From: Smithellaceae bacterium
GTDB lineage: Bacteria; Desulfobacterota; Syntrophia; Syntrophales; Smithellaceae
Direction: 5' to 3'
Length of the DNA: 61,858 nt
NCBI GenBank assembly: GCA_030690945.1
Contig: JAUYFM010000059.1
Coordinates: 1-61,858 of the forward strand
A program made the translations under genes and the position numbers. Positions 1 to 61,858 of this stretch are shown here, piece by piece. Below the pieces are notes generated by a model, which saw only the letters and a list, made by a program, of their open reading frames with translations, was not told the origin of the DNA and made no database searches. How positions within the stretch are numbered: the stretch's first letter is position 1; every line of letters starts with the position of its first letter.

Positions 1-36
1 GGCTTCTAAAAGACTTGCGTTAGAAAAGAAAAACAA

Positions 37-960
37 CTAAATAAAACTCCGTTCTGCCGACACTGGGGTGGGGGATTTTGACCCGGCCACGGATGGGGGA
101 TTTTCAAGTGGCCATCCGGGATATGCTTCTGTGACTAATACCGCGATATCACCTTTGCATTTTATTAGATCCTGCTTTAACTTATCTATCCAATCATTGG
201 AATAATTCTTCGTCCTCTTACTTTCATATACAATTGATCCACATTCCTGCTGCATTGAATTTATAACAATTTGAATGGTATCTGCGCCACGAACTCCTTT
301 CGGCACTTCTAGAATTCTATCAAAAAGATAAGTTTTCGATAAAAGTTCCTCTAATGCTAATTCCTGTACCTCACCTTGAAGTTGCATGGATCCTTGTTCT
401 GCTTTTCGTTTCATTTCCTCAGCAAGTTTTTTATTGTCGTCTATTTGCTTAAGAAGTTTAATTTTCTCGAATTCGAATCCTGCTCTTTCCTTCGCACGGG
501 CTTTATCTTCAATCTCTTTTTGCCGCTCAAGAATTTGTTTTTCTACCTGCAGACCAATGTCTTCTTGTTTTTCTCTCAAGTCGTTTTCAAGTCTTAAAAG
601 TGCAACTTCTTTCTCCTTTAGACTTTTATTTTCGGATTTTCGTTTTTCATTCTCTTCTTGAAGTGATTTGATTTTTTCTGCATAAGTTTCAAGCGCTGTC
701 TTTTCAATCTTTTCCTTTTCCTGATCTAATATTTTAGCAAGTTCAGCCTTCAATATTTCGTCTTGTTTATCTTTTTGTTTCTGAAGGTTTTGCTTTTCTT
801 CTTCTAATTTTTTCTTTTCCTGATTGAATACCTCAGATTGTTCCGCAATCTTTTTTTCATACTCACTTTTAAAGTGGGCTTCAAGTTGTCCGGAAATTGC
901 TTTTTCCACATCAAAACTATGTCCACAATTAGGGCATTTAATTTTATTATTCATAATCAT
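37..960 (-). pseudogene. DUF2130 protein, 3' end truncated by an inserted element
   Basis: The ATG is at 960. The N-terminus has a zinc-finger-like CPNCGHSFD motif, followed by about 180 residues of charged coiled coil rich in K, E and Q. The DUF2130 core then begins (LQGEVQELALEELL, VPKGVRGADTIQ, YESKRTKNYSNDW, DIAVLVTEAYP). Family members are usually 400 or more residues and continue with a nuclease-like C-terminal part. Here the similarity ends at VLVTEAYP near position 125, and the last 26 or so residues are translated from the repeats at 54-115. The protein is therefore a C-terminally truncated fusion, probably non-functional. The molecular role of DUF2130 is not established. Confidence 0.7.
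54..115. mobile_element. Probable terminal repeats of an IS21-like insertion sequence (end only)
   Basis: Two direct repeats about 25 bases apart begin at 69 and 94. Each reads TGGGGGATTTT followed, after a short variable stretch, by GGCCA. Spaced tandem repeats of this kind are typical of the ends of IS21-family elements, where the transposase binds. They sit exactly where the reading frame of the adjacent DUF2130 gene stops resembling its family. The element body, and any istA/istB genes, would lie to the left of the window. The family call rests on the repeat pattern alone. Confidence 0.45.
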
Positions 961-1103
961 TCTCCATTAATTACGATACATGTTTTGGTCAAGCATATAA
1001 CAATAATCTGAATTTTACCGCTAGACCAAAAGGTCTTAGTCAATGTGCAAAACAGCAAAAACAGCAATAGTTAATCCTGAGCCAGCAACTTGAATATTCA
1101 GTT

Positions 1104-1592
1104 CTATACTTTATAATCGCGTATCCAGTCCTTGAAGATTTTTTCGAACTTAATCATTCTGTAGACTAGGTCATCTTGTATTTCATCCCACTTATCTTTA
1201 TCACCTATACCTCCTTTATCAGAGTAAGATAAAATCAAACGGCTATTGATCGGATCTTTTTCTACCGGTTTCCATACGATTTTTAGCTCTGGATATTTTT
1301 TGTTAATGTCCGAACTCACAGAAAGTAGTTCCTGATATATTTTTTCTGTTTCCTCGACGCGGCCTCTAATATTGATAGTGCATTGCACCCATGTTTTATC
1401 AGCAGTACCAACATAGCCAAGACTAACACCTGATTTACCTATCCCTGTATGGATTCCATTCCGCTTTGCTACAACTGAAATATTTTTAAATAGGTTCGTT
1501 TTTTCATCAGATTTATCTAAAAGAGAATCCCAAAACTTGAATCTTTCTTTAGTAACTGAATTCCCGCATTTTCTCATGATCTTATCCTCCAT
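1104..1592 (-). CDS. DUF4268 domain protein
   Basis: This protein of 162 residues or slightly fewer has the DUF4268 pattern: an aromatic start (RFKFWDSLLDK), TNLFKNIS, a GKSGVSLGYV strand, a charged middle, RLILSYSDKGGIGDKDKWDEIQ and a final helix. DUF4268 often forms the C-terminal part of nuclease-like or restriction-associated proteins, and here it stands alone. The start may be the first M at 1592 or the second M (MRKCG) four codons later. Its AT-rich composition matches the surrounding accessory segment. No enzymatic motif is visible. Confidence 0.6.
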   Translation of the reverse strand: MEDKIMRKCGNSVTKERFKFWDSLLDKSDEKTNLFKNISVVAKRNGIHTGIGKSGVSLGYVGTADKTWVQCTINIRGRVEETEKIYQELLSVSSDINKKYPELKIVWKPVEKDPINSRLILSYSDKGGIGDKDKWDEIQDDLVYRMIKFEKIFKDWIRDYKV

Positions 1593-1663
1593 TCAGTAAA
1601 ATTCGTTGCAGTAATATGCTGTTGTTAATGATAACACTTCTCATGAAAAATTAAACATCATGC

Positions 1664-1855
1664 TTATGTATGTACTAGGTCATTAAACCAGTGGAGCTCC
1701 TCTGTTTTATAGTCAAACGTGATGATCTCTCCATTTTTTACGTGTTCAAGAACTCTCTCCCAAACTAACTTGTGGCCTATACTTTTCACACTATCTTGTT
1801 CAAGAAACTTTAATACATCCTCTTCACTTAATATTTTTGTGGTTTCTGTAATCAT
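1664..1855 (-). CDS. Small hypothetical acidic protein
   Basis: This is a 63-residue reading frame. The ATG at 1855 is chosen because an AAGGAGGTG ribosome-binding site lies just upstream; a GTG four codons earlier overlaps that site and is unlikely to be used. The sequence (MITETTKILSEEDVLKFLEQ...) is helical and carries no recognised domain. The strong ribosome-binding site is the main evidence that it is translated. It lies in the AT-rich accessory stretch between two other minus-strand genes. Confidence 0.5.
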   Translation of the reverse strand: MITETTKILSEEDVLKFLEQDSVKSIGHKLVWERVLEHVKNGEIITFDYKTEELHWFNDLVHT

Positions 1856-2023
1856 ATTCAAATACACCTCCTTTCATGTGATTTTGGTTGCAGTATACAA
1901 GGGGATAAAAACAAATGAAAGAAGAGAGATAAGCATCGACAGTGGCTCTCAGTGATGCTTTACGATTGTTTGTTTATTACCCCGTGATAAATAAGGAAAG
2001 GGGCTTTATTCATCCGGTTATTG

Positions 2024-2896
2024 CTACAGACCGGGTGGTATTTCCGGGAAAAATCCTGATTCGACATTGCTAATGATCTTCTTTGCTTTCCGTAGATCGC
2101 TGCGGAACACTCTCTGGACATCGACATCATTACACCTTTTATAAGGGTCAATCTCTGCAATAATCTGTTTTATACTTAATCCCATTTGTTTCCGATCATA
2201 TATTCCCAGGTATCGCTTAAGTTCATCAAAGCGGACACGACTGACAGGCATATAAAATCTCCTAAAATAGAAATTTGACGAGATGAACTTATCATCCTTT
2301 TTCCACTTTGCTCGAACGTCTGCTATTTTTTTGGAAATATCATCCATTGTAATTTTTCCAACCATGGGTATTGCAATGAAGAGATAATTATTTTCTTCTT
2401 CAGTCAGGATTTTGATTATTTCTTTTGGTTCTGGATTTTTTCCTCTCTCTTTTTTGATTAGTTCGCATTCTTCCAAAAAATAAGGAAACTTTTTGTGGGC
2501 ATTCAGGTCATTCAAGACAATCATTGGGACGGAGAAGTTTATCTTTTCTTGCTCTTTCCACCAATCATCGAATGAACCAACATATATATCCCCAAATGAC
2601 AACCAGTTGCGCTCCATATCTTTCACTATCACGGCTGCAATAATACCTCGTTCCTCCATAGGAAGTCCTGACTCGAAAAGTTGCCTTATGAATTTATTTT
2701 CCTTACGCGATTCTTTCGATAATATATGTCGCATATTTTTTATCAGATATTCTTTGCCCTTCTTTTTGCGCACATCACATATGACTTTTCTTACAGAATC
2801 GCAGTAAACTTTATATTTATCACTTCTCTCTAAATAGTCCCACCAAAGTCGATAGACTTCTTTCTCAGAGATCTTTCTTTCATCTATTTTCATCAT
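2024..2896 (-). CDS. Hypothetical protein, 290 residues
   Basis: No family is recognised. The start at 2896 is preferred to the ATG at 2908 because GGAG lies six bases before it and the earlier ATG overlaps that site. The protein is charged and rich in W, Y and K. Its C-terminal third (YLGIYDRKQMGLSIKQIIAEI, then RVFRSDLRKAKKIISNVESG) reads like a helix-turn-helix followed by the arginine/lysine-rich tail seen in some mobile-element proteins. No catalytic motif was identified. The start overlaps the end of the frame at 2880-3134, suggesting former translational coupling. Confidence 0.6.
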   Translation of the reverse strand: MMKIDERKISEKEVYRLWWDYLERSDKYKVYCDSVRKVICDVRKKKGKEYLIKNMRHILSKESRKENKFIRQLFESGLPMEERGIIAAVIVKDMERNWLSFGDIYVGSFDDWWKEQEKINFSVPMIVLNDLNAHKKFPYFLEECELIKKERGKNPEPKEIIKILTEEENNYLFIAIPMVGKITMDDISKKIADVRAKWKKDDKFISSNFYFRRFYMPVSRVRFDELKRYLGIYDRKQMGLSIKQIIAEIDPYKRCNDVDVQRVFRSDLRKAKKIISNVESGFFPEIPPGL

Positions 2897-3290
2897 GATT
2901 GTCTCCATTATCGAGCTTCTTCAGAATAGGATCATCAGCCAAAAAAACATTCGTGGTTTCAGTCTCGTCATCAAAAACAAGAATTGCCGATTTGTCTTTC
3001 AGTTTGGATTTTACCTGTTTGATATTTGTTTTCCAGGAAGCCTCAACAGCGCCATAATCAGTTCCATTTCTGGAAATGAATTCTTCGATGACTCCCTCAT
3101 CGCCCACGCCCACCAATTCATCATCCAGCAACACCCAAAGAAGTGCATAAGTCCGCTAGTAATAGTGGGCTTATTCTTGTCATTCGTCCAAAGATATGCC
3201 CTGATGAAAGCGTCATAATGCACCTTATGTCCTGTCCAGTCTTTGGAGAGCGGTGTAGTCGTCTTGCGTATATTCTGATTACTAAATGAT
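2880..3290 (-). pseudogene. Frameshifted remnant of an unknown gene
   Basis: Two minus-strand frames look coding in succession. Upstream (about 3290-3160) reads ...LSKDWTGHKVHYDAFIRAYL and WTNDKNKPTIT. Downstream (3150-2880), one base out of phase, reads RTYALLWVLLDDELVGVGDEG and ends NGDNHDENR. The downstream frame has only a GTG with no ribosome-binding site, and a TAG lies just upstream of it. A single missing base near 3150 would join the two. The 5' end is lost against the neighbouring HD-GYP gene, so this is probably a decaying fragment. No function is recognised. Confidence 0.35.
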
Positions 3291-5181
3291 TTTATAACCC
3301 TTCTCCTTGAAAATGCGCAGGCAGGCATTCACTGCATCCGTATCATAGAGAAGACCCTTGTTCCTGGTAATCTCTTCCAAAGCTGCATCAAGCCCCAAAG
3401 AAGGCCGATATGGACGGTGTGTCGCCATGGCTTCCACCACATCGGCTACCGACAGAATCCGGGACTCCACGAGAATGTTGTCTCCGGTCAAACCATTGGG
3501 ATACCCGGACCCGTTCATCCGTTCATGATGCTCAAGGACCATCCGCGCAACAGGCCAGGGAAATTCAATGTCCTTCAGAATATCATACCCGGATTGAACA
3601 TGAGTTTTAATCAGGCTGAACTCCAGGTCTGTCAATCTCTTTGGCGTGCTGAGGATCTCAGAAGGAACGGAAACTTTTCCAATGTCATGGATAATGCCGG
3701 CCATACGGAGACCTTCTATCCGCTCACCGGAGAGTCCCATCTCTCTGGCGATGGTACGAGCAAGATCGGCCACACGGTTTTGATGGCCTGCTGTATAGGG
3801 GTCTCTCGTTTCAACCAACGAGGCGATGGCCCGAACAGTTCCTCCAAGGGCCTTTCTCAGGCGATCAACACTCTCTTTTCGGTCCGTGATGTCTTCAATA
3901 ATCCCATCAACATATAGGAGTTGCCTGTTCTCATCAAGAACCACCTGCATGGTCCGATATACCCAGACCTTGCTTCCATCCTTCCTGTACCACTGAAGTT
4001 CATCGTTCTTTGCGAAGCCCTGCCGTTCTATAAACTCTATGACGTTTCTGCGTTCTTCAGGATGGACATAGATTTGATGGGCGATATCGGTAATGCCTTC
4101 TATCAGTTCCTCTGGGGAATCGTATCCCAGTATTCGTGCCATGGCCTGATTGACCATGATGAATCTCCCTTCAGGCGTTGCTCGGTAAATCCCCTCCTGA
4201 GCATTCTCAAAAACGGTCCGGTAGTTTTTTTCAGCCTGTCGAAGCTGTTCCTCCGTCCGTTTACGCTCCGTAATATCCCGGGTAAACCCCCGAAATCCGA
4301 TCGGCTTGCCTTTGGCATCTTTGATAAGAGATGCTGAAGCTTCGTTAAAACCTTTTGTCCCGTTCTTTCTGATAATTTCGGCCTCTAGTGACTTGATGGG
4401 TTCACCAGTTTTGTAGAGCCTTTTGAATATTTGATTTGTTTTTTGAGCGTTTTTCTCATCTTGATACTGCCGGTTATTCATTCCAATGCATTCCTCTCTG
4501 GAATATCCGATAATATTGCTCTCCGCATCATTAAACGAAGGTATAATTACCGGCAAGGTCAACCTCAAAATATCCGTCCACCATTTGCTCAATGATTGAA
4601 CGGTACTTTTCCTCGCTTTCCTTGAGGGAATTTTCGACCTGTTTACGATCGGTGATGATAAGCTCAATCCCATCCCAGCAGATGGAACCATCTTCCATTA
4701 ATATGGGTGTTGATGACAGGGAAGACCACCTTATTCCTCCTGAGGGGTCTTTCACCCGTACTTCCACGTTGAAAGTTGATAAGGTTTTGAATGCTTCATT
4801 TTCAGCTTTCTTGAATAAGGCAACATCGTCTTTATGGACTCTGCCGTATATTCGAGTAGCATCAGCCATGGCTTCTTCAGGTGATATGCCGTGCAATTGT
4901 TTTACTGAATCGCTAACATAGGTGAATTTTCTTGTGCCGTCGGCCTTAACAATGACCTGATAAATCATTCCGTCAGGAAGGTTATTGCTAATAGACTTAA
5001 TGCGGAATTCGTTCGCCCGCAACTCTTCATCCAATATCCGCAACTTCTGATTGTCCGCCTCCAGATCCAACATTTTCTTTTCAAGTTTATTAAACAGCGC
5101 TTCATTGTACTGCCTGAAGAATTCCATTTCTTCACCCAGAGGTTTAGTTGCCGCTTGTTTTACCTTAATGTGTGCTGCCAT
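3282..5181 (-). pseudogene. PAS-PAS-PAS-HD-GYP regulator split by a one-base frameshift
   Basis: Reading starts at ATG 5181 (AGAGGAA ribosome-binding site). The first 216 codons give a short coiled coil, one complete PAS/PAC domain (about residues 60-180) and the beginning of a second, stopping at LAGNYTFV. The continuation (NDAESNIIGYSREECIG...) is in the next frame. Removing one T from the TTT run at 4533-4535 restores a continuous product: two PAS domains, then a C-terminal HD-GYP domain with HDIGKVSVP and HHERMNGSGYPNGL. HD-GYP domains hydrolyse cyclic-di-GMP using a metal centre, and all the expected metal-binding residues are kept. The break is either a recent mutation or a sequencing error in a homopolymer. 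If intact, it would be a cytosolic sensor. Confidence 0.85.
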
Positions 5182-5616
5182 CGTCTGTTCCTCTCTGTTT
5201 TACGAGTCAATCGTCCTGCGACGCTCACGTTCACGGGCCAGAAGTTCCTCATCTTTGCTTTATGGATCGCATACACATATCAGGTATGCTTGGTTTCAAC
5301 CATTATGGATTGTAATGTCGCATAGTTCCTAAAATCCGTCAATCATTGAGTACCGGTCGTTATCCGCGCATAGAGAACATTTGACATTTGACATTTTATA
5401 CTTTTCACAATATACAACGACATCGTTTTTTAAGAACAAAAAAGTCCAAAGCGGAAGATGAAAAAGAGCAAGGCTTGATATTTATGGGTATACGCAAAAT
5501 CAAACCATAAAGACGAATCAGGACTAAAATCACCGCCCCCCACAGAAAAATAATGGAGAGAACAAAAAACAGACTTCCTTAAGGAAACTTCAAGATAGAA
5601 AAGGAGAACACAAAAG
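5182..5616 (+). other. 435-base intergenic region with promoter and long leader
   Basis: This divergent region separates the PAS/HD-GYP gene (minus) from the lsrF operon (plus). It contains the near-consensus promoter at 5388-5416 and about 200 bases of A-rich leader. The leader includes the short palindrome TTCCTTAAGGAA near 5575 and an AAGGAG site before the lsrF ATG. No RNA gene or convincing riboswitch fold was seen. Confidence 0.6.
5388..5416 (+). promoter_or_regulatory. Strong sigma-70 type promoter for the lsrF operon
   Basis: TTGACA at 5388-5393 and TATACA at 5411-5416 are separated by exactly 17 bases, close to the housekeeping consensus. A second TTGACA lies just upstream at 5381-5386, as part of a TTTGACA tandem. 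The promoter points to lsrF, leaving an untranslated leader of roughly 190 bases. Confidence 0.65.
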
Positions 5617-6495
5617 ATGCCGGATGCGGATGGAATCAAGGAAGCAAAGGTGTTTCATTGCGATATGCCTCAGCAGACACAAGGTTTTTTTCTCAAAGGT
5701 TCAAATTCTCTGGATTGGGGAATGAAAAACAGACTGGCGCGGATATTTAATCCCGCCTCCGGCCGAACGGTTATGCTGGCCATCGATCACGGTTATTTCC
5801 AGGGACCCACTACCGGTCTGGAACGAGTCGATATCAACATCCTTCCTCTAGTACCTTACGCGGACACCCTTATGGTGACCCGGGGGATTCTCCGTAGCGT
5901 TATACCGCCTTCCACTTCTCAATCCATTGTGCTTCGGGTTTCCGGGGGTGCCAGCATTCTCAAAGAGTTGTCCAATGAAGATATTGCTGTTGATATCGAA
6001 GAATCTATCCGTTTAAATGTCTGTGCCATGGCTGTTCAGGTCTTTATCGGCGGCGAATATGAAAGGCAGTCGATCATCAACATGACCAGGATGGTTGATA
6101 TCGGCAATCGTTACGGCATTCCTACCCTTGCTGTGACAGCGGTAGGCAAGGATATGGCCCGGGACGCGAAATATTTCCGGCTGGCTTGCAGGATATGCGC
6201 TGAACTTGGCGCCCACTATATCAAAACTTACTATATAGATGAAGATTTTGAGACCGTCACGGCATCCTGCCCTGTGCCGGTCGTGATGGCCGGCGGCAAG
6301 AAAATACCGGAACTTGACGCCCTGACCATGGCCTATAATGCGGTTCAGAAGGGCGCCGCCGGTGTTGATATGGGGCGTAACATTTTCCAGTCCGAGGCGC
6401 CGATTGCCATGATTCAGGCGGTACGGGCCGTCGTCCATGACAACGAGACTCCGGCAAAAGCTTTTGATCTTTATAACACCTTGAAGAATAAATGA
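5617..6495 (+). CDS. lsrF: LsrF-type thiolase/aldolase
   Basis: This 292-residue protein follows E. coli LsrF closely along its whole length: [66 protein letters not shown]. LsrF is a class I aldolase-fold enzyme that transfers the acetyl group of phosphorylated autoinducer-2 breakdown product (3-hydroxy-5-phosphonooxypentane-2,4-dione) to CoA. The lysine in IKTYY is residue 203, where I recall the E. coli catalytic lysine. The ATG follows an AAGGAG site. The stop overlaps the next start (ATGA), so the two genes are translationally coupled. No lsrK, lsrG, lsrR or Lsr transporter gene is nearby, so the substrate here may differ from autoinducer-2. Confidence 0.85.
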
Positions 6496-7520
6496 AAGTT
6501 GCCTACTGGTATAATAACAAAGATATCCGGATTGAAGAGATACCGACTCCGATACCCGGCCCCAAAGAGATGCTGGTCAAGGTTATTTCCTGCGGCATCT
6601 GCGGCAGCGATATCGTCGAATGGTACCGGCTCCCGAGAGCGCCGCTGGTCCAGGGTCATGAAATAGGCGCGCAGGTTGTTACGGTCGGCGATTCCGTAAA
6701 GAAATATCACCCTGGCGACCGGGTCTTTATCGCTCCTAAAGTACCTTGCGGAAAATGTTTTTATTGTGAAAACGGACACTACCCCCAATGCACAGAGGTT
6801 AAGGAACGGCTTCCCGGTGGTTTTGCCGAACACATTCTGGTTCCGGAGATTCTTGTAGAGCGCGGAACATATCTACTGCCTGAAAATATTACCTATGATC
6901 AAAGCACCTTCATTGAACCTCTGGCCTGCGTCGTCAGGGCACAGCGGCAGGCCTGTGTAAAAAAGGGGCAATCTGTAATGGTCATCGGGTGTGGAATGGC
7001 CGGACTGCTCCACATAAAGCTGGCGAAGGCAAAAGGATGTAAAGTCATAGCCGCCGACATTAACAAAATGAAATTGGAATTTGCCGCACATATGAAGGCC
7101 GACATCATCATCAACGCGGCAGATAATGTTTCAGAGCGGTTGATTGTGGAAAATGGTAAAAAGGCTGACATCGTATTTTTATGCGCCTCCGCCGATTCAG
7201 CAGTAGAGCAGGCATGGAGATGTGTGGATAAGGGGGGCGTGATTGTCCTGTTTGCCGTTCCCGGACCAGACAAGAAGGTTGTCGTTCCCATTAATGATTT
7301 CTGGATGAAGGAAATTACCATCATCACGTCTTATTATTGCGGGCCTACCGATATCAGCGAAGCGATAAAACTGATTGAATCGGACAAGATCGTAGTGGAT
7401 GATCTGATCACGCATCGGCTTGCCTTAACTGATATTATTAAAGGTTTTCAGTTGGTATCCGATGGCCGGGAATCGATCAAGGTAATCATTAAACCCAATG
7501 AGTACAAAGAGAAACCGTAA
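6492..7520 (+). CDS. Zinc-dependent medium-chain alcohol/polyol dehydrogenase
   Basis: This 342-residue member of the medium-chain dehydrogenase family most resembles the sorbitol/threonine dehydrogenase branch. The catalytic zinc ligands are visible (CGICGSD, GHE), as is the structural zinc lobe ([15 protein letters not shown]). A Rossmann NAD(P)-binding domain follows ([18 protein letters not shown], with acidic AADIN after the second strand, suggesting NAD preference). The ATG overlaps the lsrF stop by four bases. The pair probably oxidises or reduces a sugar-like alcohol whose phosphorylated form is cleaved by the LsrF-like enzyme; that link is inferred from the operon alone. Confidence 0.85.
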
Positions 7521-7636
7521 AATGAACAAAGCACTGACACAATCATAGGCCATCAACAACTAACATAATAATTCTTGATTTCTTGTTAAGCCTGGTATAG
7601 AAGGCACCATCACAATTTTTATGGACTCCCCTTGCT

Positions 7637-7664
7637 CCTGAACTTATTCAGGGGCTTTAGAGCC
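7637..7664 (+). promoter_or_regulatory. Possible leader hairpins before rpsF
   Basis: CCTGAA (7637-7642), a CTTA loop and TTCAGG (7647-7652) form a perfect six-pair stem. GGCT/AGCC (7653-7664) can form a second small hairpin ending just before the AAGGAGG site. Operons starting with rpsF often carry a leader bound by the S6:S18 complex. This one lacks an obvious match to that motif, so the role is uncertain. Confidence 0.3.
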
Positions 7665-7678
7665 AAAAGGAGGAAATT

Positions 7679-8149
7679 TTGAAAAGATACGAAGTTATCA
7701 CTATTGTCAAAACGGATTTGACGGAAGAAGAGATCACTGCAATTATTGATCGGTCTTCCAACATCATCACCGACCGTAAAGGGGTCGTCGCCAAAGCTGA
7801 AAAATGGGGCAAACGGCGCCTGGCCTACGAAATCAACAAACAAAAAGACGGATTTTATTTTTTCATCGACTACGCCGGTGACGGTTCCATCGTGGCCGAA
7901 ATGGAAAGAAGTTTTAAAATTGACGACCGGATTTTAAAATTTATGACCATAGCTAAAGAAGGCGCTGTCACCCGTGAGGGTATGGATGCAGAAGTTGCCG
8001 TAGTGGAAGTGAAGCGCACATCGATACGCATAGAAACCGATCATTCGGCAGCAAATAGAGACGAAAAGCCGGCAGGCGAGGCAAAACCCAACAGGCCGAC
8101 GCTCATAAAAGCAATCACTCGAGAAGAAAATACTACGAAAGGAGAATAA
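7679..8149 (+). CDS. rpsF: Small ribosomal subunit protein bS6
   Basis: The product is 156 residues. The start is TTG at 7679, seven bases after a strong AAGGAGG; no ATG alternative fits. The S6 fold is clear ([50 protein letters not shown]). S6 pairs with S18 on the platform of the 30S subunit. A C-terminal tail of about 50 residues beyond the core is variable between species. It is first in a five-gene operon with rpsR, a DUF2232 gene, rplI and dnaB, the order typical of Deltaproteobacteria. Confidence 0.97.
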
Positions 8150-8151
8150 CC

Positions 8152-8421
8152 ATGGCTATATCCAACGGCGAAAGACCATCACGTCCGCCCCAGAAGAAAT
8201 TTTTCCACAGAAAGAAATTCTGTCGCTTCTGCACGGACTCCAATGTTAAACTTGATTATAAAAACCCGGTCATTCTCAATAATTTTGTCACGGAGCGCGG
8301 TAAAATTATGCCCAGAAGAATCACGGGAAATTGCGCCGGTCATCAAAGAGAACTGACTGTCGCAATCAAGCGCGCACGCACCATCGCCATCATGCCTTTT
8401 GTTACCGCGGAAGGCAGGTAA
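8152..8421 (+). CDS. rpsR: Small ribosomal subunit protein bS18
   Basis: The product is 89 residues. The ATG lies two bases after the rpsF stop, with GGAG upstream. The S18 signature is present ([40 protein letters not shown]). It retains cysteines (FCRFC and GNCAGH) able to bind zinc, the so-called C-plus form. S18 binds S6 and the central domain of 16S rRNA. Adjacent rpsF and rpsR allow matched synthesis of the pair. Confidence 0.97.
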
Positions 8422-8434
8422 ACCAGTTTTCACA

Positions 8435-8479
8435 AACGCCGGCCGGTTTTATTCCGACAAATGGAAGCCGGCAGGCGTT
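8435..8479 (+). other. GC-rich hairpin between rpsR and the DUF2232 gene
   Basis: AACGCC and GGC at 8435-8443 pair with GCC and GGCGTT at 8467-8479. No U-run follows, so it is unlikely to be a full terminator. It may stabilise the rpsF-rpsR message or be a REP-like element. Confidence 0.35.
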
Positions 8480-8547
8480 GATTATATCCACAGGTAATTA
8501 CTGATTTTTTGGATAACATTACCTAGCTTCAGCACAGGTTATTATTC

Positions 8548-9510
8548 TTGGCAAAATTGAATTTATTATCTCCTCATAGCCCGTTTCTCCGGCTGTTGTT
8601 GATCATCGCATTTTTTTTAGCAGCCTCTCTGATACCTTTCATCGGCCTGTTGTTTCTCATAACCCTGCCGCTGGCTTTGTTTGTCCTGTGCCTTCTTAAC
8701 GATCAGATGAAAGTATTGGTCGCTTTTCTTATTATACTTTGCGCCATGGTGATACTCCTATCATTCATGCATACGGTTCTGCCGGTATTTGCCCTGGCGA
8801 CGACGGGGCTGGCTGGTATTTTGATGGCCCAGACAGCCCGGAAAAATTATTCAATTGAAATCGTTCTACTCCTTCCCGCTTTCGTTATCCTGGGCGCAAT
8901 TGTTTTTTATTTTGTTTACGGCGGCATGCAGCTCTCCATGAGCCCCTGGCAGTTACTCGAAAAGCATATTACGGAAGCCGTTGAATCAAATATACAGCTC
9001 TATAGCCGGTTGCCTTTAAATCCCGAAGAAATCAACGCCATTAAAAACAGCAAGCCAACGGTCATCCAATTTTTTACAAAAATATCCCCTGCCCTTTGCA
9101 TCATCTCGATATTATTCATGATCTGGATTAATGCTCTGATGGGAAATAAACTACTGCACAAACGCGGCGTTGTCCTGCCCAAACTTTCGGCATTGTCCGA
9201 ATGGCGTGCGCCCAATTGGCTTGTCTGGATTTTTATTGCCGGCGGCGGATTGAGCTTTCTTTCGCAAACACATATCAGTTTTTTGGGCATCAACATATTC
9301 CTGGTTGCGTCTTTCGTTTATCTTCTGCAAGGTCTTGCTATTGTTAGCTTCTTTTTTCAGAGCAAAGACATCTCGATTTTTTTCCGCTGTCTTTTTTATT
9401 TTTTAATTGCGATTCAGCAAATTGTTATGATAGCAATAGCAGCGGTTGGATTCTTCGACATTTGGATTGACTTTCGCAAATATTTCCGTAAAGACCAGGC
9501 AACTAATTAA
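8548..9510 (+). CDS. DUF2232 (YybS-like) multi-pass membrane protein
   Basis: This 320-residue, very hydrophobic protein has about eight predicted membrane segments. The first are at roughly residues 15-45 (LLLIIAFFLAASLIPFIGLL) and 50-70, with a soluble stretch near 120-165. The family is placed by its position between rpsR and rplI, where DUF2232/YybS-like proteins are characteristic in Deltaproteobacteria, and by the overall membrane pattern. The start is TTG at 8548 with no strong ribosome-binding site. The molecular role is unknown. Confidence 0.7.
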   Translation: MAKLNLLSPHSPFLRLLLIIAFFLAASLIPFIGLLFLITLPLALFVLCLLNDQMKVLVAFLIILCAMVILLSFMHTVLPVFALATTGLAGILMAQTARKNYSIEIVLLLPAFVILGAIVFYFVYGGMQLSMSPWQLLEKHITEAVESNIQLYSRLPLNPEEINAIKNSKPTVIQFFTKISPALCIISILFMIWINALMGNKLLHKRGVVLPKLSALSEWRAPNWLVWIFIAGGGLSFLSQTHISFLGINIFLVASFVYLLQGLAIVSFFFQSKDISIFFRCLFYFLIAIQQIVMIAIAAVGFFDIWIDFRKYFRKDQATN

Positions 9511-9548
9511 TTTACTAAACATCATTCAATGCTAACAGGGGGTTTTCT

Positions 9549-9995
9549 ATGAAGGTTATTTTAAAACAAAACGTACCTTCTTTAGGCAAGGCCGGAGACT
9601 TGGTTAAAGTCAATGACGGTTACGCCCGCAATTTGCTCATCCCGAAAGGTCTGGCCATCGAGGCAGACGATAAAAACATAAAAGCCTTTGAATTCGAAAA
9701 AAAGAATATTCTGCAAAAAGCACAAAAAGAAAAAGCCGGCGCTCAAGATCTGGCGGCCCGCTTGGGTCAAGTTACCCTGACATTATCCCGCAAAGTAGGC
9801 GATCAACACAAAATATTCGGTTCGGTCACCTCCAAGGATATTGAGGTCGCTCTCCAGGAAAAAGGCTTCGACATCGACCGCAAAATGATCGTCCACAATG
9901 AACAGATCAAATCACTGGGTGAGTTTAAAGTGAAGATCAAGCTGGTCACAGGTATTGATACGGAAATTAAATTAAATGTTGTCGGCGAAGAATAA
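9549..9995 (+). CDS. rplI: Large ribosomal subunit protein bL9
   Basis: This 148-residue L9 is full length. The N-terminal RNA-binding domain has the signature MKVILKQNVPSLGKAGDLVKV and GYARNLLIPKGLA. A long connecting helix and the C-terminal domain follow (LGEFKVKIKL). L9 binds domain V of 23S rRNA at the base of the L1 stalk. It has an ATG start after GGGGG. Its stop overlaps the dnaB start by one base (TAATG). Confidence 0.97.
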   Translation: MKVILKQNVPSLGKAGDLVKVNDGYARNLLIPKGLAIEADDKNIKAFEFEKKNILQKAQKEKAGAQDLAARLGQVTLTLSRKVGDQHKIFGSVTSKDIEVALQEKGFDIDRKMIVHNEQIKSLGEFKVKIKLVTGIDTEIKLNVVGEE

Positions 9996-11350
9996 TGAAA
10001 GATATCGATCCGGCATTATATAAACTTCCCCCGCAGAATATCGAAGCGGAACAATCCATTCTGGGCAGTATTCTGTTGGATAACGGTTCGATCAATGCTG
10101 CGCAGGAAATTATCAACAAAGGCGACTTCTACAACGAAGCACACCGGAAAATTTTTTCCGTTATCGAGCAACTAGCCGATAAAAACGAACCGGTTGATCT
10201 GATCACCTTGAGCAATGCCCTTAAGGACAGGAATATACTGGATTCAGTCGGTGGCACCGCTTATCTGGCATCATTGGTTGATAACGTCCCGTCGGCCGCC
10301 AACGTCGCCAATTACGCCAAAATCGTCAAAGAAAAAGCTATTTTACGCGGTCTGATCGGATCAGCCACCGAGATTATCAACAGTTGCTATGAAGCAGGCT
10401 CTGATGTTGATCAGGTGCTGGATAAGGCCGAGCATAGCATTTTTGAAATTTCCGAAAATAAAGTCCGGGTCTCTTTTTATCCCATTAAAGACATTGTCAA
10501 GGAAAGCTTCCGTGCGATCGAAGACCTCTTCTCCCGAAAGGAACTGATCACCGGTGTGGCCACCGGATTTGAAAAAATCGATGATATAACATCCGGATTA
10601 CAAAATTCCGATCTGATTATCATCGCCGGACGCCCCAGCATGGGTAAAACCGCGTTCGCACTCAATATTGCGCAATTTGCCGCGCTGGAAACACAAACAC
10701 CCGTGGCCATATTCTCACTCGAAATGTCCAAGGAGCAGCTGGCTTTCAGAATGCTCGCCTCGGAAGCAAAAGTTGATTCGCAAAAAATGCGCAAAGGATT
10801 TTTAGGCGAAACCGACTGGCCGAAACTGACAACGGCGGCAGGCAGACTTTCTGAAGCACCGCTTTTTATCGACGATACGCCCGCCATTACCGTCTTGGAA
10901 ATGAAAGCCAAATCCCGCCGCTTGAAAGCCGATCAAGGCCTGGGTTTGATTGTCGTGGACTACATTCAGTTGATGCGAGCCGGTGGTTATTCAAATTCCC
11001 GCGAGCAGGAAATATCGGAAATCAGCCGTTCGCTCAAAGCGCTGGCCAAGGAACTCAAAGTGCCGGTGATCGCTCTATCACAGCTCAACCGGAAAGTGGA
11101 AGATCGCCCCAACCGCCGCCCGCAAATGGCTGACTTGCGGGAATCAGGCGCCATCGAGCAGGACGCGGACGTCATTGCCTTTATCTATCGGGACGAAGTT
11201 TACAATAAGTCCGATGATAATCCTGACAAAGGCGTTGCCGAAATCATCATCGGCAAACAACGTAATGGTCCTACCGGATCCGTGAAGCTCGCCTTTCTGG
11301 AAAAGTTCACCACCTTTGAAAATCTGGCACGTCCGGATGGCCACTCGTAG
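9995..11350 (+). CDS. dnaB: Replicative DNA helicase DnaB
   Basis: The product is 451 residues. The N-terminal helical domain (about 10-110; PPQNIEAEQSILGSILLDN) is followed by a linker and a RecA-like ATPase. Walker A is GRPSMGKT at about 211, and the segments DYIQLM and QLNRKVEDRPNRRPQMADLRESGAIEQDAD follow. It forms a hexamer that unwinds DNA ahead of the replication fork and recruits primase. Length is normal and no intein is present. It is translationally coupled to rplI through TAATG. Confidence 0.97.
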   Translation: MKDIDPALYKLPPQNIEAEQSILGSILLDNGSINAAQEIINKGDFYNEAHRKIFSVIEQLADKNEPVDLITLSNALKDRNILDSVGGTAYLASLVDNVPSAANVANYAKIVKEKAILRGLIGSATEIINSCYEAGSDVDQVLDKAEHSIFEISENKVRVSFYPIKDIVKESFRAIEDLFSRKELITGVATGFEKIDDITSGLQNSDLIIIAGRPSMGKTAFALNIAQFAALETQTPVAIFSLEMSKEQLAFRMLASEAKVDSQKMRKGFLGETDWPKLTTAAGRLSEAPLFIDDTPAITVLEMKAKSRRLKADQGLGLIVVDYIQLMRAGGYSNSREQEISEISRSLKALAKELKVPVIALSQLNRKVEDRPNRRPQMADLRESGAIEQDADVIAFIYRDEVYNKSDDNPDKGVAEIIIGKQRNGPTGSVKLAFLEKFTTFENLARPDGHS

Positions 11351-11419
11351 TATTATATTTTTCGCATTTGAACAGCAGTTTGAAGAGTATCAACAAGTAC
11401 TTATTCGGCGCAGGCGAAA

Positions 11420-11926
11420 ATGAATAACAAAGAAATCACCATTAATGACCGGATGCAAAATGGCTATCGTTATTTTCTCACCAAGCCTGCCGGTAGAGAT
11501 TTCGGCCCCGAATTCCAGCCGGAACTGACGCCCAAACAAATGCTGGAGATGGGTGTCTTCGGCGGAAAATATATGACCGATTGCCGAAGCGAATTTCCCC
11601 CTTCCTGGTATGCCAAAGCCAAACTATGCGCCGAACGTCATGATCCGAAACTCAACTGCTTCGGCGTGAACGCTTCCAAGCCTCTCTCCTACTGGACACA
11701 AAAAGGATGGATTTATCCTGAAGACCCCCGCGGCTGGTTTCAATGGTACTGCCGCTATTATCAGGGAAGACGCTGCCCCGACGACGAAAGACAAATTAAA
11801 CGCTGGAAAGCCATGCAAAGACATATCGCCCAACTACGCAAACACTGTCCCGCCGGCGATCTGAATTGCCGCCGCAAACAGCGTCAGGCGCTTTTGCACT
11901 GGGCATACGACAGCCGCAAGATGTGA
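11420..11926 (+). CDS. Conserved hypothetical protein (GVFGGKYMTDC family)
   Basis: This 168-residue protein has no signal peptide or membrane segment. It is rich in W, Y, R and C, with the blocks ELTPKQMLEMGVFGGKYMTDC, NCFGVNASKPLSYW, DPRGWFQWYCRYYQGRR and RQIKRWKAMQRH. I recognise this pattern as an uncharacterised family seen in diverse bacteria. Cysteines near the C-terminus (HCPAGDLNC) could bind a metal. It lies 69 bases after dnaB on the same strand and may be read from the same [10 protein letters not shown]. No function is assigned. Confidence 0.75.
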   Translation: MNNKEITINDRMQNGYRYFLTKPAGRDFGPEFQPELTPKQMLEMGVFGGKYMTDCRSEFPPSWYAKAKLCAERHDPKLNCFGVNASKPLSYWTQKGWIYPEDPRGWFQWYCRYYQGRRCPDDERQIKRWKAMQRHIAQLRKHCPAGDLNCRRKQRQALLHWAYDSRKM

Positions 11927-12071
11927 ATTATAAAGCGGATCAGATGAAGTTCACAGGCGCTGGGCGACGCTCCACTGATCATACACCAGACTAAAGCACC
12001 TGCAGGGGACATTTTCACCAGGCCCCGCTTTGTGCCTCTGTGCCTTCCCCTCCGCCTAAAAGACCAACAGC

Positions 12072-13136
12072 CTAATACCTCTTCACATGATATTCCGCCA
12101 AACCGAAGAAATCTTTGATGAGATGGATAACGCCCTGGTCGTCTTGAAACCTGCCGTTGTACAGGCCGAAGGGCTGATGAAATTCGGAACGGATAATGCC
12201 GGCCATATTAATTTTATTGGCCCTCTCGCCCAACGGTCTAAAAGACAAATCCAGTCTGCCGTCTGTTGTTTTCATTTTCCAGGGCTTCAGAACATCGCCA
12301 AAGTCAAACCGCGCAGCCGTGAGACAATCAATTTTCCCGTCCGTCCAAAAGCAGTTTTCATTAAAATCTTCATCATCGTCAATCATATTCTGGCAGAGAT
12401 TAAAGGCTAAAATTTTTCCGTCATCACGGTAAACTGCTGCTGTGGACCACTTCCAGAAGCTGATATAAGGATAATACGTTTTTTGCTCATCGATCAGGGC
12501 AATGGTTGAATTCCGTTCCAGAACAATTTCCTGTGAACCCACGGTGATGCTGCCCGACGCAGGAACAGCCGCTTTGTGCGTATAAAATGGGCGTGTGCGG
12601 GTTATCGGCGAGAGCTGGACCAGCGGCTCGACTGCGCCCAAATCTTCATGAACGATTATTTCACCTTTCACGGCAAGGCGGCCTTGATCACTATCAATAT
12701 TGATTAAAATCCGGTGGAAACCCTGATCCAATTTATTTTCAAATCGCAGGTGGTAACCCTTTGTGTCCAAAAAGCAAACGTCATCATAAACCTGCCCGGC
12801 CACTTTTATAGAGCGTCCGACCGTCTGCCGTGTATGTTCAAACCGCGTGTTTGTTAACCGGTCATAGACGTAGAAAAAGGAAACACCCATAAATTTGGCG
12901 TCAAAAATAACCATACCAAAATAATGCGTCGGGGTAATAATGCCGAAATGCTGCCATTCCTTCAGACGAAAATTATTCCAGAAACCGGGCACGGGGAAAG
13001 AATACAGCGGCGCATCCAGGATATTGGCATTCCTGAACGGCGTGCGAAAAGTCCCGAAGTTAATCGAGCCGTCTTTCTCTACCGCCCGTGCAGGAGTTAT
13101 TTGCACGTTTCTCACAATCGTTTCTCCGGTCTTCAA
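12072..13136 (-). CDS. DUF2804 family protein
   Basis: This 354-residue soluble protein is matched to DUF2804 by its beta-rich pattern: NFGTFRTPFRNANILDAPL, GFWNNFRLKEWQHFGIITPTHYF, YDRLTNTRFEHTR, YPYISFWKWSTAAVYRDDGKILAFNLCQN, SEFHQPFGLYNGRFQDDQG. The family is thought to be a beta-sandwich related to lipocalin/attH-like proteins, possibly acting on lipid-like molecules. That role is not established. It starts at 13136, 15 bases after the cyclophilin stop, so the two are probably [13 protein letters not shown]. Confidence 0.75.
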   Translation of the reverse strand: MKTGETIVRNVQITPARAVEKDGSINFGTFRTPFRNANILDAPLYSFPVPGFWNNFRLKEWQHFGIITPTHYFGMVIFDAKFMGVSFFYVYDRLTNTRFEHTRQTVGRSIKVAGQVYDDVCFLDTKGYHLRFENKLDQGFHRILINIDSDQGRLAVKGEIIVHEDLGAVEPLVQLSPITRTRPFYTHKAAVPASGSITVGSQEIVLERNSTIALIDEQKTYYPYISFWKWSTAAVYRDDGKILAFNLCQNMIDDDEDFNENCFWTDGKIDCLTAARFDFGDVLKPWKMKTTDGRLDLSFRPLGERANKINMAGIIRSEFHQPFGLYNGRFQDDQGVIHLIKDFFGLAEYHVKRY

Positions 13137-13151
13137 CCGATCTGGAAAGTT

Positions 13152-13691
13152 TTATGACGGAACTTTCGGCAGCTTGGGGAAACTCCCATCCAGTGCGGCA
13201 TTCCACTTATCAACCATGGGCTTGACGCTTTCCATCAGGTCCGAAATGTCACCTTCGATCGTGATGGAGCGGATTTTGTCACCCTGCGCGATGGCATTGA
13301 CAATTTCCATATCAATGTCGCTGACCACCTCGCCAAACACGGTATGCTTGCCGTCGAGCCAGGGCGTGGGTATGTGCGTGATGAAAAACTGGCTGCCGTT
13401 CGTTTGCGGGCCGGCGTTGGCCATGGAAAAAATTCCCGGCTTACTATGGCGCAATTCCTTTACAAATTCGTCCTGAAATTTATAACCGGGTCCGCCGCGG
13501 CCGTCGCCCGCGGGGCAACCGCCCTGAATCATAAAATCGGGGATCACACGATGGAATTTCAGATTATTGTAATATCCGCGCCGGGCCAAATTGACAAAAT
13601 TACCCACAGTCACCGGTGTTTGATCGGTGAATAATTTCAGGTGGATGGTGCCTTTATCCGTTTCAATAACCGCTGTTAATTTATTTTTCAT
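13152..13691 (-). CDS. Peptidyl-prolyl cis-trans isomerase, cyclophilin type
   Basis: This 179-residue cyclophilin has the active-site segments [43 protein letters not shown] and [12 protein letters not shown]. The catalytic arginine, Phe/Met and Gln residues of the family are present. With no signal peptide it is cytoplasmic, so resembles PpiB more than PpiA. The C-terminal 30 residues after DISDLMES are an extra tail. It catalyses isomerisation of proline peptide bonds during folding. Confidence 0.93.
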
Positions 13692-13753
13692 GATCGTCTC
13701 CTTAGGGATATGTAGCTGAAGCTTTAAAGATTATCACCTGATATGTCAAGGTA

Positions 13754-13814
13754 AAAACCATCTGGCAAAAACGACTTAAGTGGGTTAAGGGTGGACAGAT
13801 TTATTAAGCAATAA
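13754..13814 (+). repeat. Dispersed repeat, copy 1 (second copy at 25915-25975)
   Basis: About 60 bases from AAACCATCTGGCAAA to TTTATTAAGCAATAA align with 25915-25975 at roughly three quarters identity, ending in the same 15 bases TTTATTAAGCAATAA. Neither copy encodes anything. It lies between the cyclophilin gene and the dehydratase activator. Confidence 0.5.
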
Positions 13815-13826
13815 GACAAAGAAATG

Positions 13827-14606
13827 TCACGACAATTTGGAAGCCGTTTCCCATGCGTAAAGAGCGGCCCCTATCGCTCCGATGATTTGGGGATTTTCTA
13901 CGACAGTAATTTTTTGCCCTGTTTCTTTTTCGAGTGCGGCAACAACACCTTTATTTAACGCAACGCCACCTGTCATAACCACATCAGGCGCTAAACCTAT
14001 TCGACTGCCCAGGCCCGCCACCCTTTTTGCAACGGCTTTATGGGCGCCTTGGGCCACATTTTCCCGTTTGGCTCCTGAGGAAAGCTGCGAGATCACCTCC
14101 GATTCTGCAAAAACGGTGCAAGTATTGCTGATGATGATCTCTTCCGATGCATTTTCCGAGAGGCTGGAAAGATTTCCGATGCTGCAGTCAAGAATCCGCG
14201 CCATAACCTCGAGAAACCGCCCCGTTCCCGCAGCGCACTTCTCATTCATGACAAAATTTTCCACTTTGCCGTCTTTGTCCAATCTGATGACTTTTGCATC
14301 CTGTCCACCAATATCAATAACCGTTCTAGCCGACGGTATCATGTGGGCGGCTCCTCTTGCATGACAAGTGATCTCCGTGATCTGTTTGTCGGCCTTATCG
14401 TAGGTCATTCTCCCATAGCCTGTTACAACGGAAAACTTTATTTTTTCTCCGGAGATTCCTGCTTCCCGAAAGGCTGCTCCAACCGCTTTTTCAGGCCCCT
14501 GAGTTCCTGCTCCCGTATTAAACACTGCCTTACCCAATATTTTAAGTTGCGCGTTTATAATGACAGCCTTTGATGAAGACGATCCAATATCTATGCCTAA
14601 AAACAA
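13827..14606 (-). CDS. 2-hydroxyacyl-CoA dehydratase activator (BadF/BcrA/HgdC ATPase)
   Basis: This 259-residue member of the ASKHA ATPase superfamily has the phosphate-binding loop GIDIGSSSSKAV, DIGGQDAKVI and TGGVALNKG. Cysteines in NEKCAAGTGRFLE and SNTCTVFAESE hold the single [4Fe-4S] cluster shared between two subunits. The activator uses ATP hydrolysis to push one low-potential electron into the dehydratase, the archerase mechanism. Its length matches HgdC/FldI/HadI. It is last in the operon, 41 bases after the second dehydratase subunit, as in known 2-hydroxyacyl-CoA dehydratase clusters. Confidence 0.93.
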   Translation of the reverse strand: MFLGIDIGSSSSKAVIINAQLKILGKAVFNTGAGTQGPEKAVGAAFREAGISGEKIKFSVVTGYGRMTYDKADKQITEITCHARGAAHMIPSARTVIDIGGQDAKVIRLDKDGKVENFVMNEKCAAGTGRFLEVMARILDCSIGNLSSLSENASEEIIISNTCTVFAESEVISQLSSGAKRENVAQGAHKAVAKRVAGLGSRIGLAPDVVMTGGVALNKGVVAALEKETGQKITVVENPQIIGAIGAALYAWETASKLS

Positions 14607-14647
14607 TTTTTACCTCTTCTGACCGATCGTAGATTTGCTACTGCTTC

Positions 14648-15778
14648 CTATTTGATCATTTCCGCAAAGCTCTGAATCCTTGTTCGGATCTGTTCCGCCG
14701 AATCCATTTTTTGTTCAATTTCCAGATACAGCATTGGTATCCCGGCGACTTCAAGTTCCTTTTTGTAGATCGGGTAGTCAAATTCTTCGGGATTGCAGAA
14801 TTTCATCATGCAGACCACCACCCCGTCGGCATGATTCTCCCGGACGAGATCGATCAGCAACTGCCCATGCTTCTTCTCCTCGTCGTACAGGAGCGAGCAG
14901 CCGTCATGATCCGCTATGCGGTAGGCCAGCCTTTCGAGAGCCGTTCCTTCACTGCGGACAGACGTTCTGAATTGTCTTGACTCATGAGCCAGATCGTCGG
15001 CAACAAAAACTATTTTGTTTTGGACAAAGGCATCAAGTAACGCATCCGTCTCTGCAAGAATTCCCGTAACGACCACTTTTATGCCATCAAGTTTTTCTTC
15101 GGGAAGTCTCTTCAATTCTTCCATGAGTTCTTTAATTTTGATTGCATAGAGCCTTTTATCCATAAAATAGGCGGCCTTGATAATTAAATGGCGAGTCTTC
15201 GCATTTAACGTTTTGGAATATCTGCTGACGATCGCTGTAAAATGCCGCATGGTTTCTCGATAGTCTTCATAAAGGGCGATGCTGTCCTCAAGGTCCTTCT
15301 CTGTTATTTTTTTACCGGCAATGGTTTCAAGCTCTTTTTGCACCCTTTTGTATTCATCGATGAGATAGGCCACTCCGGCGGCGATTTTTCTGTGTTGCGG
15401 ATACACCATAGGAATCAAATAGGTTTGGGGAACGGCAACATGCCAATTATCACAGATACATTTCAGTGTATCACAATAGGCAGGGATAATGACGGCAGAC
15501 AAAAAGTCATACATCCCTTTCATCCCCTGCTCGACATTGATCCGCATGATGGAACAGCAGAAGCTTTGCAGATACTTATCCGCCAGTTTAATGTCCGTCT
15601 GTCCGCCCCAAAGGCCGACAGGCAGCAGGCCTGCCGCATAAATGATTTCATCAGGCGTATAGTAGGGAAAACAGCCGACGGCCTTTTTCCCGGTTTCTTT
15701 CATCGACGCTTTCACGGCTTTTGCCGGATGGTTCGCTGTTTCTTCTAATGCGGATATGATTTTCTCTATGCGATTCAT
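14648..15778 (-). CDS. 2-hydroxyacyl-CoA dehydratase, beta-type subunit (HgdB/FldC/HadC-like)
   Basis: The product is 376 residues, the usual length of this subunit (about 375). The family pattern is clear: GCFPYYTPDEIIYAAGLLPV near the N-terminus, the cysteine segments YLQSFCCSIMR and AYCDTLKCICDNW, and the C-terminal VVCMMKFCNPEEFDYP. These cysteines should hold a [4Fe-4S] cluster. With its partner and the activator it dehydrates an (R)-2-hydroxyacyl-CoA to a 2-enoyl-CoA by a ketyl-radical mechanism. It starts four bases inside the end of the preceding gene (ATGA), keeping the subunits in step. Confidence 0.92.
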   Translation of the reverse strand: MNRIEKIISALEETANHPAKAVKASMKETGKKAVGCFPYYTPDEIIYAAGLLPVGLWGGQTDIKLADKYLQSFCCSIMRINVEQGMKGMYDFLSAVIIPAYCDTLKCICDNWHVAVPQTYLIPMVYPQHRKIAAGVAYLIDEYKRVQKELETIAGKKITEKDLEDSIALYEDYRETMRHFTAIVSRYSKTLNAKTRHLIIKAAYFMDKRLYAIKIKELMEELKRLPEEKLDGIKVVVTGILAETDALLDAFVQNKIVFVADDLAHESRQFRTSVRSEGTALERLAYRIADHDGCSLLYDEEKKHGQLLIDLVRENHADGVVVCMMKFCNPEEFDYPIYKKELEVAGIPMLYLEIEQKMDSAEQIRTRIQSFAEMIK

Positions 15779-17001
15779 CGTCTGCTCAACCTTTCATTTC
15801 TTCTTTGTTCCATCATTTCCATAAGAGCCTGAATTCTTGTCTCATATTGCGCCAGGGAGAAAGCCCCCGGATCGGTCTGATCTCCGTCAAAGATTACGGA
15901 TGCCACGCCGGTCTGCTCCTGGACCTGACGCTGCACTTCGTATTGTCTGAAATCCATCAACTTGCAGCTTCGATTGGAATGATAAATGATGCCGTCCAAA
16001 GAGAAATCCTTCACAATCTGTACAATATTCCCCGCCCCATACGCCAGGTTCCGGTTGGCATAATTGGAACTGTAGGCCCTGGCCATGGCATCCAGATCAT
16101 CGCTGTCATAAACGATGGTCCAGGAGTCGGGGTAGGTCGAGGTGATCAGGTTGATCCCGTTTTTCCTCAGTATTTTTGACGTATCCGCCAGGTGCGGCCA
16201 GCAGGCGATCCCGTCCCACATGACACGGTATTTTTCCGGCTGATCTTTCCAGGGTCCTTCGCCACGGTCGATTTTCCCCTGCAGTTCTTCCGCCCAAAGC
16301 TTGAAGAGGTCCAATCCTTCCTGTTTTCCCCTCATACACACGATGACCGCCATGTAATTGAATAAATCAAATCCGTTGAAAGGAGAAGGTTGTGCTGCCG
16401 CCAGGGCCGTCGCCTTTTTCCACCACCGGGCCGTCTCCGCAGAAATTTTCATGACCTCCTTGAAGCGGTCGTGGTCGAATTTTTTACCGGTTATCTGTTC
16501 CAGCTGACCGATGGCATGATTAAATTGTTCTCGGATATACTTGACGCTATGCCCCGGGACATCGAATGTGTGATTAAAAGGCGTATCGATTAAAATCATG
16601 GGGATACGCATCTCCCGGGCCAGGTTTTCATACCACTTGATGACTGTGTTGCAAATATTGTTGCAGCAGAATATAAAATCCGGCATGGGAATATTTCCAG
16701 CTGCACTCTCTTTCAGATTCGCATAGCCGATATTGACTCTGGCGTAAGAGCATAAATCGTTTGAGTACCCGTTATTTTCCGCATTCCGGAGAAATGCCGG
16801 GGCGTCCTTTCTGGCTCCGAGGACCGCGGCATGGTTTTCCGGATAAACAACCTTGATGTCCATCGTTTCCAAAAGCTCCTGCGGGACAATGGACGTCGCC
16901 CAAGCCACCCGTTCTCCCGACTTCTTGGCTTCCAGCGCCTCTTTATAATGACGGGAAATCATGTCGTTCAATATTTGTTTTGAAGAAATATTCTTATCCA
17001 T
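15775..17001 (-). CDS. 2-hydroxyacyl-CoA dehydratase, alpha-type subunit (HgdA/FldB/HadB-like)
   Basis: The product is 408 residues, matching FldB/HadB in length. It has the alpha-subunit motif LCSYARVNIG and cysteines in FIFCCNNICNT. The C-terminal block IIYHSNRSCKLMDFRQYEVQ is followed by GVASVIFDGDQTDPGAFS. The conserved cysteines bind a [4Fe-4S] cluster; in this family the alpha-subunit cluster binds the substrate carbonyl. Substrate cannot be read from sequence: lactate, 2-hydroxyglutarate, 2-hydroxyisocaproate and aryl-lactates are all handled by relatives. The enzyme is oxygen-sensitive and implies anaerobic growth. Confidence 0.92.
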   Translation of the reverse strand: MDKNISSKQILNDMISRHYKEALEAKKSGERVAWATSIVPQELLETMDIKVVYPENHAAVLGARKDAPAFLRNAENNGYSNDLCSYARVNIGYANLKESAAGNIPMPDFIFCCNNICNTVIKWYENLAREMRIPMILIDTPFNHTFDVPGHSVKYIREQFNHAIGQLEQITGKKFDHDRFKEVMKISAETARWWKKATALAAAQPSPFNGFDLFNYMAVIVCMRGKQEGLDLFKLWAEELQGKIDRGEGPWKDQPEKYRVMWDGIACWPHLADTSKILRKNGINLITSTYPDSWTIVYDSDDLDAMARAYSSNYANRNLAYGAGNIVQIVKDFSLDGIIYHSNRSCKLMDFRQYEVQRQVQEQTGVASVIFDGDQTDPGAFSLAQYETRIQALMEMMEQRRNERLSRR

Positions 17002-17169
17002 AATGAGTTCAATCCTTTTAAGATAACAACTGAAGCATCAAGGTCGAAAACTGGAGGCTGCAGATGGAAATATTTGAAAGCCTTCAGCCTTCAGATCAAC
17101 CACCTGAAGCCTCCATGAAAGGGGCAAGGAATTGATAACCGGTGATTGTAAACGATGACCGGCTGCTGC

Positions 17170-18543
17170 TTATGAGCCGACGCGGCTGCTGTTTTTCCAT
17201 ATTCCCATTTTTTCAGCCTCACGGACCAGCTCATCTCGAAAATCCGGATGGGCAATATTGATAAGAGCCTCTGCACGCTGCCAGGTTGATTTTCCTTTCA
17301 TGCAGGCAACGCCATATTCGGTTACGACATTGTGCGTTACTTGTCTCGGGATGGTTACAACCGCCCCGGCATCAAGCCTGGCGCGAATCAAGGTTCTGAT
17401 CTTGCCGTCTTTTGTTCGAAGGGTTGAAGGCGTACAGAGGAAACTCTGTCCGCCTTTGGACATATAAGCCCCCAGGACGAAATCCAGTTGACCGCCGTTG
17501 CCGCCGATGTGCTGCATACCCACCGATTCCGAGTTAACCTGTCCAAACAAATCCACTTCCAGACAACTGTTGATCGACACGAAGTTGTCCAGACGGGCGA
17601 CGGTGGAGATTTCGTTGACATAGTCGACTGGATAACAGAGATGGATGGGGTTTCGATCGATAAATGCATAAAGCTCCTTTGATCCCATGGAAAAGGTCCA
17701 GACCATCTTGCCCCGGTCCAGGTTCTTTTTGCCGCTGATCTTGCCCGCCTTGTAGAGATTCAAAAAGGCATCCACAAACATCTCCGAATGGACGCTCAGG
17801 TCTTTGATGTCGGACTCGGCGATGAGGGTGCCTACACAGTTGGGAAGGCCGCCGATGCCCAATTGCAGGGTGCTGCCGTTCCGGATCAGAGGGACAATGT
17901 GCCGGGCGATTTCACGGTCAATGACGGAAGGCTTTTTGGCCAGGCGTTCGGGCAACGGGCGGTTACCCCCTTCCACTACATAGTCGACCTCCGAGATATG
18001 CATGCTGTAGCCGTGAACCCCGCATACCCGGGGCATGTTTTCATTGACTTCTACCATGACGACCCGGGCCCGCTCCACAACAGCCATGGAATCGGAGACC
18101 TGGGGACCGATGTTGAAATGGCCATGTTCATCCATCGGGGCGACCTGGAGCATGGCCACGTCTATCTTCGTATCCTGGCGCCAGTATTTCAGCTGCTCCC
18201 GATACTGCACGGGAATGTACCAGCAATTGCCATCCTTGTTCATCTGCCGTTCGACGGGGCTGAACTGGCTGGTCTGCCATCGGCAATGTTCGGAATGGGG
18301 GTCCGCCCGGACAACGGCGGGTTTATGTTCATAAGGCCAGATGCTGGCAATCGTTTTTAAATCGTGCAATTCATGAATTCGCCGGGCCAGCGCTTCATCC
18401 AGATCATAGACCGTTCCGCAAAAAGCGCCGTAGTGAATCACATCTCCCGATTGAATGGCTTTGACGGCTTCATCCGTCGAAACCAATTTGGTTCTATATT
18501 CGCTTTTTAAGCCCAGTTCTCCCTTTAAGGCTGTTTCAGCCAT
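17170..18543 (-). CDS. CoA-transferase of the acetyl-CoA hydrolase/4-hydroxybutyrate CoA-transferase family
   Basis: This 457-residue protein has N-terminal and C-terminal alpha/beta domains. The segment DLSVHSEMFVDAF carries the probable catalytic glutamate (E254), matching the HTEM segment of Cat2/AbfT. The CoA-binding part has GGNGGQLDF. Such enzymes move CoA from acetyl-CoA or another donor to a carboxylic acid through a glutamyl-CoA intermediate. It probably activates the 2-hydroxy acid taken up by the TRAP system. It sits 21 bases after dctM with an AAGGAG site, and 168 bases before the dehydratase genes. Confidence 0.88.
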   Translation of the reverse strand: MAETALKGELGLKSEYRTKLVSTDEAVKAIQSGDVIHYGAFCGTVYDLDEALARRIHELHDLKTIASIWPYEHKPAVVRADPHSEHCRWQTSQFSPVERQMNKDGNCWYIPVQYREQLKYWRQDTKIDVAMLQVAPMDEHGHFNIGPQVSDSMAVVERARVVMVEVNENMPRVCGVHGYSMHISEVDYVVEGGNRPLPERLAKKPSVIDREIARHIVPLIRNGSTLQLGIGGLPNCVGTLIAESDIKDLSVHSEMFVDAFLNLYKAGKISGKKNLDRGKMVWTFSMGSKELYAFIDRNPIHLCYPVDYVNEISTVARLDNFVSINSCLEVDLFGQVNSESVGMQHIGGNGGQLDFVLGAYMSKGGQSFLCTPSTLRTKDGKIRTLIRARLDAGAVVTIPRQVTHNVVTEYGVACMKGKSTWQRAEALINIAHPDFRDELVREAEKMGIWKNSSRVGS

Positions 18544-18564
18544 ATTCGATACTCCTTCTCTTTC

Positions 18565-19869
18565 TTAGTGCCCCATCAGTTTTATAAAAAACAGCGACAC
18601 GGCCGGGACATAGGTCGTAATGAGCAATGTTGGAATGCACACGGCGATTAATCCCAAAATAGGTTTTAAAACTTTGTCCATGCTCAGGTTCGCAACTCTG
18701 CAGGCAACAAAAATATTGCAGGCAAAAGGCGGCGTAATCATGCCGATCTCGAGATTGAGGAGCATAATGGCGGCGAAATGAATGGGGTGCACGCCGTAGG
18801 CCACAGCAGCCGGGGCCAGGATGGGGGCCAGCAAAAGAATACTCGTATTGGTTTCCATGAACATGCCGACGAGGAGCAGGACCCCATTGACCATGAGCAG
18901 AAAGATGATCGGCGATTTGGTAATGCTGAACAGCCAGTCGGTGACCGCGGTGGCACAGTCGCCATAGGTAAACATGGCGCTGGGAATCGACGCAAAGGCA
19001 ATAAGAAGCATAATGGCTGCACTGGTCACAGCGCTTTTCTTGGTGATGGAGATGAGGCCTTCTTCGGCTTTATCCTTGAAGATTAGCGGATAGATAACCC
19101 ATCCGGCCAGCAGCCCGTAAGCCACGGCCACGGCGCCGGCTTCCGTTGGCGTCATGATGCCGCCATACACCCCTACAAAAATGATAATGGGCATCAGCAA
19201 AGCGACCATACCGCGGGCCGACGTTTTAACGACTTTCTGGACATAGACAAGGGCATTAAAATCGCCTGGATCCCGGACTTCCTGGTGAGCATAAAAAATG
19301 CGGTTGTAGATGACGTAGAAAATGGTCAGAAGCACACCGGGAATGGCCGTGGCGAGCCATACATCTCCCACGGGCAGTCCAACGGCCAGGGCGTAAACCA
19401 CTCCCGGAATGCTGGGGGGGATGAGAATACCTAGAAATCCGGAAGCGGCGATCAGGGCGGTGGCGTATTTCTTATCGTAGCCGGCTTTGACCATTTCGGG
19501 CAGCATCATGCCGCCGATAGCGCTGACGGTGGCCACGGAGGAACCGGAAATAGTGCCGAACAAGGCCGAGGTGATGACGGTTGTGGCGCCGATGCTGCCT
19601 TTCAACCGCCCCGTCAGGGCCCGCACCCACGTGATCAACGCGGTGGTAATACCGCCCAGGGCCATGACATCTCCTGAGTAGATGAAGGCGGGGATGGCCA
19701 AAAAGGCGAAAGAATCAACGCTGTTGAATATTCTGGCAGGAATAATCGTCAGTGGAATATCTCCCAGCAACATACAGAGGATGCCGGCCAACCCGGCGCT
19801 AAAGGGGATGGGAATGCGCAGGACAGCCAGGAGCACAAATAATAAAACGAACATTCCTACGAGATACAT
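18565..19869 (-). CDS. TRAP transporter large permease (DctM-type)
   Basis: This 434-residue protein has about twelve hydrophobic segments. It carries DctM signatures: GDIPLTIIPARIFNSVDSFAFLAIPAF, GTISGSSVATVSAIGG, ASGFLGILIPPSIPGVVYA and GVYGGIMTPTEAGAVAV. DctM is the sodium-coupled transporting subunit of tripartite importers. Its first 13 bases overlap the end of the small permease gene, the usual coupling in TRAP operons. Confidence 0.95.
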   Translation of the reverse strand: MYLVGMFVLLFVLLAVLRIPIPFSAGLAGILCMLLGDIPLTIIPARIFNSVDSFAFLAIPAFIYSGDVMALGGITTALITWVRALTGRLKGSIGATTVITSALFGTISGSSVATVSAIGGMMLPEMVKAGYDKKYATALIAASGFLGILIPPSIPGVVYALAVGLPVGDVWLATAIPGVLLTIFYVIYNRIFYAHQEVRDPGDFNALVYVQKVVKTSARGMVALLMPIIIFVGVYGGIMTPTEAGAVAVAYGLLAGWVIYPLIFKDKAEEGLISITKKSAVTSAAIMLLIAFASIPSAMFTYGDCATAVTDWLFSITKSPIIFLLMVNGVLLLVGMFMETNTSILLLAPILAPAAVAYGVHPIHFAAIMLLNLEIGMITPPFACNIFVACRVANLSMDKVLKPILGLIAVCIPTLLITTYVPAVSLFFIKLMGH

Positions 19870-20417
19870 GATGTTTTTTCTCCTTCCGCGAACTCATACC
19901 CCATGGGACCCCGACCGGACAGGTTGAGGATAATCAAGGCCACACTGTGCAGAATGCTCAAGGTAAGGCCAAGGAACATTGACCCGGTAACAATCCAGAA
20001 CGGCATCAGCATCGCGGTGGAAACCTGCCCCATCCGGAACTGATCCGCAACCAGCATGTAAGTTTCATAGGCCACCAGAGACAGGCATAAGATGGTAGCC
20101 AGGTCGCGCACGATATTCATGAAAATGCCGGCTTTCATTTGTCCTGCTGGGTTCTTAATAAAGCGGACAATGGCCAGTTCGGTAAAATTAATTTCGATAT
20201 GCCCGCGTTCGGCTGTAGCAATGGCGCCTCCCAGGAAGGTGCAGCACACGAACAGATAGCGGCATAGTTCCTCGGAAAAGGAGAGGGGAATTTCAAGGAT
20301 ATACCGGAAAACGACCTGTATGATCATCAATACCAGCATGAGCACGAAGAGCGGCACGGTTACCCAGTACTCGATCCCCCGCAGGGAATTGACAAATTTT
20401 TCCATTATTTTAATCAT
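19857..20417 (-). CDS. TRAP transporter small permease (DctQ-type)
   Basis: This 186-residue protein has four membrane segments, the first at about residues 18-40 (VTVPLFVLMLVLMIIQVVFRY). The DctQ hallmark follows: IPLSFSEELCRYLFVCCTFLGGAIATAERGHIEI. It pairs with DctM in the inner membrane and helps dock the binding protein. The C-terminus overlaps dctM. Confidence 0.93.
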   Translation of the reverse strand: MIKIMEKFVNSLRGIEYWVTVPLFVLMLVLMIIQVVFRYILEIPLSFSEELCRYLFVCCTFLGGAIATAERGHIEINFTELAIVRFIKNPAGQMKAGIFMNIVRDLATILCLSLVAYETYMLVADQFRMGQVSTAMLMPFWIVTGSMFLGLTLSILHSVALIILNLSGRGPMGYEFAEGEKTSCIS

Positions 20418-20509
20418 TTGATGGTTCCTTTGTTGCTTTCTTTAGCGGAGGGGCAAACGGGTTTTCGTCACCGGCTACCCCTCCGGCAAAAGCAGTTGGC
20501 TGTTTTCAG

Positions 20510-21535
20510 CTATTTTTTCCCGGCAGCTTCCTTCCGGACCCGATCCATCACTTCCTTGGTATAAGTTTTTTCATACTTCGAATCAGCCCAGATCTTGGCC
20601 GCAACTTCCTTCAGGTCGTTTACCAGTTCGGGTGTGGGTTCAATCACCTGCGTGCCGGCCTTGGCCATGGCCGCATAGTTCTTGCTGACGTTTTCGCGGT
20701 TCACTTTGACCTGGATGTCGGCTGCCTTCTTGGCGGCGTCGGCAACAATCTTCTGCTGATCCGGGGTCAGCTTGTCCCAGGCCTTTTTAGACATACACAT
20801 TTCCATCGCGGAGTAAATCTGCTGTGCCTTGGTGGCATATTTCTGGAACTGGTGGATGCCCAGGTCATACGTGATGATGGCGCCGTTGTCCTGACCATCG
20901 ACAGTCCCCTGCTGCAGGGCGGTAGTGAGTTCGGTGATGGCCATGGGGGTGGGAAGCACGCCCATCGCTTTATAGAAATCGATATACATGGGCACTTCCG
21001 GAACTCTCAGTTTCAAGCCTTTGAAATCCGCACCTTTGGTAATGGGTCTTTTGGAATTGGTCAGACCGCGGTAATCATTTTCACCGATGGCAAGAACCTT
21101 AACACCTTTCTCGTCCATATACTTGGTAACATACTGGCCAATCCAGCCATTGCGATATTTGGCGTCAACCTCGGCATAATTTTTAAACAGGTAGGGCAGA
21201 TTCACGAATCCCAACTCGGGGTAGACAGCCGCCAGACCGATGTCGGAACTCCAGGCCATATCCAGATCGCCACGCACGACGGCTTCCACCATCTGGCGCT
21301 CTCCGCCCATGACACCGCCGCCATGGATGGTTACCTTAATAGCGTCGTTTGTCTTAGACTCGATATCCTGTTTAAATGTTTTTGCAGCCACAGAATAGGA
21401 ATGCGTGGGTGATACAGTAAAGCCGACACGAATGGTCGTGGCAGCGTTTACGTCTCCTGGCTTGACCCCGGTGATGCCTGCGGCAAAAGCCAGTACCACC
21501 ATAACCACTAATGCTTTCAATATTTTACTCTTCAA
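20510..21535 (-). CDS. TRAP transporter substrate-binding protein (DctP-type)
   Basis: This 341-residue periplasmic protein begins with a signal peptide (residues 1-32, ending ...GVKPGDVNAA). DctP family segments follow: RVGFTVSPTHSYSVAAKTFKQDIE, GGERQMVEAV, GLKLRVPEVPMYIDFYKAMGVLPTPM and LTTALQQGTVDGQDN. The arginine in KLRVPE is the one that binds the substrate carboxylate in nearly all TRAP binding proteins, so the ligand should be an organic acid. The start is TTG at 21535 after AGGAGGG. It is first in the transport/degradation operon. Confidence 0.94.
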   Translation of the reverse strand: MKSKILKALVVMVVLAFAAGITGVKPGDVNAATTIRVGFTVSPTHSYSVAAKTFKQDIESKTNDAIKVTIHGGGVMGGERQMVEAVVRGDLDMAWSSDIGLAAVYPELGFVNLPYLFKNYAEVDAKYRNGWIGQYVTKYMDEKGVKVLAIGENDYRGLTNSKRPITKGADFKGLKLRVPEVPMYIDFYKAMGVLPTPMAITELTTALQQGTVDGQDNGAIITYDLGIHQFQKYATKAQQIYSAMEMCMSKKAWDKLTPDQQKIVADAAKKAADIQVKVNRENVSKNYAAMAKAGTQVIEPTPELVNDLKEVAAKIWADSKYEKTYTKEVMDRVRKEAAGKK

Positions 21536-21846
21536 AATACAGCCCTCCTATACATTTCTTTAAATGGTTTGGCGGAATGACGAAACATTTGATATGAGAT
21601 GCTGCCATTGCCGCAACGCGACTCTTTCCGTCGGGTACAGGAGAGAGTCAAAACTTACGCTATCGCTGAAACTCAATCCATCTTGATGATTTCCGCTTCT
21701 TCCTTGATGCAGAATACTAAGCGTCATCGGCCGGTCAGCTGATGACAATCGTTGAAAGACCGATCGATGGTGAAAGCGTAAACTACCGATCAGAAAAAGA
21801 CAATGTTAAAGATATATTATATTTATACTATATCTAATATAATATA
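21536..21846 (-). other. 311-base region upstream of the TRAP/dehydratase operon
   Basis: It lies between the PAS-LuxR gene and dctP, both on the minus strand, and should hold the operon promoter. The part nearest the regulator gene is very AT-rich and contains an inverted repeat, AGATATA (21810-21816) with TATATCT (21829-21835). This could be an operator or a weak end-of-gene structure. No RNA gene was seen. Confidence 0.4.
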
Positions 21847-23370
21847 CTAAAGGTATTGAGTGAGATGAGATTTCAGGTTGGCTTTTTGATTGTTCAGTCC
21901 CAGCTTGGTCCTTAACCGATACCGGTGCACATCAATCGCGCTTTTGGATACATTCATGATGTCGGCGATTTCTTTGCTGTTTTTACCTTCTTTGATAAAG
22001 TTGGCAATCTGAATTTCTTTAGGCGTGAGATTCATATATTTTGAAGAAAGTTTTCGGGAAAACGGGGCAATGATGTCTTTCAGATTAGATTCAAGGATGC
22101 CGAGATAGGCCATAGATTTTTCGTCCACTTTGCCATTGCGAGTTTTTTCCACATAGGGGAGAACGAATTCTTTCACATTGGTGAGCACCTTTTCTTCGAG
22201 TTCTTCCCGGTCCTTCTCACGTTGCTTCAGCAGGACTCTCAAGGCTGTGTTTAATTCCTCGAGATTGAGGGATTTGATCTGCAATTCCTGTTCTCTGTTT
22301 TTTAACCCCTGCTCTGCCTCTTTCCATGCGGTGATGTCCGTGAATGAGACTACGCTTTTTTTGGTTCCCGGAATTATGTCTGCCGTCAGGAACATGTTTC
22401 TGATTTTGCCCCCGCTGTCAATTAAGTCGTGTTCAAAATTCCGGGGTGCGGCATTACGGTCAAGTCGTCTGAGCCGATGGGTTTTTTTCATACGCACGAG
22501 ATCTTTTTCAGGAATATACTCCGGCCACTTCTTCTTCCCTTCCCACTCTGCCCTGCGATATCCTGTCATATTTTCAAATTCAGAATTGAGCAGCGATATG
22601 GTCATATCATCCTCGATAATGATGGTTGCCGTCCCCGTTGTTTCAAAAATAGCGCGATAGAGATTATCGGATTCCTGCAATTTATTCTCGACGATCTTTC
22701 GCTTCGTAATGTTTATGAAATTTCCCAAGATCGCCGGTTTCCCTTGAAATATAGTGGATGTGACCGTTTCCATAATCCAGCAAATATTTTGCTGCTTTGT
22801 GATAATTCTGAACTCATAAGGAGATAAACGTTTGCCGCCGAGCATGTCCCCTGCATTTCTCTTTACGTTATCCAGGTCTGCGGGGAAGATCATACTGTCG
22901 GAATTTTTCCCAATAAGTTCCTTCAAGCTAAAACCTGTAAATGACACCGCAAGGGGACTGACGGCCTGAAAAATTCCATTCTGCGAGATATAAATGCCAG
23001 CCAGAGAACTTTCCCATATCGTTTTGTAAATATGCGCATTCCCTGCGATTGAGTGTTTCAGCTCTTCCCCTTGGCGGCTTCCCTCTTCGAGAGAGCGATT
23101 GCCTTTATTTCCTTCAAAGTTCTGAGCGGAACCGGTCTGCTCTGCCGTGGCCCGGACGTTGCTATTTTCTCCGGTGGAAATATTCAGCAGATTCTTTCCG
23201 GCAAACCGGGAGAGGGATCGGATGATGGTCTCTATATTACCGTTTGCCTGAAGTTCGTCCATTCGGCCGATAGTGGCGACAACCCGCTGGCTGATTTTTT
23301 TATTGTCCCGCCGGTTTTCGACGAGTTGGAGATATTCGTTGCGGCCTGACTTTTTGATTCGTGCAAACAT
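21847..23370 (-). CDS. PAS-PAS-LuxR regulator with a transposase-derived N-terminus
   Basis: The start is ATG 23370, six bases after AAGGAG; a GTG seven codons upstream overlaps the ribosome-binding site. The product is 507 residues. Residues 1-60 (MFARIKKSGRNEYLQLVENR, SQRVVATIGRMDELQANG, RSLSRFAGKNLL) match the N-terminus of IS1634/IS4-type transposases. Two PAS/PAC domains follow (about 110-230 and 235-360), then a coiled coil and a LuxR helix-turn-helix (LTPKEIQIANFIKEGKNSKEIADIM). It lies directly upstream of the TRAP/dehydratase operon on the same strand, so is the likely activator of that operon. The transposase part lacks any catalytic DDE core. Confidence 0.85.
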   Translation of the reverse strand: MFARIKKSGRNEYLQLVENRRDNKKISQRVVATIGRMDELQANGNIETIIRSLSRFAGKNLLNISTGENSNVRATAEQTGSAQNFEGNKGNRSLEEGSRQGEELKHSIAGNAHIYKTIWESSLAGIYISQNGIFQAVSPLAVSFTGFSLKELIGKNSDSMIFPADLDNVKRNAGDMLGGKRLSPYEFRIITKQQNICWIMETVTSTIFQGKPAILGNFINITKRKIVENKLQESDNLYRAIFETTGTATIIIEDDMTISLLNSEFENMTGYRRAEWEGKKKWPEYIPEKDLVRMKKTHRLRRLDRNAAPRNFEHDLIDSGGKIRNMFLTADIIPGTKKSVVSFTDITAWKEAEQGLKNREQELQIKSLNLEELNTALRVLLKQREKDREELEEKVLTNVKEFVLPYVEKTRNGKVDEKSMAYLGILESNLKDIIAPFSRKLSSKYMNLTPKEIQIANFIKEGKNSKEIADIMNVSKSAIDVHRYRLRTKLGLNNQKANLKSHLTQYL

Positions 23371-23502
23371 AAAGGTCTCCTTAAAGGACACTCAATATTT
23401 TCACAATATTCATTAATATGTCAAGCATTATATGCTCTAAAAGTGGCACTACTCTTCAACGATCTGAGTGGAACCGATCTTCTTTTCCTTGACCTGGTAT
23501 AT

Positions 23503-24681
23503 TTAATGGTGGAACAGTCTCAGTCCGCAAAAGGCCATGGCGATACCGTATTTGTTGCAGGTATCAATCACCTGCTGGTCGCGGATGGAACCGCCGGCCT
23601 CGACAATGGCGGTCACACCGCTGCGGTGCGCGCGTTCAATGTTGTCGCCGAAGGGGAAGAACGCGTCGCTGCCGAGGGCGACACCGGTGACCTTGGCAAG
23701 CCACGCCTTCTTCTCGGCCGCAGTCAAAGGCTCGGGCCGCCGGGTAAAGGTTTCGGTCCAAACGTCCTCGCCAATGGCGTCTTCCGGGGTATCGCCTAGG
23801 TAAACGTCGATGGCATTATCGCGGTTGGGTTTGGCAACATCGTCGCGGAAAGGCAGAGCCAGCACCTTGGGCATATGGCGCAGCTGCCAGTTGTCGGCCT
23901 TCTGGCCGGCCAGACGTGTGCAGTGGATGCGGCTCTGCTGACCGGCGCCCACGCCGATGACCTGGCCGTCCTGCACGTAGCAGACGCTGTTGGATTGCGT
24001 GTATTTCAGGGTGATCAGAGCGAGCACCAGGTCGCGCTTCTGCGCGTCCGTCAGGGTTTTATTCTTAGTCACCATGTTTTCCAGCATGCGGTTATCAATC
24101 TTCAGATCATTGCGGCCCTGCTCGAAGGTAATGCCATAAACCTGCTTGTGCTCCAGCGAGACGGGGACATAGTTGGTGTCGATGGAGACCACGTTGTAAT
24201 TGCCGCCTTTTTTGGATTTCAGAATTTCCAGAGCTTCCGGTTCATAGCCGGGAGCGATGATGCCGTCGGTGACTTCATTTTTGATGATCTTCGCCGTGGG
24301 CACATCGCACACGTCGGAAAGCGCAATCCAGTCACCAAAGCTGCTCATGCGATCGGCGCCGCGGGCGCGCGCATAGGCGCAGGCAAGCCCCGATAACTGC
24401 ATGCCGGCGTCGATGTGATACATCTTGCGCAGGACGTCGTCTAAAGGATAGCCCAAGGCCGCACCGGCGGGAGAGACATGTTTAAAGGAGGCCGCGGCAA
24501 CCATGCCGGTATTCTCTTTGAGCTCTTTCACCATCTGCCAGCTGTTTAAGGCATCCAAAAAGTTGATGTAGCCGGGCTTGCCGTTTAATACTTGAACAGG
24601 CAGATTGCTGCCGTCCGCCATAAAGATTCTGGCGGGCTTCTGGTTGGGGTTGCAGCCGTATTTAAGGGCTAATTCGATCAT
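23503..24681 (-). CDS. purH: Stand-alone AICAR formyltransferase (PurH C-terminal domain type)
   Basis: This 392-residue protein corresponds only to the formyltransferase half of PurH. It carries the active-site SFKHVSPAGAA motif, LKYTQSNSVCYVQDGQVIGVGAGQQSR, and the terminal DAFFPFGDNIERAHRSGVTAIVEAGGSIRDQQVI block. It transfers a formyl group from 10-formyltetrahydrofolate to AICAR, making FAICAR. The IMP cyclohydrolase half is absent and is supplied by the separate upstream gene four bases away. Its length and motifs indicate a complete enzyme, not a truncation. Confidence 0.9.
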   Translation of the reverse strand: MIELALKYGCNPNQKPARIFMADGSNLPVQVLNGKPGYINFLDALNSWQMVKELKENTGMVAAASFKHVSPAGAALGYPLDDVLRKMYHIDAGMQLSGLACAYARARGADRMSSFGDWIALSDVCDVPTAKIIKNEVTDGIIAPGYEPEALEILKSKKGGNYNVVSIDTNYVPVSLEHKQVYGITFEQGRNDLKIDNRMLENMVTKNKTLTDAQKRDLVLALITLKYTQSNSVCYVQDGQVIGVGAGQQSRIHCTRLAGQKADNWQLRHMPKVLALPFRDDVAKPNRDNAIDVYLGDTPEDAIGEDVWTETFTRRPEPLTAAEKKAWLAKVTGVALGSDAFFPFGDNIERAHRSGVTAIVEAGGSIRDQQVIDTCNKYGIAMAFCGLRLFHH

Positions 24682-24684
24682 TGA

Positions 24685-25416
24685 TTATTCCTCCACTGCT
24701 TTATATTTGTTGATGATGACGTCTTCGTAGCCTCCGGTCTTAAGATCGATGGCGCGCACAAACAGACTCACTTTATTGTCCTCGTTCAGGGCTTCCCACA
24801 ATTTGCCTGCATATTCATTGGGATTTTCCTCGTCGATGGTGACACGAATAGGCTCGCCCGTAAAACTGGGAATCGGGTTGCCGTTGCACTTGTAGGTACT
24901 GATAAAGTGACCAACGCCTGCCAGGGGCTCTGAATATTCGAAGGTAAAGCGCTGCACACTCTTCTCATCGCCATTGTCGCTCTTCAAAATACTTAGCTTG
25001 TAACCGCCTGCGCGCATATCCACCACACCGGAAATGCGGGGCGTCCAGTTGGGTCCGTCGTCCTCAAAGGTACGGGTTTTCAGCGCTGCTTCAAAATTGA
25101 AGCCAGGAAAACTGTTTTGGGCCATAAAATCGTAGATGGTATTAGTCTGGTCGCCGTTAGTCACAATCGTCGTGTTTCCCATAGTCAGCACGGGGTTGTA
25201 AATAATCAGGTGCGGGTCCGTCATTTTGGAAGGGTCGGCAGCCAGGGTGCGGATGCCACCGTCAATGGGGTCAAACACACGGTTACGGCTGTTGACGCTG
25301 CGGCCCATGATAAAGTAGGCAATCATGGCTTTCTTGCCGCTAGGTTCTTTCCCGATGCATATGCCGCGGCCCGGATACTCGTTGCCGGCCAGATATTCGT
25401 ATAAATTCTGTTTCAT
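24685..25416 (-). CDS. purO: IMP cyclohydrolase, PurO (archaeal) family
   Basis: This 243-residue protein has the PurO-type pattern: LAGNEYPGRGICIG, AYFIMGRSVNSRNRVF, DPHLIIYNPV, VTNGDQTNTI, TPRISGVVD. PurO closes the ring of FAICAR to give IMP, the last step of purine synthesis. It was first described in archaea and is unrelated to the PurH cyclohydrolase domain. The ATG follows AAGGAG. The gene runs straight into the formyltransferase gene, so the two replace one bifunctional PurH. Confidence 0.85.
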   Translation of the reverse strand: MKQNLYEYLAGNEYPGRGICIGKEPSGKKAMIAYFIMGRSVNSRNRVFDPIDGGIRTLAADPSKMTDPHLIIYNPVLTMGNTTIVTNGDQTNTIYDFMAQNSFPGFNFEAALKTRTFEDDGPNWTPRISGVVDMRAGGYKLSILKSDNGDEKSVQRFTFEYSEPLAGVGHFISTYKCNGNPIPSFTGEPIRVTIDEENPNEYAGKLWEALNEDNKVSLFVRAIDLKTGGYEDVIINKYKAVEE

Positions 25417-25568
25417 TTTCTACTTCTCTCCTTGTTATGGATAAGGCATCAATTTTTTTGTTGTGGGAGTATATGAAGAGAAGATTCATATGTCAACTGG
25501 ATTTGGGTGAAATATTGATTTTCACAACAAAAAGTGAGTGTTGATGGCACACTTCAGCCTCGCGCCCT

Positions 25569-25700
25569 CCTAGTGTCACATCAACGATATGCTGTCATTT
25601 CGAAGGAGTCATAACGACTGAGAAATCTTAGATTTCTCCCTGCGGTCTTGCCCCCAGAATGGGGGTCGAAATGACATTTCTTGATTGACGAGACACTAGG
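25569..25700. repeat. Palindromic miniature repeat element, copy A
   Basis: The ends are perfect inverted repeats, CCTAGTGTC and GACACTAGG. Inside lies a nested hairpin (GTCATTTCGA...TCGAAATGAC, with GAGAAATC/GATTTCTC). Copy B is at 60103-60212. Copy A carries an extra insert of about 20 bases containing CCCCC/GGGGG. It is too short to encode a transposase, and the family is MITE- or REP-like. Confidence 0.7.
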
Positions 25701-25814
25701 GGGTCAGCCTTTAATCTACTACTTGATAATGTGTCATTAATCCCTCTACGCTTCGCTTCGGGGATAATTCGGCCAGCAAGCTTCAGTGCACTCTGTTTCT
25801 GAAGCTTGGGTCTC

Positions 25815-25917
25815 AATCAACCACCTCGCAGCAAGCTGTCGAGGTATGAAATGAACGTCATTATATCGCGAGCTCGCTGCGGAGACTTGACGCTCGTCCC
25901 GCAACAGCGGGATTAAA
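25815..25917. repeat. Dispersed REP-like repeat, family 2, copy A
   Basis: AATCAACCACCTCG... to ...CAGCGGGATTAAA is about 100 bases long and nearly identical to 50777-50882. It contains several short palindromes: CCTCG...CGAGG, ATATCGCGA, and CCCGC-AACA-GCGGG. No coding content was seen. Confidence 0.7.
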
Positions 25918-25975
25918 ACCATCTTGCAAAGTACGATTCAATGCGTTAAAGATGGGAAAATTTATTAAGCAATAA
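25915..25975 (+). repeat. Dispersed repeat, copy 2 of the 13754-13814 family
   Basis: It shares the start AAACCATCT-GCAAA and the end TTTATTAAGCAATAA with 13754-13814. It ends 28 bases before the purE start codon, so it sits in the purE leader. Confidence 0.5.
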
Positions 25976-26003
25976 CATGTACAGGTAAAAATAAGGAGCT
26001 TGC

Positions 26004-26525
26004 ATGAAAGCAAAAAGCGCCAAAAAGAGTGTGGTGGTCAGTGTGGTTATGGGCAGCGACTCGGATTTGCCAATCATGACCGAAGCGGCAAAAATTCTGG
26101 AAGAGTTCGGCATCGGCTATGAGCTGATGCTGACATCGGCGCATCGTACACCGGAGAGGACAACAAAATTTACCAAAACAGCCGCCTCGCGTGGCGTGAA
26201 GGTCATCATTGTCGGTGCGGGCGCCGCAGCGCATCTGGCCGGTGTGATTGCTTCGCAAACGCTTTTACCGGTGATCGGCGTTCCCATTGACGCCACATCT
26301 CTGCATGGTCTTGACGCTTTACTCTCCACGGTCCAGATGCCGGGAGGCATTCCCGTGGCAACGATGGCCATCGGCAAAGCCGGGGCGAAAAACGCCGCCC
26401 TTTTTGCCATACGTTTTCTGGCGCTGGAGGATAAAACTCTGAGCGCCAAACTCGCCGCTTATGTAGCGAAGATGGCCAAAGACGTGGAGAAAAAACAGGA
26501 AAATCTTTCATGCCTCAAATCCTGA
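26004..26525 (+). CDS. purE: N5-carboxyaminoimidazole ribonucleotide mutase
   Basis: This 173-residue class I PurE has the phosphate/substrate loops VVMGSDSDLPIM, TSAHRTPERT, GAGAAAHLAGVIAS, GVPIDATSLHGLDALLSTVQMPGGIPVA. The active-site serine, histidine and aspartate are all present. It moves the carboxyl group of N5-CAIR to carbon 4. An AAGGAG site precedes the ATG. The final 16 bases overlap tsaC. Its position beside the split purH/purO pair forms a small purine locus. Confidence 0.95.
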   Translation: MKAKSAKKSVVVSVVMGSDSDLPIMTEAAKILEEFGIGYELMLTSAHRTPERTTKFTKTAASRGVKVIIVGAGAAAHLAGVIASQTLLPVIGVPIDATSLHGLDALLSTVQMPGGIPVATMAIGKAGAKNAALFAIRFLALEDKTLSAKLAAYVAKMAKDVEKKQENLSCLKS

Positions 26526-27148
26526 AAGTCAGCGCGGATCATTCCGAAGAAGACGTTATAACCAGCGCCGCCGCGATCGTTTCCCGCGGCGGCGTTATTG
26601 CTTATCCCACCGAAACCATTTACGGCCTGGGCGTGGATGCCACAAACGAAGAAGCCATCCGCAGGATTTTCGAAATCAAAGGCCGGAATTTTAACAATCC
26701 CATCTCGGTAATCATCGGCAATGCCCAAGACGTTTACCCGCTAGTCCGTAAAGTCACCGACACCGCCCGAAAGTTGATGGACGCTTTCTGGCCGGGTCCG
26801 CTCACCATCGTTTTTGAATCCGCTGATTCCGTATCGCCGCTCCTCACGGCCAACACCGGCAAGATCGGCATTCGGCTGTCCAGCCATGACGCCGCCCGTA
26901 AAATCGCTAAAGCGGCAGGGAAACCTCTGACTGCAACCAGCGCGAATCTGTCCGGCGCATCGGAATGCATGGACGCGGATCAGGTCATCCAGCAAATCGG
27001 CGACAAAATCGATGCCGTGGTTGATCTGGGGAAAACAAGCAGTCTGCTTGCTTCCACGATTATTGATGCCTCTTGCGAACCTGCCGAAATCTTGAGACCG
27101 GGTGTTATTTCCAGAGAAATCATCCAGAAGTTTATCTATTTAAAATAG
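26510..27148 (+). CDS. tsaC: L-threonylcarbamoyladenylate synthase (TsaC/Sua5/YciO family)
   Basis: This 212-residue YrdC-fold protein contains GGVIAYPTETIYGLGVDATNEEAI, IFEIKGRNFNNPISVII, FWPGPLTIVFES, and PLTATSANLSGASE. These line the cleft binding ATP, threonine and bicarbonate. It makes the precursor for t6A at position 37 of ANN-decoding tRNAs. It lacks the extra Sua5 domain, so is TsaC-length. The start lies inside the last codons of purE. Confidence 0.88.
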   Translation: MPQILKVSADHSEEDVITSAAAIVSRGGVIAYPTETIYGLGVDATNEEAIRRIFEIKGRNFNNPISVIIGNAQDVYPLVRKVTDTARKLMDAFWPGPLTIVFESADSVSPLLTANTGKIGIRLSSHDAARKIAKAAGKPLTATSANLSGASECMDADQVIQQIGDKIDAVVDLGKTSSLLASTIIDASCEPAEILRPGVISREIIQKFIYLK

Positions 27149-27264
27149 AACAAAGCTTTCTCTTTTAATCCAAAATCTTATGAATATGCCTGTACAGTTT
27201 TAGTTGACAGACAAGTCCGAAATTCCTATACTACTTCCATGAAAAATAAGAAGGTTTGTTCTCC

Positions 27265-28107
27265 ATGACATTGGCAAAAAATAATTTAAAGTCGAGCAGA
27301 ACAATGAAACTTAAACAATCCTTGAGGAATCTCTTCCATCCCAGACAGCCGTCCAGTCGAAAGGGCACGCCCCTTGAGCGCGTCATGCGGTTATCCGTAT
27401 TGCTCCTTTTCGCAAGTACTTCCGCGATGGCCGCATCTGATAGTGAAATCGCGAGAAAATATATGGCGGAGTACCCTACAGTCCATAAGACCGTAGCGAA
27501 AGAATCCGACAGCGAAATCGCCCGGAAGTACATGGCCGAACATCCGCTGCCGGTCATAGAAAAGCCCGCTGTCATCGCACCCGCGGTGGATCGGCCGGCG
27601 CCTATTGTAAAAAAGCCCGTTGTCGCCACACCTGACGGTGACGTCGCCAGGGTCAAGACCTTCACAGGAACAGCATCGATTGTGAGGGCAAATAAAGCGC
27701 TCCCCGTGAACAGGAATGCGAAGCTCTATCAGGGCGACACCTTAAGGACCGGCAAGGACGGATCGCTTGGTATCATTTTCCGGGACAACACCCTCCTGTC
27801 GCTCGGTCCAAACAGTGCCTTGATCATTGAGGAATTTCTCTTCTCTCCGGCCCAGGGAAAGCTTTCCATTGTGACCAGGATGCTCAAAGGCACGGCGGCC
27901 TATCTTTCCGGCGTGATTGCGAAACTCTCCCCCAAGTCGGTGCGGTTTCTCACCCCTGTGGGCAATGTGGGTTTTCGTGGGACAAAGTTCCTCGTAAGAA
28001 TTGATGAAGAGGAACCACCCGATACAAAACCTCTCGAAGGGAATGATAAAAAAATATCAAACGGACCCAAGCCTATTCTGGTGGGTGATGCGGAGGAAAA
28101 GCCATGA
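27265..28107 (+). CDS. Exported FecR-domain protein
   Basis: The product is about 280 residues. ATG 27265 is preferred; 27304 is also possible, and the TTG at 27256 is unlikely. An N-terminal basic stretch precedes a hydrophobic segment (VMRLSVLLLFASTSAMAAS), probably a signal peptide or anchor. Two near-identical 13-residue repeats follow (SDSEIARKYMAEY and SDSEIARKYMAEH), then a proline-rich linker and a FecR domain (GTASIVRANKALPVNRNAKL, GDTLRTGKDGSLGIIFRDNT, LTPVGNVGFRGTKF). FecR domains in this setting are periplasmic sensors or scaffold proteins. The gene is translationally coupled (ATGA) to the OmpA-type lipoprotein. Confidence 0.82.
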   Translation: MTLAKNNLKSSRTMKLKQSLRNLFHPRQPSSRKGTPLERVMRLSVLLLFASTSAMAASDSEIARKYMAEYPTVHKTVAKESDSEIARKYMAEHPLPVIEKPAVIAPAVDRPAPIVKKPVVATPDGDVARVKTFTGTASIVRANKALPVNRNAKLYQGDTLRTGKDGSLGIIFRDNTLLSLGPNSALIIEEFLFSPAQGKLSIVTRMLKGTAAYLSGVIAKLSPKSVRFLTPVGNVGFRGTKFLVRIDEEEPPDTKPLEGNDKKISNGPKPILVGDAEEKP

Positions 28108-28712
28108 AATCAAAAGAGATTTTCATCATCACCATTTTAATGATGCTTTTCCTCACGGCCTGTTCCGCACCGAAGAAAAACATCTTCGTCCTGGTGCCCG
28201 ACCCGGACGGCAAAACAGGTCAAATCGCGGTTGAGAATCAAGGGGGAACCCTTTTGATTGACAAACCGTGGCATGTGACAGAAGTCAAAGATTCCGCAAC
28301 GCCTCCGGCGCCGTCCCGGCCGATGGAAGAAAAAGAGATTCAAAATATTTTCGGGGCGGCCCTCTCGGCGCAGCCGTTACAACCGGTCACATATATTCTC
28401 AACTTCAAAACTGGGGGTGCGGATTTGACGGAAGAGTCCGAAAAAAAGCTGCCGGAGATACTCGCAACCGTAACCAAGAGAAAATCATCCGATATCAGTG
28501 TCGTCGGACACTCCGACACCGTGGGGACAAAAGAGATAAACTATGAAATTTCCTTCAAGCGGGCGCAACGGGTAAAAGAGATCCTTATTGGAATGGGCGC
28601 TGATCCCATTCTCATTTCGATCGATTCGCACGGGGAAGACAATCTGCTTGTCAAAACACAGGATGAGGTTGCCGAACCGAAAAATCGCCGGGTCGAGGTA
28701 ACGATACGATAG
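28104..28712 (+). CDS. OmpA-family lipoprotein
   Basis: This 202-residue protein has a lipobox (MMLFLTAC, cysteine 20) after a short hydrophobic signal. The C-terminal OmpA/MotB domain (about 95-200) contains VTYILNFKTGGADLTEESEKKL, ISVVGHSDTVG and FKRAQRVKEILIGMG. NRRVEV stands near the end. The aspartate and arginine that bind diaminopimelate in peptidoglycan are present. It should tether the outer membrane to the cell wall. It is in an operon with the FecR and CHASE2-HD-GYP genes. Confidence 0.88.
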   Translation: MKSKEIFIITILMMLFLTACSAPKKNIFVLVPDPDGKTGQIAVENQGGTLLIDKPWHVTEVKDSATPPAPSRPMEEKEIQNIFGAALSAQPLQPVTYILNFKTGGADLTEESEKKLPEILATVTKRKSSDISVVGHSDTVGTKEINYEISFKRAQRVKEILIGMGADPILISIDSHGEDNLLVKTQDEVAEPKNRRVEVTIR

Positions 28713-28731
28713 CTCTGAGGAGACCACGCTG

Positions 28732-30780
28732 TTGACGATTCCCGCAACCTGGAAAACGATTCTCCACAGACCGGAAAAGGACCGTCCCGCCATCGCAATC
28801 GCCAGCGCCCTTTTCACCGTCCTGCTGGCCCTTCTCTATTTGTATCAGCCCGTTTTTTTTCGCTTCCTGGACGGTAAATCCTACGATACGATTCTGATGT
28901 CCAGCCCACCGGATACGGTCGGAATATCCGACACACCCGCCATCATCGACATTGATGAAAAAAGTCTGGCCAAATACGGCCAATGGCCATGGCCCCGGTA
29001 TCGCGTTGCCCTGCTGCTGGACAGACTGATTGCGCTGGGACCCGCAAGCATTGGTCTCGACACGGTGTTCGCCGAACCGGACCGGACCTCCTTTGCGATC
29101 CTAAAGAAGGAGATCTATCGCGATCTCAACATCACCGTGCCGACGGAACATGTGCCGCTTACACTAATGGACAACGACAAGACTCTCGCTACAACCCTTG
29201 CACGGGGCCCTTGCGTATTGGGATACAAGTTTACCTTTCCCGAACAAAAATCCTCCCTCAATGACTGCCTGCTTCATCCTCTGAACGTTGCGGTCATCAG
29301 GGAAGACGGCGAGGCGGGGAGCCGGGGCCATGTTCTCTTTCAGGCCCGTGATGTGATCTGCAACCTCCGCCCCCTTGTAGAAAATGCGGTTTCTTCAGGA
29401 TTTTTCAACGTTATCCCTGATGATGACGGCGTTTTAAGGCGTGTCCCGCTGCTCATGGAGTACAACGGAAAAACCTACCCCAGCCTCGCCCTGGCAACGC
29501 TGATCCAGGCAAAGGGGATCAAACAGGCATATCTAAAAATCACCCCCGGCGGCGTTGAATCCCTGCGCCTGAATAATATGGTGGTCCCTTTGGACGCCAA
29601 AGGTAATCTGCTGATCCATTACCGGGGCAAAGGTAAGACATTTCAATATTTTTCGGCGGCAGACATTCTTGAAGGGGGGGTGAAGAAAGATCAGATACAG
29701 GGGCGGATCGTTCTTCTCGGCACATCGGCGGCAGGGATTACGGATTTTCACGCGACCCCTTTCGATACCGTCTTTCCCGGGGTTGAAGTCCATGCCACCG
29801 TGATCGACAACATGCTCAAAAAATCTTTTTTCTCCAGGCCCAGTTGGATTCCCGGGTTGGAGCTGATGCTGGTCATCGCCGCAGGACTATTCTCTGCCCT
29901 CCTGCTCCTCCGGACCGGCGCCCTCTGGAATCTTTTTTTTCTCGGTCTCGGCGCTGTAGGTCTCTGGCAGGGTTCTCGATGGGCGCTCCATGATCTGGGC
30001 ATCTTCATCTCCCCGGTCGTCCCCCTTATTGCCCTGGGAAGCAATTTTTCCTTTGTTACCTTGCTTAAGTACTGGCGCGAAGAGCGGGAAAAAAAGGCGC
30101 GGGCCAAGGAACTGATGCTCACCCAGGACTTCACAATCCGGTGCCTCGCTTCCTTAACCGAATGCAGAGACAGTGAGACCGGCGGACACATCCTCCGCAC
30201 CCAACGCTATGTTGCCGCCATATGCGGTCAACTGGCAGATCATCCCAAGTACAGCGCCGCCCTGGACAGCGAGACGATCGAACACCTCTACAAATCTTCA
30301 ACCCTTCATGATATCGGTAAGGTGGGGGTGCCGGACCATATCCTCCTCAAGCCCGGCAAACTGACCCCGGAAGAATTTGAAGAGATGAAAAAACACACCA
30401 CATACGGCCGCGATGCAATTCAGCGGGCGGAAGAGAAATTCGGGACCGGCAAAAACAGTGAATTTCTCCGTCTTGCCAAAGAGATTGCCTATACCCATCA
30501 TGAGAAATGGGACGGCACCGGGTACCCGAAAAAGCTGAAAGGGGATGAAATCCCCATTTCCGGAAGAATCATGGCCCTGGCAGATGTTTATGATGCCCTG
30601 ATCTGCCAACGGGTATACAAACCCCCCTTCACCCATGAAGAGGCCGTCGCCCTTATCGTTCAACTGAAAGGGGTGCTCTTTGATCCTGTCGTGATCGTTG
30701 CGTTTCTCGAAGTTCAGGAAGAGTTCCGGAAAATCTCGATCGAACTGGCGGACAGCGAAGGGCATCACGAGATAGTTTGA
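28732..30780 (+). CDS. CHASE2-domain sensor with cytoplasmic HD-GYP phosphodiesterase
   Basis: This 682-residue protein starts at TTG 28732 after GAGGAG. One membrane segment (22-44) leads into a periplasmic CHASE2 domain (about 45-370; FLDGKSYDTILMSSP, TPAIIDIDEKSLAKYGQWPW, TDFHATPFDTVFPGVEVHATVIDNML). Three more membrane segments follow (about 373-446). The cytoplasmic HD-GYP domain (about 470-665) has the metal site HDIGKVGVP (HD 526-527) and HHEKWDGTGYP. It should degrade cyclic-di-GMP in response to a periplasmic signal, perhaps sensed with the two upstream envelope proteins. Confidence 0.9.
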   Translation: MTIPATWKTILHRPEKDRPAIAIASALFTVLLALLYLYQPVFFRFLDGKSYDTILMSSPPDTVGISDTPAIIDIDEKSLAKYGQWPWPRYRVALLLDRLIALGPASIGLDTVFAEPDRTSFAILKKEIYRDLNITVPTEHVPLTLMDNDKTLATTLARGPCVLGYKFTFPEQKSSLNDCLLHPLNVAVIREDGEAGSRGHVLFQARDVICNLRPLVENAVSSGFFNVIPDDDGVLRRVPLLMEYNGKTYPSLALATLIQAKGIKQAYLKITPGGVESLRLNNMVVPLDAKGNLLIHYRGKGKTFQYFSAADILEGGVKKDQIQGRIVLLGTSAAGITDFHATPFDTVFPGVEVHATVIDNMLKKSFFSRPSWIPGLELMLVIAAGLFSALLLLRTGALWNLFFLGLGAVGLWQGSRWALHDLGIFISPVVPLIALGSNFSFVTLLKYWREEREKKARAKELMLTQDFTIRCLASLTECRDSETGGHILRTQRYVAAICGQLADHPKYSAALDSETIEHLYKSSTLHDIGKVGVPDHILLKPGKLTPEEFEEMKKHTTYGRDAIQRAEEKFGTGKNSEFLRLAKEIAYTHHEKWDGTGYPKKLKGDEIPISGRIMALADVYDALICQRVYKPPFTHEEAVALIVQLKGVLFDPVVIVAFLEVQEEFRKISIELADSEGHHEIV

Positions 30781-30927
30781 TATCTGCACCTCTATCCGAA
30801 CAAGTCCCGCCTGCATAAGTTTGTCTCCAAGGATGGGTATTCCCAAAGGGCGTTGTTTGTCACTTCCCGGCTTAGGTTGTATCAAATTTCTTTTGACATA
30901 CACGTCTCACTGTCTTATGATTCCGTT

Positions 30928-32175
30928 ATGAAAATCAAAATTACTTTTATCGGCTTGTTATTGGTCATTGCTTTTTTAGTTTTGTCGGGCTGCCAACAAA
31001 AGCGTAGTGCTGTTGTGATTGACCACAAAGAATATCAAAAAGATTATACTCGTCCCTTGCCGCCGGGCGAACTGGCCCTTCGAAAAATTACCGATCCCAG
31101 CCAGATTCCCGACTTCACACTGGCCTTCTCTGATACGGATGGACTGCTTGCAGCCATTAACAACAGTCTGAACTTCATGGCCAAACCATCCAGCAAAAAG
31201 TTCTATCCTTACGGCGATATCACCCATGAGCATGCGGTAAGAAGTCTGCGGGAACTGAAAATACTTGTTGCTTCGGGGTTGTCGCCCAGGCAGTTGAACA
31301 AGGTTTTGCGGGAAAGATTCGATACGTATATTTCGGTCGGCTGCGATAGTCAGGGAACCGTTTTGTTTACGGGCTATTATACGCCGATTCTTGATGGTTC
31401 GCTAACACGCACAGACCGCTTCAAGTATCCTTTATACAAGTCGCCTGATGGTCTGATAAAAGGCCCTGACGGGACGATTCTGGGCCAAAAGGGACCCGAC
31501 GGCCGGATCCGAAAATACCCAAGCAGGCAGGATTTACAAAATTCCAACATCCTTACCGGCAATGAGCTTATATGGCTTGACAACGCGTTTGATGTTTATA
31601 TCGTGCATGTACAGGGTTCGGCCAAAATTCGAATGCCGGGTGGACAGATCGATACGATCGGCTATGACGCTCATAATGGCTGGGAATACGAGAGTATCGT
31701 GCACAAAATGATAGCGGATGGAAAGCTTGCCTCAAAAAATATCAATCTTAAAGCCATGATTGATTATTTTAAGGCCCATCCTGATGAAGTCGATCTGTAT
31801 ATTAACAAAAATCCCCGATTTGTTTTCTTCAGGTTCGAAAAAGGCGACCCCAAAGGTTCTATTAATGAGCCGGTCACGCCGTTTAGAACGATTGCAACGG
31901 ATAAGAGTATTTATCCCAGGGCGATGTTTACCTTTGCCGCGGTTGATCTGGAAAGGCCTGTAGGGTTCGCGCTGGATCAGGATACAGGAGGCGCTATCCG
32001 GGCCGCGGGCAGATGCGATGTATATATGGGCGTTGGCGACCGCGCTGGTGAACTTGCCGGTGGAACATACCGCGAAGGGCGGCTTTATTATCTGTTTATC
32101 AAGCATGATGCTGATCAGACGACCGGCAATGACGGACCAGGAGACATAAAGTTACTTAAAACCAAGGGGAACTAG
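30928..32175 (+). CDS. mltA: Membrane-bound lytic murein transglycosylase A
   Basis: The product is 415 residues from ATG 30928, chosen because it starts the lipoprotein signal peptide MKIKITFIGLL...LSGC; an in-frame start 25 codons earlier only adds unrelated residues. The MltA core is clear (GYYTPILDGSLTRTDRFKYPLY, WLDNAFDVYIVHVQGSAKIRMP), with the 3D domain at the C-terminus (FALDQDTGGAIRAAGRCDVYMGVGDRAGELAG). The catalytic aspartate is in DQDTGGAI. It cleaves glycan strands of peptidoglycan to 1,6-anhydro-muropeptides at the outer membrane. Confidence 0.93.
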   Translation: MKIKITFIGLLLVIAFLVLSGCQQKRSAVVIDHKEYQKDYTRPLPPGELALRKITDPSQIPDFTLAFSDTDGLLAAINNSLNFMAKPSSKKFYPYGDITHEHAVRSLRELKILVASGLSPRQLNKVLRERFDTYISVGCDSQGTVLFTGYYTPILDGSLTRTDRFKYPLYKSPDGLIKGPDGTILGQKGPDGRIRKYPSRQDLQNSNILTGNELIWLDNAFDVYIVHVQGSAKIRMPGGQIDTIGYDAHNGWEYESIVHKMIADGKLASKNINLKAMIDYFKAHPDEVDLYINKNPRFVFFRFEKGDPKGSINEPVTPFRTIATDKSIYPRAMFTFAAVDLERPVGFALDQDTGGAIRAAGRCDVYMGVGDRAGELAGGTYREGRLYYLFIKHDADQTTGNDGPGDIKLLKTKGN

Positions 32176-32335
32176 CTGGTAATTCCAATTCTAAATCGCG
32201 ATTCTGAAGTAAACAGTCAAATTCCTTTCAGCCAACAAGCCTTTACATAGACACTTTATCGGATTACTAGGGCGCTGATCCTAACTCGGTTCCGTCTCGC
32301 CGCTACTCATGGCCAATAACGGCAAGACAACTTGA

Positions 32336-32857
32336 TTATTCAAATATGATGCTGTGAACTTCAGCTTTCCGAACAGGGACTGAAATGATTTTCCCATTGA
32401 TCAGCCTGACTTTCATCTGTCCATCCGAATCCGCTTTCCCACCTTCAACCACTTCGACCACTTTATATCGGTCCTCCGTCAACCATAGATTCCGTTTGCC
32501 TTTATAACCCATATCGATTTTAACGATTCCATGAGAGTTGATGCCGCCAAGTATTGTCTGTCCATTGAGCATTTCAAAACTTAAGACTGAAAGCTTCGTT
32601 CCTCCTCCTGTCATATAGGCCTGCCCGGGAACGGGAAAAATTCTCTTGATGTCCCTTAAAGGCAACTTGAAATATGAACCGGACTTATCAATGCATGATA
32701 TTTCGGGAGCATTTTCGTAATTAGCAATAACACCCACAATCTCCGTGCCGTCCTTTTCGATTGCGCGCACATTGACCCCAGGCTCAAAACCGGCGGCAAA
32801 AACATGAGCGGCAAGGATGAAAATGAAAACAACGGATAAACACATTTTTTTGATCAT
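32336..32857 (-). CDS. Secreted hypothetical protein
   Basis: This 173-residue protein has a clear signal peptide (MIKKMCLSVVFIFILAAHVFA). The mature part is predicted to be all beta (VNVRAIEKDGTEIVGVIANYE, LPLRDIKRIFPVPGQ, GQTILGGINSHGIVKI). Repeated short strands recall Sm-like or SH3-like barrels that read as regulators of exported material. No catalytic motif was seen. It is [11 protein letters not shown] after the radical SAM gene on the same strand, 29 bases downstream. Confidence 0.6.
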   Translation of the reverse strand: MIKKMCLSVVFIFILAAHVFAAGFEPGVNVRAIEKDGTEIVGVIANYENAPEISCIDKSGSYFKLPLRDIKRIFPVPGQAYMTGGGTKLSVLSFEMLNGQTILGGINSHGIVKIDMGYKGKRNLWLTEDRYKVVEVVEGGKADSDGQMKVRLINGKIISVPVRKAEVHSIIFE

Positions 32858-32886
32858 ATAATTCTCCTTTCATTTCTTAAATTAAA

Positions 32887-33765
32887 TTAAAGACCGCGCA
32901 GATGATCCGGCCGGAGCAGTCTTTCATCCCGACCGGCCAGAACTTTATCCACCAGAGCGATCATTTTTTGTTTATCTTTTTGAAGTGTGCCGGTAATGGG
33001 TAGATAATTTGAAGCATGAGTGCCGACAAATTTCAGATTGTCCATGGTTATATTTTCAAAAATCTGTTTCATCTCGACCAGGGTTTCAAAAGGATCCAGC
33101 AACTGAAATTCACCTTTCTGCACCTGACGGTAGAGAACTGTACCCGGCACAGGCGTGACGGTCAGGGCAGCCAGATACTGGGGTTTTATTTCATTACAGA
33201 TTTTGGCTGTGGCGAGCGCGTGACGAACGGAGGCCTCGCCCGGGCCAGCCAGTCCCAGCAGAACCATGACGGATAAATTAATATCGGTTTCCACCAACCG
33301 TCGGCCGGCCTGAAGCATCTCATCATACCCGACGCCTTTTTTTATTTTCCTGAGCAGATCGTCATCGCCGGTTTCCACACCGATATAGGCTTTTGTCAAA
33401 CCGGCTCTCCTTAGCGCGCGCAATTCCTCTTTTGATTTCGTTAAAGTGCTTTGCGGCCCTACATAGCTGCCGATATGGCGCAGCGAGGGGAAAGTCGAAT
33501 AAAGCGTATCGATAATTGTAAGCAGGGTGTCCGTCTCGATGGCAATCGCATCGCCGTCGCACAGGAATACTTTTTCCACATCGCCGTAGTAATCCTTGGC
33601 CATGCGGATATCTTCCAGAATCTCGGCGGTCTGTCGCACGCGATACTTCGCGTCTTTATACATACCGCAAAATGTGCATTGATTGTGGGAACAACCGATA
33701 GTGCACTGAAGCAGGTAGCTCGCGGCCTCGCTGAAGGGCCGGAAAATATTACCTTCGTATCTCAA
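32887..33765 (-). CDS. Radical SAM protein (Elp3/HemN-like type)
   Basis: The product is 292 residues. The [4Fe-4S] ligands are CTIGCSHNQCTFCGMYKD: the canonical spacing is met by CSHNQCTFC, with an extra upstream cysteine. Other radical SAM features are FLCDGDAIAI, YIGVETGDDDLLRKIKKGVG and VTPVPGTVLY. The start is a TTG at 33765 after AAAGGT. It generates a 5'-deoxyadenosyl radical, but the substrate is unknown. Similar short proteins are common in anaerobes and are annotated only as radical SAM. Confidence 0.85.
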   Translation of the reverse strand: MRYEGNIFRPFSEAASYLLQCTIGCSHNQCTFCGMYKDAKYRVRQTAEILEDIRMAKDYYGDVEKVFLCDGDAIAIETDTLLTIIDTLYSTFPSLRHIGSYVGPQSTLTKSKEELRALRRAGLTKAYIGVETGDDDLLRKIKKGVGYDEMLQAGRRLVETDINLSVMVLLGLAGPGEASVRHALATAKICNEIKPQYLAALTVTPVPGTVLYRQVQKGEFQLLDPFETLVEMKQIFENITMDNLKFVGTHASNYLPITGTLQKDKQKMIALVDKVLAGRDERLLRPDHLRGL

Positions 33766-33834
33766 ATGATTCTACCTTTACTTTATAATTTTTTCACACT
33801 GAAACAGGTCACGTTTGGGGATGATCATCATTGC

Positions 33835-34839
33835 CTAAAGCAACCGCTCCGCGCCGGAGATCATAACCGTTGTTTTGATGTAACCCGGCGGCTCCCGGGT
33901 GAAAACAATCATAAAAGGAATTCGCCCGTTGGAAATCACCCGCTCATTGGAATTGTCCCGGCCTCCCGGTAAGGATAATCTTTTTAAAATTTCTTCTTCG
34001 GACAGGTTGGTGAGATCTTCATCGGTCAGAACATTTCCCGCATAGCTTGCCCGCTCGCCCAGGACAATCGCATAGGCGTCCATCATCTCCGCCTTAACCT
34101 GTATGCGGGCGATAGAGAAATTCGCCTGATTGACCGCTGTCCCTTCGACAATTCGGATATTACCCAGAATATAATTATTAATCACCCGCTGCCGGATATC
34201 CTGAAGCTTGACCTGCCCTGCCACAGACCGACCGTCCTTATATTGGGAAACGTCGACATACTCACGGGCAATCTGTACATAGCGTTCGCTCAACTGCGGA
34301 AAAACGACAAAACATACGATGACCGGTATCACGATAATAGCCAGAATCGTCAAAGTCCAGAGCGCAATCTTCCATAACCTGCTTTTTTTGCGAGCCGGGG
34401 GCATGGGTTTTTCCGCAGAGGCCCTCTGGAGTTCGCCTGTCTCATCAAGGCTTTCAGACGCCGGTGAAAACTCAATTTCCGTAAGGTTCATGCCCGCTTG
34501 TTTCGCCGATTTGGATTTCGGTCGCAATTCGTCGCTTGCGGACTTTTCGGGAACCATGACCTCCTCAAGAAAGCTGGTTATATCTTCATCCAGAGTACTC
34601 CCGCCAAGAGCAGTGCCTGCCGGTTCAAAAGATAATCGGCCGGCTGTTTTTTCCGGCGGGGTTCCCTGTGAAAAGGCAGGAGACGATTGCGGCGTGACAG
34701 TTGACGCATTTATTTCTAATGGATTATCTTGAAAGAAAACATGCTGGCAAAGGCTGCAACGCACCCATAAACCGTTACCTTCCATTTGAGCATCATCAAA
34801 ACGGAATTTTGTCCGGCACTGCTTGCATTGTATAATCAC
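33835..34839 (-). CDS. Zinc-ribbon/DUF3426 membrane protein
   Basis: This 334-residue protein begins with an MJ0042-type zinc ribbon (IIQCKQCRTKFRFDD...VRCSLCQHVFFQ). A disordered acidic/proline region follows to about residue 145, then one membrane segment (IALWTLTILAIIVIPVIVCFVVF) and a C-terminal DUF3426 domain. The family is typical of Deltaproteobacteria and Myxobacteria; its function is unknown. The start is GTG, overlapping the hpt stop by four bases (GTGA), so both are made from one message. Confidence 0.82.
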   Translation of the reverse strand: MIIQCKQCRTKFRFDDAQMEGNGLWVRCSLCQHVFFQDNPLEINASTVTPQSSPAFSQGTPPEKTAGRLSFEPAGTALGGSTLDEDITSFLEEVMVPEKSASDELRPKSKSAKQAGMNLTEIEFSPASESLDETGELQRASAEKPMPPARKKSRLWKIALWTLTILAIIVIPVIVCFVVFPQLSERYVQIAREYVDVSQYKDGRSVAGQVKLQDIRQRVINNYILGNIRIVEGTAVNQANFSIARIQVKAEMMDAYAIVLGERASYAGNVLTDEDLTNLSEEEILKRLSLPGGRDNSNERVISNGRIPFMIVFTREPPGYIKTTVMISGAERLL

Positions 34840-35390
34840 GGATTACCCTCTTCTTCCTGGTCAACCCCGGTTTGAATCACATAAACATCGGGCAAAAAGC
34901 GATACTGTTCGCTGTAATCCAATCCATATCCGACGATAAAACCATCATCCATGGTAAAACCGACATAATCCGCTTCAAAGGGAACTTTTCTTCTTTTTCG
35001 TTTGTCCAGAAAGGCACAGACTTTTATTGATTTCGGATTTCTAAGGCTTAAAGTATCAACGATATGCCGCAGCGTCAAACCAGTATCGACAATGTCCTCA
35101 ACGATCAGAACATCCCGGCCTTCAATGGCCAGTTCCACATTCTTGGTAATCACAATATGGCCAGAACTGTCAGATCCGGCGCCGTAACTGGCAGCCCGGA
35201 TAAAATCCGTATGGCAGGGAGTGGAGATCGCCCGCAGCAAGTCCGCCATAAAAATAAAAGCGCCCTTAAGAACGCCGACCATCAGGATTTCGTTCCCGGC
35301 GTAGTCACGGGAAATCTCATCGGCTAATTCCTGCACGCGTTTGGCTATATCAGACCGATGGATGAGAATTTCCTTCGATAACTCTGCCAT
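34836..35390 (-). CDS. hpt: Hypoxanthine phosphoribosyltransferase
   Basis: The product is 184 residues from ATG 35390, preceded by AAGGAGG; an upstream in-frame start 16 codons earlier lacks such a site. The PRPP-binding motif is VLIVEDIVDTGLTL, and other HPRT blocks are MVGVLKGAFIFMADLLR and DYVGFTMDDGFIVGYGLDY. It salvages hypoxanthine and guanine to IMP and GMP. It is [13 protein letters not shown] with the DUF3426 gene downstream. Confidence 0.95.
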   Translation of the reverse strand: MAELSKEILIHRSDIAKRVQELADEISRDYAGNEILMVGVLKGAFIFMADLLRAISTPCHTDFIRAASYGAGSDSSGHIVITKNVELAIEGRDVLIVEDIVDTGLTLRHIVDTLSLRNPKSIKVCAFLDKRKRRKVPFEADYVGFTMDDGFIVGYGLDYSEQYRFLPDVYVIQTGVDQEEEGNP

Positions 35391-35463
35391 ATTGGAACGC
35401 TCCTCCTTGCCATATAGTTGTTGTCGGATATTACTCAAGTTGTCTTCTGCCTGTCAATAGAAA

Positions 35464-36282
35464 TCAAAAGATGTCGTCATACAAAGATAGGAAGGTCTCT
35501 ATGTTGTTCCAAACCATATTTTCCGCTGCTTCGAGTTCAGCCACGTCATGAAATTCCGACGACAGGCTGAGAAATATGGCATTGAGCGGCGAAATCTCCC
35601 TGCCGAATTTTTCGTAGTTGATGTGACTGATCATGTACTGCGATCCATCAAAATAATATTTGCCCAGCCGGTTGGCCGTAGGTGAACGGAAAGGCCACGT
35701 CGTCTTCCAGTGGAAGTATTCCAGCGCCACATCTTTCAACGCGGGCTCATCAAACACGTCCGGTTTGAGCTCTTGTCCGATCCGGTCGGCAATCAGACGA
35801 AAATACGTGACGACCAGATCAATGTCTGTCAGACACAAACCATAGAGATACCAGTCATCGATGATTTTCAACAAGATGAGTTGCTGGGAACGGGGAATAA
35901 AATGATGGCTGGGGCACAGATGTCCGGCGCAGACGTCCCGCCCGTAAAATGATCCCGTCCGCATATCCATGCCGTCGTTTTGCAGGGGATGCACGAGACA
36001 CCCGACTTTCTTTTCGTCATCATCAAGAAAACCGAGATACTCGCAGCAGTAAATCACCTCGTATCTTTTCCTGAAATCTTCAACGGCAAGAGTCTCCTCC
36101 GCGTAACGCTGGATATCATCCGGCGCGTGAACCAGTTCGCGAAATCGTTTCGTGCGGGCGGAGAGCCGCTTCGTCAAAGCCTCGCGCGAACTGTCCACGT
36201 AATTGTAAAGACCGCAGCATGCGCCGCAGGACTTACCGGCATCCGGTTGACATAATACCATCATGGGAAATTCCATGGACAT
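35464..36282 (-). CDS. Cysteine-rich hypothetical protein (YkgJ-like cluster-binding type)
   Basis: This 272-residue soluble protein has ten cysteines, eight in the first 125 residues, including CGACCGLYN near residue 19, YCCEYLG, VGCLVHP and VCAGHLCPSHHF. The CxxCC-type start resembles the zinc/iron-chelating YkgJ family, where such residues bind a metal cluster. The C-terminal half is helical and lacks a recognised domain. It lies 14 bases downstream of purU on the same strand. Function is unknown. Confidence 0.6.
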   Translation of the reverse strand: MSMEFPMMVLCQPDAGKSCGACCGLYNYVDSSREALTKRLSARTKRFRELVHAPDDIQRYAEETLAVEDFRKRYEVIYCCEYLGFLDDDEKKVGCLVHPLQNDGMDMRTGSFYGRDVCAGHLCPSHHFIPRSQQLILLKIIDDWYLYGLCLTDIDLVVTYFRLIADRIGQELKPDVFDEPALKDVALEYFHWKTTWPFRSPTANRLGKYYFDGSQYMISHINYEKFGREISPLNAIFLSLSSEFHDVAELEAAENMVWNNIETFLSLYDDIF

Positions 36283-36296
36283 GAAAACAATTTCTC

Positions 36297-37163
36297 TTAC
36301 TCAAACACCACCGTCTTGGCGCCATACACGATGATTTTATTGTCCAGGTGCAGGCGCAACGCGCGCGCCAGCACAATTCGCTCCAGATCCTTGCTCTTGG
36401 TCCGGATATCAGTAATGGTGTCGCGGTGGCTTATTTTAACAACATCCTGAGCGATGATGGGGCCATCATCCAACTGTTCAGTCGTATAATGCGCCGTCGC
36501 CCCGATAATCTTCACGCCTCGATCGTAAGCCTGTTGATAAGGATTGCTCCCCGAAAATGCTGGCAGAAAGGAATGGTGGATATTGATCATCCGATTAACA
36601 TACTCTCCAATAAAGCCCCCCGTCAAAATTTGCATATAGCGCGCCAGTACCACCAAGTCTATTCTCATGTCCCGTAAAATTGCCAACTGCCTGTTTTCCT
36701 GCTCGTTTTTACTGTCCGCTGTGATTGGGAAATGGAAGAATTTGATTCCAAACTGTTCAACCAGGGCCCTTGCGTCGGTATGATTGCTGATCACTGTTTC
36801 AATACTGGCGTCCAGTTCTCCCATGTGCCGGCGCAGGATCAAATCATGCAGACAATGCAGGTGCCTCGAAACAAAAATTGCCATTCGGGGTCTGTAATCG
36901 GTAAAGTGTAACGTCCATTTCATGTCGTATTGGCGGGCTAGAGGAGCAAACACGATGGGAATTTCCTGCCGGCTGAGCGCGAAACCATTCAGCTCCCATT
37001 CAATGCGCATGAAAAAATGCTCCCCCCGTTTCGAGGTATATTGATCGGCAGCGACAATATTGCCATTGTTTAGAAAAATAAAATTGGAAAGTCTCGCGAC
37101 TAACCCCTTGCGATCCGGGCAGGATAACAATAAAATGGCATTGGATTCTTCCATAACATTCAA
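36297..37163 (-). CDS. purU: Formyltetrahydrofolate deformylase
   Basis: This 288-residue protein has an N-terminal ACT domain (residues 8-85; ILLLSCPDRKGLVARLSNFIF) and a formyltransferase domain. The catalytic region is INIHHSFLPAFSGSNPYQQAYDRGVKIIGATAHYTTEQLDDGPIIAQD. It hydrolyses 10-formyltetrahydrofolate to formate and tetrahydrofolate. This balances the one-carbon pool and can feed formate to purine synthesis. Confidence 0.93.
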   Translation of the reverse strand: MNVMEESNAILLLSCPDRKGLVARLSNFIFLNNGNIVAADQYTSKRGEHFFMRIEWELNGFALSRQEIPIVFAPLARQYDMKWTLHFTDYRPRMAIFVSRHLHCLHDLILRRHMGELDASIETVISNHTDARALVEQFGIKFFHFPITADSKNEQENRQLAILRDMRIDLVVLARYMQILTGGFIGEYVNRMINIHHSFLPAFSGSNPYQQAYDRGVKIIGATAHYTTEQLDDGPIIAQDVVKISHRDTITDIRTKSKDLERIVLARALRLHLDNKIIVYGAKTVVFE

Positions 37164-37276
37164 TCTTTCACGACTACAGAAATCAATAAGTTACTTATAG
37201 AAGGATAGACGTTGCAGGTCAAGAATAAAAATGTTAGGTATCTTTGGGAAATGAAAAAACAGGGTACGGAAAATCA

Positions 37277-37675
37277 ATGGACGTAATTGAAACAATCAAT
37301 CTGCCTAACGGCCTGAAACTAACGGTTACTGATTCATCCCGGCGCATTGCCGCCGACACAACGAAAGTCGAATTGACTTTTCAGGTAAAAGTCGAGGTTC
37401 TGGAATCTTATTTTACCTCGCCTGACGACTATTTTGCAGTAAAAAATGCTTTGGGCAATGAGTTGACTTACGAACACACAATGGAACGGTCTTTTGTTTA
37501 CGACAAGGATGAAGTGTCTGTCCGCGTCGCACTGCTGGACACATTTAAGAACAACTCTTTGAATTATCTTTCCTCCCCGAATTTCGCAAAAAAAATGGCA
37601 TTGTCGCAACTCAAGGACATCAGACTCAACCCCTTCAAGTATCGGGCTTTTCCCTATCCGGAACGAGCAGAATAA
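37277..37675 (+). CDS. Hypothetical soluble protein
   Basis: The product is 132 residues from ATG 37277; an upstream in-frame ATG at 37244 adds eleven residues and lacks a clear ribosome-binding site. The sequence (MDVIETINLPNGLKLTVTDS, KVELTFQVKVEVLESYF, RVALLDTFKNNSLNYLSS) is a mix of beta and alpha with no recognised motif. It lies 35 bases before the radical SAM/DUF2344 fusion gene and probably shares its promoter. I suspect a family limited to Deltaproteobacteria, without firm evidence. Confidence 0.65.
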   Translation: MDVIETINLPNGLKLTVTDSSRRIAADTTKVELTFQVKVEVLESYFTSPDDYFAVKNALGNELTYEHTMERSFVYDKDEVSVRVALLDTFKNNSLNYLSSPNFAKKMALSQLKDIRLNPFKYRAFPYPERAE

Positions 37676-37710
37676 CCAAGGCTACACAAACCCAAGACGG
37701 AAAGCAAATA

Positions 37711-40182
37711 ATGACCCAAGACATCCTCGATGCGCTGTTAGCCGGCGCCGAAAAGCCCAGCCGCTATATCGGCGCGGAAGTCAACTCCATTCACAAGGCA
37801 AAGCCCGATGTGCGCTTCTTGCTGGCCTTTCCCGACACCTATGAAGTAGGCATGTCGCATCTGGGATTGCAAATCCTGTATGCCGTTTTAAACGCGCTTC
37901 CCCACGTGGCAGCCGAACGCTGTTTTGCACCCTGGCCCGATCGGGAAAAGCAGATGCGTTTACACCATCTCCCCCTGACGTCGCTCGAATCCGCAAGTGC
38001 AATGGCCGATTTTGACATCATCGGTTTTTCGCTTCAGTATGAATTGTCCTACACCAATATGCTCAATATGTTGGATATGGGTGTAATCCCGCTCAGATCA
38101 AGTGATCGCCGGGGCCATGACCCCCTGATCATCGCGGGCGGTCCCTGCTCATTCAACCCCGCGCCGCTTAGCGCTTTCATCGATGCCTTCGTCATTGGCG
38201 AAGGCGAAGAGGTGGTCGCGGAAATTACCGCCGCCATAGCTGGCAGTAAAAAACAAAAACTATCCAGAGACGCAATGATTGCGAAACTTGCGGGCATCGA
38301 CGGCATTTACGTTCCCCGTGTGCACGGCAAAAATGTAAGCATCAAAAAACGAAAAGCTATTGACCTTAACGCCTGGCCTCATCCTGTCGCACCGGTTGTG
38401 CCGCTCATGCAAACCGTCCATGACCGCATCGTCCTGGAAATCGCCCGGGGCTGCACAAGGGGCTGCCGGTTTTGCCAGGCGGGCATGCTCTGGCGTCCTT
38501 ACCGTGAAAGAAACGCACAGCTCATTGCGGACATGGCCGACCAGGCGCTTGCGGCGACCGGCCATGACGAAATATCGCTTTTATCGCTCAGTTCCGGTGA
38601 TTACAGCTGCATCGAACCGCTGATGCAAAACCTCATGCAGAAACATTATGCCGAAAGAGTCGCCCTCGCCCTGCCGTCGCTGCGCGTCGAGTCGCTGAGC
38701 GAAACGCTGATCGAAGAAATCAAGCGCACACGCAAAACCAGTTTCACTCTGGCGCCGGAAGCGGGAACGGATAAAATGCGTCAGGTGATTAACAAAGGCA
38801 ACACCGCCGACGATTTGCTGGCGTCAGTTGATAAAGTTTTTGCCGCCGGCTGGAAATCCATCAAGTTATATTTCATGATCGGTCTGCCGCACGAAGAAGA
38901 AAGCGATCTGGCCGGCATCATTGATCTGGGTTATCAGGCGCTGCGCGCGGCCCGTCACCGCGGCCAGGTCACCATCAGCCTTTCGACCTTCGTCCCCAAG
39001 CCACACACACCCTTCCAGTGGGAAAAGCAGCTAACGCTTGAGGAAACATACGACAAGCAGCATTTTATCCGTCAAAGAATGAAGAACCGCAATATCACCG
39101 TCAAATGGCATGACGCCCGGATGAGTCTGCTCGAAGGCCTGTTTTCCAGAGGCGATGAAAAAATCGGAGACCTGCTTTTGTGCGCCTACCAAAAAGGCTG
39201 CCGTTTTGATGGCTGGATCGAAATACTGCGCTTTGATCTTTGGCAGGAAGCCATTTCAGAAACAGGGATTAATGTTGAAGATTATTTGCGTGAACGATCT
39301 ACCACAGAGCCCCTGCCCTGGGACAATATCGACTGCGGCGTCAGCCGAGATTTTCTCAGTGAGGAAAGACAAAAAGCTGGCGAACAAAAAGCCACGCCGG
39401 ATTGCCGCTACGACGCCTGCCAGGACTGCGGCGTCTGCGATTCGGCGGACACAAAAAACATTTTTTCAGACAGAGATATTAGAACCGCGGCGACAGAGGC
39501 AACATACAAACCCACGACAACCATTGAAAAAGTCTATCGTCTGAGCTTCACCAAGACCGGCCGCGCCCGCTTTTTATCCCATCTGGAACTGGCGATGGCA
39601 CTCACCCGCGCCCTGCGCCGTAGTTCCCTTTCGCTTTGCTACTCGGCGGGTTTTCATCCGCATCCGAAAATATCGTTTGCCACCGCCACCTCGGTGGGAA
39701 TGGCCAGCCGGGAGGAATATATGGACGTCACCGCCTTTGAGTATCCGGATGACTTGAATGTATTGAAAAACGAAATCAACGCCGCCCTGCCCGAAGGCAT
39801 GGAGATAACGGACATACAATTGCTTTCATATATTGCAAAGGATCTGGCTAAGACCCTTTATGGCTTTACCTACGACCTGATGCTACCTGAGGATGTGGAC
39901 GAACAAAAGCTGAAATACATCGCAGACAGCATCGACAAATTTCTGGGCATAAAATCGTTCCCAATTTCCAGGCAATCCAAGGGGAAAACCGTCACCCGTG
40001 ACATCCGCCCCTTTGTCGAGGCAATAACGTTAAACGCCGGAGAAAAAAAGGTGACCACGACCCTGCGCCATGCCCAGGCCGGCTCTGTCCGCCCCATTGA
40101 CATTATCCAGCACATCCTGGGATTTCCCGCCGATCAGACGCAACAGGTTTATGTGATCAAAACCAGAACCATCCTTGCCTGA
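37711..40182 (+). CDS. Radical SAM protein (TIGR03960 type) fused to DUF2344
   Basis: The product is 823 residues. Residues 1-200 resemble a B12-binding-like domain (VGMSHLGLQILYAVLN, DIIGFSLQYELSYTNMLNMLDMG). The radical SAM core follows, with iron-sulfur ligands C248, C252 and C255 (CTRGCRFC). A cysteine-rich linker (CRYDACQDCGVCD) leads to a C-terminal DUF2344 domain (about 605-823; FTKTGRARFLSHLELAMALTRALRRS, GFHPHPKISFA). In some bacteria the two halves are separate neighbouring genes. The product is not established, though the family is widely conserved and often sits beside translation genes. Confidence 0.88.
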   Translation: MTQDILDALLAGAEKPSRYIGAEVNSIHKAKPDVRFLLAFPDTYEVGMSHLGLQILYAVLNALPHVAAERCFAPWPDREKQMRLHHLPLTSLESASAMADFDIIGFSLQYELSYTNMLNMLDMGVIPLRSSDRRGHDPLIIAGGPCSFNPAPLSAFIDAFVIGEGEEVVAEITAAIAGSKKQKLSRDAMIAKLAGIDGIYVPRVHGKNVSIKKRKAIDLNAWPHPVAPVVPLMQTVHDRIVLEIARGCTRGCRFCQAGMLWRPYRERNAQLIADMADQALAATGHDEISLLSLSSGDYSCIEPLMQNLMQKHYAERVALALPSLRVESLSETLIEEIKRTRKTSFTLAPEAGTDKMRQVINKGNTADDLLASVDKVFAAGWKSIKLYFMIGLPHEEESDLAGIIDLGYQALRAARHRGQVTISLSTFVPKPHTPFQWEKQLTLEETYDKQHFIRQRMKNRNITVKWHDARMSLLEGLFSRGDEKIGDLLLCAYQKGCRFDGWIEILRFDLWQEAISETGINVEDYLRERSTTEPLPWDNIDCGVSRDFLSEERQKAGEQKATPDCRYDACQDCGVCDSADTKNIFSDRDIRTAATEATYKPTTTIEKVYRLSFTKTGRARFLSHLELAMALTRALRRSSLSLCYSAGFHPHPKISFATATSVGMASREEYMDVTAFEYPDDLNVLKNEINAALPEGMEITDIQLLSYIAKDLAKTLYGFTYDLMLPEDVDEQKLKYIADSIDKFLGIKSFPISRQSKGKTVTRDIRPFVEAITLNAGEKKVTTTLRHAQAGSVRPIDIIQHILGFPADQTQQVYVIKTRTILA

Positions 40183-40275
40183 GAGGGAAAAATCCTTAAA
40201 TACCGATTTGAATAACGAATATTATTTCTAATACAGTGCATAGCTATGTGATCGGTGGATTATCAGTTACGCTCA

Positions 40276-40587
40276 TCAGCCTTTTTTCTTTAACCGATGA
40301 CCAATCAATCGATAAATTTCTTCTTTGTCTCTTTTGCCGATGCCCCACACCTCGATGACTTCAACCGCGTCACCCAACAGGTGATAAACAATCCTTACCC
40401 TCTTATGATCCACATACAATTTATAAAATCCGGTCAGATCGATGTCGAATTTATTGCCCAGATGGTCTCCAAGAAACGGATTTTGCGATAATTCATCCAG
40501 CTTTTTATTGACTTTCTTTTTAACGCTTCCGTCGAGAGATTTGTAATCTGAAGCAGCCTCGGGAATAAATTCGATAGAATAGCTCAT
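40276..40587 (-). CDS. RelE/ParE-family toxin
   Basis: This 103-residue protein starts at ATG 40587, which overlaps the antitoxin stop (ATGA). The fold signatures are YSIEFIPEAASDYKSLDGSVKKKVNKKL, GDHLGNKFDIDLTGFYKLYVD and HKRVRIVYHLLGDAVEVIEVWGIGKRDKEEIY. RelE-type toxins cut mRNA at the ribosome. The antitoxin lies immediately upstream, the normal order for phd/yefM-relE pairs. The catalytic C-terminus is complete. Confidence 0.88.
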   Translation of the reverse strand: MSYSIEFIPEAASDYKSLDGSVKKKVNKKLDELSQNPFLGDHLGNKFDIDLTGFYKLYVDHKRVRIVYHLLGDAVEVIEVWGIGKRDKEEIYRLIGHRLKKKG

Positions 40588-40862
40588 AGCTGTTTCAATT
40601 CCTGCCATTGAATATTCTTCGAACGCTTATAATTCTTCATTCTTTTGGTGATGACATCGGATATTTCATACTGTTCAATCAACTCGGACAAATTCATCAG
40701 ATACTCATATTCGGCGGGCGCAAGCATGACCGCCTCCATTTCATTGTTCTTCAGAATATACAAAGGACTACCGCCTTCCGAAATATCCCTTATTCGCCTG
40801 GTCAATTCTTTTTGCAGCTTGGTAACCGGTATCATTCTTTCTGTATCGACCAACATCATCAA
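40584..40862 (-). CDS. Phd/YefM-family antitoxin
   Basis: This protein of about 90 residues has the Phd/YefM N-terminal DNA-binding domain (MIPVTKLQKELTRRIRDISEGGSPLYILKNNEMEAVMLAPAEYE). A helical C-terminal tail follows that should wrap the toxin. It probably represses its own operon. The start may be one of the first three methionines. It is translationally coupled to the toxin. Confidence 0.88.
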   Translation of the reverse strand: MMMLVDTERMIPVTKLQKELTRRIRDISEGGSPLYILKNNEMEAVMLAPAEYEYLMNLSELIEQYEISDVITKRMKNYKRSKNIQWQELKQL

Positions 40863-40925
40863 ACCCCTCTATCTATTATTTAATGTGTAATTGTATGAAT
40901 AATTAATCATAGATTGTCAATGCAT

Positions 40926-41603
40926 TTATTTTCCCAGGAAGGCTTTTTTCCACCGATTGTATGGGTTATCAAACCGAATGGAATTCTTGTCGAACTTTTC
41001 AGGGTTCCAATCCTTGCCGGCCCAGTCTTTCATTGCTTCATGATCTTCATCTTCAGGGTCGGATAATGTCTTCAACAACTCAAGATAACCATCCACGCCG
41101 CCACAATCTTCCGGCGGACAAGCTCTTTCGCCATCAACACAAATCGGGTATTTGATGTTCTTCTCTTTGAACAGGTATCCTTCAAGTTGAAGGCTGTGTT
41201 GCCAGAAATCACCATAATCGTAGGTATAGGTTGCGGTCTCACCCAAATCATAGAAATAAGATTGGATGGGAATTTCCCATCCCGGAAAAATCTCCTGCAT
41301 GTCATCATACCTGTCGAAATCAGGTATGCCAATATGGTCTTCTGCCCTTTTACGCTTTTTCTTCATGGCAAAATGATGAAGATGATAATCTTGCCACCCC
41401 AGTGAATCTTGAAGGGCGACATGCAAATCCCAGAAATTGTAATCGGAAGGCACCAGAATCCGCCGCCAGATCACCGGCGATATTTCCGCAAGCTCTATCT
41501 TGAATTGAAGAACGCAATTTTTGAAGGGAATACCATCAATGCCCTTCCGGTAATGCATGGCGTAACCTTGTTTCGTGAAATTTTTGTCATATTTGCCTGG
41601 CAT
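40926..41603 (-). CDS. Plasmid pRiA4b ORF-3 family protein
   Basis: This 225-residue protein matches the pRiA4b ORF-3 pattern: LQFKIELAEISPVIWRRILVPSDYNFWDLHVALQDSLGWQDYHLHHF, then YTYDYGDFWQHSLQLEG, CVDGERACPPEDCGGVDGYLEL and a C-terminal FDKNSIRFDNPYNRW. An AAAGGGG site precedes the ATG. The family is common near mobile elements and defence-type genes; its role is unknown. The first 20 or so residues before the core are variable. Confidence 0.85.
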   Translation of the reverse strand: MPGKYDKNFTKQGYAMHYRKGIDGIPFKNCVLQFKIELAEISPVIWRRILVPSDYNFWDLHVALQDSLGWQDYHLHHFAMKKKRKRAEDHIGIPDFDRYDDMQEIFPGWEIPIQSYFYDLGETATYTYDYGDFWQHSLQLEGYLFKEKNIKYPICVDGERACPPEDCGGVDGYLELLKTLSDPEDEDHEAMKDWAGKDWNPEKFDKNSIRFDNPYNRWKKAFLGK

Positions 41604-41633
41604 ATAACCCCTTTCTGCTTCATGTTTTCATTT

Positions 41634-41790
41634 GTCATTGCGAGTACTTTACCAGTTCATCGAACTGGATATTAACGGAAGAAACAGTTTCTGTCATTGC
41701 GAGCAGACCCTCGGTCTGCGTGGCAATCCAACCACCCCGAGATTGCTTCGCTATGCTACCCTGAAGGGCACGCGTCGCAATGACGCGTTC
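41634..41790. repeat. GTCATTGCGAG-type dispersed repeat region
   Basis: GTCATTGCGAG occurs at about 41635 and 41693, and the inverted form TCGCAATGAC closes the unit near 41780. In between are GTGGCAATCC and GATTGCTTCGCTATGC. This is the widespread REP-like element of anaerobic Deltaproteobacteria and Chloroflexi, which forms a long hairpin. It fills the gap after the pRiA4b-type gene. Confidence 0.6.
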
Positions 41791-41848
41791 ATGTTTCTTA
41801 GGAGGCGGCTCTCAGAAGCCGCGCGACCCCTGACCAGGGGGTGGCAAT

Positions 41849-42100
41849 CTATTTATCCAGCCCTTCGATGATCCGCACTTCCGGGATGGTCTTTTGTCTG
41901 GCCATGGCGATGGATATCGGATGCCTGGGGTCGGAAAGTTCTTTGTAAACTTTTTCAATGACCTCCAATAATTCATCAGGAGAACATATCTCCGGACACT
42001 CATAACTCTCTTCTTCGATAATCCACCGTAAAATTTTACGGATAAAGGGATTATTGAGATGGGCAAAGTTCCAGGCAACAACAATGTAAAATACTAACAT
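41849..42100 (-). CDS. Small hypothetical protein
   Basis: This is an 83-residue frame (MLVFYIVVAWNFAHLNNPFI...). It is hydrophobic at the start and acidic later, with EESYECPEICSPDELLEVIEK and a final EVRIIEGLDK. An AGGAAAA site lies 11 bases before the ATG. No family was recognised. It lies in the toxin-antitoxin-rich stretch; its reality rests on amino-acid composition and the weak ribosome-binding site. Confidence 0.4.
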   Translation of the reverse strand: MLVFYIVVAWNFAHLNNPFIRKILRWIIEEESYECPEICSPDELLEVIEKVYKELSDPRHPISIAMARQKTIPEVRIIEGLDK

Positions 42101-42121
42101 GTTTATAATTTTCCTGAAAGA

Positions 42122-42235
42122 GAAATGAACTACCCCGCAGCAAGCTACGGGGCATCCAAGATGGCAAGGAGCGAAGCAAGCTTCGGGGAATATAACCCGG
42201 AGAGATTCAACGTGATCATTATATATCAGGGGAAT
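42122..42235. repeat. Degenerate REP-like repeat
   Basis: CCCCGCAGCAAGCTACGGGGCAT and GCGAAGCAAGCTTCGGGG form small hairpins. The pattern resembles the CCTCG-AGCAAGCTGTCGAGG start of the family at 25815 and 50777, and a later ATCATTATAT matches its middle. It is probably a diverged member. The rest of the gap up to 42397 shows no feature. Confidence 0.45.
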
Positions 42236-42397
42236 GTATTTTTATTCACGGCATGAATTAAATTCATACATCTTGATTATTGAAGATGTCAAATGAAAAT
42301 TCTCATTGCGCTTTTTGTTTCACCTAAAATCCAAAATAATCAATTTTAAAATCATGCCACTAACATGAGGAGCCGTTACCCTTTAATTTGACTTATC

Positions 42398-42646
42398 TCA
42401 CGACCCGATAGCCCGACGTTTGCCGCTGCCCGGAATCTTTTTAAGCTGTATTACTAATCGAAGCGCTTCGTTCACCGCTTCATCATTTGGGAAATCTTTT
42501 GCCACGTCAGGCGATAGCAAAACCAGGTTTGTCCCTTGCGCATAACGCTTGGCATATTTACCTCGCACACCTTCTTTGAGCAGGGATGAAAGATCATATT
42601 CGGGACGAAGTTCATCATTTTTTCCGTCTATGGATTTCGTTTTCAT
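42398..42646 (-). CDS. BrnT-associated antitoxin-like protein
   Basis: The product is 82 residues from ATG 42646; the GTG three codons upstream is unlikely because GGAG lies ten bases before the ATG. The core reads DELRPEYDLSSLLKEGVRGKYAKRYAQGTNLVLLSPDVAKDFPNDEAVNEALRLVI. This is a small family commonly found directly after BrnT-type toxin genes and thought to neutralise them. Here the upstream toxin gene is broken, leaving an orphan antitoxin. Confidence 0.7.
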   Translation of the reverse strand: MKTKSIDGKNDELRPEYDLSSLLKEGVRGKYAKRYAQGTNLVLLSPDVAKDFPNDEAVNEALRLVIQLKKIPGSGKRRAIGS

Positions 42647-42772
42647 AAGCTTCACGCTCCTTTCGAGTCAGTTCCCTTGCACTGATAAAACGGTGGTTGC
42701 CTCGCTGAAAGTAACACGATGTTTTCGTAGGTTAGTTGTGGCTTTGGCAACATCACATTCGAATTCAATCAT
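42615..42772 (-). pseudogene. brnT toxin remnant with internal deletion
   Basis: ATG 42772 opens MIEFECDVAKATTNLRKHRV and then TFSEATTV, the N-terminus of a BrnT-type toxin. The frame then runs into TGA after 34 codons. In the next frame, directly at the break, FISARELTRKEREAYENEI resumes, which is the typical BrnT C-terminus. The middle of the toxin (roughly 45 residues) has been lost near 42690, with a change of frame. It overlaps the following antitoxin start. The remnant is too short to be an active RNase. Confidence 0.75.
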
Positions 42773-42921
42773 GACATCAATCTTCTCTCGTAACGTCTGT
42801 GAACTTGCATGTATTTCAAAGTATGTCCATTTACAGATTCAGGGAGCTGTCCACCTTTCACTGCACCCACCTTTTGGAAAAAATATTACGCTCTATTTCC
42901 ATGCGAATTCAAGCATTTTCT

Positions 42922-43332
42922 TCAAGGTCGGTGTTTTGTGTAGTAGGAAGAAATGGGAGACTTCTCCTGTTTTATCAACCATGCTTCAATATCCTCAACC
43001 GACTGTTCCCCCCGTGCGATGCTCCAGAAAAATGATTCAACATCGTTCTTATCTGCAAGACGATAACCGTTGAGACGAAGACATACGTCGGCGGCAACCA
43101 GCGCGGTGCGTTTGTTGCCGTCCACAAAGGGATGATATGAGGAAATCGCGTGGATCTGGGCGGCAACTTTGGATATCAAACCGGGGAATAGTTCTTGATC
43201 GCCAAAGGCCGCAAAGGGCCTCGATACGGCGGCTTTCAGATTGCCGAAGTTTAAGACGCCTTTATTGCCGCCCGTTTCTTCGATCACTTTTTCGTGAATC
43301 AAAAGCAATTCAAAAGATGAAATCCAGTTCAA
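42922..43332 (-). CDS. doc: Doc-type (Fic superfamily) toxin
   Basis: This 136-residue protein carries the Fic/Doc motif HPFVDGNKRTALVAADVCLRLNG, with the HxFxDGNKR form of Doc, not the HPFxxGNGR of AMP-transferring Fic proteins. The N-terminal part (ELLLIHEKVIEETGG, LNFGNLKAAVSRPFAAFGD) fits the death-on-curing family, which phosphorylates EF-Tu. Its start overlaps the stop of the upstream small gene by four bases (ATGA), as in toxin-antitoxin operons. Confidence 0.9.
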   Translation of the reverse strand: MNWISSFELLLIHEKVIEETGGNKGVLNFGNLKAAVSRPFAAFGDQELFPGLISKVAAQIHAISSYHPFVDGNKRTALVAADVCLRLNGYRLADKNDVESFFWSIARGEQSVEDIEAWLIKQEKSPISSYYTKHRP

Positions 43333-43613
43333 CAGGCAAGTCCCTCCAGTGTCGTGTGGTGGTCGTGAATCGACTGACCGGCAAGCGTTTCGATTTGAGC
43401 AAGACGCTTGTGATCGACAGGGGCCGGAACAAGCACAATAACGTTTTCGATCTCAAAGGCTTCAAAGGCAGTCCGTTCATCATCTTCGTTCGCTATTTTC
43501 TCCCCGTCATAGCCCTCCAGAATGATCTGCCCGCCATGCCTTTTTTCAACAATGCCAAGATAACGAATCAATCCATCCTTTCCAAACAGTTCAATTGAGA
43601 TCACCAGACGCAA
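43329..43613 (-). CDS. Small protein coupled to Doc, probable antitoxin
   Basis: This is a 94-residue or slightly shorter frame starting at TTG 43613 or a nearby GTG. The sequence LIRYLGIVEKRHGGQIILEG gives way to a C-terminal helix (PAPVDHKRLAQIETLAGQSI). It overlaps the doc start by four bases, which is the antitoxin position. It is not a Phd homologue by eye. The antitoxin role is inferred from coupling. Confidence 0.6.
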   Translation of the reverse strand: MRLVISIELFGKDGLIRYLGIVEKRHGGQIILEGYDGEKIANEDDERTAFEAFEIENVIVLVPAPVDHKRLAQIETLAGQSIHDHHTTLEGLAC

Positions 43614-43726
43614 ATAAAGTATTCCATATCATCGTTCCATATTACGACACGATTATCATGATTCATGATTGACTGTTTTCAATAACATGCGATAATGCCA
43701 CTCAGAATAAATCAGGAAGGTGCCAC

Positions 43727-44743
43727 ATGGCTAAAAAACTGGATTCTTACAAGAGTTATGGGCAGAAGCTGATTGGCCTGCTTGTCCGGCTGATGTTTTC
43801 AGGCGAACGTGTATCGCTCACGGAACTGGCCCGATTGGAGAATTGTTCAAAGCAGACGATTATCAGGCTGCTCAATGACATAAGAATGTCCTATGGTATG
43901 GATATTGAGGAAACCTTCCAGGGAAACAGAAAATATTATCGCGTCAAACGGCCGACAAGCGGTCTGCCTGTGATGGCACTTTCGGAAACGGAAATACGGA
44001 CATTGCAGATGTGCCGGGATTTTACGGAATATCTGATCGGGAAACCACTTTATGAGGAAGCCACCCGCGCCTTGCTGAAGAGCCGCGCACTCCTGCCGGA
44101 AAAGGACAATATCTTCAAATGCCATTTTGCCTCTTTCCGTCCCGGCACCATTGACTACAAGCCGCAGCATCAAGTCATTCACACATTGATTGAGGCGATG
44201 GAGAAACAAAAGGTCTGCAAACTGACCTATCAGGGCCTTGATGCGCCCAAGCCAAAGACTTTCCATATCAAGCCGCTGAAGCTCTTTTCTTATCACGACG
44301 CGATCTATCTCCACGCGCAAAAGGCCAAGGAACCGGGGAAGGCTTACCGTTCACCCAAATTCGATCCTCTGCTGGCGGTTCATCGAATGCAGGCGGCTGA
44401 ATTGACAGATATAGCCTTCGAGCCGCCTGCAAACTTTGATTTTGAAAAAGTTTTCAATAGCAATTTTGGAGTCATGAAGGATGACGTGTTTACGGCGGAA
44501 GTGGAATTCACCGGCTGGTCTGCCCGCTTTGTGACGGAACGTACCTGGAGCGCCGATCAAAAAATCAAAAGCAAAGACGACGACAGGATTATCCTGACTT
44601 TCACGGCTTCCTCCGAGCCGGAACTCATATCCTGGCTTCTTTCCTTTGGTGATGAGGCGCGATTGATCAAACCGGCCTGGCTGGTCAAGGAAATGAAATT
44701 GAAGATCATTAAGCTGGCAAAGTGCTACGGACTATTTATGTGA
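43727..44743 (+). CDS. WYL-domain [15 protein letters not shown] regulator
   Basis: This 338-residue protein has an N-terminal winged helix-turn-helix (about 10-70; LIGLLVRLMFSGERVSLTELARLENCSKQTIIRLLNDI). A WYL domain covers about 140-240 (QVIHTLIEAMEKQKVCKLTYQG, KTFHIKPLKLFSYHDAIYLHA), then a WCX C-terminal extension (VEFTGWSARFVTERTWSADQKI). WYL regulators respond to nucleic-acid or nucleotide ligands, and many control defence genes. A GGAAGG site precedes the ATG. The 3' end overlaps hicA convergently by 12 bases. Confidence 0.88.
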   Translation: MAKKLDSYKSYGQKLIGLLVRLMFSGERVSLTELARLENCSKQTIIRLLNDIRMSYGMDIEETFQGNRKYYRVKRPTSGLPVMALSETEIRTLQMCRDFTEYLIGKPLYEEATRALLKSRALLPEKDNIFKCHFASFRPGTIDYKPQHQVIHTLIEAMEKQKVCKLTYQGLDAPKPKTFHIKPLKLFSYHDAIYLHAQKAKEPGKAYRSPKFDPLLAVHRMQAAELTDIAFEPPANFDFEKVFNSNFGVMKDDVFTAEVEFTGWSARFVTERTWSADQKIKSKDDDRIILTFTASSEPELISWLLSFGDEARLIKPAWLVKEMKLKIIKLAKCYGLFM

Positions 44744-44956
44744 CAAGAACTCTTCGATGGTTAGATGAATATCTTTGGCAATTTGCTTTAACAAGATAGG
44801 GGAAATGTCACGCCCCTGATGAAATGGAACGGTTGTGAATTTGCCGTCTAAATGACGAAATTGTTTATGAGAAACCTTTTGCCGAATTTCTTTGAATCCC
44901 AATTTTTCGAGTATTGATATAACTTCCCTGGGCCTGAGAATTGGAATAGTGCCCAT
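44732..44956 (-). CDS. hicA: HicA-type toxin
   Basis: This 74-residue protein has the HicA double-stranded-RNA-binding-like fold: PILRPREVISILEKLGFKEIRQKVSHKQFRH, then TTVPFHQGRDISPILLKQIAKDI. The central histidine of the GSH(H) type motif is present as SHKQF. HicA cleaves mRNA. It is one base after the HicB-like gene. Its final bases lie within the end of the converging WYL regulator gene. Confidence 0.88.
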   Translation of the reverse strand: MGTIPILRPREVISILEKLGFKEIRQKVSHKQFRHLDGKFTTVPFHQGRDISPILLKQIAKDIHLTIEEFLSHK

Positions 44957-44957
44957 A

Positions 44958-45167
44958 TCAATTCACCATCACAGTTTGCGTCCCAATAAATTCAGCCTCC
45001 AGCGTTGGTTCACCATCTTCCAGTAGCATCTCAATCACTTCCTGGAGATTTTTTTGCAATTCGTCCAGGGTTTCAGCCTGTGTGTGCGCTCCGGGAAAGC
45101 CTGGAACAAAACCGACATACAAACCTGTATCGGAACATTTTTCAATGACTGCCGTATATCGTTTCAT
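44958..45167 (-). CDS. hicB: HicB-type antitoxin (short form)
   Basis: This 69-residue protein contains the HicB N-terminal domain only: YTAVIEKCSDTGLYVGFVPGFPGAHTQAETLDELQKNLQEVIEMLLEDGE. It lacks the C-terminal DNA-binding helix found in longer HicB proteins. AGGAGAG lies before the ATG. It is paired with hicA immediately downstream, in antitoxin-first order, unlike many hicAB operons. Confidence 0.85.
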   Translation of the reverse strand: MKRYTAVIEKCSDTGLYVGFVPGFPGAHTQAETLDELQKNLQEVIEMLLEDGEPTLEAEFIGTQTVMVN

Positions 45168-45247
45168 AAATTACTCTCCTTGTTTATCTCTCTGATTTAC
45201 GGGTAAAATTTACCGCAATTCTTCAAATTTGTCGAATACTTATTTTA

Positions 45248-47242
45248 CTATCCCATCTCCAGTAAAATCTTGTTCAGCTCTTTAATTTCATCGCGGAGAC
45301 CGGCTGCTTTTTCGAATTCCAGATTCTTGGCCGCCTGCTTCATTGACACCGTCAGATTTTTAATGAGCGCCGGCAGATCTTCTTCTCTGGCCGGAATGGC
45401 CCTGCCTTTGGCATCCGTAGGCACGGTCATATAATCGGCTTCGTAGATAGAACCCAGAATATTACTGATCGATTTTTTGATGGTTTCGGGCGTGATGTTG
45501 TTTTCTTCATTATATCCGGCCTGAATGATGCGGCGGCGTTTGGTTTCATCCAGACAGGCCTGAATGGATTTGGTGATTTTATCGGCATACATGATGACCT
45601 TGCCGCCGACGTTACGCGCGGCGCGACCGCTGGTCTGGATAAGCGATCGTTCAGATCGCAGGAATCCTTCCTTGTCCGCGTCGAGTATCGCTACCAGCGA
45701 CACTTCGGGTATATCCAGACCTTCACGCAGAAGATTGACGCCGACCAGCACGTCGAACTCGCCCCGGCGTAAATCACGAATAATGCTGACTCGCTCCAGC
45801 GTGTGAATATCGGAATGCAGATAGCGCACGCGGATGCCGAGGCCGCTGTAATAATCGGTTAAATTTTCCGCCATGCGTTTGGTCAAAGTGGTCACCAAAA
45901 CTCTTTCCTCTTTCTTAACCCGCAGGCGTATTTCTTCAAGCAGATCATCCACCTGATGCTGCGCGGGTTTGATTTCTATTTCGGGGTCCATCAACCCTGT
46001 GGGACGAATAATTTGTTCCACGCGGATGCCGTGCGCCTTTTCCATTTCATAGACGGCCGGTGTTGCCGAAACATAGATTCTCTGATTGGGCAGCGCTTCG
46101 TATTCTTCAAATCGCAATGGGCGGTTATCCAGAGCAGAGGGTAGCCTGAACCCGTACTTCACGAGTGTTTCCTTACGCGATCTATCCCCGCGATACATGC
46201 CACCCAGCTGCGGCAGCGTGGCGTGGCTTTCATCAATAATGATTAAAGCGTCTTTGGGCAGATATTCCATGAGCGTTGGCGGCGGCTCGCCGGGTTTGCG
46301 GCCGGTCAGATGGCGCGAATAATTTTCAATGCCCTGGCAGTAGCCCATTTCTTCCATCATTTCCAGATCAAAGTTTGTGCGCTGTTCCAGACGTTGCGCT
46401 TCCAGCAACATATTATGCTCTTTATATCTGGCCAGGGTAAGAGCTAGTTCCGCGCGGATGTCAGCGGTCGCTCTTTTGAGATTATCCCGTGTGGTCACAT
46501 AGTGACTGCTGGGATAAACGGCGGTTTTGGTAAGCGAACCGAGTTTTCTGCCGCGCAGCGGGTCAATCCAATAAATCGCCTCAATCGTATCGCCGAAAAA
46601 TTCCACGCGCAACGCTTGCTCGTCTTCGTAAGGTGGAAAGATTTCCACGACATCGCCTCGCACTCGGAATGTACCGCGGTGAAAGTCAATATCGTTTCGT
46701 TCATACTGGATTTCAATCAGCCGGTGCAGCATGTCCTCGCGGGAAATATCCTTCCCCACTTCCAATTGCACAATCATGCCCAGATACGATTCGGGTGAAC
46801 CCAGACCGTAGATGCAGGAGACGCTGGCCACAATAATGACATCCCGGCGCGTCAGAAGCGCGTGCGTCGCCGCATGGCGCAGCTTGTCGATTTCCTCGTT
46901 AATCGCGGAATCCTTTTCAATGTAGGTATCGGTGGTCGGCAGATAAGCTTCGGGCTGATAGTAGTCGTAATAGCTGACAAAGTATTCCACGGCATTATCT
47001 GGAAAGAGGCCTTTGAATTCTTCATACAGTTGCGCAGCCAGCGTTTTATTATGCGCAATAACCAGCGCTGAACGTCCGGCGCGCTCAATGACATTAGCAA
47101 TGGTAAAGGTTTTACCGGAACCGGTAACGCCCAGAAGTACCTGATGTTGTCGGCCCTCTTGTAATCCGCGCGACAATTCATGAATAGCCTGCGGCTGATC
47201 GCCGGAGGGGATGAAATCTGTAATCAACGAAAATTTTTCCAT
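45248..47242 (-). CDS. uvrB: Excinuclease ABC subunit B
   Basis: This 664-residue, full-length UvrB has Walker [16 protein letters not shown] (about 38-52), the DNA-locking beta-hairpin region ([29 protein letters not shown]), ESHATLPQL, and the helicase motif [31 protein letters not shown]-terminal UVR domain binds UvrC ([18 protein letters not shown]). It verifies DNA damage delivered by UvrA in nucleotide excision repair. It is [11 protein letters not shown] alone here. Confidence 0.97.
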
Positions 47243-47383
47243 AAAATTCTGATAACCATATAATGATTTCTGGATTGCCCGTTACCCTGATGACCTGATG
47301 ACCTGAAGGTCACACGAGGTCACACGAGGGCACGCATCAAGCCGGGCAATGACATGTTGTTACACACAGCGCCCCCTGACGCT

Positions 47384-48562
47384 TCACTTGCCATTTACCC
47401 GGTAAGCAGTTTTAAGATATCCTTTGGCATCAACCTTTGCCGACCCCTCGGCGCCTTCAAGTTTCAACACCCGCTGATAATAGTCCTCTGCGTATCTGCG
47501 TTCCTGACGGATATCATGAATCATCCCTAGATACAGCAGGGACCGAGCCTGTGTGCGCATATTATAAAAAGATTTGTCCTGAATAGCTTTTTGAAAATAT
47601 GACTCTGATCTTCCATATTCACCCCGCTTAAAATGTATTCGTCCCATTAGTTGATAATAGCGTGGTTGAAGCTGAGGAACAAAGGGTGGCGTCCCGGCAC
47701 GGATATTCTTCTCTATTTGTGAGGCAATGGCCTCGGCCTCGGCAAACCGGCGCAGCTCCAGCATGGCCACACCATAGGTAAAATGGAAATTATAATTATT
47801 TGGAAATTTATTCCTCAAATCCTGAAGAATGGGTAACGCTTTGGTCGGTTGTTTTTCATAGTTCAGATAAACCGAAACCAGTTCGGCCCGAGCCATTTCA
47901 CGCAAAAGATATCCTTTTTGCGCCGCTGTCTGTATTTCCTGAAGGCCCTTTTCCCTGTTGCCCTCCGTAATCAACAGGGAAGACAAGAAACCGGTCATGC
48001 CTGGAAAATGATCAATATGATAATGCAGGAGGCCCATGAGAAAATCGACATCATAATTATTGGGATCAAGGGATTTGGCCGTCTCCAGATAACCCCAGAT
48101 ATTCGCCGTTTCCTGAGCCATGACCAGATATCGTTTTTCTTTAATGGCCCAGTAAACTTTGGCGATCTTGGCCAAGGCCATGGCGAGATAGGCCTGGCTG
48201 TCTTTAGGATGTTTGGCAATCCTTTTTTCTCCCCGGGCAAGCGCTTCTTCTGAAAAATACAAAATCGCGTCTTTTTCTTTTTGACGTTGTTCAAGCGTGA
48301 AACACATTTCGTAAGCAAATAGATGCAGCATCGCTTCTAAGGCATACCCGGTCGGATTATCGGGTTCCAACTCCACGGCCTTTTTCAGACAGGCCTCGGC
48401 ATCGCTCTCATCGCTATTAAAAGTTTTATTGATCCCTTGCAGAAGATTGGATTGAAAGCTGCCAATACGAAGCTCTGTCACCCGCATCTCCGAAGCAAAA
48501 CAGGGATAAGAGGTAAACAGCAAAAATACAAAAATAAGAATGATCGATATTTTTTTTAGCAT
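47384..48562 (-). CDS. Exported TPR-repeat protein
   Basis: This 392-residue protein has a signal peptide (MLKKISIILIFVFLLFTSYPCFASE) and a series of tetratricopeptide-like helical hairpins from about residue 55 to the end (ACLKKAVELEPDNPTGYALEA, GYLETAKSLDPNNYDVDFLMG, YGRSESYFQKAIQDKSFY). It should sit in the periplasm or outer membrane and act as a protein-binding scaffold. No catalytic domain is attached. Its partner is unknown. Confidence 0.8.
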   Translation of the reverse strand: MLKKISIILIFVFLLFTSYPCFASEMRVTELRIGSFQSNLLQGINKTFNSDESDAEACLKKAVELEPDNPTGYALEAMLHLFAYEMCFTLEQRQKEKDAILYFSEEALARGEKRIAKHPKDSQAYLAMALAKIAKVYWAIKEKRYLVMAQETANIWGYLETAKSLDPNNYDVDFLMGLLHYHIDHFPGMTGFLSSLLITEGNREKGLQEIQTAAQKGYLLREMARAELVSVYLNYEKQPTKALPILQDLRNKFPNNYNFHFTYGVAMLELRRFAEAEAIASQIEKNIRAGTPPFVPQLQPRYYQLMGRIHFKRGEYGRSESYFQKAIQDKSFYNMRTQARSLLYLGMIHDIRQERRYAEDYYQRVLKLEGAEGSAKVDAKGYLKTAYRVNGK

Positions 48563-48604
48563 ATAGATTGAATGTCCCCAAATTCCGTATGGAGTTTTAC
48601 AATG

Positions 48605-48632
48605 GTAGGGAACGGTCGCGACCGTTCCCTAC
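48605..48632. repeat. Perfect 28-base palindrome supplying the helicase stop codon
   Basis: GTAGGGAACGGTCG reads identically on the opposite strand through 48632. The TAG ending the helicase gene at 48629-48631 is part of the palindrome, so insertion of this REP-like unit may have set the present C-terminus. It could also serve as a weak terminator. Confidence 0.7.
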
Positions 48633-50716
48633 AAAAACAACACCGGCTCCCTCAATATCGCCTCCCTTGCGCGGTACGCGCAGGCGGCTACTTCCGGATG
48701 CGTGTCTTTGAGCGAAGCGATCTGCCGCAAATTATCCGCCGTGCGCATAATGAGCGAAGCCATGTCGCCTTCAGCAATTCCGGTGAGTTTGATGACATCA
48801 TCCCAGTTGCGTCCCTGCGCCCAGTTGTACATCGCCACGCCCGCCGACGTAAAAAGCTTCGCGCTGACAAAACCCGCCGCCTCCAATCGACGTGAAAGCG
48901 GCTTCACGGCCAGAAGCATTTTGCGCAACGCCGCCATCAGCTTGTGCGGCAGGTCTTTGGTGGCCAATTGTATTTCATCGTCACGATCATAGGCAAATAC
49001 CGCAACGACTGCCGCAAGCAACCTGTCATTGTCCTCGGGAAACGCATTTTCCCGGAGGCAGCAAGCGACCAGTAGCGGATGATCCAGCCGCAGGCGCGCC
49101 GCCCAGCGACCATCCTCAGTCAGCTTGCCCGTAGGGTCAACAAAACCTTCCCGCTGCAAAAATTCCAGATGCAAGATAAAATCCTTCCACAACAGCGCTG
49201 CGGCGGAAGAGGTATGTCCGTCCATACTATTTTGCTGCCAGGCGGCAAATGATCTTTCATATATTTTCTTCACATCGGCCGGCGTCTGGGACAATAATAG
49301 ATTAAGAACCATCGCAAAGTCATTTTTCAGCTGACTTAAAATATCTTCCGGAGCGCCAAACAGCATTTTCCTGATGTGTCCCAAATCCATAAACCGGCCA
49401 CTCACCGCCAGCATAAAGCCGATTTTATCCTGACCGCGCCTTCCTGCCCGACCTGTCATCTGCCGGAATGCGGTCGTGGACAGCGGCGCAAAATCATGAC
49501 CGTTGAATAAGTCGGAATTAAACAAGACGATAGTGCGGGCGGGGAAGTTCACTCCTGCTGCGATAGTGGAGGTGGCAAAAATTACCCGCAGATGTCCCCG
49601 GTTCATCATTTCCTCAACCAGCAGTTTCCATGCCGGTAATTGTCCACCGTGATGCGCGGCCAGTCCCGCTGACCGCAGCGCCTTGATCTGCCGGTGACTG
49701 CCAAGCGACGGAAAACGATCCAGCAGATCATATAAATCATCGGCATACGCCTGGGAATTTTTCAGGGGTGTAAGCGCCGACCGGGACGTAAGCGCCGCGT
49801 CACATTCTGAGCGTGACTTCAAAAAGAAAATGGCCGGTAACAAATCAAATCGCTCCAGCACCCTGATAATCCCCGCGTAATCCGGCGGCCGACGGCTTCC
49901 CCGGTGGCTGAATTTTTCTTTTTTTAAAAACTCCGAAACAATGTGCGCGGTTTTCTTGCCATCCAGAAAAGGGTGCAGGCAGCCGGACGGATGCAGAAAC
50001 AGCGGATAAAGCGGCACGGGGCGTTTTTCTTCGCGAATCACCGTGCAGTTTTTTTTACGGATGGAGGAAAGCCACGCAGCAATCTCGTCGCCGTTGCCGA
50101 TGGTCGCCGACAACAAAAGCAGGTTCACCCGCACCGGCAGATAGATCATAATTTCTTCCCAGACCACGCCGCGGTCGGCATCGCCCAGAAAATGGGCTTC
50201 GTCCAGAATAACCAGATCACAATTTAGATCACAACCCTTTTGCATGGCGTCATAGAGCTGATTGCGCAAAATCTCCGTCGTGCCGACAATAATCGGGGCT
50301 TCGGTATTTTCCTTGGTGTCGCCGGTGATAATCCCGACGTTTTCGGGATCAAAATGCAAACCGAACTCCACCCACTTGGAATTGGAAAGCGCTTTGAGCG
50401 GGGAGGCGTACCAGGCGTGTCCGCCCTTTTGCATCACCGACAAAATGGCCTCGCGCGCGATCCAGGTTTTACCGGCGCCGGTGGGCGCAATCACCAGGCA
50501 ATCATTTTGCTTAATGGCCGCAAGGGCCTGCACCTGATAATCATCCGGCACAAAAGGGGTGGGATGGGGTTTGCCAATCTGCGCCAGAACGCTTTTGAGC
50601 GAAGAGGCGATTTCCGGTTTCAAATGAGATGTCGGCTCCGGCCTCTTGGATTTCCGACCGGAAAACGAATGTTTGTGCTGGAAAGGTATGTTTTTGCGGT
50701 TCATCTTCTCTTTCAT
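48629..50716 (-). CDS. Ski2/Mtr4-like DEAD/DEAH-box helicase
   Basis: The product is 695 residues. After a basic N-terminus, the helicase core has motif I APTGAGKTWIAREA, motif II DEAHFLGDADRG, motif III LLSATIGNGDEIAAW, and motifs V-VI (FATSTIAAGVNFPARTIVLFNSD, TTAFRQMTGRAGRRGQDKIGF). The pattern is that of the Ski2/Mtr4/HelY group acting on RNA or structured nucleic acids. A C-terminal helical part of about 200 residues is less conserved. The bacterial function is not settled; RNA processing is likely. Confidence 0.88.
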   Translation of the reverse strand: MKEKMNRKNIPFQHKHSFSGRKSKRPEPTSHLKPEIASSLKSVLAQIGKPHPTPFVPDDYQVQALAAIKQNDCLVIAPTGAGKTWIAREAILSVMQKGGHAWYASPLKALSNSKWVEFGLHFDPENVGIITGDTKENTEAPIIVGTTEILRNQLYDAMQKGCDLNCDLVILDEAHFLGDADRGVVWEEIMIYLPVRVNLLLLSATIGNGDEIAAWLSSIRKKNCTVIREEKRPVPLYPLFLHPSGCLHPFLDGKKTAHIVSEFLKKEKFSHRGSRRPPDYAGIIRVLERFDLLPAIFFLKSRSECDAALTSRSALTPLKNSQAYADDLYDLLDRFPSLGSHRQIKALRSAGLAAHHGGQLPAWKLLVEEMMNRGHLRVIFATSTIAAGVNFPARTIVLFNSDLFNGHDFAPLSTTAFRQMTGRAGRRGQDKIGFMLAVSGRFMDLGHIRKMLFGAPEDILSQLKNDFAMVLNLLLSQTPADVKKIYERSFAAWQQNSMDGHTSSAAALLWKDFILHLEFLQREGFVDPTGKLTEDGRWAARLRLDHPLLVACCLRENAFPEDNDRLLAAVVAVFAYDRDDEIQLATKDLPHKLMAALRKMLLAVKPLSRRLEAAGFVSAKLFTSAGVAMYNWAQGRNWDDVIKLTGIAEGDMASLIMRTADNLRQIASLKDTHPEVAACAYRAREAILREPVLFL

Positions 50717-51102
50717 GATTATACACTTGTAGCATAATGCTAATTAATGGTAAAGCACCGGTCAATTTTAGCCAGTGAATCAACCACCTCGCGAGCAAGC
50801 TGTCGAGGCATGAAATGAACATCATTATATCGCGAGCAAGCTCACGGAGAATGAACGCTCGTCCCGCAACAGCGGGATTAAATATTTTATTCGTTTTTTG
50901 GGTAGAATTTAACGTTTCTTTAAATCATCCATTCCTTTAAATCCTGTCCGTCACAATCAAATGTTGGAATGTTTGATAATTTACTCATGATTTCAAATAC
51001 TTCATAATTTTTTTTCATAATCTCATTATTTGGCATACTTATTTCATTACCTTACTTTTAAATAGCAACTAAGCTTTCAAAGATTTAAGGAGGATAATCA
51101 TC
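50717..51102. other. 386-base intergenic region
   Basis: It separates the helicase gene (minus) from the small membrane protein gene (plus). It holds the REP-like repeat at 50777-50882, then AT-rich DNA that should contain the promoter for 51103. A TAAGGAGG site lies at about 51087-51094. No RNA gene was seen. Confidence 0.55.
50777..50882. repeat. Dispersed REP-like repeat, family 2, copy B
   Basis: GAATCAACCACCTCG... to ...CAGCGGGATTAAA aligns with 25815-25917 over its full length, with few differences. The shared middle is TGAAATGAAC-TCATTATATCGCGAGC. It carries the same small palindromes. Confidence 0.75.
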
Positions 51103-51378
51103 ATGAAAAAAATTATGCAGACAGGACTTTTGGTTGGTTTTATTGTTCTGATCACAGCTACTTTCAGCTTTGCTCAGTTCAACGCCACCGGAGATGCCGG
51201 TTTCCCCTTCTTCCATTTTGGTTGCCTGATTATCGGTGGATTAATTATTGTGTCTTTGAAACGTAAATACGATAAACTATATTTAAGTGAAGCGATCGGT
51301 TCTTTCGCTCTTTATACAATTCTGGTTGCTCTTTTCACGGCGCCGGTTGTCGATGCGCTTAAAACCCTGATCAGTTAA
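51103..51378 (+). CDS. Small two-helix membrane protein
   Basis: This 91-residue protein has a near-perfect ribosome-binding site (TAAGGAGG). An N-terminal hydrophobic segment resembling a signal peptide (GLLVGFIVLITATFSFA) is followed by FNATGDAGFPFFHFGCLIIGGLIIVSLKRKYDKLY and a final membrane helix (ALYTILVALFTAPVVDALK). No family was recognised. The strong signals at both ends (ribosome site, terminator) suggest high expression. Confidence 0.75.
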   Translation: MKKIMQTGLLVGFIVLITATFSFAQFNATGDAGFPFFHFGCLIIGGLIIVSLKRKYDKLYLSEAIGSFALYTILVALFTAPVVDALKTLIS

Positions 51379-51402
51379 ACCCTTCCCTCTATTTATATAG
51401 TA

Positions 51403-51453
51403 CCCAAAGTAAAAGCCCCCGCTCTTTCCATGGCGGGGGTTTTTACTTTGGGG
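51403..51453 (+). terminator. Strong intrinsic terminator
   Basis: A 20-base arm at 51403-51422 (CCCAAAGTAAAAGCCCCCGC) pairs with 51434-51453 with one G-U difference. It forms a long GC-rich stem with a T run in the descending arm. It ends the [12 protein letters not shown] the small membrane protein. Confidence 0.85.
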
Positions 51454-51548
51454 GAGAAAAAATACTTTACAGCATCCACTATTTCAATTATTAAACTTAG
51501 TTGTTATGGTTACGGCTAAATTAATTCTTTCTTAAAGGAGATAGAGAT

Positions 51549-54524
51549 ATGGCAAAACGTATTTACACATTCGGGAAGGGAATCAATGAAGGCACAGCCG
51601 ACATGAAAAACCTTCTCGGCGGCAAAGGCGCAAACCTGGCCGTAATGTCAAAACAGGGAATTCCGGTCCCTTCGGGATTCACGATCACCACCGAAGTCTG
51701 CGTCGAATTTTACAAAAACAACAAGCACTATCCCGCAGGCCTGGAAAAAGAAGTCGTAGCAGCATTGAAAAAAGTCGAAAGCTCTATGGGAGCAAAATTC
51801 GGCGATCCGACCAATCCTCTTCTTTTATCCGTTCGCTCCGGCGCGCGCGTCTCGATGCCGGGCATGATGGACACCGTTCTCAACCTGGGCCTCAATGATG
51901 AAACCGTCGAAGGCATCATTCGCAAATCCGGTAACGAGAGGTTCGGCTGGGATTCCTACCGCCGTTTCATACAGATGTACGGCGACGTCGTGATGGGCTT
52001 AAAACCGGAAGACAAAGATGCGCATGATCCGTTCGAAGAAGTCATGGAGGAACTCAAAGCCGAGAAAGGCGCCAAAGCCGACCTCGACCTGACCGTGGCC
52101 GACTTGAAAGAACTGGTCAGCCGCTACAAGCAACTGATCGTTTCCAAACTCGGCAAAGAATTTCCTTCTGATCCCAAAGAACAGCTCTGGGGCGCAATCG
52201 GTGCGGTATTCATGTCATGGGACACAGCGCGCGCCGTCCTGTACCGCAAAATGAACGGCTACGATGATAACTGGGGTACAGCCGTCAACGTCCAGGCCAT
52301 GGTTTTCGGCAACATGGGCAAACGATGCTCAACCGGCGTTGCCTTCACGCGCGATCCGGCCACGGGCGAAAAAGCATTTTACGGCGAATACCTGATCAAC
52401 GCACAGGGCGAAGACGTTGTCGCCGGCATTCGCACGCCGCAGCAGGTTACTATTGAAGGGTCACGCCGCTGGGCCAAAGACAATAACGTTGCAGAGAGTG
52501 ACCGGGCATCTTCATTCCCGTCTCTCGAAGAATACATGCCCGCCGCTTACAAAGATCTGGTCAATGTTTATACCAAGCTCGAGCATCATTACAAAGACAT
52601 GCAGGACATCGAATTCACCATTCAGGACGAAAAACTCTGGATGCTGCAAACCAGAAACGGCAAGCGCACCGCGGCAGCCGCTGTGAAAATTGCTGTCGAT
52701 ATGGTTGCTGAAAAATTAATCGACAAAAAGACGGCTCTCCTGCGCATTGATCCGGCATCTCTGGACCAACTGCTGCACCCGACATTTGATCCCGAAGCCG
52801 CCCGCAGCGTCATCGCCAAAGGCCTTCCGGCATCTCCCGGCGCAGGCACCGGCAAAGTCGTCTTCAACGCCGACGACGCGGAAGAGTGGCATCTGCGCGG
52901 CGAGAAAGTTGTTCTTGTGCGCATTGAAACATCTCCCGAAGACCTCAAAGGGATGAGTGCCGCTCAGGGCATCCTCACCCAGCGCGGCGGCATGACATCG
53001 CACGCGGCGGTTGTCGCCCGAGGCATGGGCAAATGCTGCGTTTCCGGCTGTGGAGAAATTCAAATCAGCTATGCCCGAAAAGAAATCAAATTTAAAGATG
53101 CTCTCGTGAAAGAAGGAGACTACATCTCTCTGGACGGCTCCACCGGAGAAGTGATGCTGGGCGAAGTAAAGACTCGGCCTGCGGAACTCTCCGGCTATTT
53201 CGGAACCATCATGCAATGGGCGGATGAAGCCAAGAAACTGGCCGTGCGCACCAACGCTGATTCACCGCACGATGCCGCCGTCGCCCGCAACTTCGGCGCA
53301 CAGGGCATCGGTCTTTGCCGCACGGAACATATGTTCTTTGAAGGCGACCGCATCAAAGCCGTGCGCGAAATGATCCTGTCTGATAACGTTGAAGGCCGGA
53401 AAAACGCACTGGCCAAACTTCTCCCGATGCAGCGTGAAGATTTCTACGGCATTCTCAAAGCGATGGAAGGATACGGCGTCACCATCCGTCTGCTTGATCC
53501 GCCGCTGCACGAATTTGTCCCGCACGAAGAAGAAAGCCAGCGCGCCATGGCCGCAGAGATGGGCATTTCCGTTGATGCCGTTAAAGCCAAAGTTAATTCA
53601 CTGCATGAATTCAACCCCATGCTGGGGCATCGCGGCTGCCGCCTGGGTATCACCTATCCCGAAATCACCGAAATGCAGGCACGCGCAATTTTTGAAGCGG
53701 CCTGCCAACTGACCAAAGAAGGCGTGGACGCCCGTCCCGAAGTCATGGTTCCCCTGGTCGGCATTGTGAAGGAACTGGTTTCACAAAAAGAAATCATTAT
53801 CGCCACCGCCAAAAAGGTTATGGCGGAAACAGGCGTGAAAGTTAATTATTCCGTCGGCACAATGATTGAAGTGCCGCGCGCCGCCGTCACCGCCGATGAA
53901 ATCGCGAAAGAAGCGGAATTTTTCTCCTTTGGCACCAACGACCTGACCCAGATGACCTTCGGCTACAGCCGTGACGACGCGGGCAAATTCCTGCCGGATT
54001 ACGTGGACAAGAAAATCCTGCCGGTCGATCCCTTCCGAGTTCTGGATCGCGGCGGCGTCGGCCAGCTCATTCAAATGGCCGTCGCCAAAGGCAGAGGCGT
54101 CAATCCCAAATTGAAGGTTGGCATCTGCGGTGAGCATGGCGGTGATCCAAGCTCCATCGAGTTCTGCCATTTATGCGGATTGAATTATGTCAGCTGCTCG
54201 CCTTTTCGGGTGCCCATTGCGAGGCTTGCCGCAGCTCAGGCTGCTTTAAGAAACGCAGCGCCTGTGAAAAAGGCAGTCACTGTGGTTAAAGCAGTCGCTA
54301 AGGCAGTAAAGAAAGCTATTGCAACAAAACCCGCAGCCAAACCGGCGACCAAGAAGGTAGCGGTGAAGAAAGCGGCTCCGAAAAAAGCTGTCGCGAAGAA
54401 ACCCACCGTTAAGAAGGCTGTCGTAAAGAAAGCCGTTCCCAAAAAGGCAGCGGCGAAGAAAGTTGCCGTGAAGAAAGTCGCACCGAAAAAGGCAGCCGTA
54501 AAAAAGGCCGCAAAGAAGAAATAA
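51549..54524 (+). CDS. ppdK: Pyruvate phosphate dikinase with a histone-H1-like tail
   Basis: The product is 991 residues. Residues 1-903 are a complete PPDK: ATP-grasp domain ([30 protein letters not shown]), the phosphohistidine domain with [15 protein letters not shown] (H485), and the PEP/pyruvate barrel ending [30 protein letters not shown]. It interconverts pyruvate, ATP and phosphate with PEP, AMP and diphosphate. Residues 904-991 add 88 residues containing 33 lysines, no acidic residue, and repeated AxKK/PKKA units, like eukaryotic histone H1 or AlgP tails. AAAGGAG precedes the ATG. The tail is unusual for this enzyme. Confidence 0.96.
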
Positions 54525-54530
54525 TCTTTT

Positions 54531-54565
54531 AAAAAAGCCGGAGCAAAAAAGCTCCGGCTTTTTTT
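54531..54565. terminator. Bidirectional terminator between ppdK and tex
   Basis: AAAAAAGCCGGAGC, an A6 loop and GCTCCGGCTTTTTTT form a perfect stem with A and T tracts on both sides, so it can stop [11 protein letters not shown] from either converging gene. Confidence 0.88.
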
Positions 54566-54569
54566 AGTT

Positions 54570-56870
54570 TTAAGTGTTCCTTTTTTTCAGGGCTTCGGCA
54601 AAGGGATTATTAAAAGGTTTGGACGCTTCCCTGTCCTTCTTTTTTTCCTGCCGCTTTTCAGGCCGCTGCGGTGTTATTTTTTGTTCTCCGGCGGTGGGTT
54701 TGGCCGGTTCAGTTTGTTCCGTTTTATTTTTTTCACCTGGCGTTTTTTTCATGGACAGAGAAATCCGCTTGCGCTCGGCATCTATCGCCAGCACCGTCAC
54801 TTCGACTTTCTGGTTGACCTTCACCACATCCGCTGGAGTTTTCACATACCGGTCAGCCATCTCGCTTAAATGAACCAGGCCGTCCTGGTGAACCCCGATA
54901 TCGACAAAAGCGCCAAACGCCGTGATATTGGTAACAACGCCGGTCAGCCTCATGCCAAGAATCAAATCCGTGATCTTATCGATGCCTTCGGCAAAAACAA
55001 CATTTTCAAATTGCCGCCTCGGGTCGCGCCCCGGCTTGGCGAGTTCCGCCATAATATCTTTTAAAGTGGGCAGGCCGACCTTATCGGACACATAATCGGT
55101 CAGAACAACCTTCTGTCTCCTTGCTTCATCCGCTATCAGATCCACAACGGAGCAGCCCTGATCCGTTGCCATTTTTTCGACAATTGTGTAACTTTCCGGA
55201 TGAACAGCGCCGGCGTCCAGCGGATTGGCGCTTCCGCGCACGCGTAGAAAACCGGCGGCCTGCTCAAAGGCCTTGGCCCCGAGACGTTTCACGCCTTTGA
55301 GCGCATCACGTGTTGGAAACGGACCGTTTTCGTTACGATGCAAGACAATGTTATCCGCGAGCGCTGCGCCCAGACCGGACACATATGACAGAAGCTGGAC
55401 GCTGGCCGTATTCACCTCGACACCCACGGCATTGACGCAGCTGACCACGACATCATCCAGGCACTGCTGCAATAACCCCTGATCCACATCATGCTGATAC
55501 TGGCCCACGCCAATGGCTTTCGGCTCGATTTTAACCAGTTCCGCCAGCGGATCCATCAGACGCCGGCCAATGGAAACAGCCCCGCGAACGGTGATATCCT
55601 GGTCGGGAAATTCGGCCCTTGCCGCTTCCGACGCGGAATAAACTGACGCCCCGCTTTCATTGACCATGACCACCATAATTTCTTTGGGCAGACTCAGACC
55701 CCGAAGGAAGCTTTCCGTCTCGCGCCCCGCCGTGCCATTGCCGACGGAAATAGCTTCGACCTTGAACCTCTCGCACAAGGTCCCGATCGTCCGGCCGGCC
55801 TCTTCACGCGCTTTTTCCGACATGAGCGGGAAAATAGTTTCATGATGGAGAAGCTTTCCCTGCCGATCCAGACAAACCGTCTTGCAGCCGGTGCGGAAAC
55901 CGGGATCAATGGCCAGCACGGCTTTTTGCCCCATGGGCGGCGCCAGGAGCAACTGACGTAAGTTATCAGCAAACACGCGGATCGCGATTTCATCGGCTCG
56001 TTTCCTGGTCTCCATGCGGGTTTCCGTTTCCATGGAAAGCGAAAGCAGGCGCTTGTAACTGTCGTGCACCGCAAGCTTTACCTGACCTACCGCTTCGTTT
56101 ATCCCGTGAACAAACAACTCTTCCAATATTCGCAGAGCCTCTTCATCCGGCGGCGTCATGCGTAGCGTCAGAAACTCTTCGCGTTCACCGCGGCGCATCG
56201 CCAACACCCGGTGGGACGGCGCAGTCGCGACCGGCTCTTCCCAATCATAATAGTCTTTGTATTTGATGCCTGACGCAAGTTTATCCGGCAAGACCTTTGA
56301 GCGGATAACGCCTTTGTTCCAAAACAGATCACGCATTTTCGACCGCGCGCCCGCATCTTCGTTCACCCATTCGGCGATAATATCCCGCGCCCCAGCCAGA
56401 GCATCATCCACCGTCGCCACGCCCTTTTCTTCGCTGATAAACAGGGCGGCTTCAATGGCAAGATCAAGATCTTCCTGAGCAAATATTTTAATCGCCAAAT
56501 CTTCCAGCCCCTTCTCCCGGGCAATGATTGCCCGCGTTCGTCGCTTGGGGCGAAACGGCAAATAAATATCTTCCAGAATGGATAATGTTTCAGCGGCGGC
56601 AACTTTGGTTTCCAATTCCGGAGTCAGCAAATTGCGTTGGGTCAGAGATTTCACAATGGCGTCGCGCCGATTCTCCAGTTCCTCCAGTTCACGCAACCGG
56701 TCGCGAATGGCCGTGATGATAACTTCATCCAGCGTTCCGGTAACTTCCTTGCGATAGCGGGCAATGAAGGGCACTGTCGCCCCTTCGGTAATCATCGCGG
56801 CGGTATCAGCTACTTGCTTAGCCGTAATATTGAGTTCCCAGGCAATCTTTTCATGTCGGAGTGAGTTCAT
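54570..56870 (-). CDS. tex: Tex-family RNA-binding [13 protein letters not shown] accessory protein
   Basis: This 766-residue protein has the Tex N-terminal helical region (ITEGATVPFIARYRKEVTGTLDE). It also has the YqgF-like nuclease-fold domain (VLAIDPGFRTGCKTVCLD), helix-hairpin-helix segments (YVSGLGAALADNIV, VKRLGAKAFEQAAGFLRV) and a C-terminal S1 domain (GVVTNITAFGAFVDIGVHQDGLVHLSEMADRYVK). A lysine/proline-rich tail of about 60 residues follows. Tex binds RNA and influences [13 protein letters not shown] and stress tolerance. Confidence 0.95.
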   Translation of the reverse strand: MNSLRHEKIAWELNITAKQVADTAAMITEGATVPFIARYRKEVTGTLDEVIITAIRDRLRELEELENRRDAIVKSLTQRNLLTPELETKVAAAETLSILEDIYLPFRPKRRTRAIIAREKGLEDLAIKIFAQEDLDLAIEAALFISEEKGVATVDDALAGARDIIAEWVNEDAGARSKMRDLFWNKGVIRSKVLPDKLASGIKYKDYYDWEEPVATAPSHRVLAMRRGEREEFLTLRMTPPDEEALRILEELFVHGINEAVGQVKLAVHDSYKRLLSLSMETETRMETRKRADEIAIRVFADNLRQLLLAPPMGQKAVLAIDPGFRTGCKTVCLDRQGKLLHHETIFPLMSEKAREEAGRTIGTLCERFKVEAISVGNGTAGRETESFLRGLSLPKEIMVVMVNESGASVYSASEAARAEFPDQDITVRGAVSIGRRLMDPLAELVKIEPKAIGVGQYQHDVDQGLLQQCLDDVVVSCVNAVGVEVNTASVQLLSYVSGLGAALADNIVLHRNENGPFPTRDALKGVKRLGAKAFEQAAGFLRVRGSANPLDAGAVHPESYTIVEKMATDQGCSVVDLIADEARRQKVVLTDYVSDKVGLPTLKDIMAELAKPGRDPRRQFENVVFAEGIDKITDLILGMRLTGVVTNITAFGAFVDIGVHQDGLVHLSEMADRYVKTPADVVKVNQKVEVTVLAIDAERKRISLSMKKTPGEKNKTEQTEPAKPTAGEQKITPQRPEKRQEKKKDREASKPFNNPFAEALKKRNT

Positions 56871-57039
56871 GTCTATTCCTTTGCAGATTTAAATGGAGCG
56901 GGAGGCTTACCACAGTTGGGCAGGCGATGCAATCGGCCGTTTATATTTCAACCATTTTCAGCCGATATAAAATATTATTTAAAACTTGAGCCGGCGCTAT
57001 AAATCAGGTAGGATTGAATTGAAAAATGGAGGCCAAACG

Positions 57040-57960
57040 ATGACTTCAAAACCTGAGAAAGATCGCGTCGAAAAAATTCTGGACTCCCTTAAAAAGGCCG
57101 CTGCCGGCAATTATTCCAAAAAACTTGATTTTGCGTCAGAAGACGACGATCTGGGCCTCATCGCAGACGCCGTCAATACTCTATTGCAGAAAACTGATGA
57201 AAGGCTCTCATCGGTCAGTCAAAGATCAATCAATCTGACAGAGATCGTTGGGCGCCTGGCTGGCGGCGTGGCGCATGATTTCAACAATATGCTCAGCGTC
57301 ATCCTGGGATATGCGGACCTGGCCAAATTGCGTCTGGACAAACAGCATCCCGTCTTGAAGGATATTGCGGAAATTGAAAAAGCGGCCATCCGCTCCCGCG
57401 ACATCACCACCCAACTGCTGACTTTTTCCCGCAAACAGATCATCGAGCCTAAAATCATTGACCTCAATGAACTGGTCTCCCATGCCCAAAAAGCGCTGAT
57501 CAGTCTCATCGGTGAGGATATCGAGCTGAAGGTTCTTCAGGAAGATAATCTCTGGACGATCATGTTCGATCCATCACAGATTGAACAGATTCTCATCAAT
57601 CTGGCGGTGAACGCCCGCGACGCGATGCCCGGCGGAGGCAATATTACTATTGAAACTACCAATGCCGTTCTGGACGCCTCCTGCTGTGAAAACAACATCG
57701 GTTCCACACCCGGCCAGTACGTCCGCCTGTCTTTCAGAGACAACGGAATGGGCATGGATAAAGAAACCCTGCAACATATTTTTGAACCTTTTTTCACCAC
57801 CAAAGAGTTGGGCAAAGGCAGGGGATTGGGGCTGTCCACCGTTTACGGCATCGTCAAGCAAAACAATGGTTTTATCAATGCTTACAGTGAAACGGAACAG
57901 GGAACAACCTTCAACATCTATTTACCGCGCGCATCCGGTGATGAGCAGGGCCTGAAATGA
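57040..57960 (+). CDS. Orphan soluble sensor histidine kinase
   Basis: The product is 306 residues from ATG 57040, preceded by GGAGG; an upstream in-frame start 18 codons earlier is unlikely. A HAMP-like helical segment (about 10-60; ILDSLKKAAAGNYSKKLDFA) leads to the phosphoacceptor H-box GGVAHDFNNMLSVILGYAD (H79). An HATPase domain follows with NLAVNARDAMPGGG, FRDNGMGMD and GLGLSTVYGIVKQ. No membrane segment, PAS or receiver domain is present. No response regulator lies nearby, so its partner is unknown. Confidence 0.9.
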   Translation: MTSKPEKDRVEKILDSLKKAAAGNYSKKLDFASEDDDLGLIADAVNTLLQKTDERLSSVSQRSINLTEIVGRLAGGVAHDFNNMLSVILGYADLAKLRLDKQHPVLKDIAEIEKAAIRSRDITTQLLTFSRKQIIEPKIIDLNELVSHAQKALISLIGEDIELKVLQEDNLWTIMFDPSQIEQILINLAVNARDAMPGGGNITIETTNAVLDASCCENNIGSTPGQYVRLSFRDNGMGMDKETLQHIFEPFFTTKELGKGRGLGLSTVYGIVKQNNGFINAYSETEQGTTFNIYLPRASGDEQGLK

Positions 57961-57997
57961 TATAAAGCCAGGCTTATTTCTGGCCATTTTTTTTGAA

Positions 57998-59242
57998 TTA
58001 TTCCTTTGATTCATCGAATTGGGCAAGAATGTCTTTGAGGTCCACGTCTTGATCTTCCAGAATCACGTAACTGAGATCATTTTCGTCTGCGGCGTGCAGG
58101 TTCTGATTGACAGCCGGTTTTAACGCGTCAGCCGCAGAGGACCTGTAAACTACGTCCTGCACGGCGTTCGGGTCGATTAAAGATGATACATAGTCGGGCT
58201 CGTTGGATGAATCCGCCCCCGTCCCAAAACTTTTATGCGGATGAACAAACGAGGCACGGTTATTGAGAAATTCATTTTCATATAGTTTCATCGTGAACAT
58301 ACCCTCATTGCGGCTGGTCAGCATGATTGTTTCCAGTTGAGTCAGTTTGTTGTCGCGGATAGTGCTCTGGACGGAAGGTATTGACTTCAGGATGGAAAGC
58401 ATGGGAACACGAAAACCGGCTTTTTTGACAAAGGTGAGTTGCTGAACAATCAACCAGGAAAGCGCAGAAGCAAACTGATATCGGATAACATCCTGGTTTT
58501 CAGCGACGACACAGTTGTTGATGCGGTATATCGCATCTTCCGCATCAGTGGCATGCATTGTGGCAAAGACGAGGTGTCCGGACGCAGCTGCGTTGAGAGT
58601 CAGCCGAATGGTATCCGGTTCTCTGAGCTCACCTACGAAAATGACATCGGGATTTTCTCTCAGGGAATCAAGAAGCCCCTGATTGAAAGAAGGCACATGG
58701 ACTCCCACTTCACGCTGCTCGATAAAAGACTTTTTAGATTTGAAGCGGTATTCAATAGGATCTTCTATCGTTATAATGTGTGAGGCTCTGTTGCGGTTTA
58801 TCTCTTCGAGAATGGCCGCGATGGTGGTTGTTTTGCCGGAACCGGTGCTGCCGCAGACAAGGATAAGGCCGGCATCCAGTTCCATAATCTGATTGAGGGA
58901 AGGATGAAGATTGAGGGAGACAACCTCGGGAATGGTTGCCGGCAAAAGGCGGATGGCCATGCTCAGTCCACGTGTGGTATAAAATGCATTGATTCTTACA
59001 CGCACTTGATTAAAAGAAAGAGCGAAATCGACAGACCATCTTTTCCGGAGAGTCTGGAGTTGTCTTTCGCTCAGCATGTCCTTGATCATAGCATCTATTT
59101 GCGAGTACGACCATTTGATGCTGTTATCAAAGTGGATAAGCCCGTCCCTGCGGAAAATCAGAGGGAATCCCCCGGTAATGTGCAGGTCGGAGAATCTTTG
59201 TTTGATGGCGGCAAGGATCAAATCGGTAAATTGCTGATTCAT
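57998..59242 (-). CDS. PilT-like type IV pilus retraction ATPase
   Basis: The product is 414 residues. Walker A is CGSTGSGKTTTIAAIL (about 130), the Asp box is IITIEDPIEYRF, Walker B is DVIFVGELREPDTIRLTLNAA, and the His box is GHLVFATMHATDAEDAI. The N-terminal domain (FSDLHITGGFPLIFRRDGLIHF) is typical of PilT/PilU. A C-terminal extension of about 70 residues beyond the usual end (from ENEFLNNRASFVHPHKSFGTG) is acidic and not recognised. No other pilus gene lies in the window, so it may be an accessory or PilU-type motor. Confidence 0.88.
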   Translation of the reverse strand: MNQQFTDLILAAIKQRFSDLHITGGFPLIFRRDGLIHFDNSIKWSYSQIDAMIKDMLSERQLQTLRKRWSVDFALSFNQVRVRINAFYTTRGLSMAIRLLPATIPEVVSLNLHPSLNQIMELDAGLILVCGSTGSGKTTTIAAILEEINRNRASHIITIEDPIEYRFKSKKSFIEQREVGVHVPSFNQGLLDSLRENPDVIFVGELREPDTIRLTLNAAASGHLVFATMHATDAEDAIYRINNCVVAENQDVIRYQFASALSWLIVQQLTFVKKAGFRVPMLSILKSIPSVQSTIRDNKLTQLETIMLTSRNEGMFTMKLYENEFLNNRASFVHPHKSFGTGADSSNEPDYVSSLIDPNAVQDVVYRSSAADALKPAVNQNLHAADENDLSYVILEDQDVDLKDILAQFDESKE

Positions 59243-59390
59243 ATATACTGCTCAAATATTCATTCTGTAATGATGATTGCTTGGAATATCAGGAGGGCTA
59301 ATATCCATAAGCACTGTATTTAATTAGTAGTATATATGAGAATGCCCTAAATGTGTCAAGAACATTAATCAATACTTGATAACCACTTCC

Positions 59391-60065
59391 TTATTTTTTC
59401 TTACGGATATCATCTTCCAGTTCCGGGCCGGAAATATCGCCTTTTTGATTATAGCCCCTCTGCTCCCAGTAACCGCGGAAATTAGCCTTATCGGAAAACT
59501 GAATTCGTTCTATCCAGCGGGCCCATTTGTAACCCCATTTTTCCTCGGCCACCAGAATAAAAGGAAACCCGAGCTTTGCCGGAAGGGGAATGCCGTTGGC
59601 CGAATCCGCAAGCAGCATATTTTTGTCGGCCACGGTTTTAAATTCCAATGAAGTGGTGTAGCCGTCCACGCCGTGAAATATAATTGTATTCACTTTTGGA
59701 TCTACGCCGACGCGGCTGATCAATTCACTGAAGGGAATGCCTTCCCACAAAACAGTGACCTGCCATCCTTCGACGCAATGAGTCGTAACTAATTTTTTCT
59801 GGCGCGGAAAAGTTTTTAGCTCCTGATAGCTGTAGGAGAGCGGTTTTTTGACCAAACCGTCGACGCGCAGCCGGTATTTTTTCAGATCGACTTTTCGGAC
59901 ACCGCCAATGGAGTTTTCACGGAAATCATTGACCGATCCCAGCTCCTTGCCCTGATAGCTTTTCAATTCGCCGGTTTCCCGGCGATCGTCGGAAGGATTA
60001 GCAGCCCCCAGCAAAAGGAACAAAACCAGAAAGAAAGAGAGTTTGAAACAAAGATGCTTCCACAT
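59391..60065 (-). CDS. Periplasmic molybdopterin-dependent oxidoreductase (sulfite-oxidase/YedY-like)
   Basis: This 224-residue protein has a signal peptide or anchor (LCFKLSFFLVLFLLLGAANP). The oxidoreductase molybdopterin-binding domain includes YRLRVDGLVKKPLSYSYQEL, the molybdenum-ligand cysteine in TTHCVEGWQV, FHGVDGYTTSLEF and GFPFILVAEEKWGYKWARWIERI. It lacks a twin-arginine motif, unusual for a folded molybdoprotein. The substrate is unknown; relatives include sulfite oxidases and methionine sulfoxide reductase MsrP. An AAAGGAGG site precedes the ATG. Confidence 0.88.
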   Translation of the reverse strand: MWKHLCFKLSFFLVLFLLLGAANPSDDRRETGELKSYQGKELGSVNDFRENSIGGVRKVDLKKYRLRVDGLVKKPLSYSYQELKTFPRQKKLVTTHCVEGWQVTVLWEGIPFSELISRVGVDPKVNTIIFHGVDGYTTSLEFKTVADKNMLLADSANGIPLPAKLGFPFILVAEEKWGYKWARWIERIQFSDKANFRGYWEQRGYNQKGDISGPELEDDIRKKK

Positions 60066-60102
60066 TTTTTGCCTCCTTTACTTTTCAAAATTAAAGATAC
60101 GG

Positions 60103-60212
60103 CTAGTGTCCTGTCAACGATACTCTGTCATTTCGAAGGAGTCATAACGACTGAGAAATCTTAGATTTCTCCCTGCGGTCGAAATGACATTTCCTGATTG
60201 ACGAGACACTAG
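60103..60212. repeat. Palindromic miniature repeat element, copy B
   Basis: Ends CTAGTGTC and GACACTAG enclose the nested hairpin GTCATTTCGA...TCGAAATGAC. It matches 25569-25700 except for a 20-base insert in that copy. It lies between the molybdoprotein gene and the truncated Fe-S gene. Confidence 0.72.
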
Positions 60213-60288
60213 GTTAATGCGCCTAAGCCTCATGGGCCTTTTTTCCGTAACCCTCTTCATAAGCCGTACATTATGTCGCTCTAACTAT

Positions 60289-60639
60289 CTACTCGAATAT
60301 TTTATCAAAGCTAAAAGAATTCAAAAATCCCGCCATGGGAGGAGGTAGAACACAGGTGGTGTTCCCTTCTTCCTCATAATCGAGAAGAATTCCACGGTCA
60401 GCGAGATCGCTTAAGACAATCCTGGCATCACTGAGGTTAAGTTTCCAGATTGCGGCTGCTTTCTTATCCGTAAAAGATTTGATGGGAAGGAGAGAAACAA
60501 GCTTGGCTTCCCTTTCAGAAAAAAGAATTTTGAGGATTTTGAATAGTAGCTCTGTAGGCGGAGCACCCTGTGGAAATATGTTTAATCTCTGAGTCAGACT
60601 GTTGTAACTGTTAGCCTTGATCGTATTGTGATGTGCCAT
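60289..60639 (-). pseudogene. N-terminal fragment of a ferredoxin-type Fe-S oxidoreductase
   Basis: This 116-residue frame reads RLNIFPQGAPPTELLFKILKILFSEREAKLVSLLPIKSFTDKKAA and later VLPPPMAGFLNSF. I recognise this as the first 110 or so residues of a (4Fe-4S) protein of about 380 residues found in syntrophic and sulfate-reducing Deltaproteobacteria. The part carrying the cysteine ligands is missing: the frame ends FSFDKIFE and stop. The truncation point lies 77 bases from the miniature repeat at 60103-60212. It is probably a dead gene. Confidence 0.65.
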
Positions 60640-60796
60640 CGAACACTCATTTATCTTGGTATTCTGCTAATCTGGAGATTCTATTATCCTATTTTAATGT
60701 TGATTGCAAATTTGAGTAACTAGGGCAGGTCTTGAAGTATGAGCGTTTCCCGCCGACCCTTTATCACCCGAACGCCCCCGTAAATAGGTTCCGTCA

Positions 60797-60894
60797 GTTT
60801 CAATCCACATGCCCCGCATAGGGGCAACGATAACCGTAGGGCGGGCTCCCCGAGCACGCCTATTAGCCTTCAATGGGGGCAAGCTGGACGCGAC
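60797..60894 (-). repeat. Degenerate terminal CRISPR repeats
   Basis: 60797-60828 keeps the first 12 bases of the repeat (GTTTCAATCCAC) and a compensated stem (GCCCC...GGGGC), but differs at about nine of the other 20 positions. A second, more decayed unit is likely at 60867-60894 (TTCAAT... ending ACGCGAC). Distances of 38 and 33 bases fit the array spacing. Decayed repeats mark the old end of an array, away from the leader. Confidence 0.7.
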
Positions 60895-60927
60895 GTGCCA
60901 ATACGTGACACTATCAATAGAATAACC

Positions 60928-61858
<931 letters not shown>

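Follow-up and report, generated by a model that had tools for sequence, protein, structure and literature searches.

The chimeric regulator gene and its surroundings

The window, that is, the whole stretch of DNA analysed, comprises 61,858 nucleotides from a Smithellaceae bacterium. Its minus strand carries a gene for a 507-aa protein in which the start of a transposase is joined to a sensory regulator. The features of the locus are collected in Table 1. The frame runs from an ATG at 23370 to a stop codon at 21849-21847, and a GTG located seven codons 5' of this ATG is an alternative start that would give a protein of 514 aa. The earlier note had read everything beyond the first 60 residues as a sensory LuxR regulator, and the family searches agree with it. 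Residues 125-355 hold PAS sensor domains, matched in two stretches by TIGR00229 (NCBIfam, E 6.6e-35), and residues 447-495 form a C-terminal GerE helix-turn-helix (Pfam, PF00196, E 7.2e-12); both are traits of LuxR-type regulators. No DDE family was found for the 507-aa protein among the Pfam matches or the best 25 of 30 NCBIfam matches.

The AAGGAG that the earlier note had placed just 5' of the transposase-like methionine was found at 23382..23377. A methionine codon further inside the gene, ATG37, has no visible ribosome-binding site. As no in-frame ATG, GTG or TTG occurs between codons 37 and 142 (149 in G304, the second genome with the fusion), the IS-derived start is very probably the one used for translation of the regulator.

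Table 1. Positions of the features of the fusion locus in the window
Feature	Position	Strand	Basis or remark
TRAP substrate-binding protein gene (dctP), downstream	20510..21535	-	
Complete chimeric regulator gene, 507 aa	21847..23370	-	ORF reading; full-length counterpart in G304
LuxR-type HTH, residues 447-495	21886..22032	-	PF00196, E 7.2e-12 (GerE)
PAS domain 2, residues 232-355	22306..22677	-	TIGR00229 stretch
PAS domain 1, residues 125-223	22702..22998	-	PF13426 stretch
Junction, codons 87-94	23089..23112	-	Between end of IS homology and start of unfused-regulator homology
Codons 1-86, transposase N-terminal segment	23113..23370	-	Predicted domain, residues 1-64
IS1634-family DNA, left part of the element (codons 1-86 with RBS, leader, promoter region and box)	23114..23456	-	blastn against L062
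AAGGAG RBS from the IS	23377..23382	-	Compared with IS leaders
Captured sigma-70-type promoter (candidate), TTGACA - 16 - GAAAAT, TG before second hexamer	23397..23424	-	Consensus match
Subterminal IS box GTAGTGCCA, starting 82 bp upstream of the ATG	23444..23452	-	One exact copy in the window
AICAR-transformylase-like gene, upstream, other edge of the locus	23503..24681	-	Presumed name

After dctP, on the same strand, follow genes for DctQ, DctM, a CoA-transferase and a dehydratase. These names, and that of the TRAP substrate-binding protein, are presumed from reading the sequence rather than from a family search. The position of the gene suggests that the regulator would be the activator of this TRAP operon. 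No tRNA was found in the window. Elsewhere in the window, the ORF at 27256-28107 contains SDSEIARKYMAE twice in its N-terminal part.

The earlier note had asked whether the same fusion recurs beside the TRAP operon in a related genome, and this is the case in G304. There the gene is intact (84% aa identity over residues 1-507), has the same junction and occupies the corresponding locus, flanked by the AICAR-transformylase-like gene and dctP. Both species thus have an unbroken reading frame that joins a transposase-derived segment to a host domain. The fusion was found in 2 of the 20 genomes of the genus (2 of 12 when genomes below 90% completeness or above 5% contamination are set aside), and DctP at E 1e-60 was found in 3 of the 20. 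Genome G309 has the same neighbours and keeps the TRAP and dehydratase genes, with no intact regulator. Its intergenic region (L093 7424-7792) holds a 40-nt piece of the 3' part of the regulator, identical to G304 at 36 of 40 positions, as well as weaker short matches. Judging from these traces, G309 probably lost the gene. The regulator would be dispensable in G309, since the TRAP and dehydratase genes are kept there with remnants of the regulator only. G309 further contains another dctP copy and an apparent two-gene CoA-transferase.

Origin of the 5' part and position of the junction

The claim that the first 60 or so residues resemble a transposase was borne out: over residues 1-76 the fusion shares 79% identity with the N-terminus of L062, a 550-aa transposase. 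L062 is one and the same copy as that on contig C59 of G533, which belongs to the order of the source genome. Two of the IS transposases were tested with NCBIfam, and both belong to IS1634 (NF033559; L062 at E 5e-115 and L065 at E 9e-116). In L062 (172-1821), the IS1634 model matches from residue 27, and the first 26 residues lie outside the matched part. DDE_Tnp_1 was found in all three transposase-like ORFs scanned with Pfam. The homology is also seen at the DNA level, where blastn aligned 23456..23114 with L062 DNA (258 of 345 columns identical, 75%, E 5e-61). The aligned stretch covers the box, the TTGACA promoter region, the leader with the RBS and codons 1-86, and the TTGACA of the fusion is aligned with that of L062. 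The earlier note had proposed that an insertion sequence donated a ribosome-binding site and an N-terminal segment. This part stands, and the donated stretch is longer than assumed: it comprises codons 1-86 plus 86 bp upstream, including the promoter region.

The module was then followed through other genomes. Residues 1-76 were matched in 17 of 297 genomes of the phylum, the source genome included, at 27 places besides that in the window. Eight of these lie in frames of 402-581 aa, and the best match (64% identical) is in a frame of 581 aa; the remaining places are in frames that are short or interrupted, in some cases at the end of a contig. A scan of species genomes with residues 1-76 gave 28 loci, one of which (L061) is the G304 fusion. 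Among the other 27, six run into a contig end after 18-123 residues (L081, L083, L085-L088), and the frame of L066 stops after 129 residues. Scans of 395 phylum genomes and of 155 genomes from the order gave 34 and 23 matches, respectively. The loci whose frames were read (10, 16 besides L062 and L132, and 10) were all judged by eye to be IS1634 transposases or pieces of them, and no other fusion of the module to a non-transposase was seen in the loci read. On plasmids, 22 records match the module at 34-48% identity. Fourteen of them are annotated as IS1634 or IS1634-like transposases; one of the eight without this label, H22 ('hypothetical protein'), was read and proved to be a short IS1634-like start. 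In records whose titles name several phyla, and also on plasmids, the module forms the front end of IS1634 transposases. In a FastTree tree of 28 rows, two of them identical, both fusions group with L062 among the IS1634 sequences (support 0.985). Two residues in columns 69-70 are common to the fusion and L062 and absent in 19 of 20 other IS rows; the twentieth, L077, carries one of the two.

No end of the element was found at the fusion locus, and the transposase body is absent. A search of 23457-23503, upstream of the box, for a remnant of the left terminal inverted repeat gave nothing above shuffles. The repeat word had 13 matches in the window against 15.3 expected, and no terminal inverted repeats were found. 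A shortened IS1634 remnant was noticed in G516 (L135 1402-1706). It has the left terminal repeat and the GTAGTGCCA box, after which the codons begin at about number 13, and looks like an internally deleted element.

The box was examined in 35 IS copies, namely the 27 loci of the species-genome scan other than L061 and 8 of the 27 loci outside the window from the 297-genome scan. With one mismatch allowed, GTAGTGCCA is present at the left end in 30 of the 34 copies with at least 80 nt upstream (18 exact), some of these copies being near duplicates and not independent events. It starts at -80 to -89 in 28 copies and is missing in L071, L080, L082 and L084. A right-end box in the same orientation follows the stop codon in 15 of 17 complete copies; it is missing in L082 and in L078, where little sequence is left. 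In both fusion species, the box is exact at -82. We guess that it is a site for the transposase. In the window, the single exact copy is accompanied by few near matches (2 with at most one mismatch, 6.2 expected). Additional copies serving as operators were considered and rejected, there being no second exact copy and fewer matches than expected; for the same reason of the single exact copy, the box by itself does not explain control of the operon. Box and TTGACA are found together at this single place in the source genome. The centre of the box lies about 58 bp upstream of the transcription start deduced from the promoter-like pair. A sigma-70 consensus scan found 3 matches against 3.4 expected by chance, so there is no excess, and the promoter stretch 23397..23424 shows no difference between the source genome and G304.

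Homologues of the 507-aa protein at E 1e-20 or better occur in 89 of 99 related genomes. Among the matches listed, only those in the source genome and G304 align from residue 1. The next best, unfused homologues (51-54% identity) align from residue 94 to 112 and, where read, have a short N-terminus of their own before PAS 1. In G365, a weaker match begins at residue 52, is loosely aligned before about residue 94 and crosses a stop codon, and a search of G365 with residues 1-94 alone found nothing. The junction was placed between codons 87 and 94 because the IS homology ends and the homology to unfused regulators begins there. At the codon positions where the unfused homologues begin, no start codon is left in the fusion. 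The junction DNA was also compared with the leaders of two unfused genes, L031 and L032; this candidate homology was rejected, as the alignments were short and gapped, and 13 and 49 of 1000 shuffles, respectively, gave local scores as high.

Taken together, the DNA homology, the grouping with L062 and the absence of this N-terminus from unfused homologues agree with the donation proposed earlier. Neither of the findings that would have spoken against it, a lack of similarity of residues 1-65 to transposases or an unrelated N-terminus aligned here in all close homologues of the regulator, was obtained. A transposon origin of the regulator's start is well supported by these comparisons. An IS1634 element would have come to adjoin a PAS-PAS-LuxR regulator gene in the same orientation. 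The transposase body would then have been deleted, along with the IS ends and the regulator's own start, the order of the steps being our reconstruction. Such an insertion with deletions accounts for the anatomy of the fused gene. It is highly probable that the gene would now be expressed from the IS promoter and ATG, every regulator molecule carrying the module. We regard it as very likely that both hold together, the IS1634 origin of the fused 5' part and expression from the IS start.

Divergence, predicted structure and possible roles of the captured segment

The captured segment differs little between the two fusion genes. In the comparison of the source genome (G000) with G304, codons 1-62 differ at one synonymous and one non-synonymous site (dS 0.023). 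The dS is 0.13 for codons 63-86, 0.62 for codons 87-507 (dN/dS 0.16) and 0.475 for the upstream gene. In 20,000 random draws of 62 codons, no value as low as that of codons 1-62 came up. At the nucleotide level, there are 2 differences in the 268 nt from 23433 to 23166. Only 1 of 4,465 stretches of this size in 20.7-25.5 kb has two differences or fewer, and 89 of 13,411 overlapping ones do in the better conserved flank at 25.5-39.4 kb, where blastn blocks are about 94-95% identical. Blocks of this kind are therefore rare, though they do occur. The region 20700-25510 is more divergent between G000 and G304 (81-88% in blastn blocks) than 25.9-39.4 kb (94-95%), and the fusion locus looks mosaic. 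Two other causes of the low dS were rejected. IS1634 5' ends in general do not share it: among the closest IS pairs, dS of codons 1-62 is not lowered in any regular way, being above the rest in some pairs and below it in others, e.g., L064/L066 and L080/L084. RNA structure was unsupported (z -0.64). The low dS of codons 1-62, a comparison of two sequences, may reflect recombination or constraint.

In the comparison of the fusion with L062, dN is 0.11 and dS 0.97 for codons 1-62, and dN is 0.36 and dS 0.78 for codons 63-86 (Fisher p 0.039 for the contrast, on rounded counts). This is weak evidence of relaxed selection in residues 63-86, because the loop there varies in the IS too.

The earlier note had suggested predicting the structure of the N-terminus. 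The AlphaFold2 model of residues 1-64, built with 22 rows (mean pLDDT 87.5, pTM 0.66), shows a three-stranded sheet (strands 2-8, 11-22 and 25-36) and helices (37-42 and 45-63); the mean pLDDT of the model of residues 1-86 was 75. Fold searches with both models gave no significant match (best Foldseek E 1.0, best VIA Z 3.9). In a comparison with arm-type integrase DNA-binding domains, 3rmp_C ranked first in Foldseek at E 1.0, and 3jtz gave Z 3.2 and an rmsd of 3.7 over 54 aligned residues. Many of the weak rows are nucleic-acid-binding proteins, which is uninformative at that score level. With residues 1-76 alone, no Pfam or NCBIfam family was matched up to E 1, and no PHROGs match was better than E 0.02. 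No relative was found in the viral_contigs scan with a 23-row alignment, and a PDB sequence search gave one match, to an HTH. Residues 1-62 contain 13 K/R and 6 D/E.

We lean towards the view that residues 1-64 have remained a folded domain, maintained because it has a function. Our preferred guess, a tentative one, is that the module may bind nucleic acid. The regulator bearing it would act through the GTAGTGCCA box as an autoregulator, beside control of the neighbouring operon by its LuxR HTH. It is rather doubtful that one capture moved a complete circuit, i.e., a promoter, an operator-like box and the module recognising it, to give a regulator with two DNA-binding domains that controls itself via a transposon end.

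About as likely as DNA binding with autoregulation is a passive role, in which the IS contributed just a promoter and a start codon when the regulator's own start was lost, and the 86 residues are idle and tolerated. IS promoters are well known to switch on neighbouring genes, a point in favour of a passive role. ATG1 is the sole plausible start, so the segment could not be lost without loss of expression, and the low dS of the block could come from recombination. Conservation speaks against idleness: in residues 1-56, both fusions keep 23 of the 23 columns conserved in at least 90% of 26 IS rows, and codons 1-62 have a single amino-acid change between the species. In residues 57-86, there are 3 such columns, of which 2 are kept and P81 is lost.

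A less likely role, and in our view an improbable one, is oligomerisation or protein interaction, by which the module would alter the assembly of the LuxR regulator with no DNA contact. The predicted sheet with helices would suit it, as would the place of the module before PAS 1, where unfused homologues have their short N-terminus, but the basic composition and the kept box favour nucleic-acid binding, if weakly. An assembly chimera or sequencing artefact might be suspected from two many-contig drafts (69 contigs in the source genome, about 90 in G304) and is made very improbable by an identical junction in the genomes of two species with substitutions on both sides. The reverse direction, a domain ancestral in regulators and acquired by IS1634, is hardly credible: no point in its support was found, and against it stand the extension of the homology over the IS promoter region and box, the presence of the module at the start of IS1634 transposases across several-phyla records and plasmids, and, among the matches listed for the 99 genomes, its restriction in regulators to the two fusion genomes.

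Comparison with known systems

The fusion shares codons 1-86, the promoter region, the RBS and the subterminal box with the IS1634 transposase family (NF033559). It differs from the family in having neither a detected DDE domain nor a terminal inverted repeat, and in being joined to a regulator. Its PAS and GerE parts resemble the PAS-PAS-LuxR regulators of the same order (on contig C44 of the same genome and in G302, G361 and G271; 51-54%), whereas these align from fusion residue 94-110 and, where read, have a short N-terminus of their own. Contig C44 also carries a 172-aa transporter ORF (L094 2997-3515) with a start and an end like those of a 459-aa transporter in L095, which looks like an internal in-frame deletion.

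No earlier report of a bacterial transposase-LuxR fusion was found among the records listed from the open literature searched. Transcription factors that arose by transposase capture are best known from animals. Transposase capture itself is a known phenomenon, met here in a bacterium. Among bacterial proteins, TldR descended from TnpB. In the available text of PMC13418256, TldR proteins are described as RNA-guided transcription factors of bacteria; they resemble the fusion as transposon-associated bacterial proteins turned into transcription regulators, and differ in being RNA-guided and in having, as far as that text goes, neither a DDE transposase segment nor such a domain fusion.

The IS1634 family is poorly characterized; a sliding-clamp motif is reported at the C-terminus (PMC4549789, in part), and the DNA ends are described as poorly conserved (PMC2266710, in part). 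The available text of these two sources contains no statement on the IS1634 N-terminal segment. The present finding points to a subterminal box in this poorly characterized family (PMC4549789). It is a bacterial capture in which the donor type, the junction, the promoter region and a candidate operator are all visible at the DNA level, and it would open such a capture to in vitro tests using a module of 64 residues and a DNA fragment of 130 bp.

The eukaryotic host-transposase fusion SETMAR, in the part of PMC8327481 available, binds remnants of its own transposon's ends. It is alike in that a transposase part is joined to a host domain; by comparison, the fusion described here is bacterial, has the N-terminal segment alone, has captured the IS promoter region and start, and is known from its sequence. 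ADF-1L, derived from PIF/harbinger, is reported to act on its own and an adjacent gene (PMC11893794, in part). In the portion of that source available, it is not bacterial and has no LuxR fusion, and in the case of our fusion autoregulation is a hypothesis. If the circuit reading is true, the regulator would be a bacterial counterpart of the transcription factors that arose by transposase capture.
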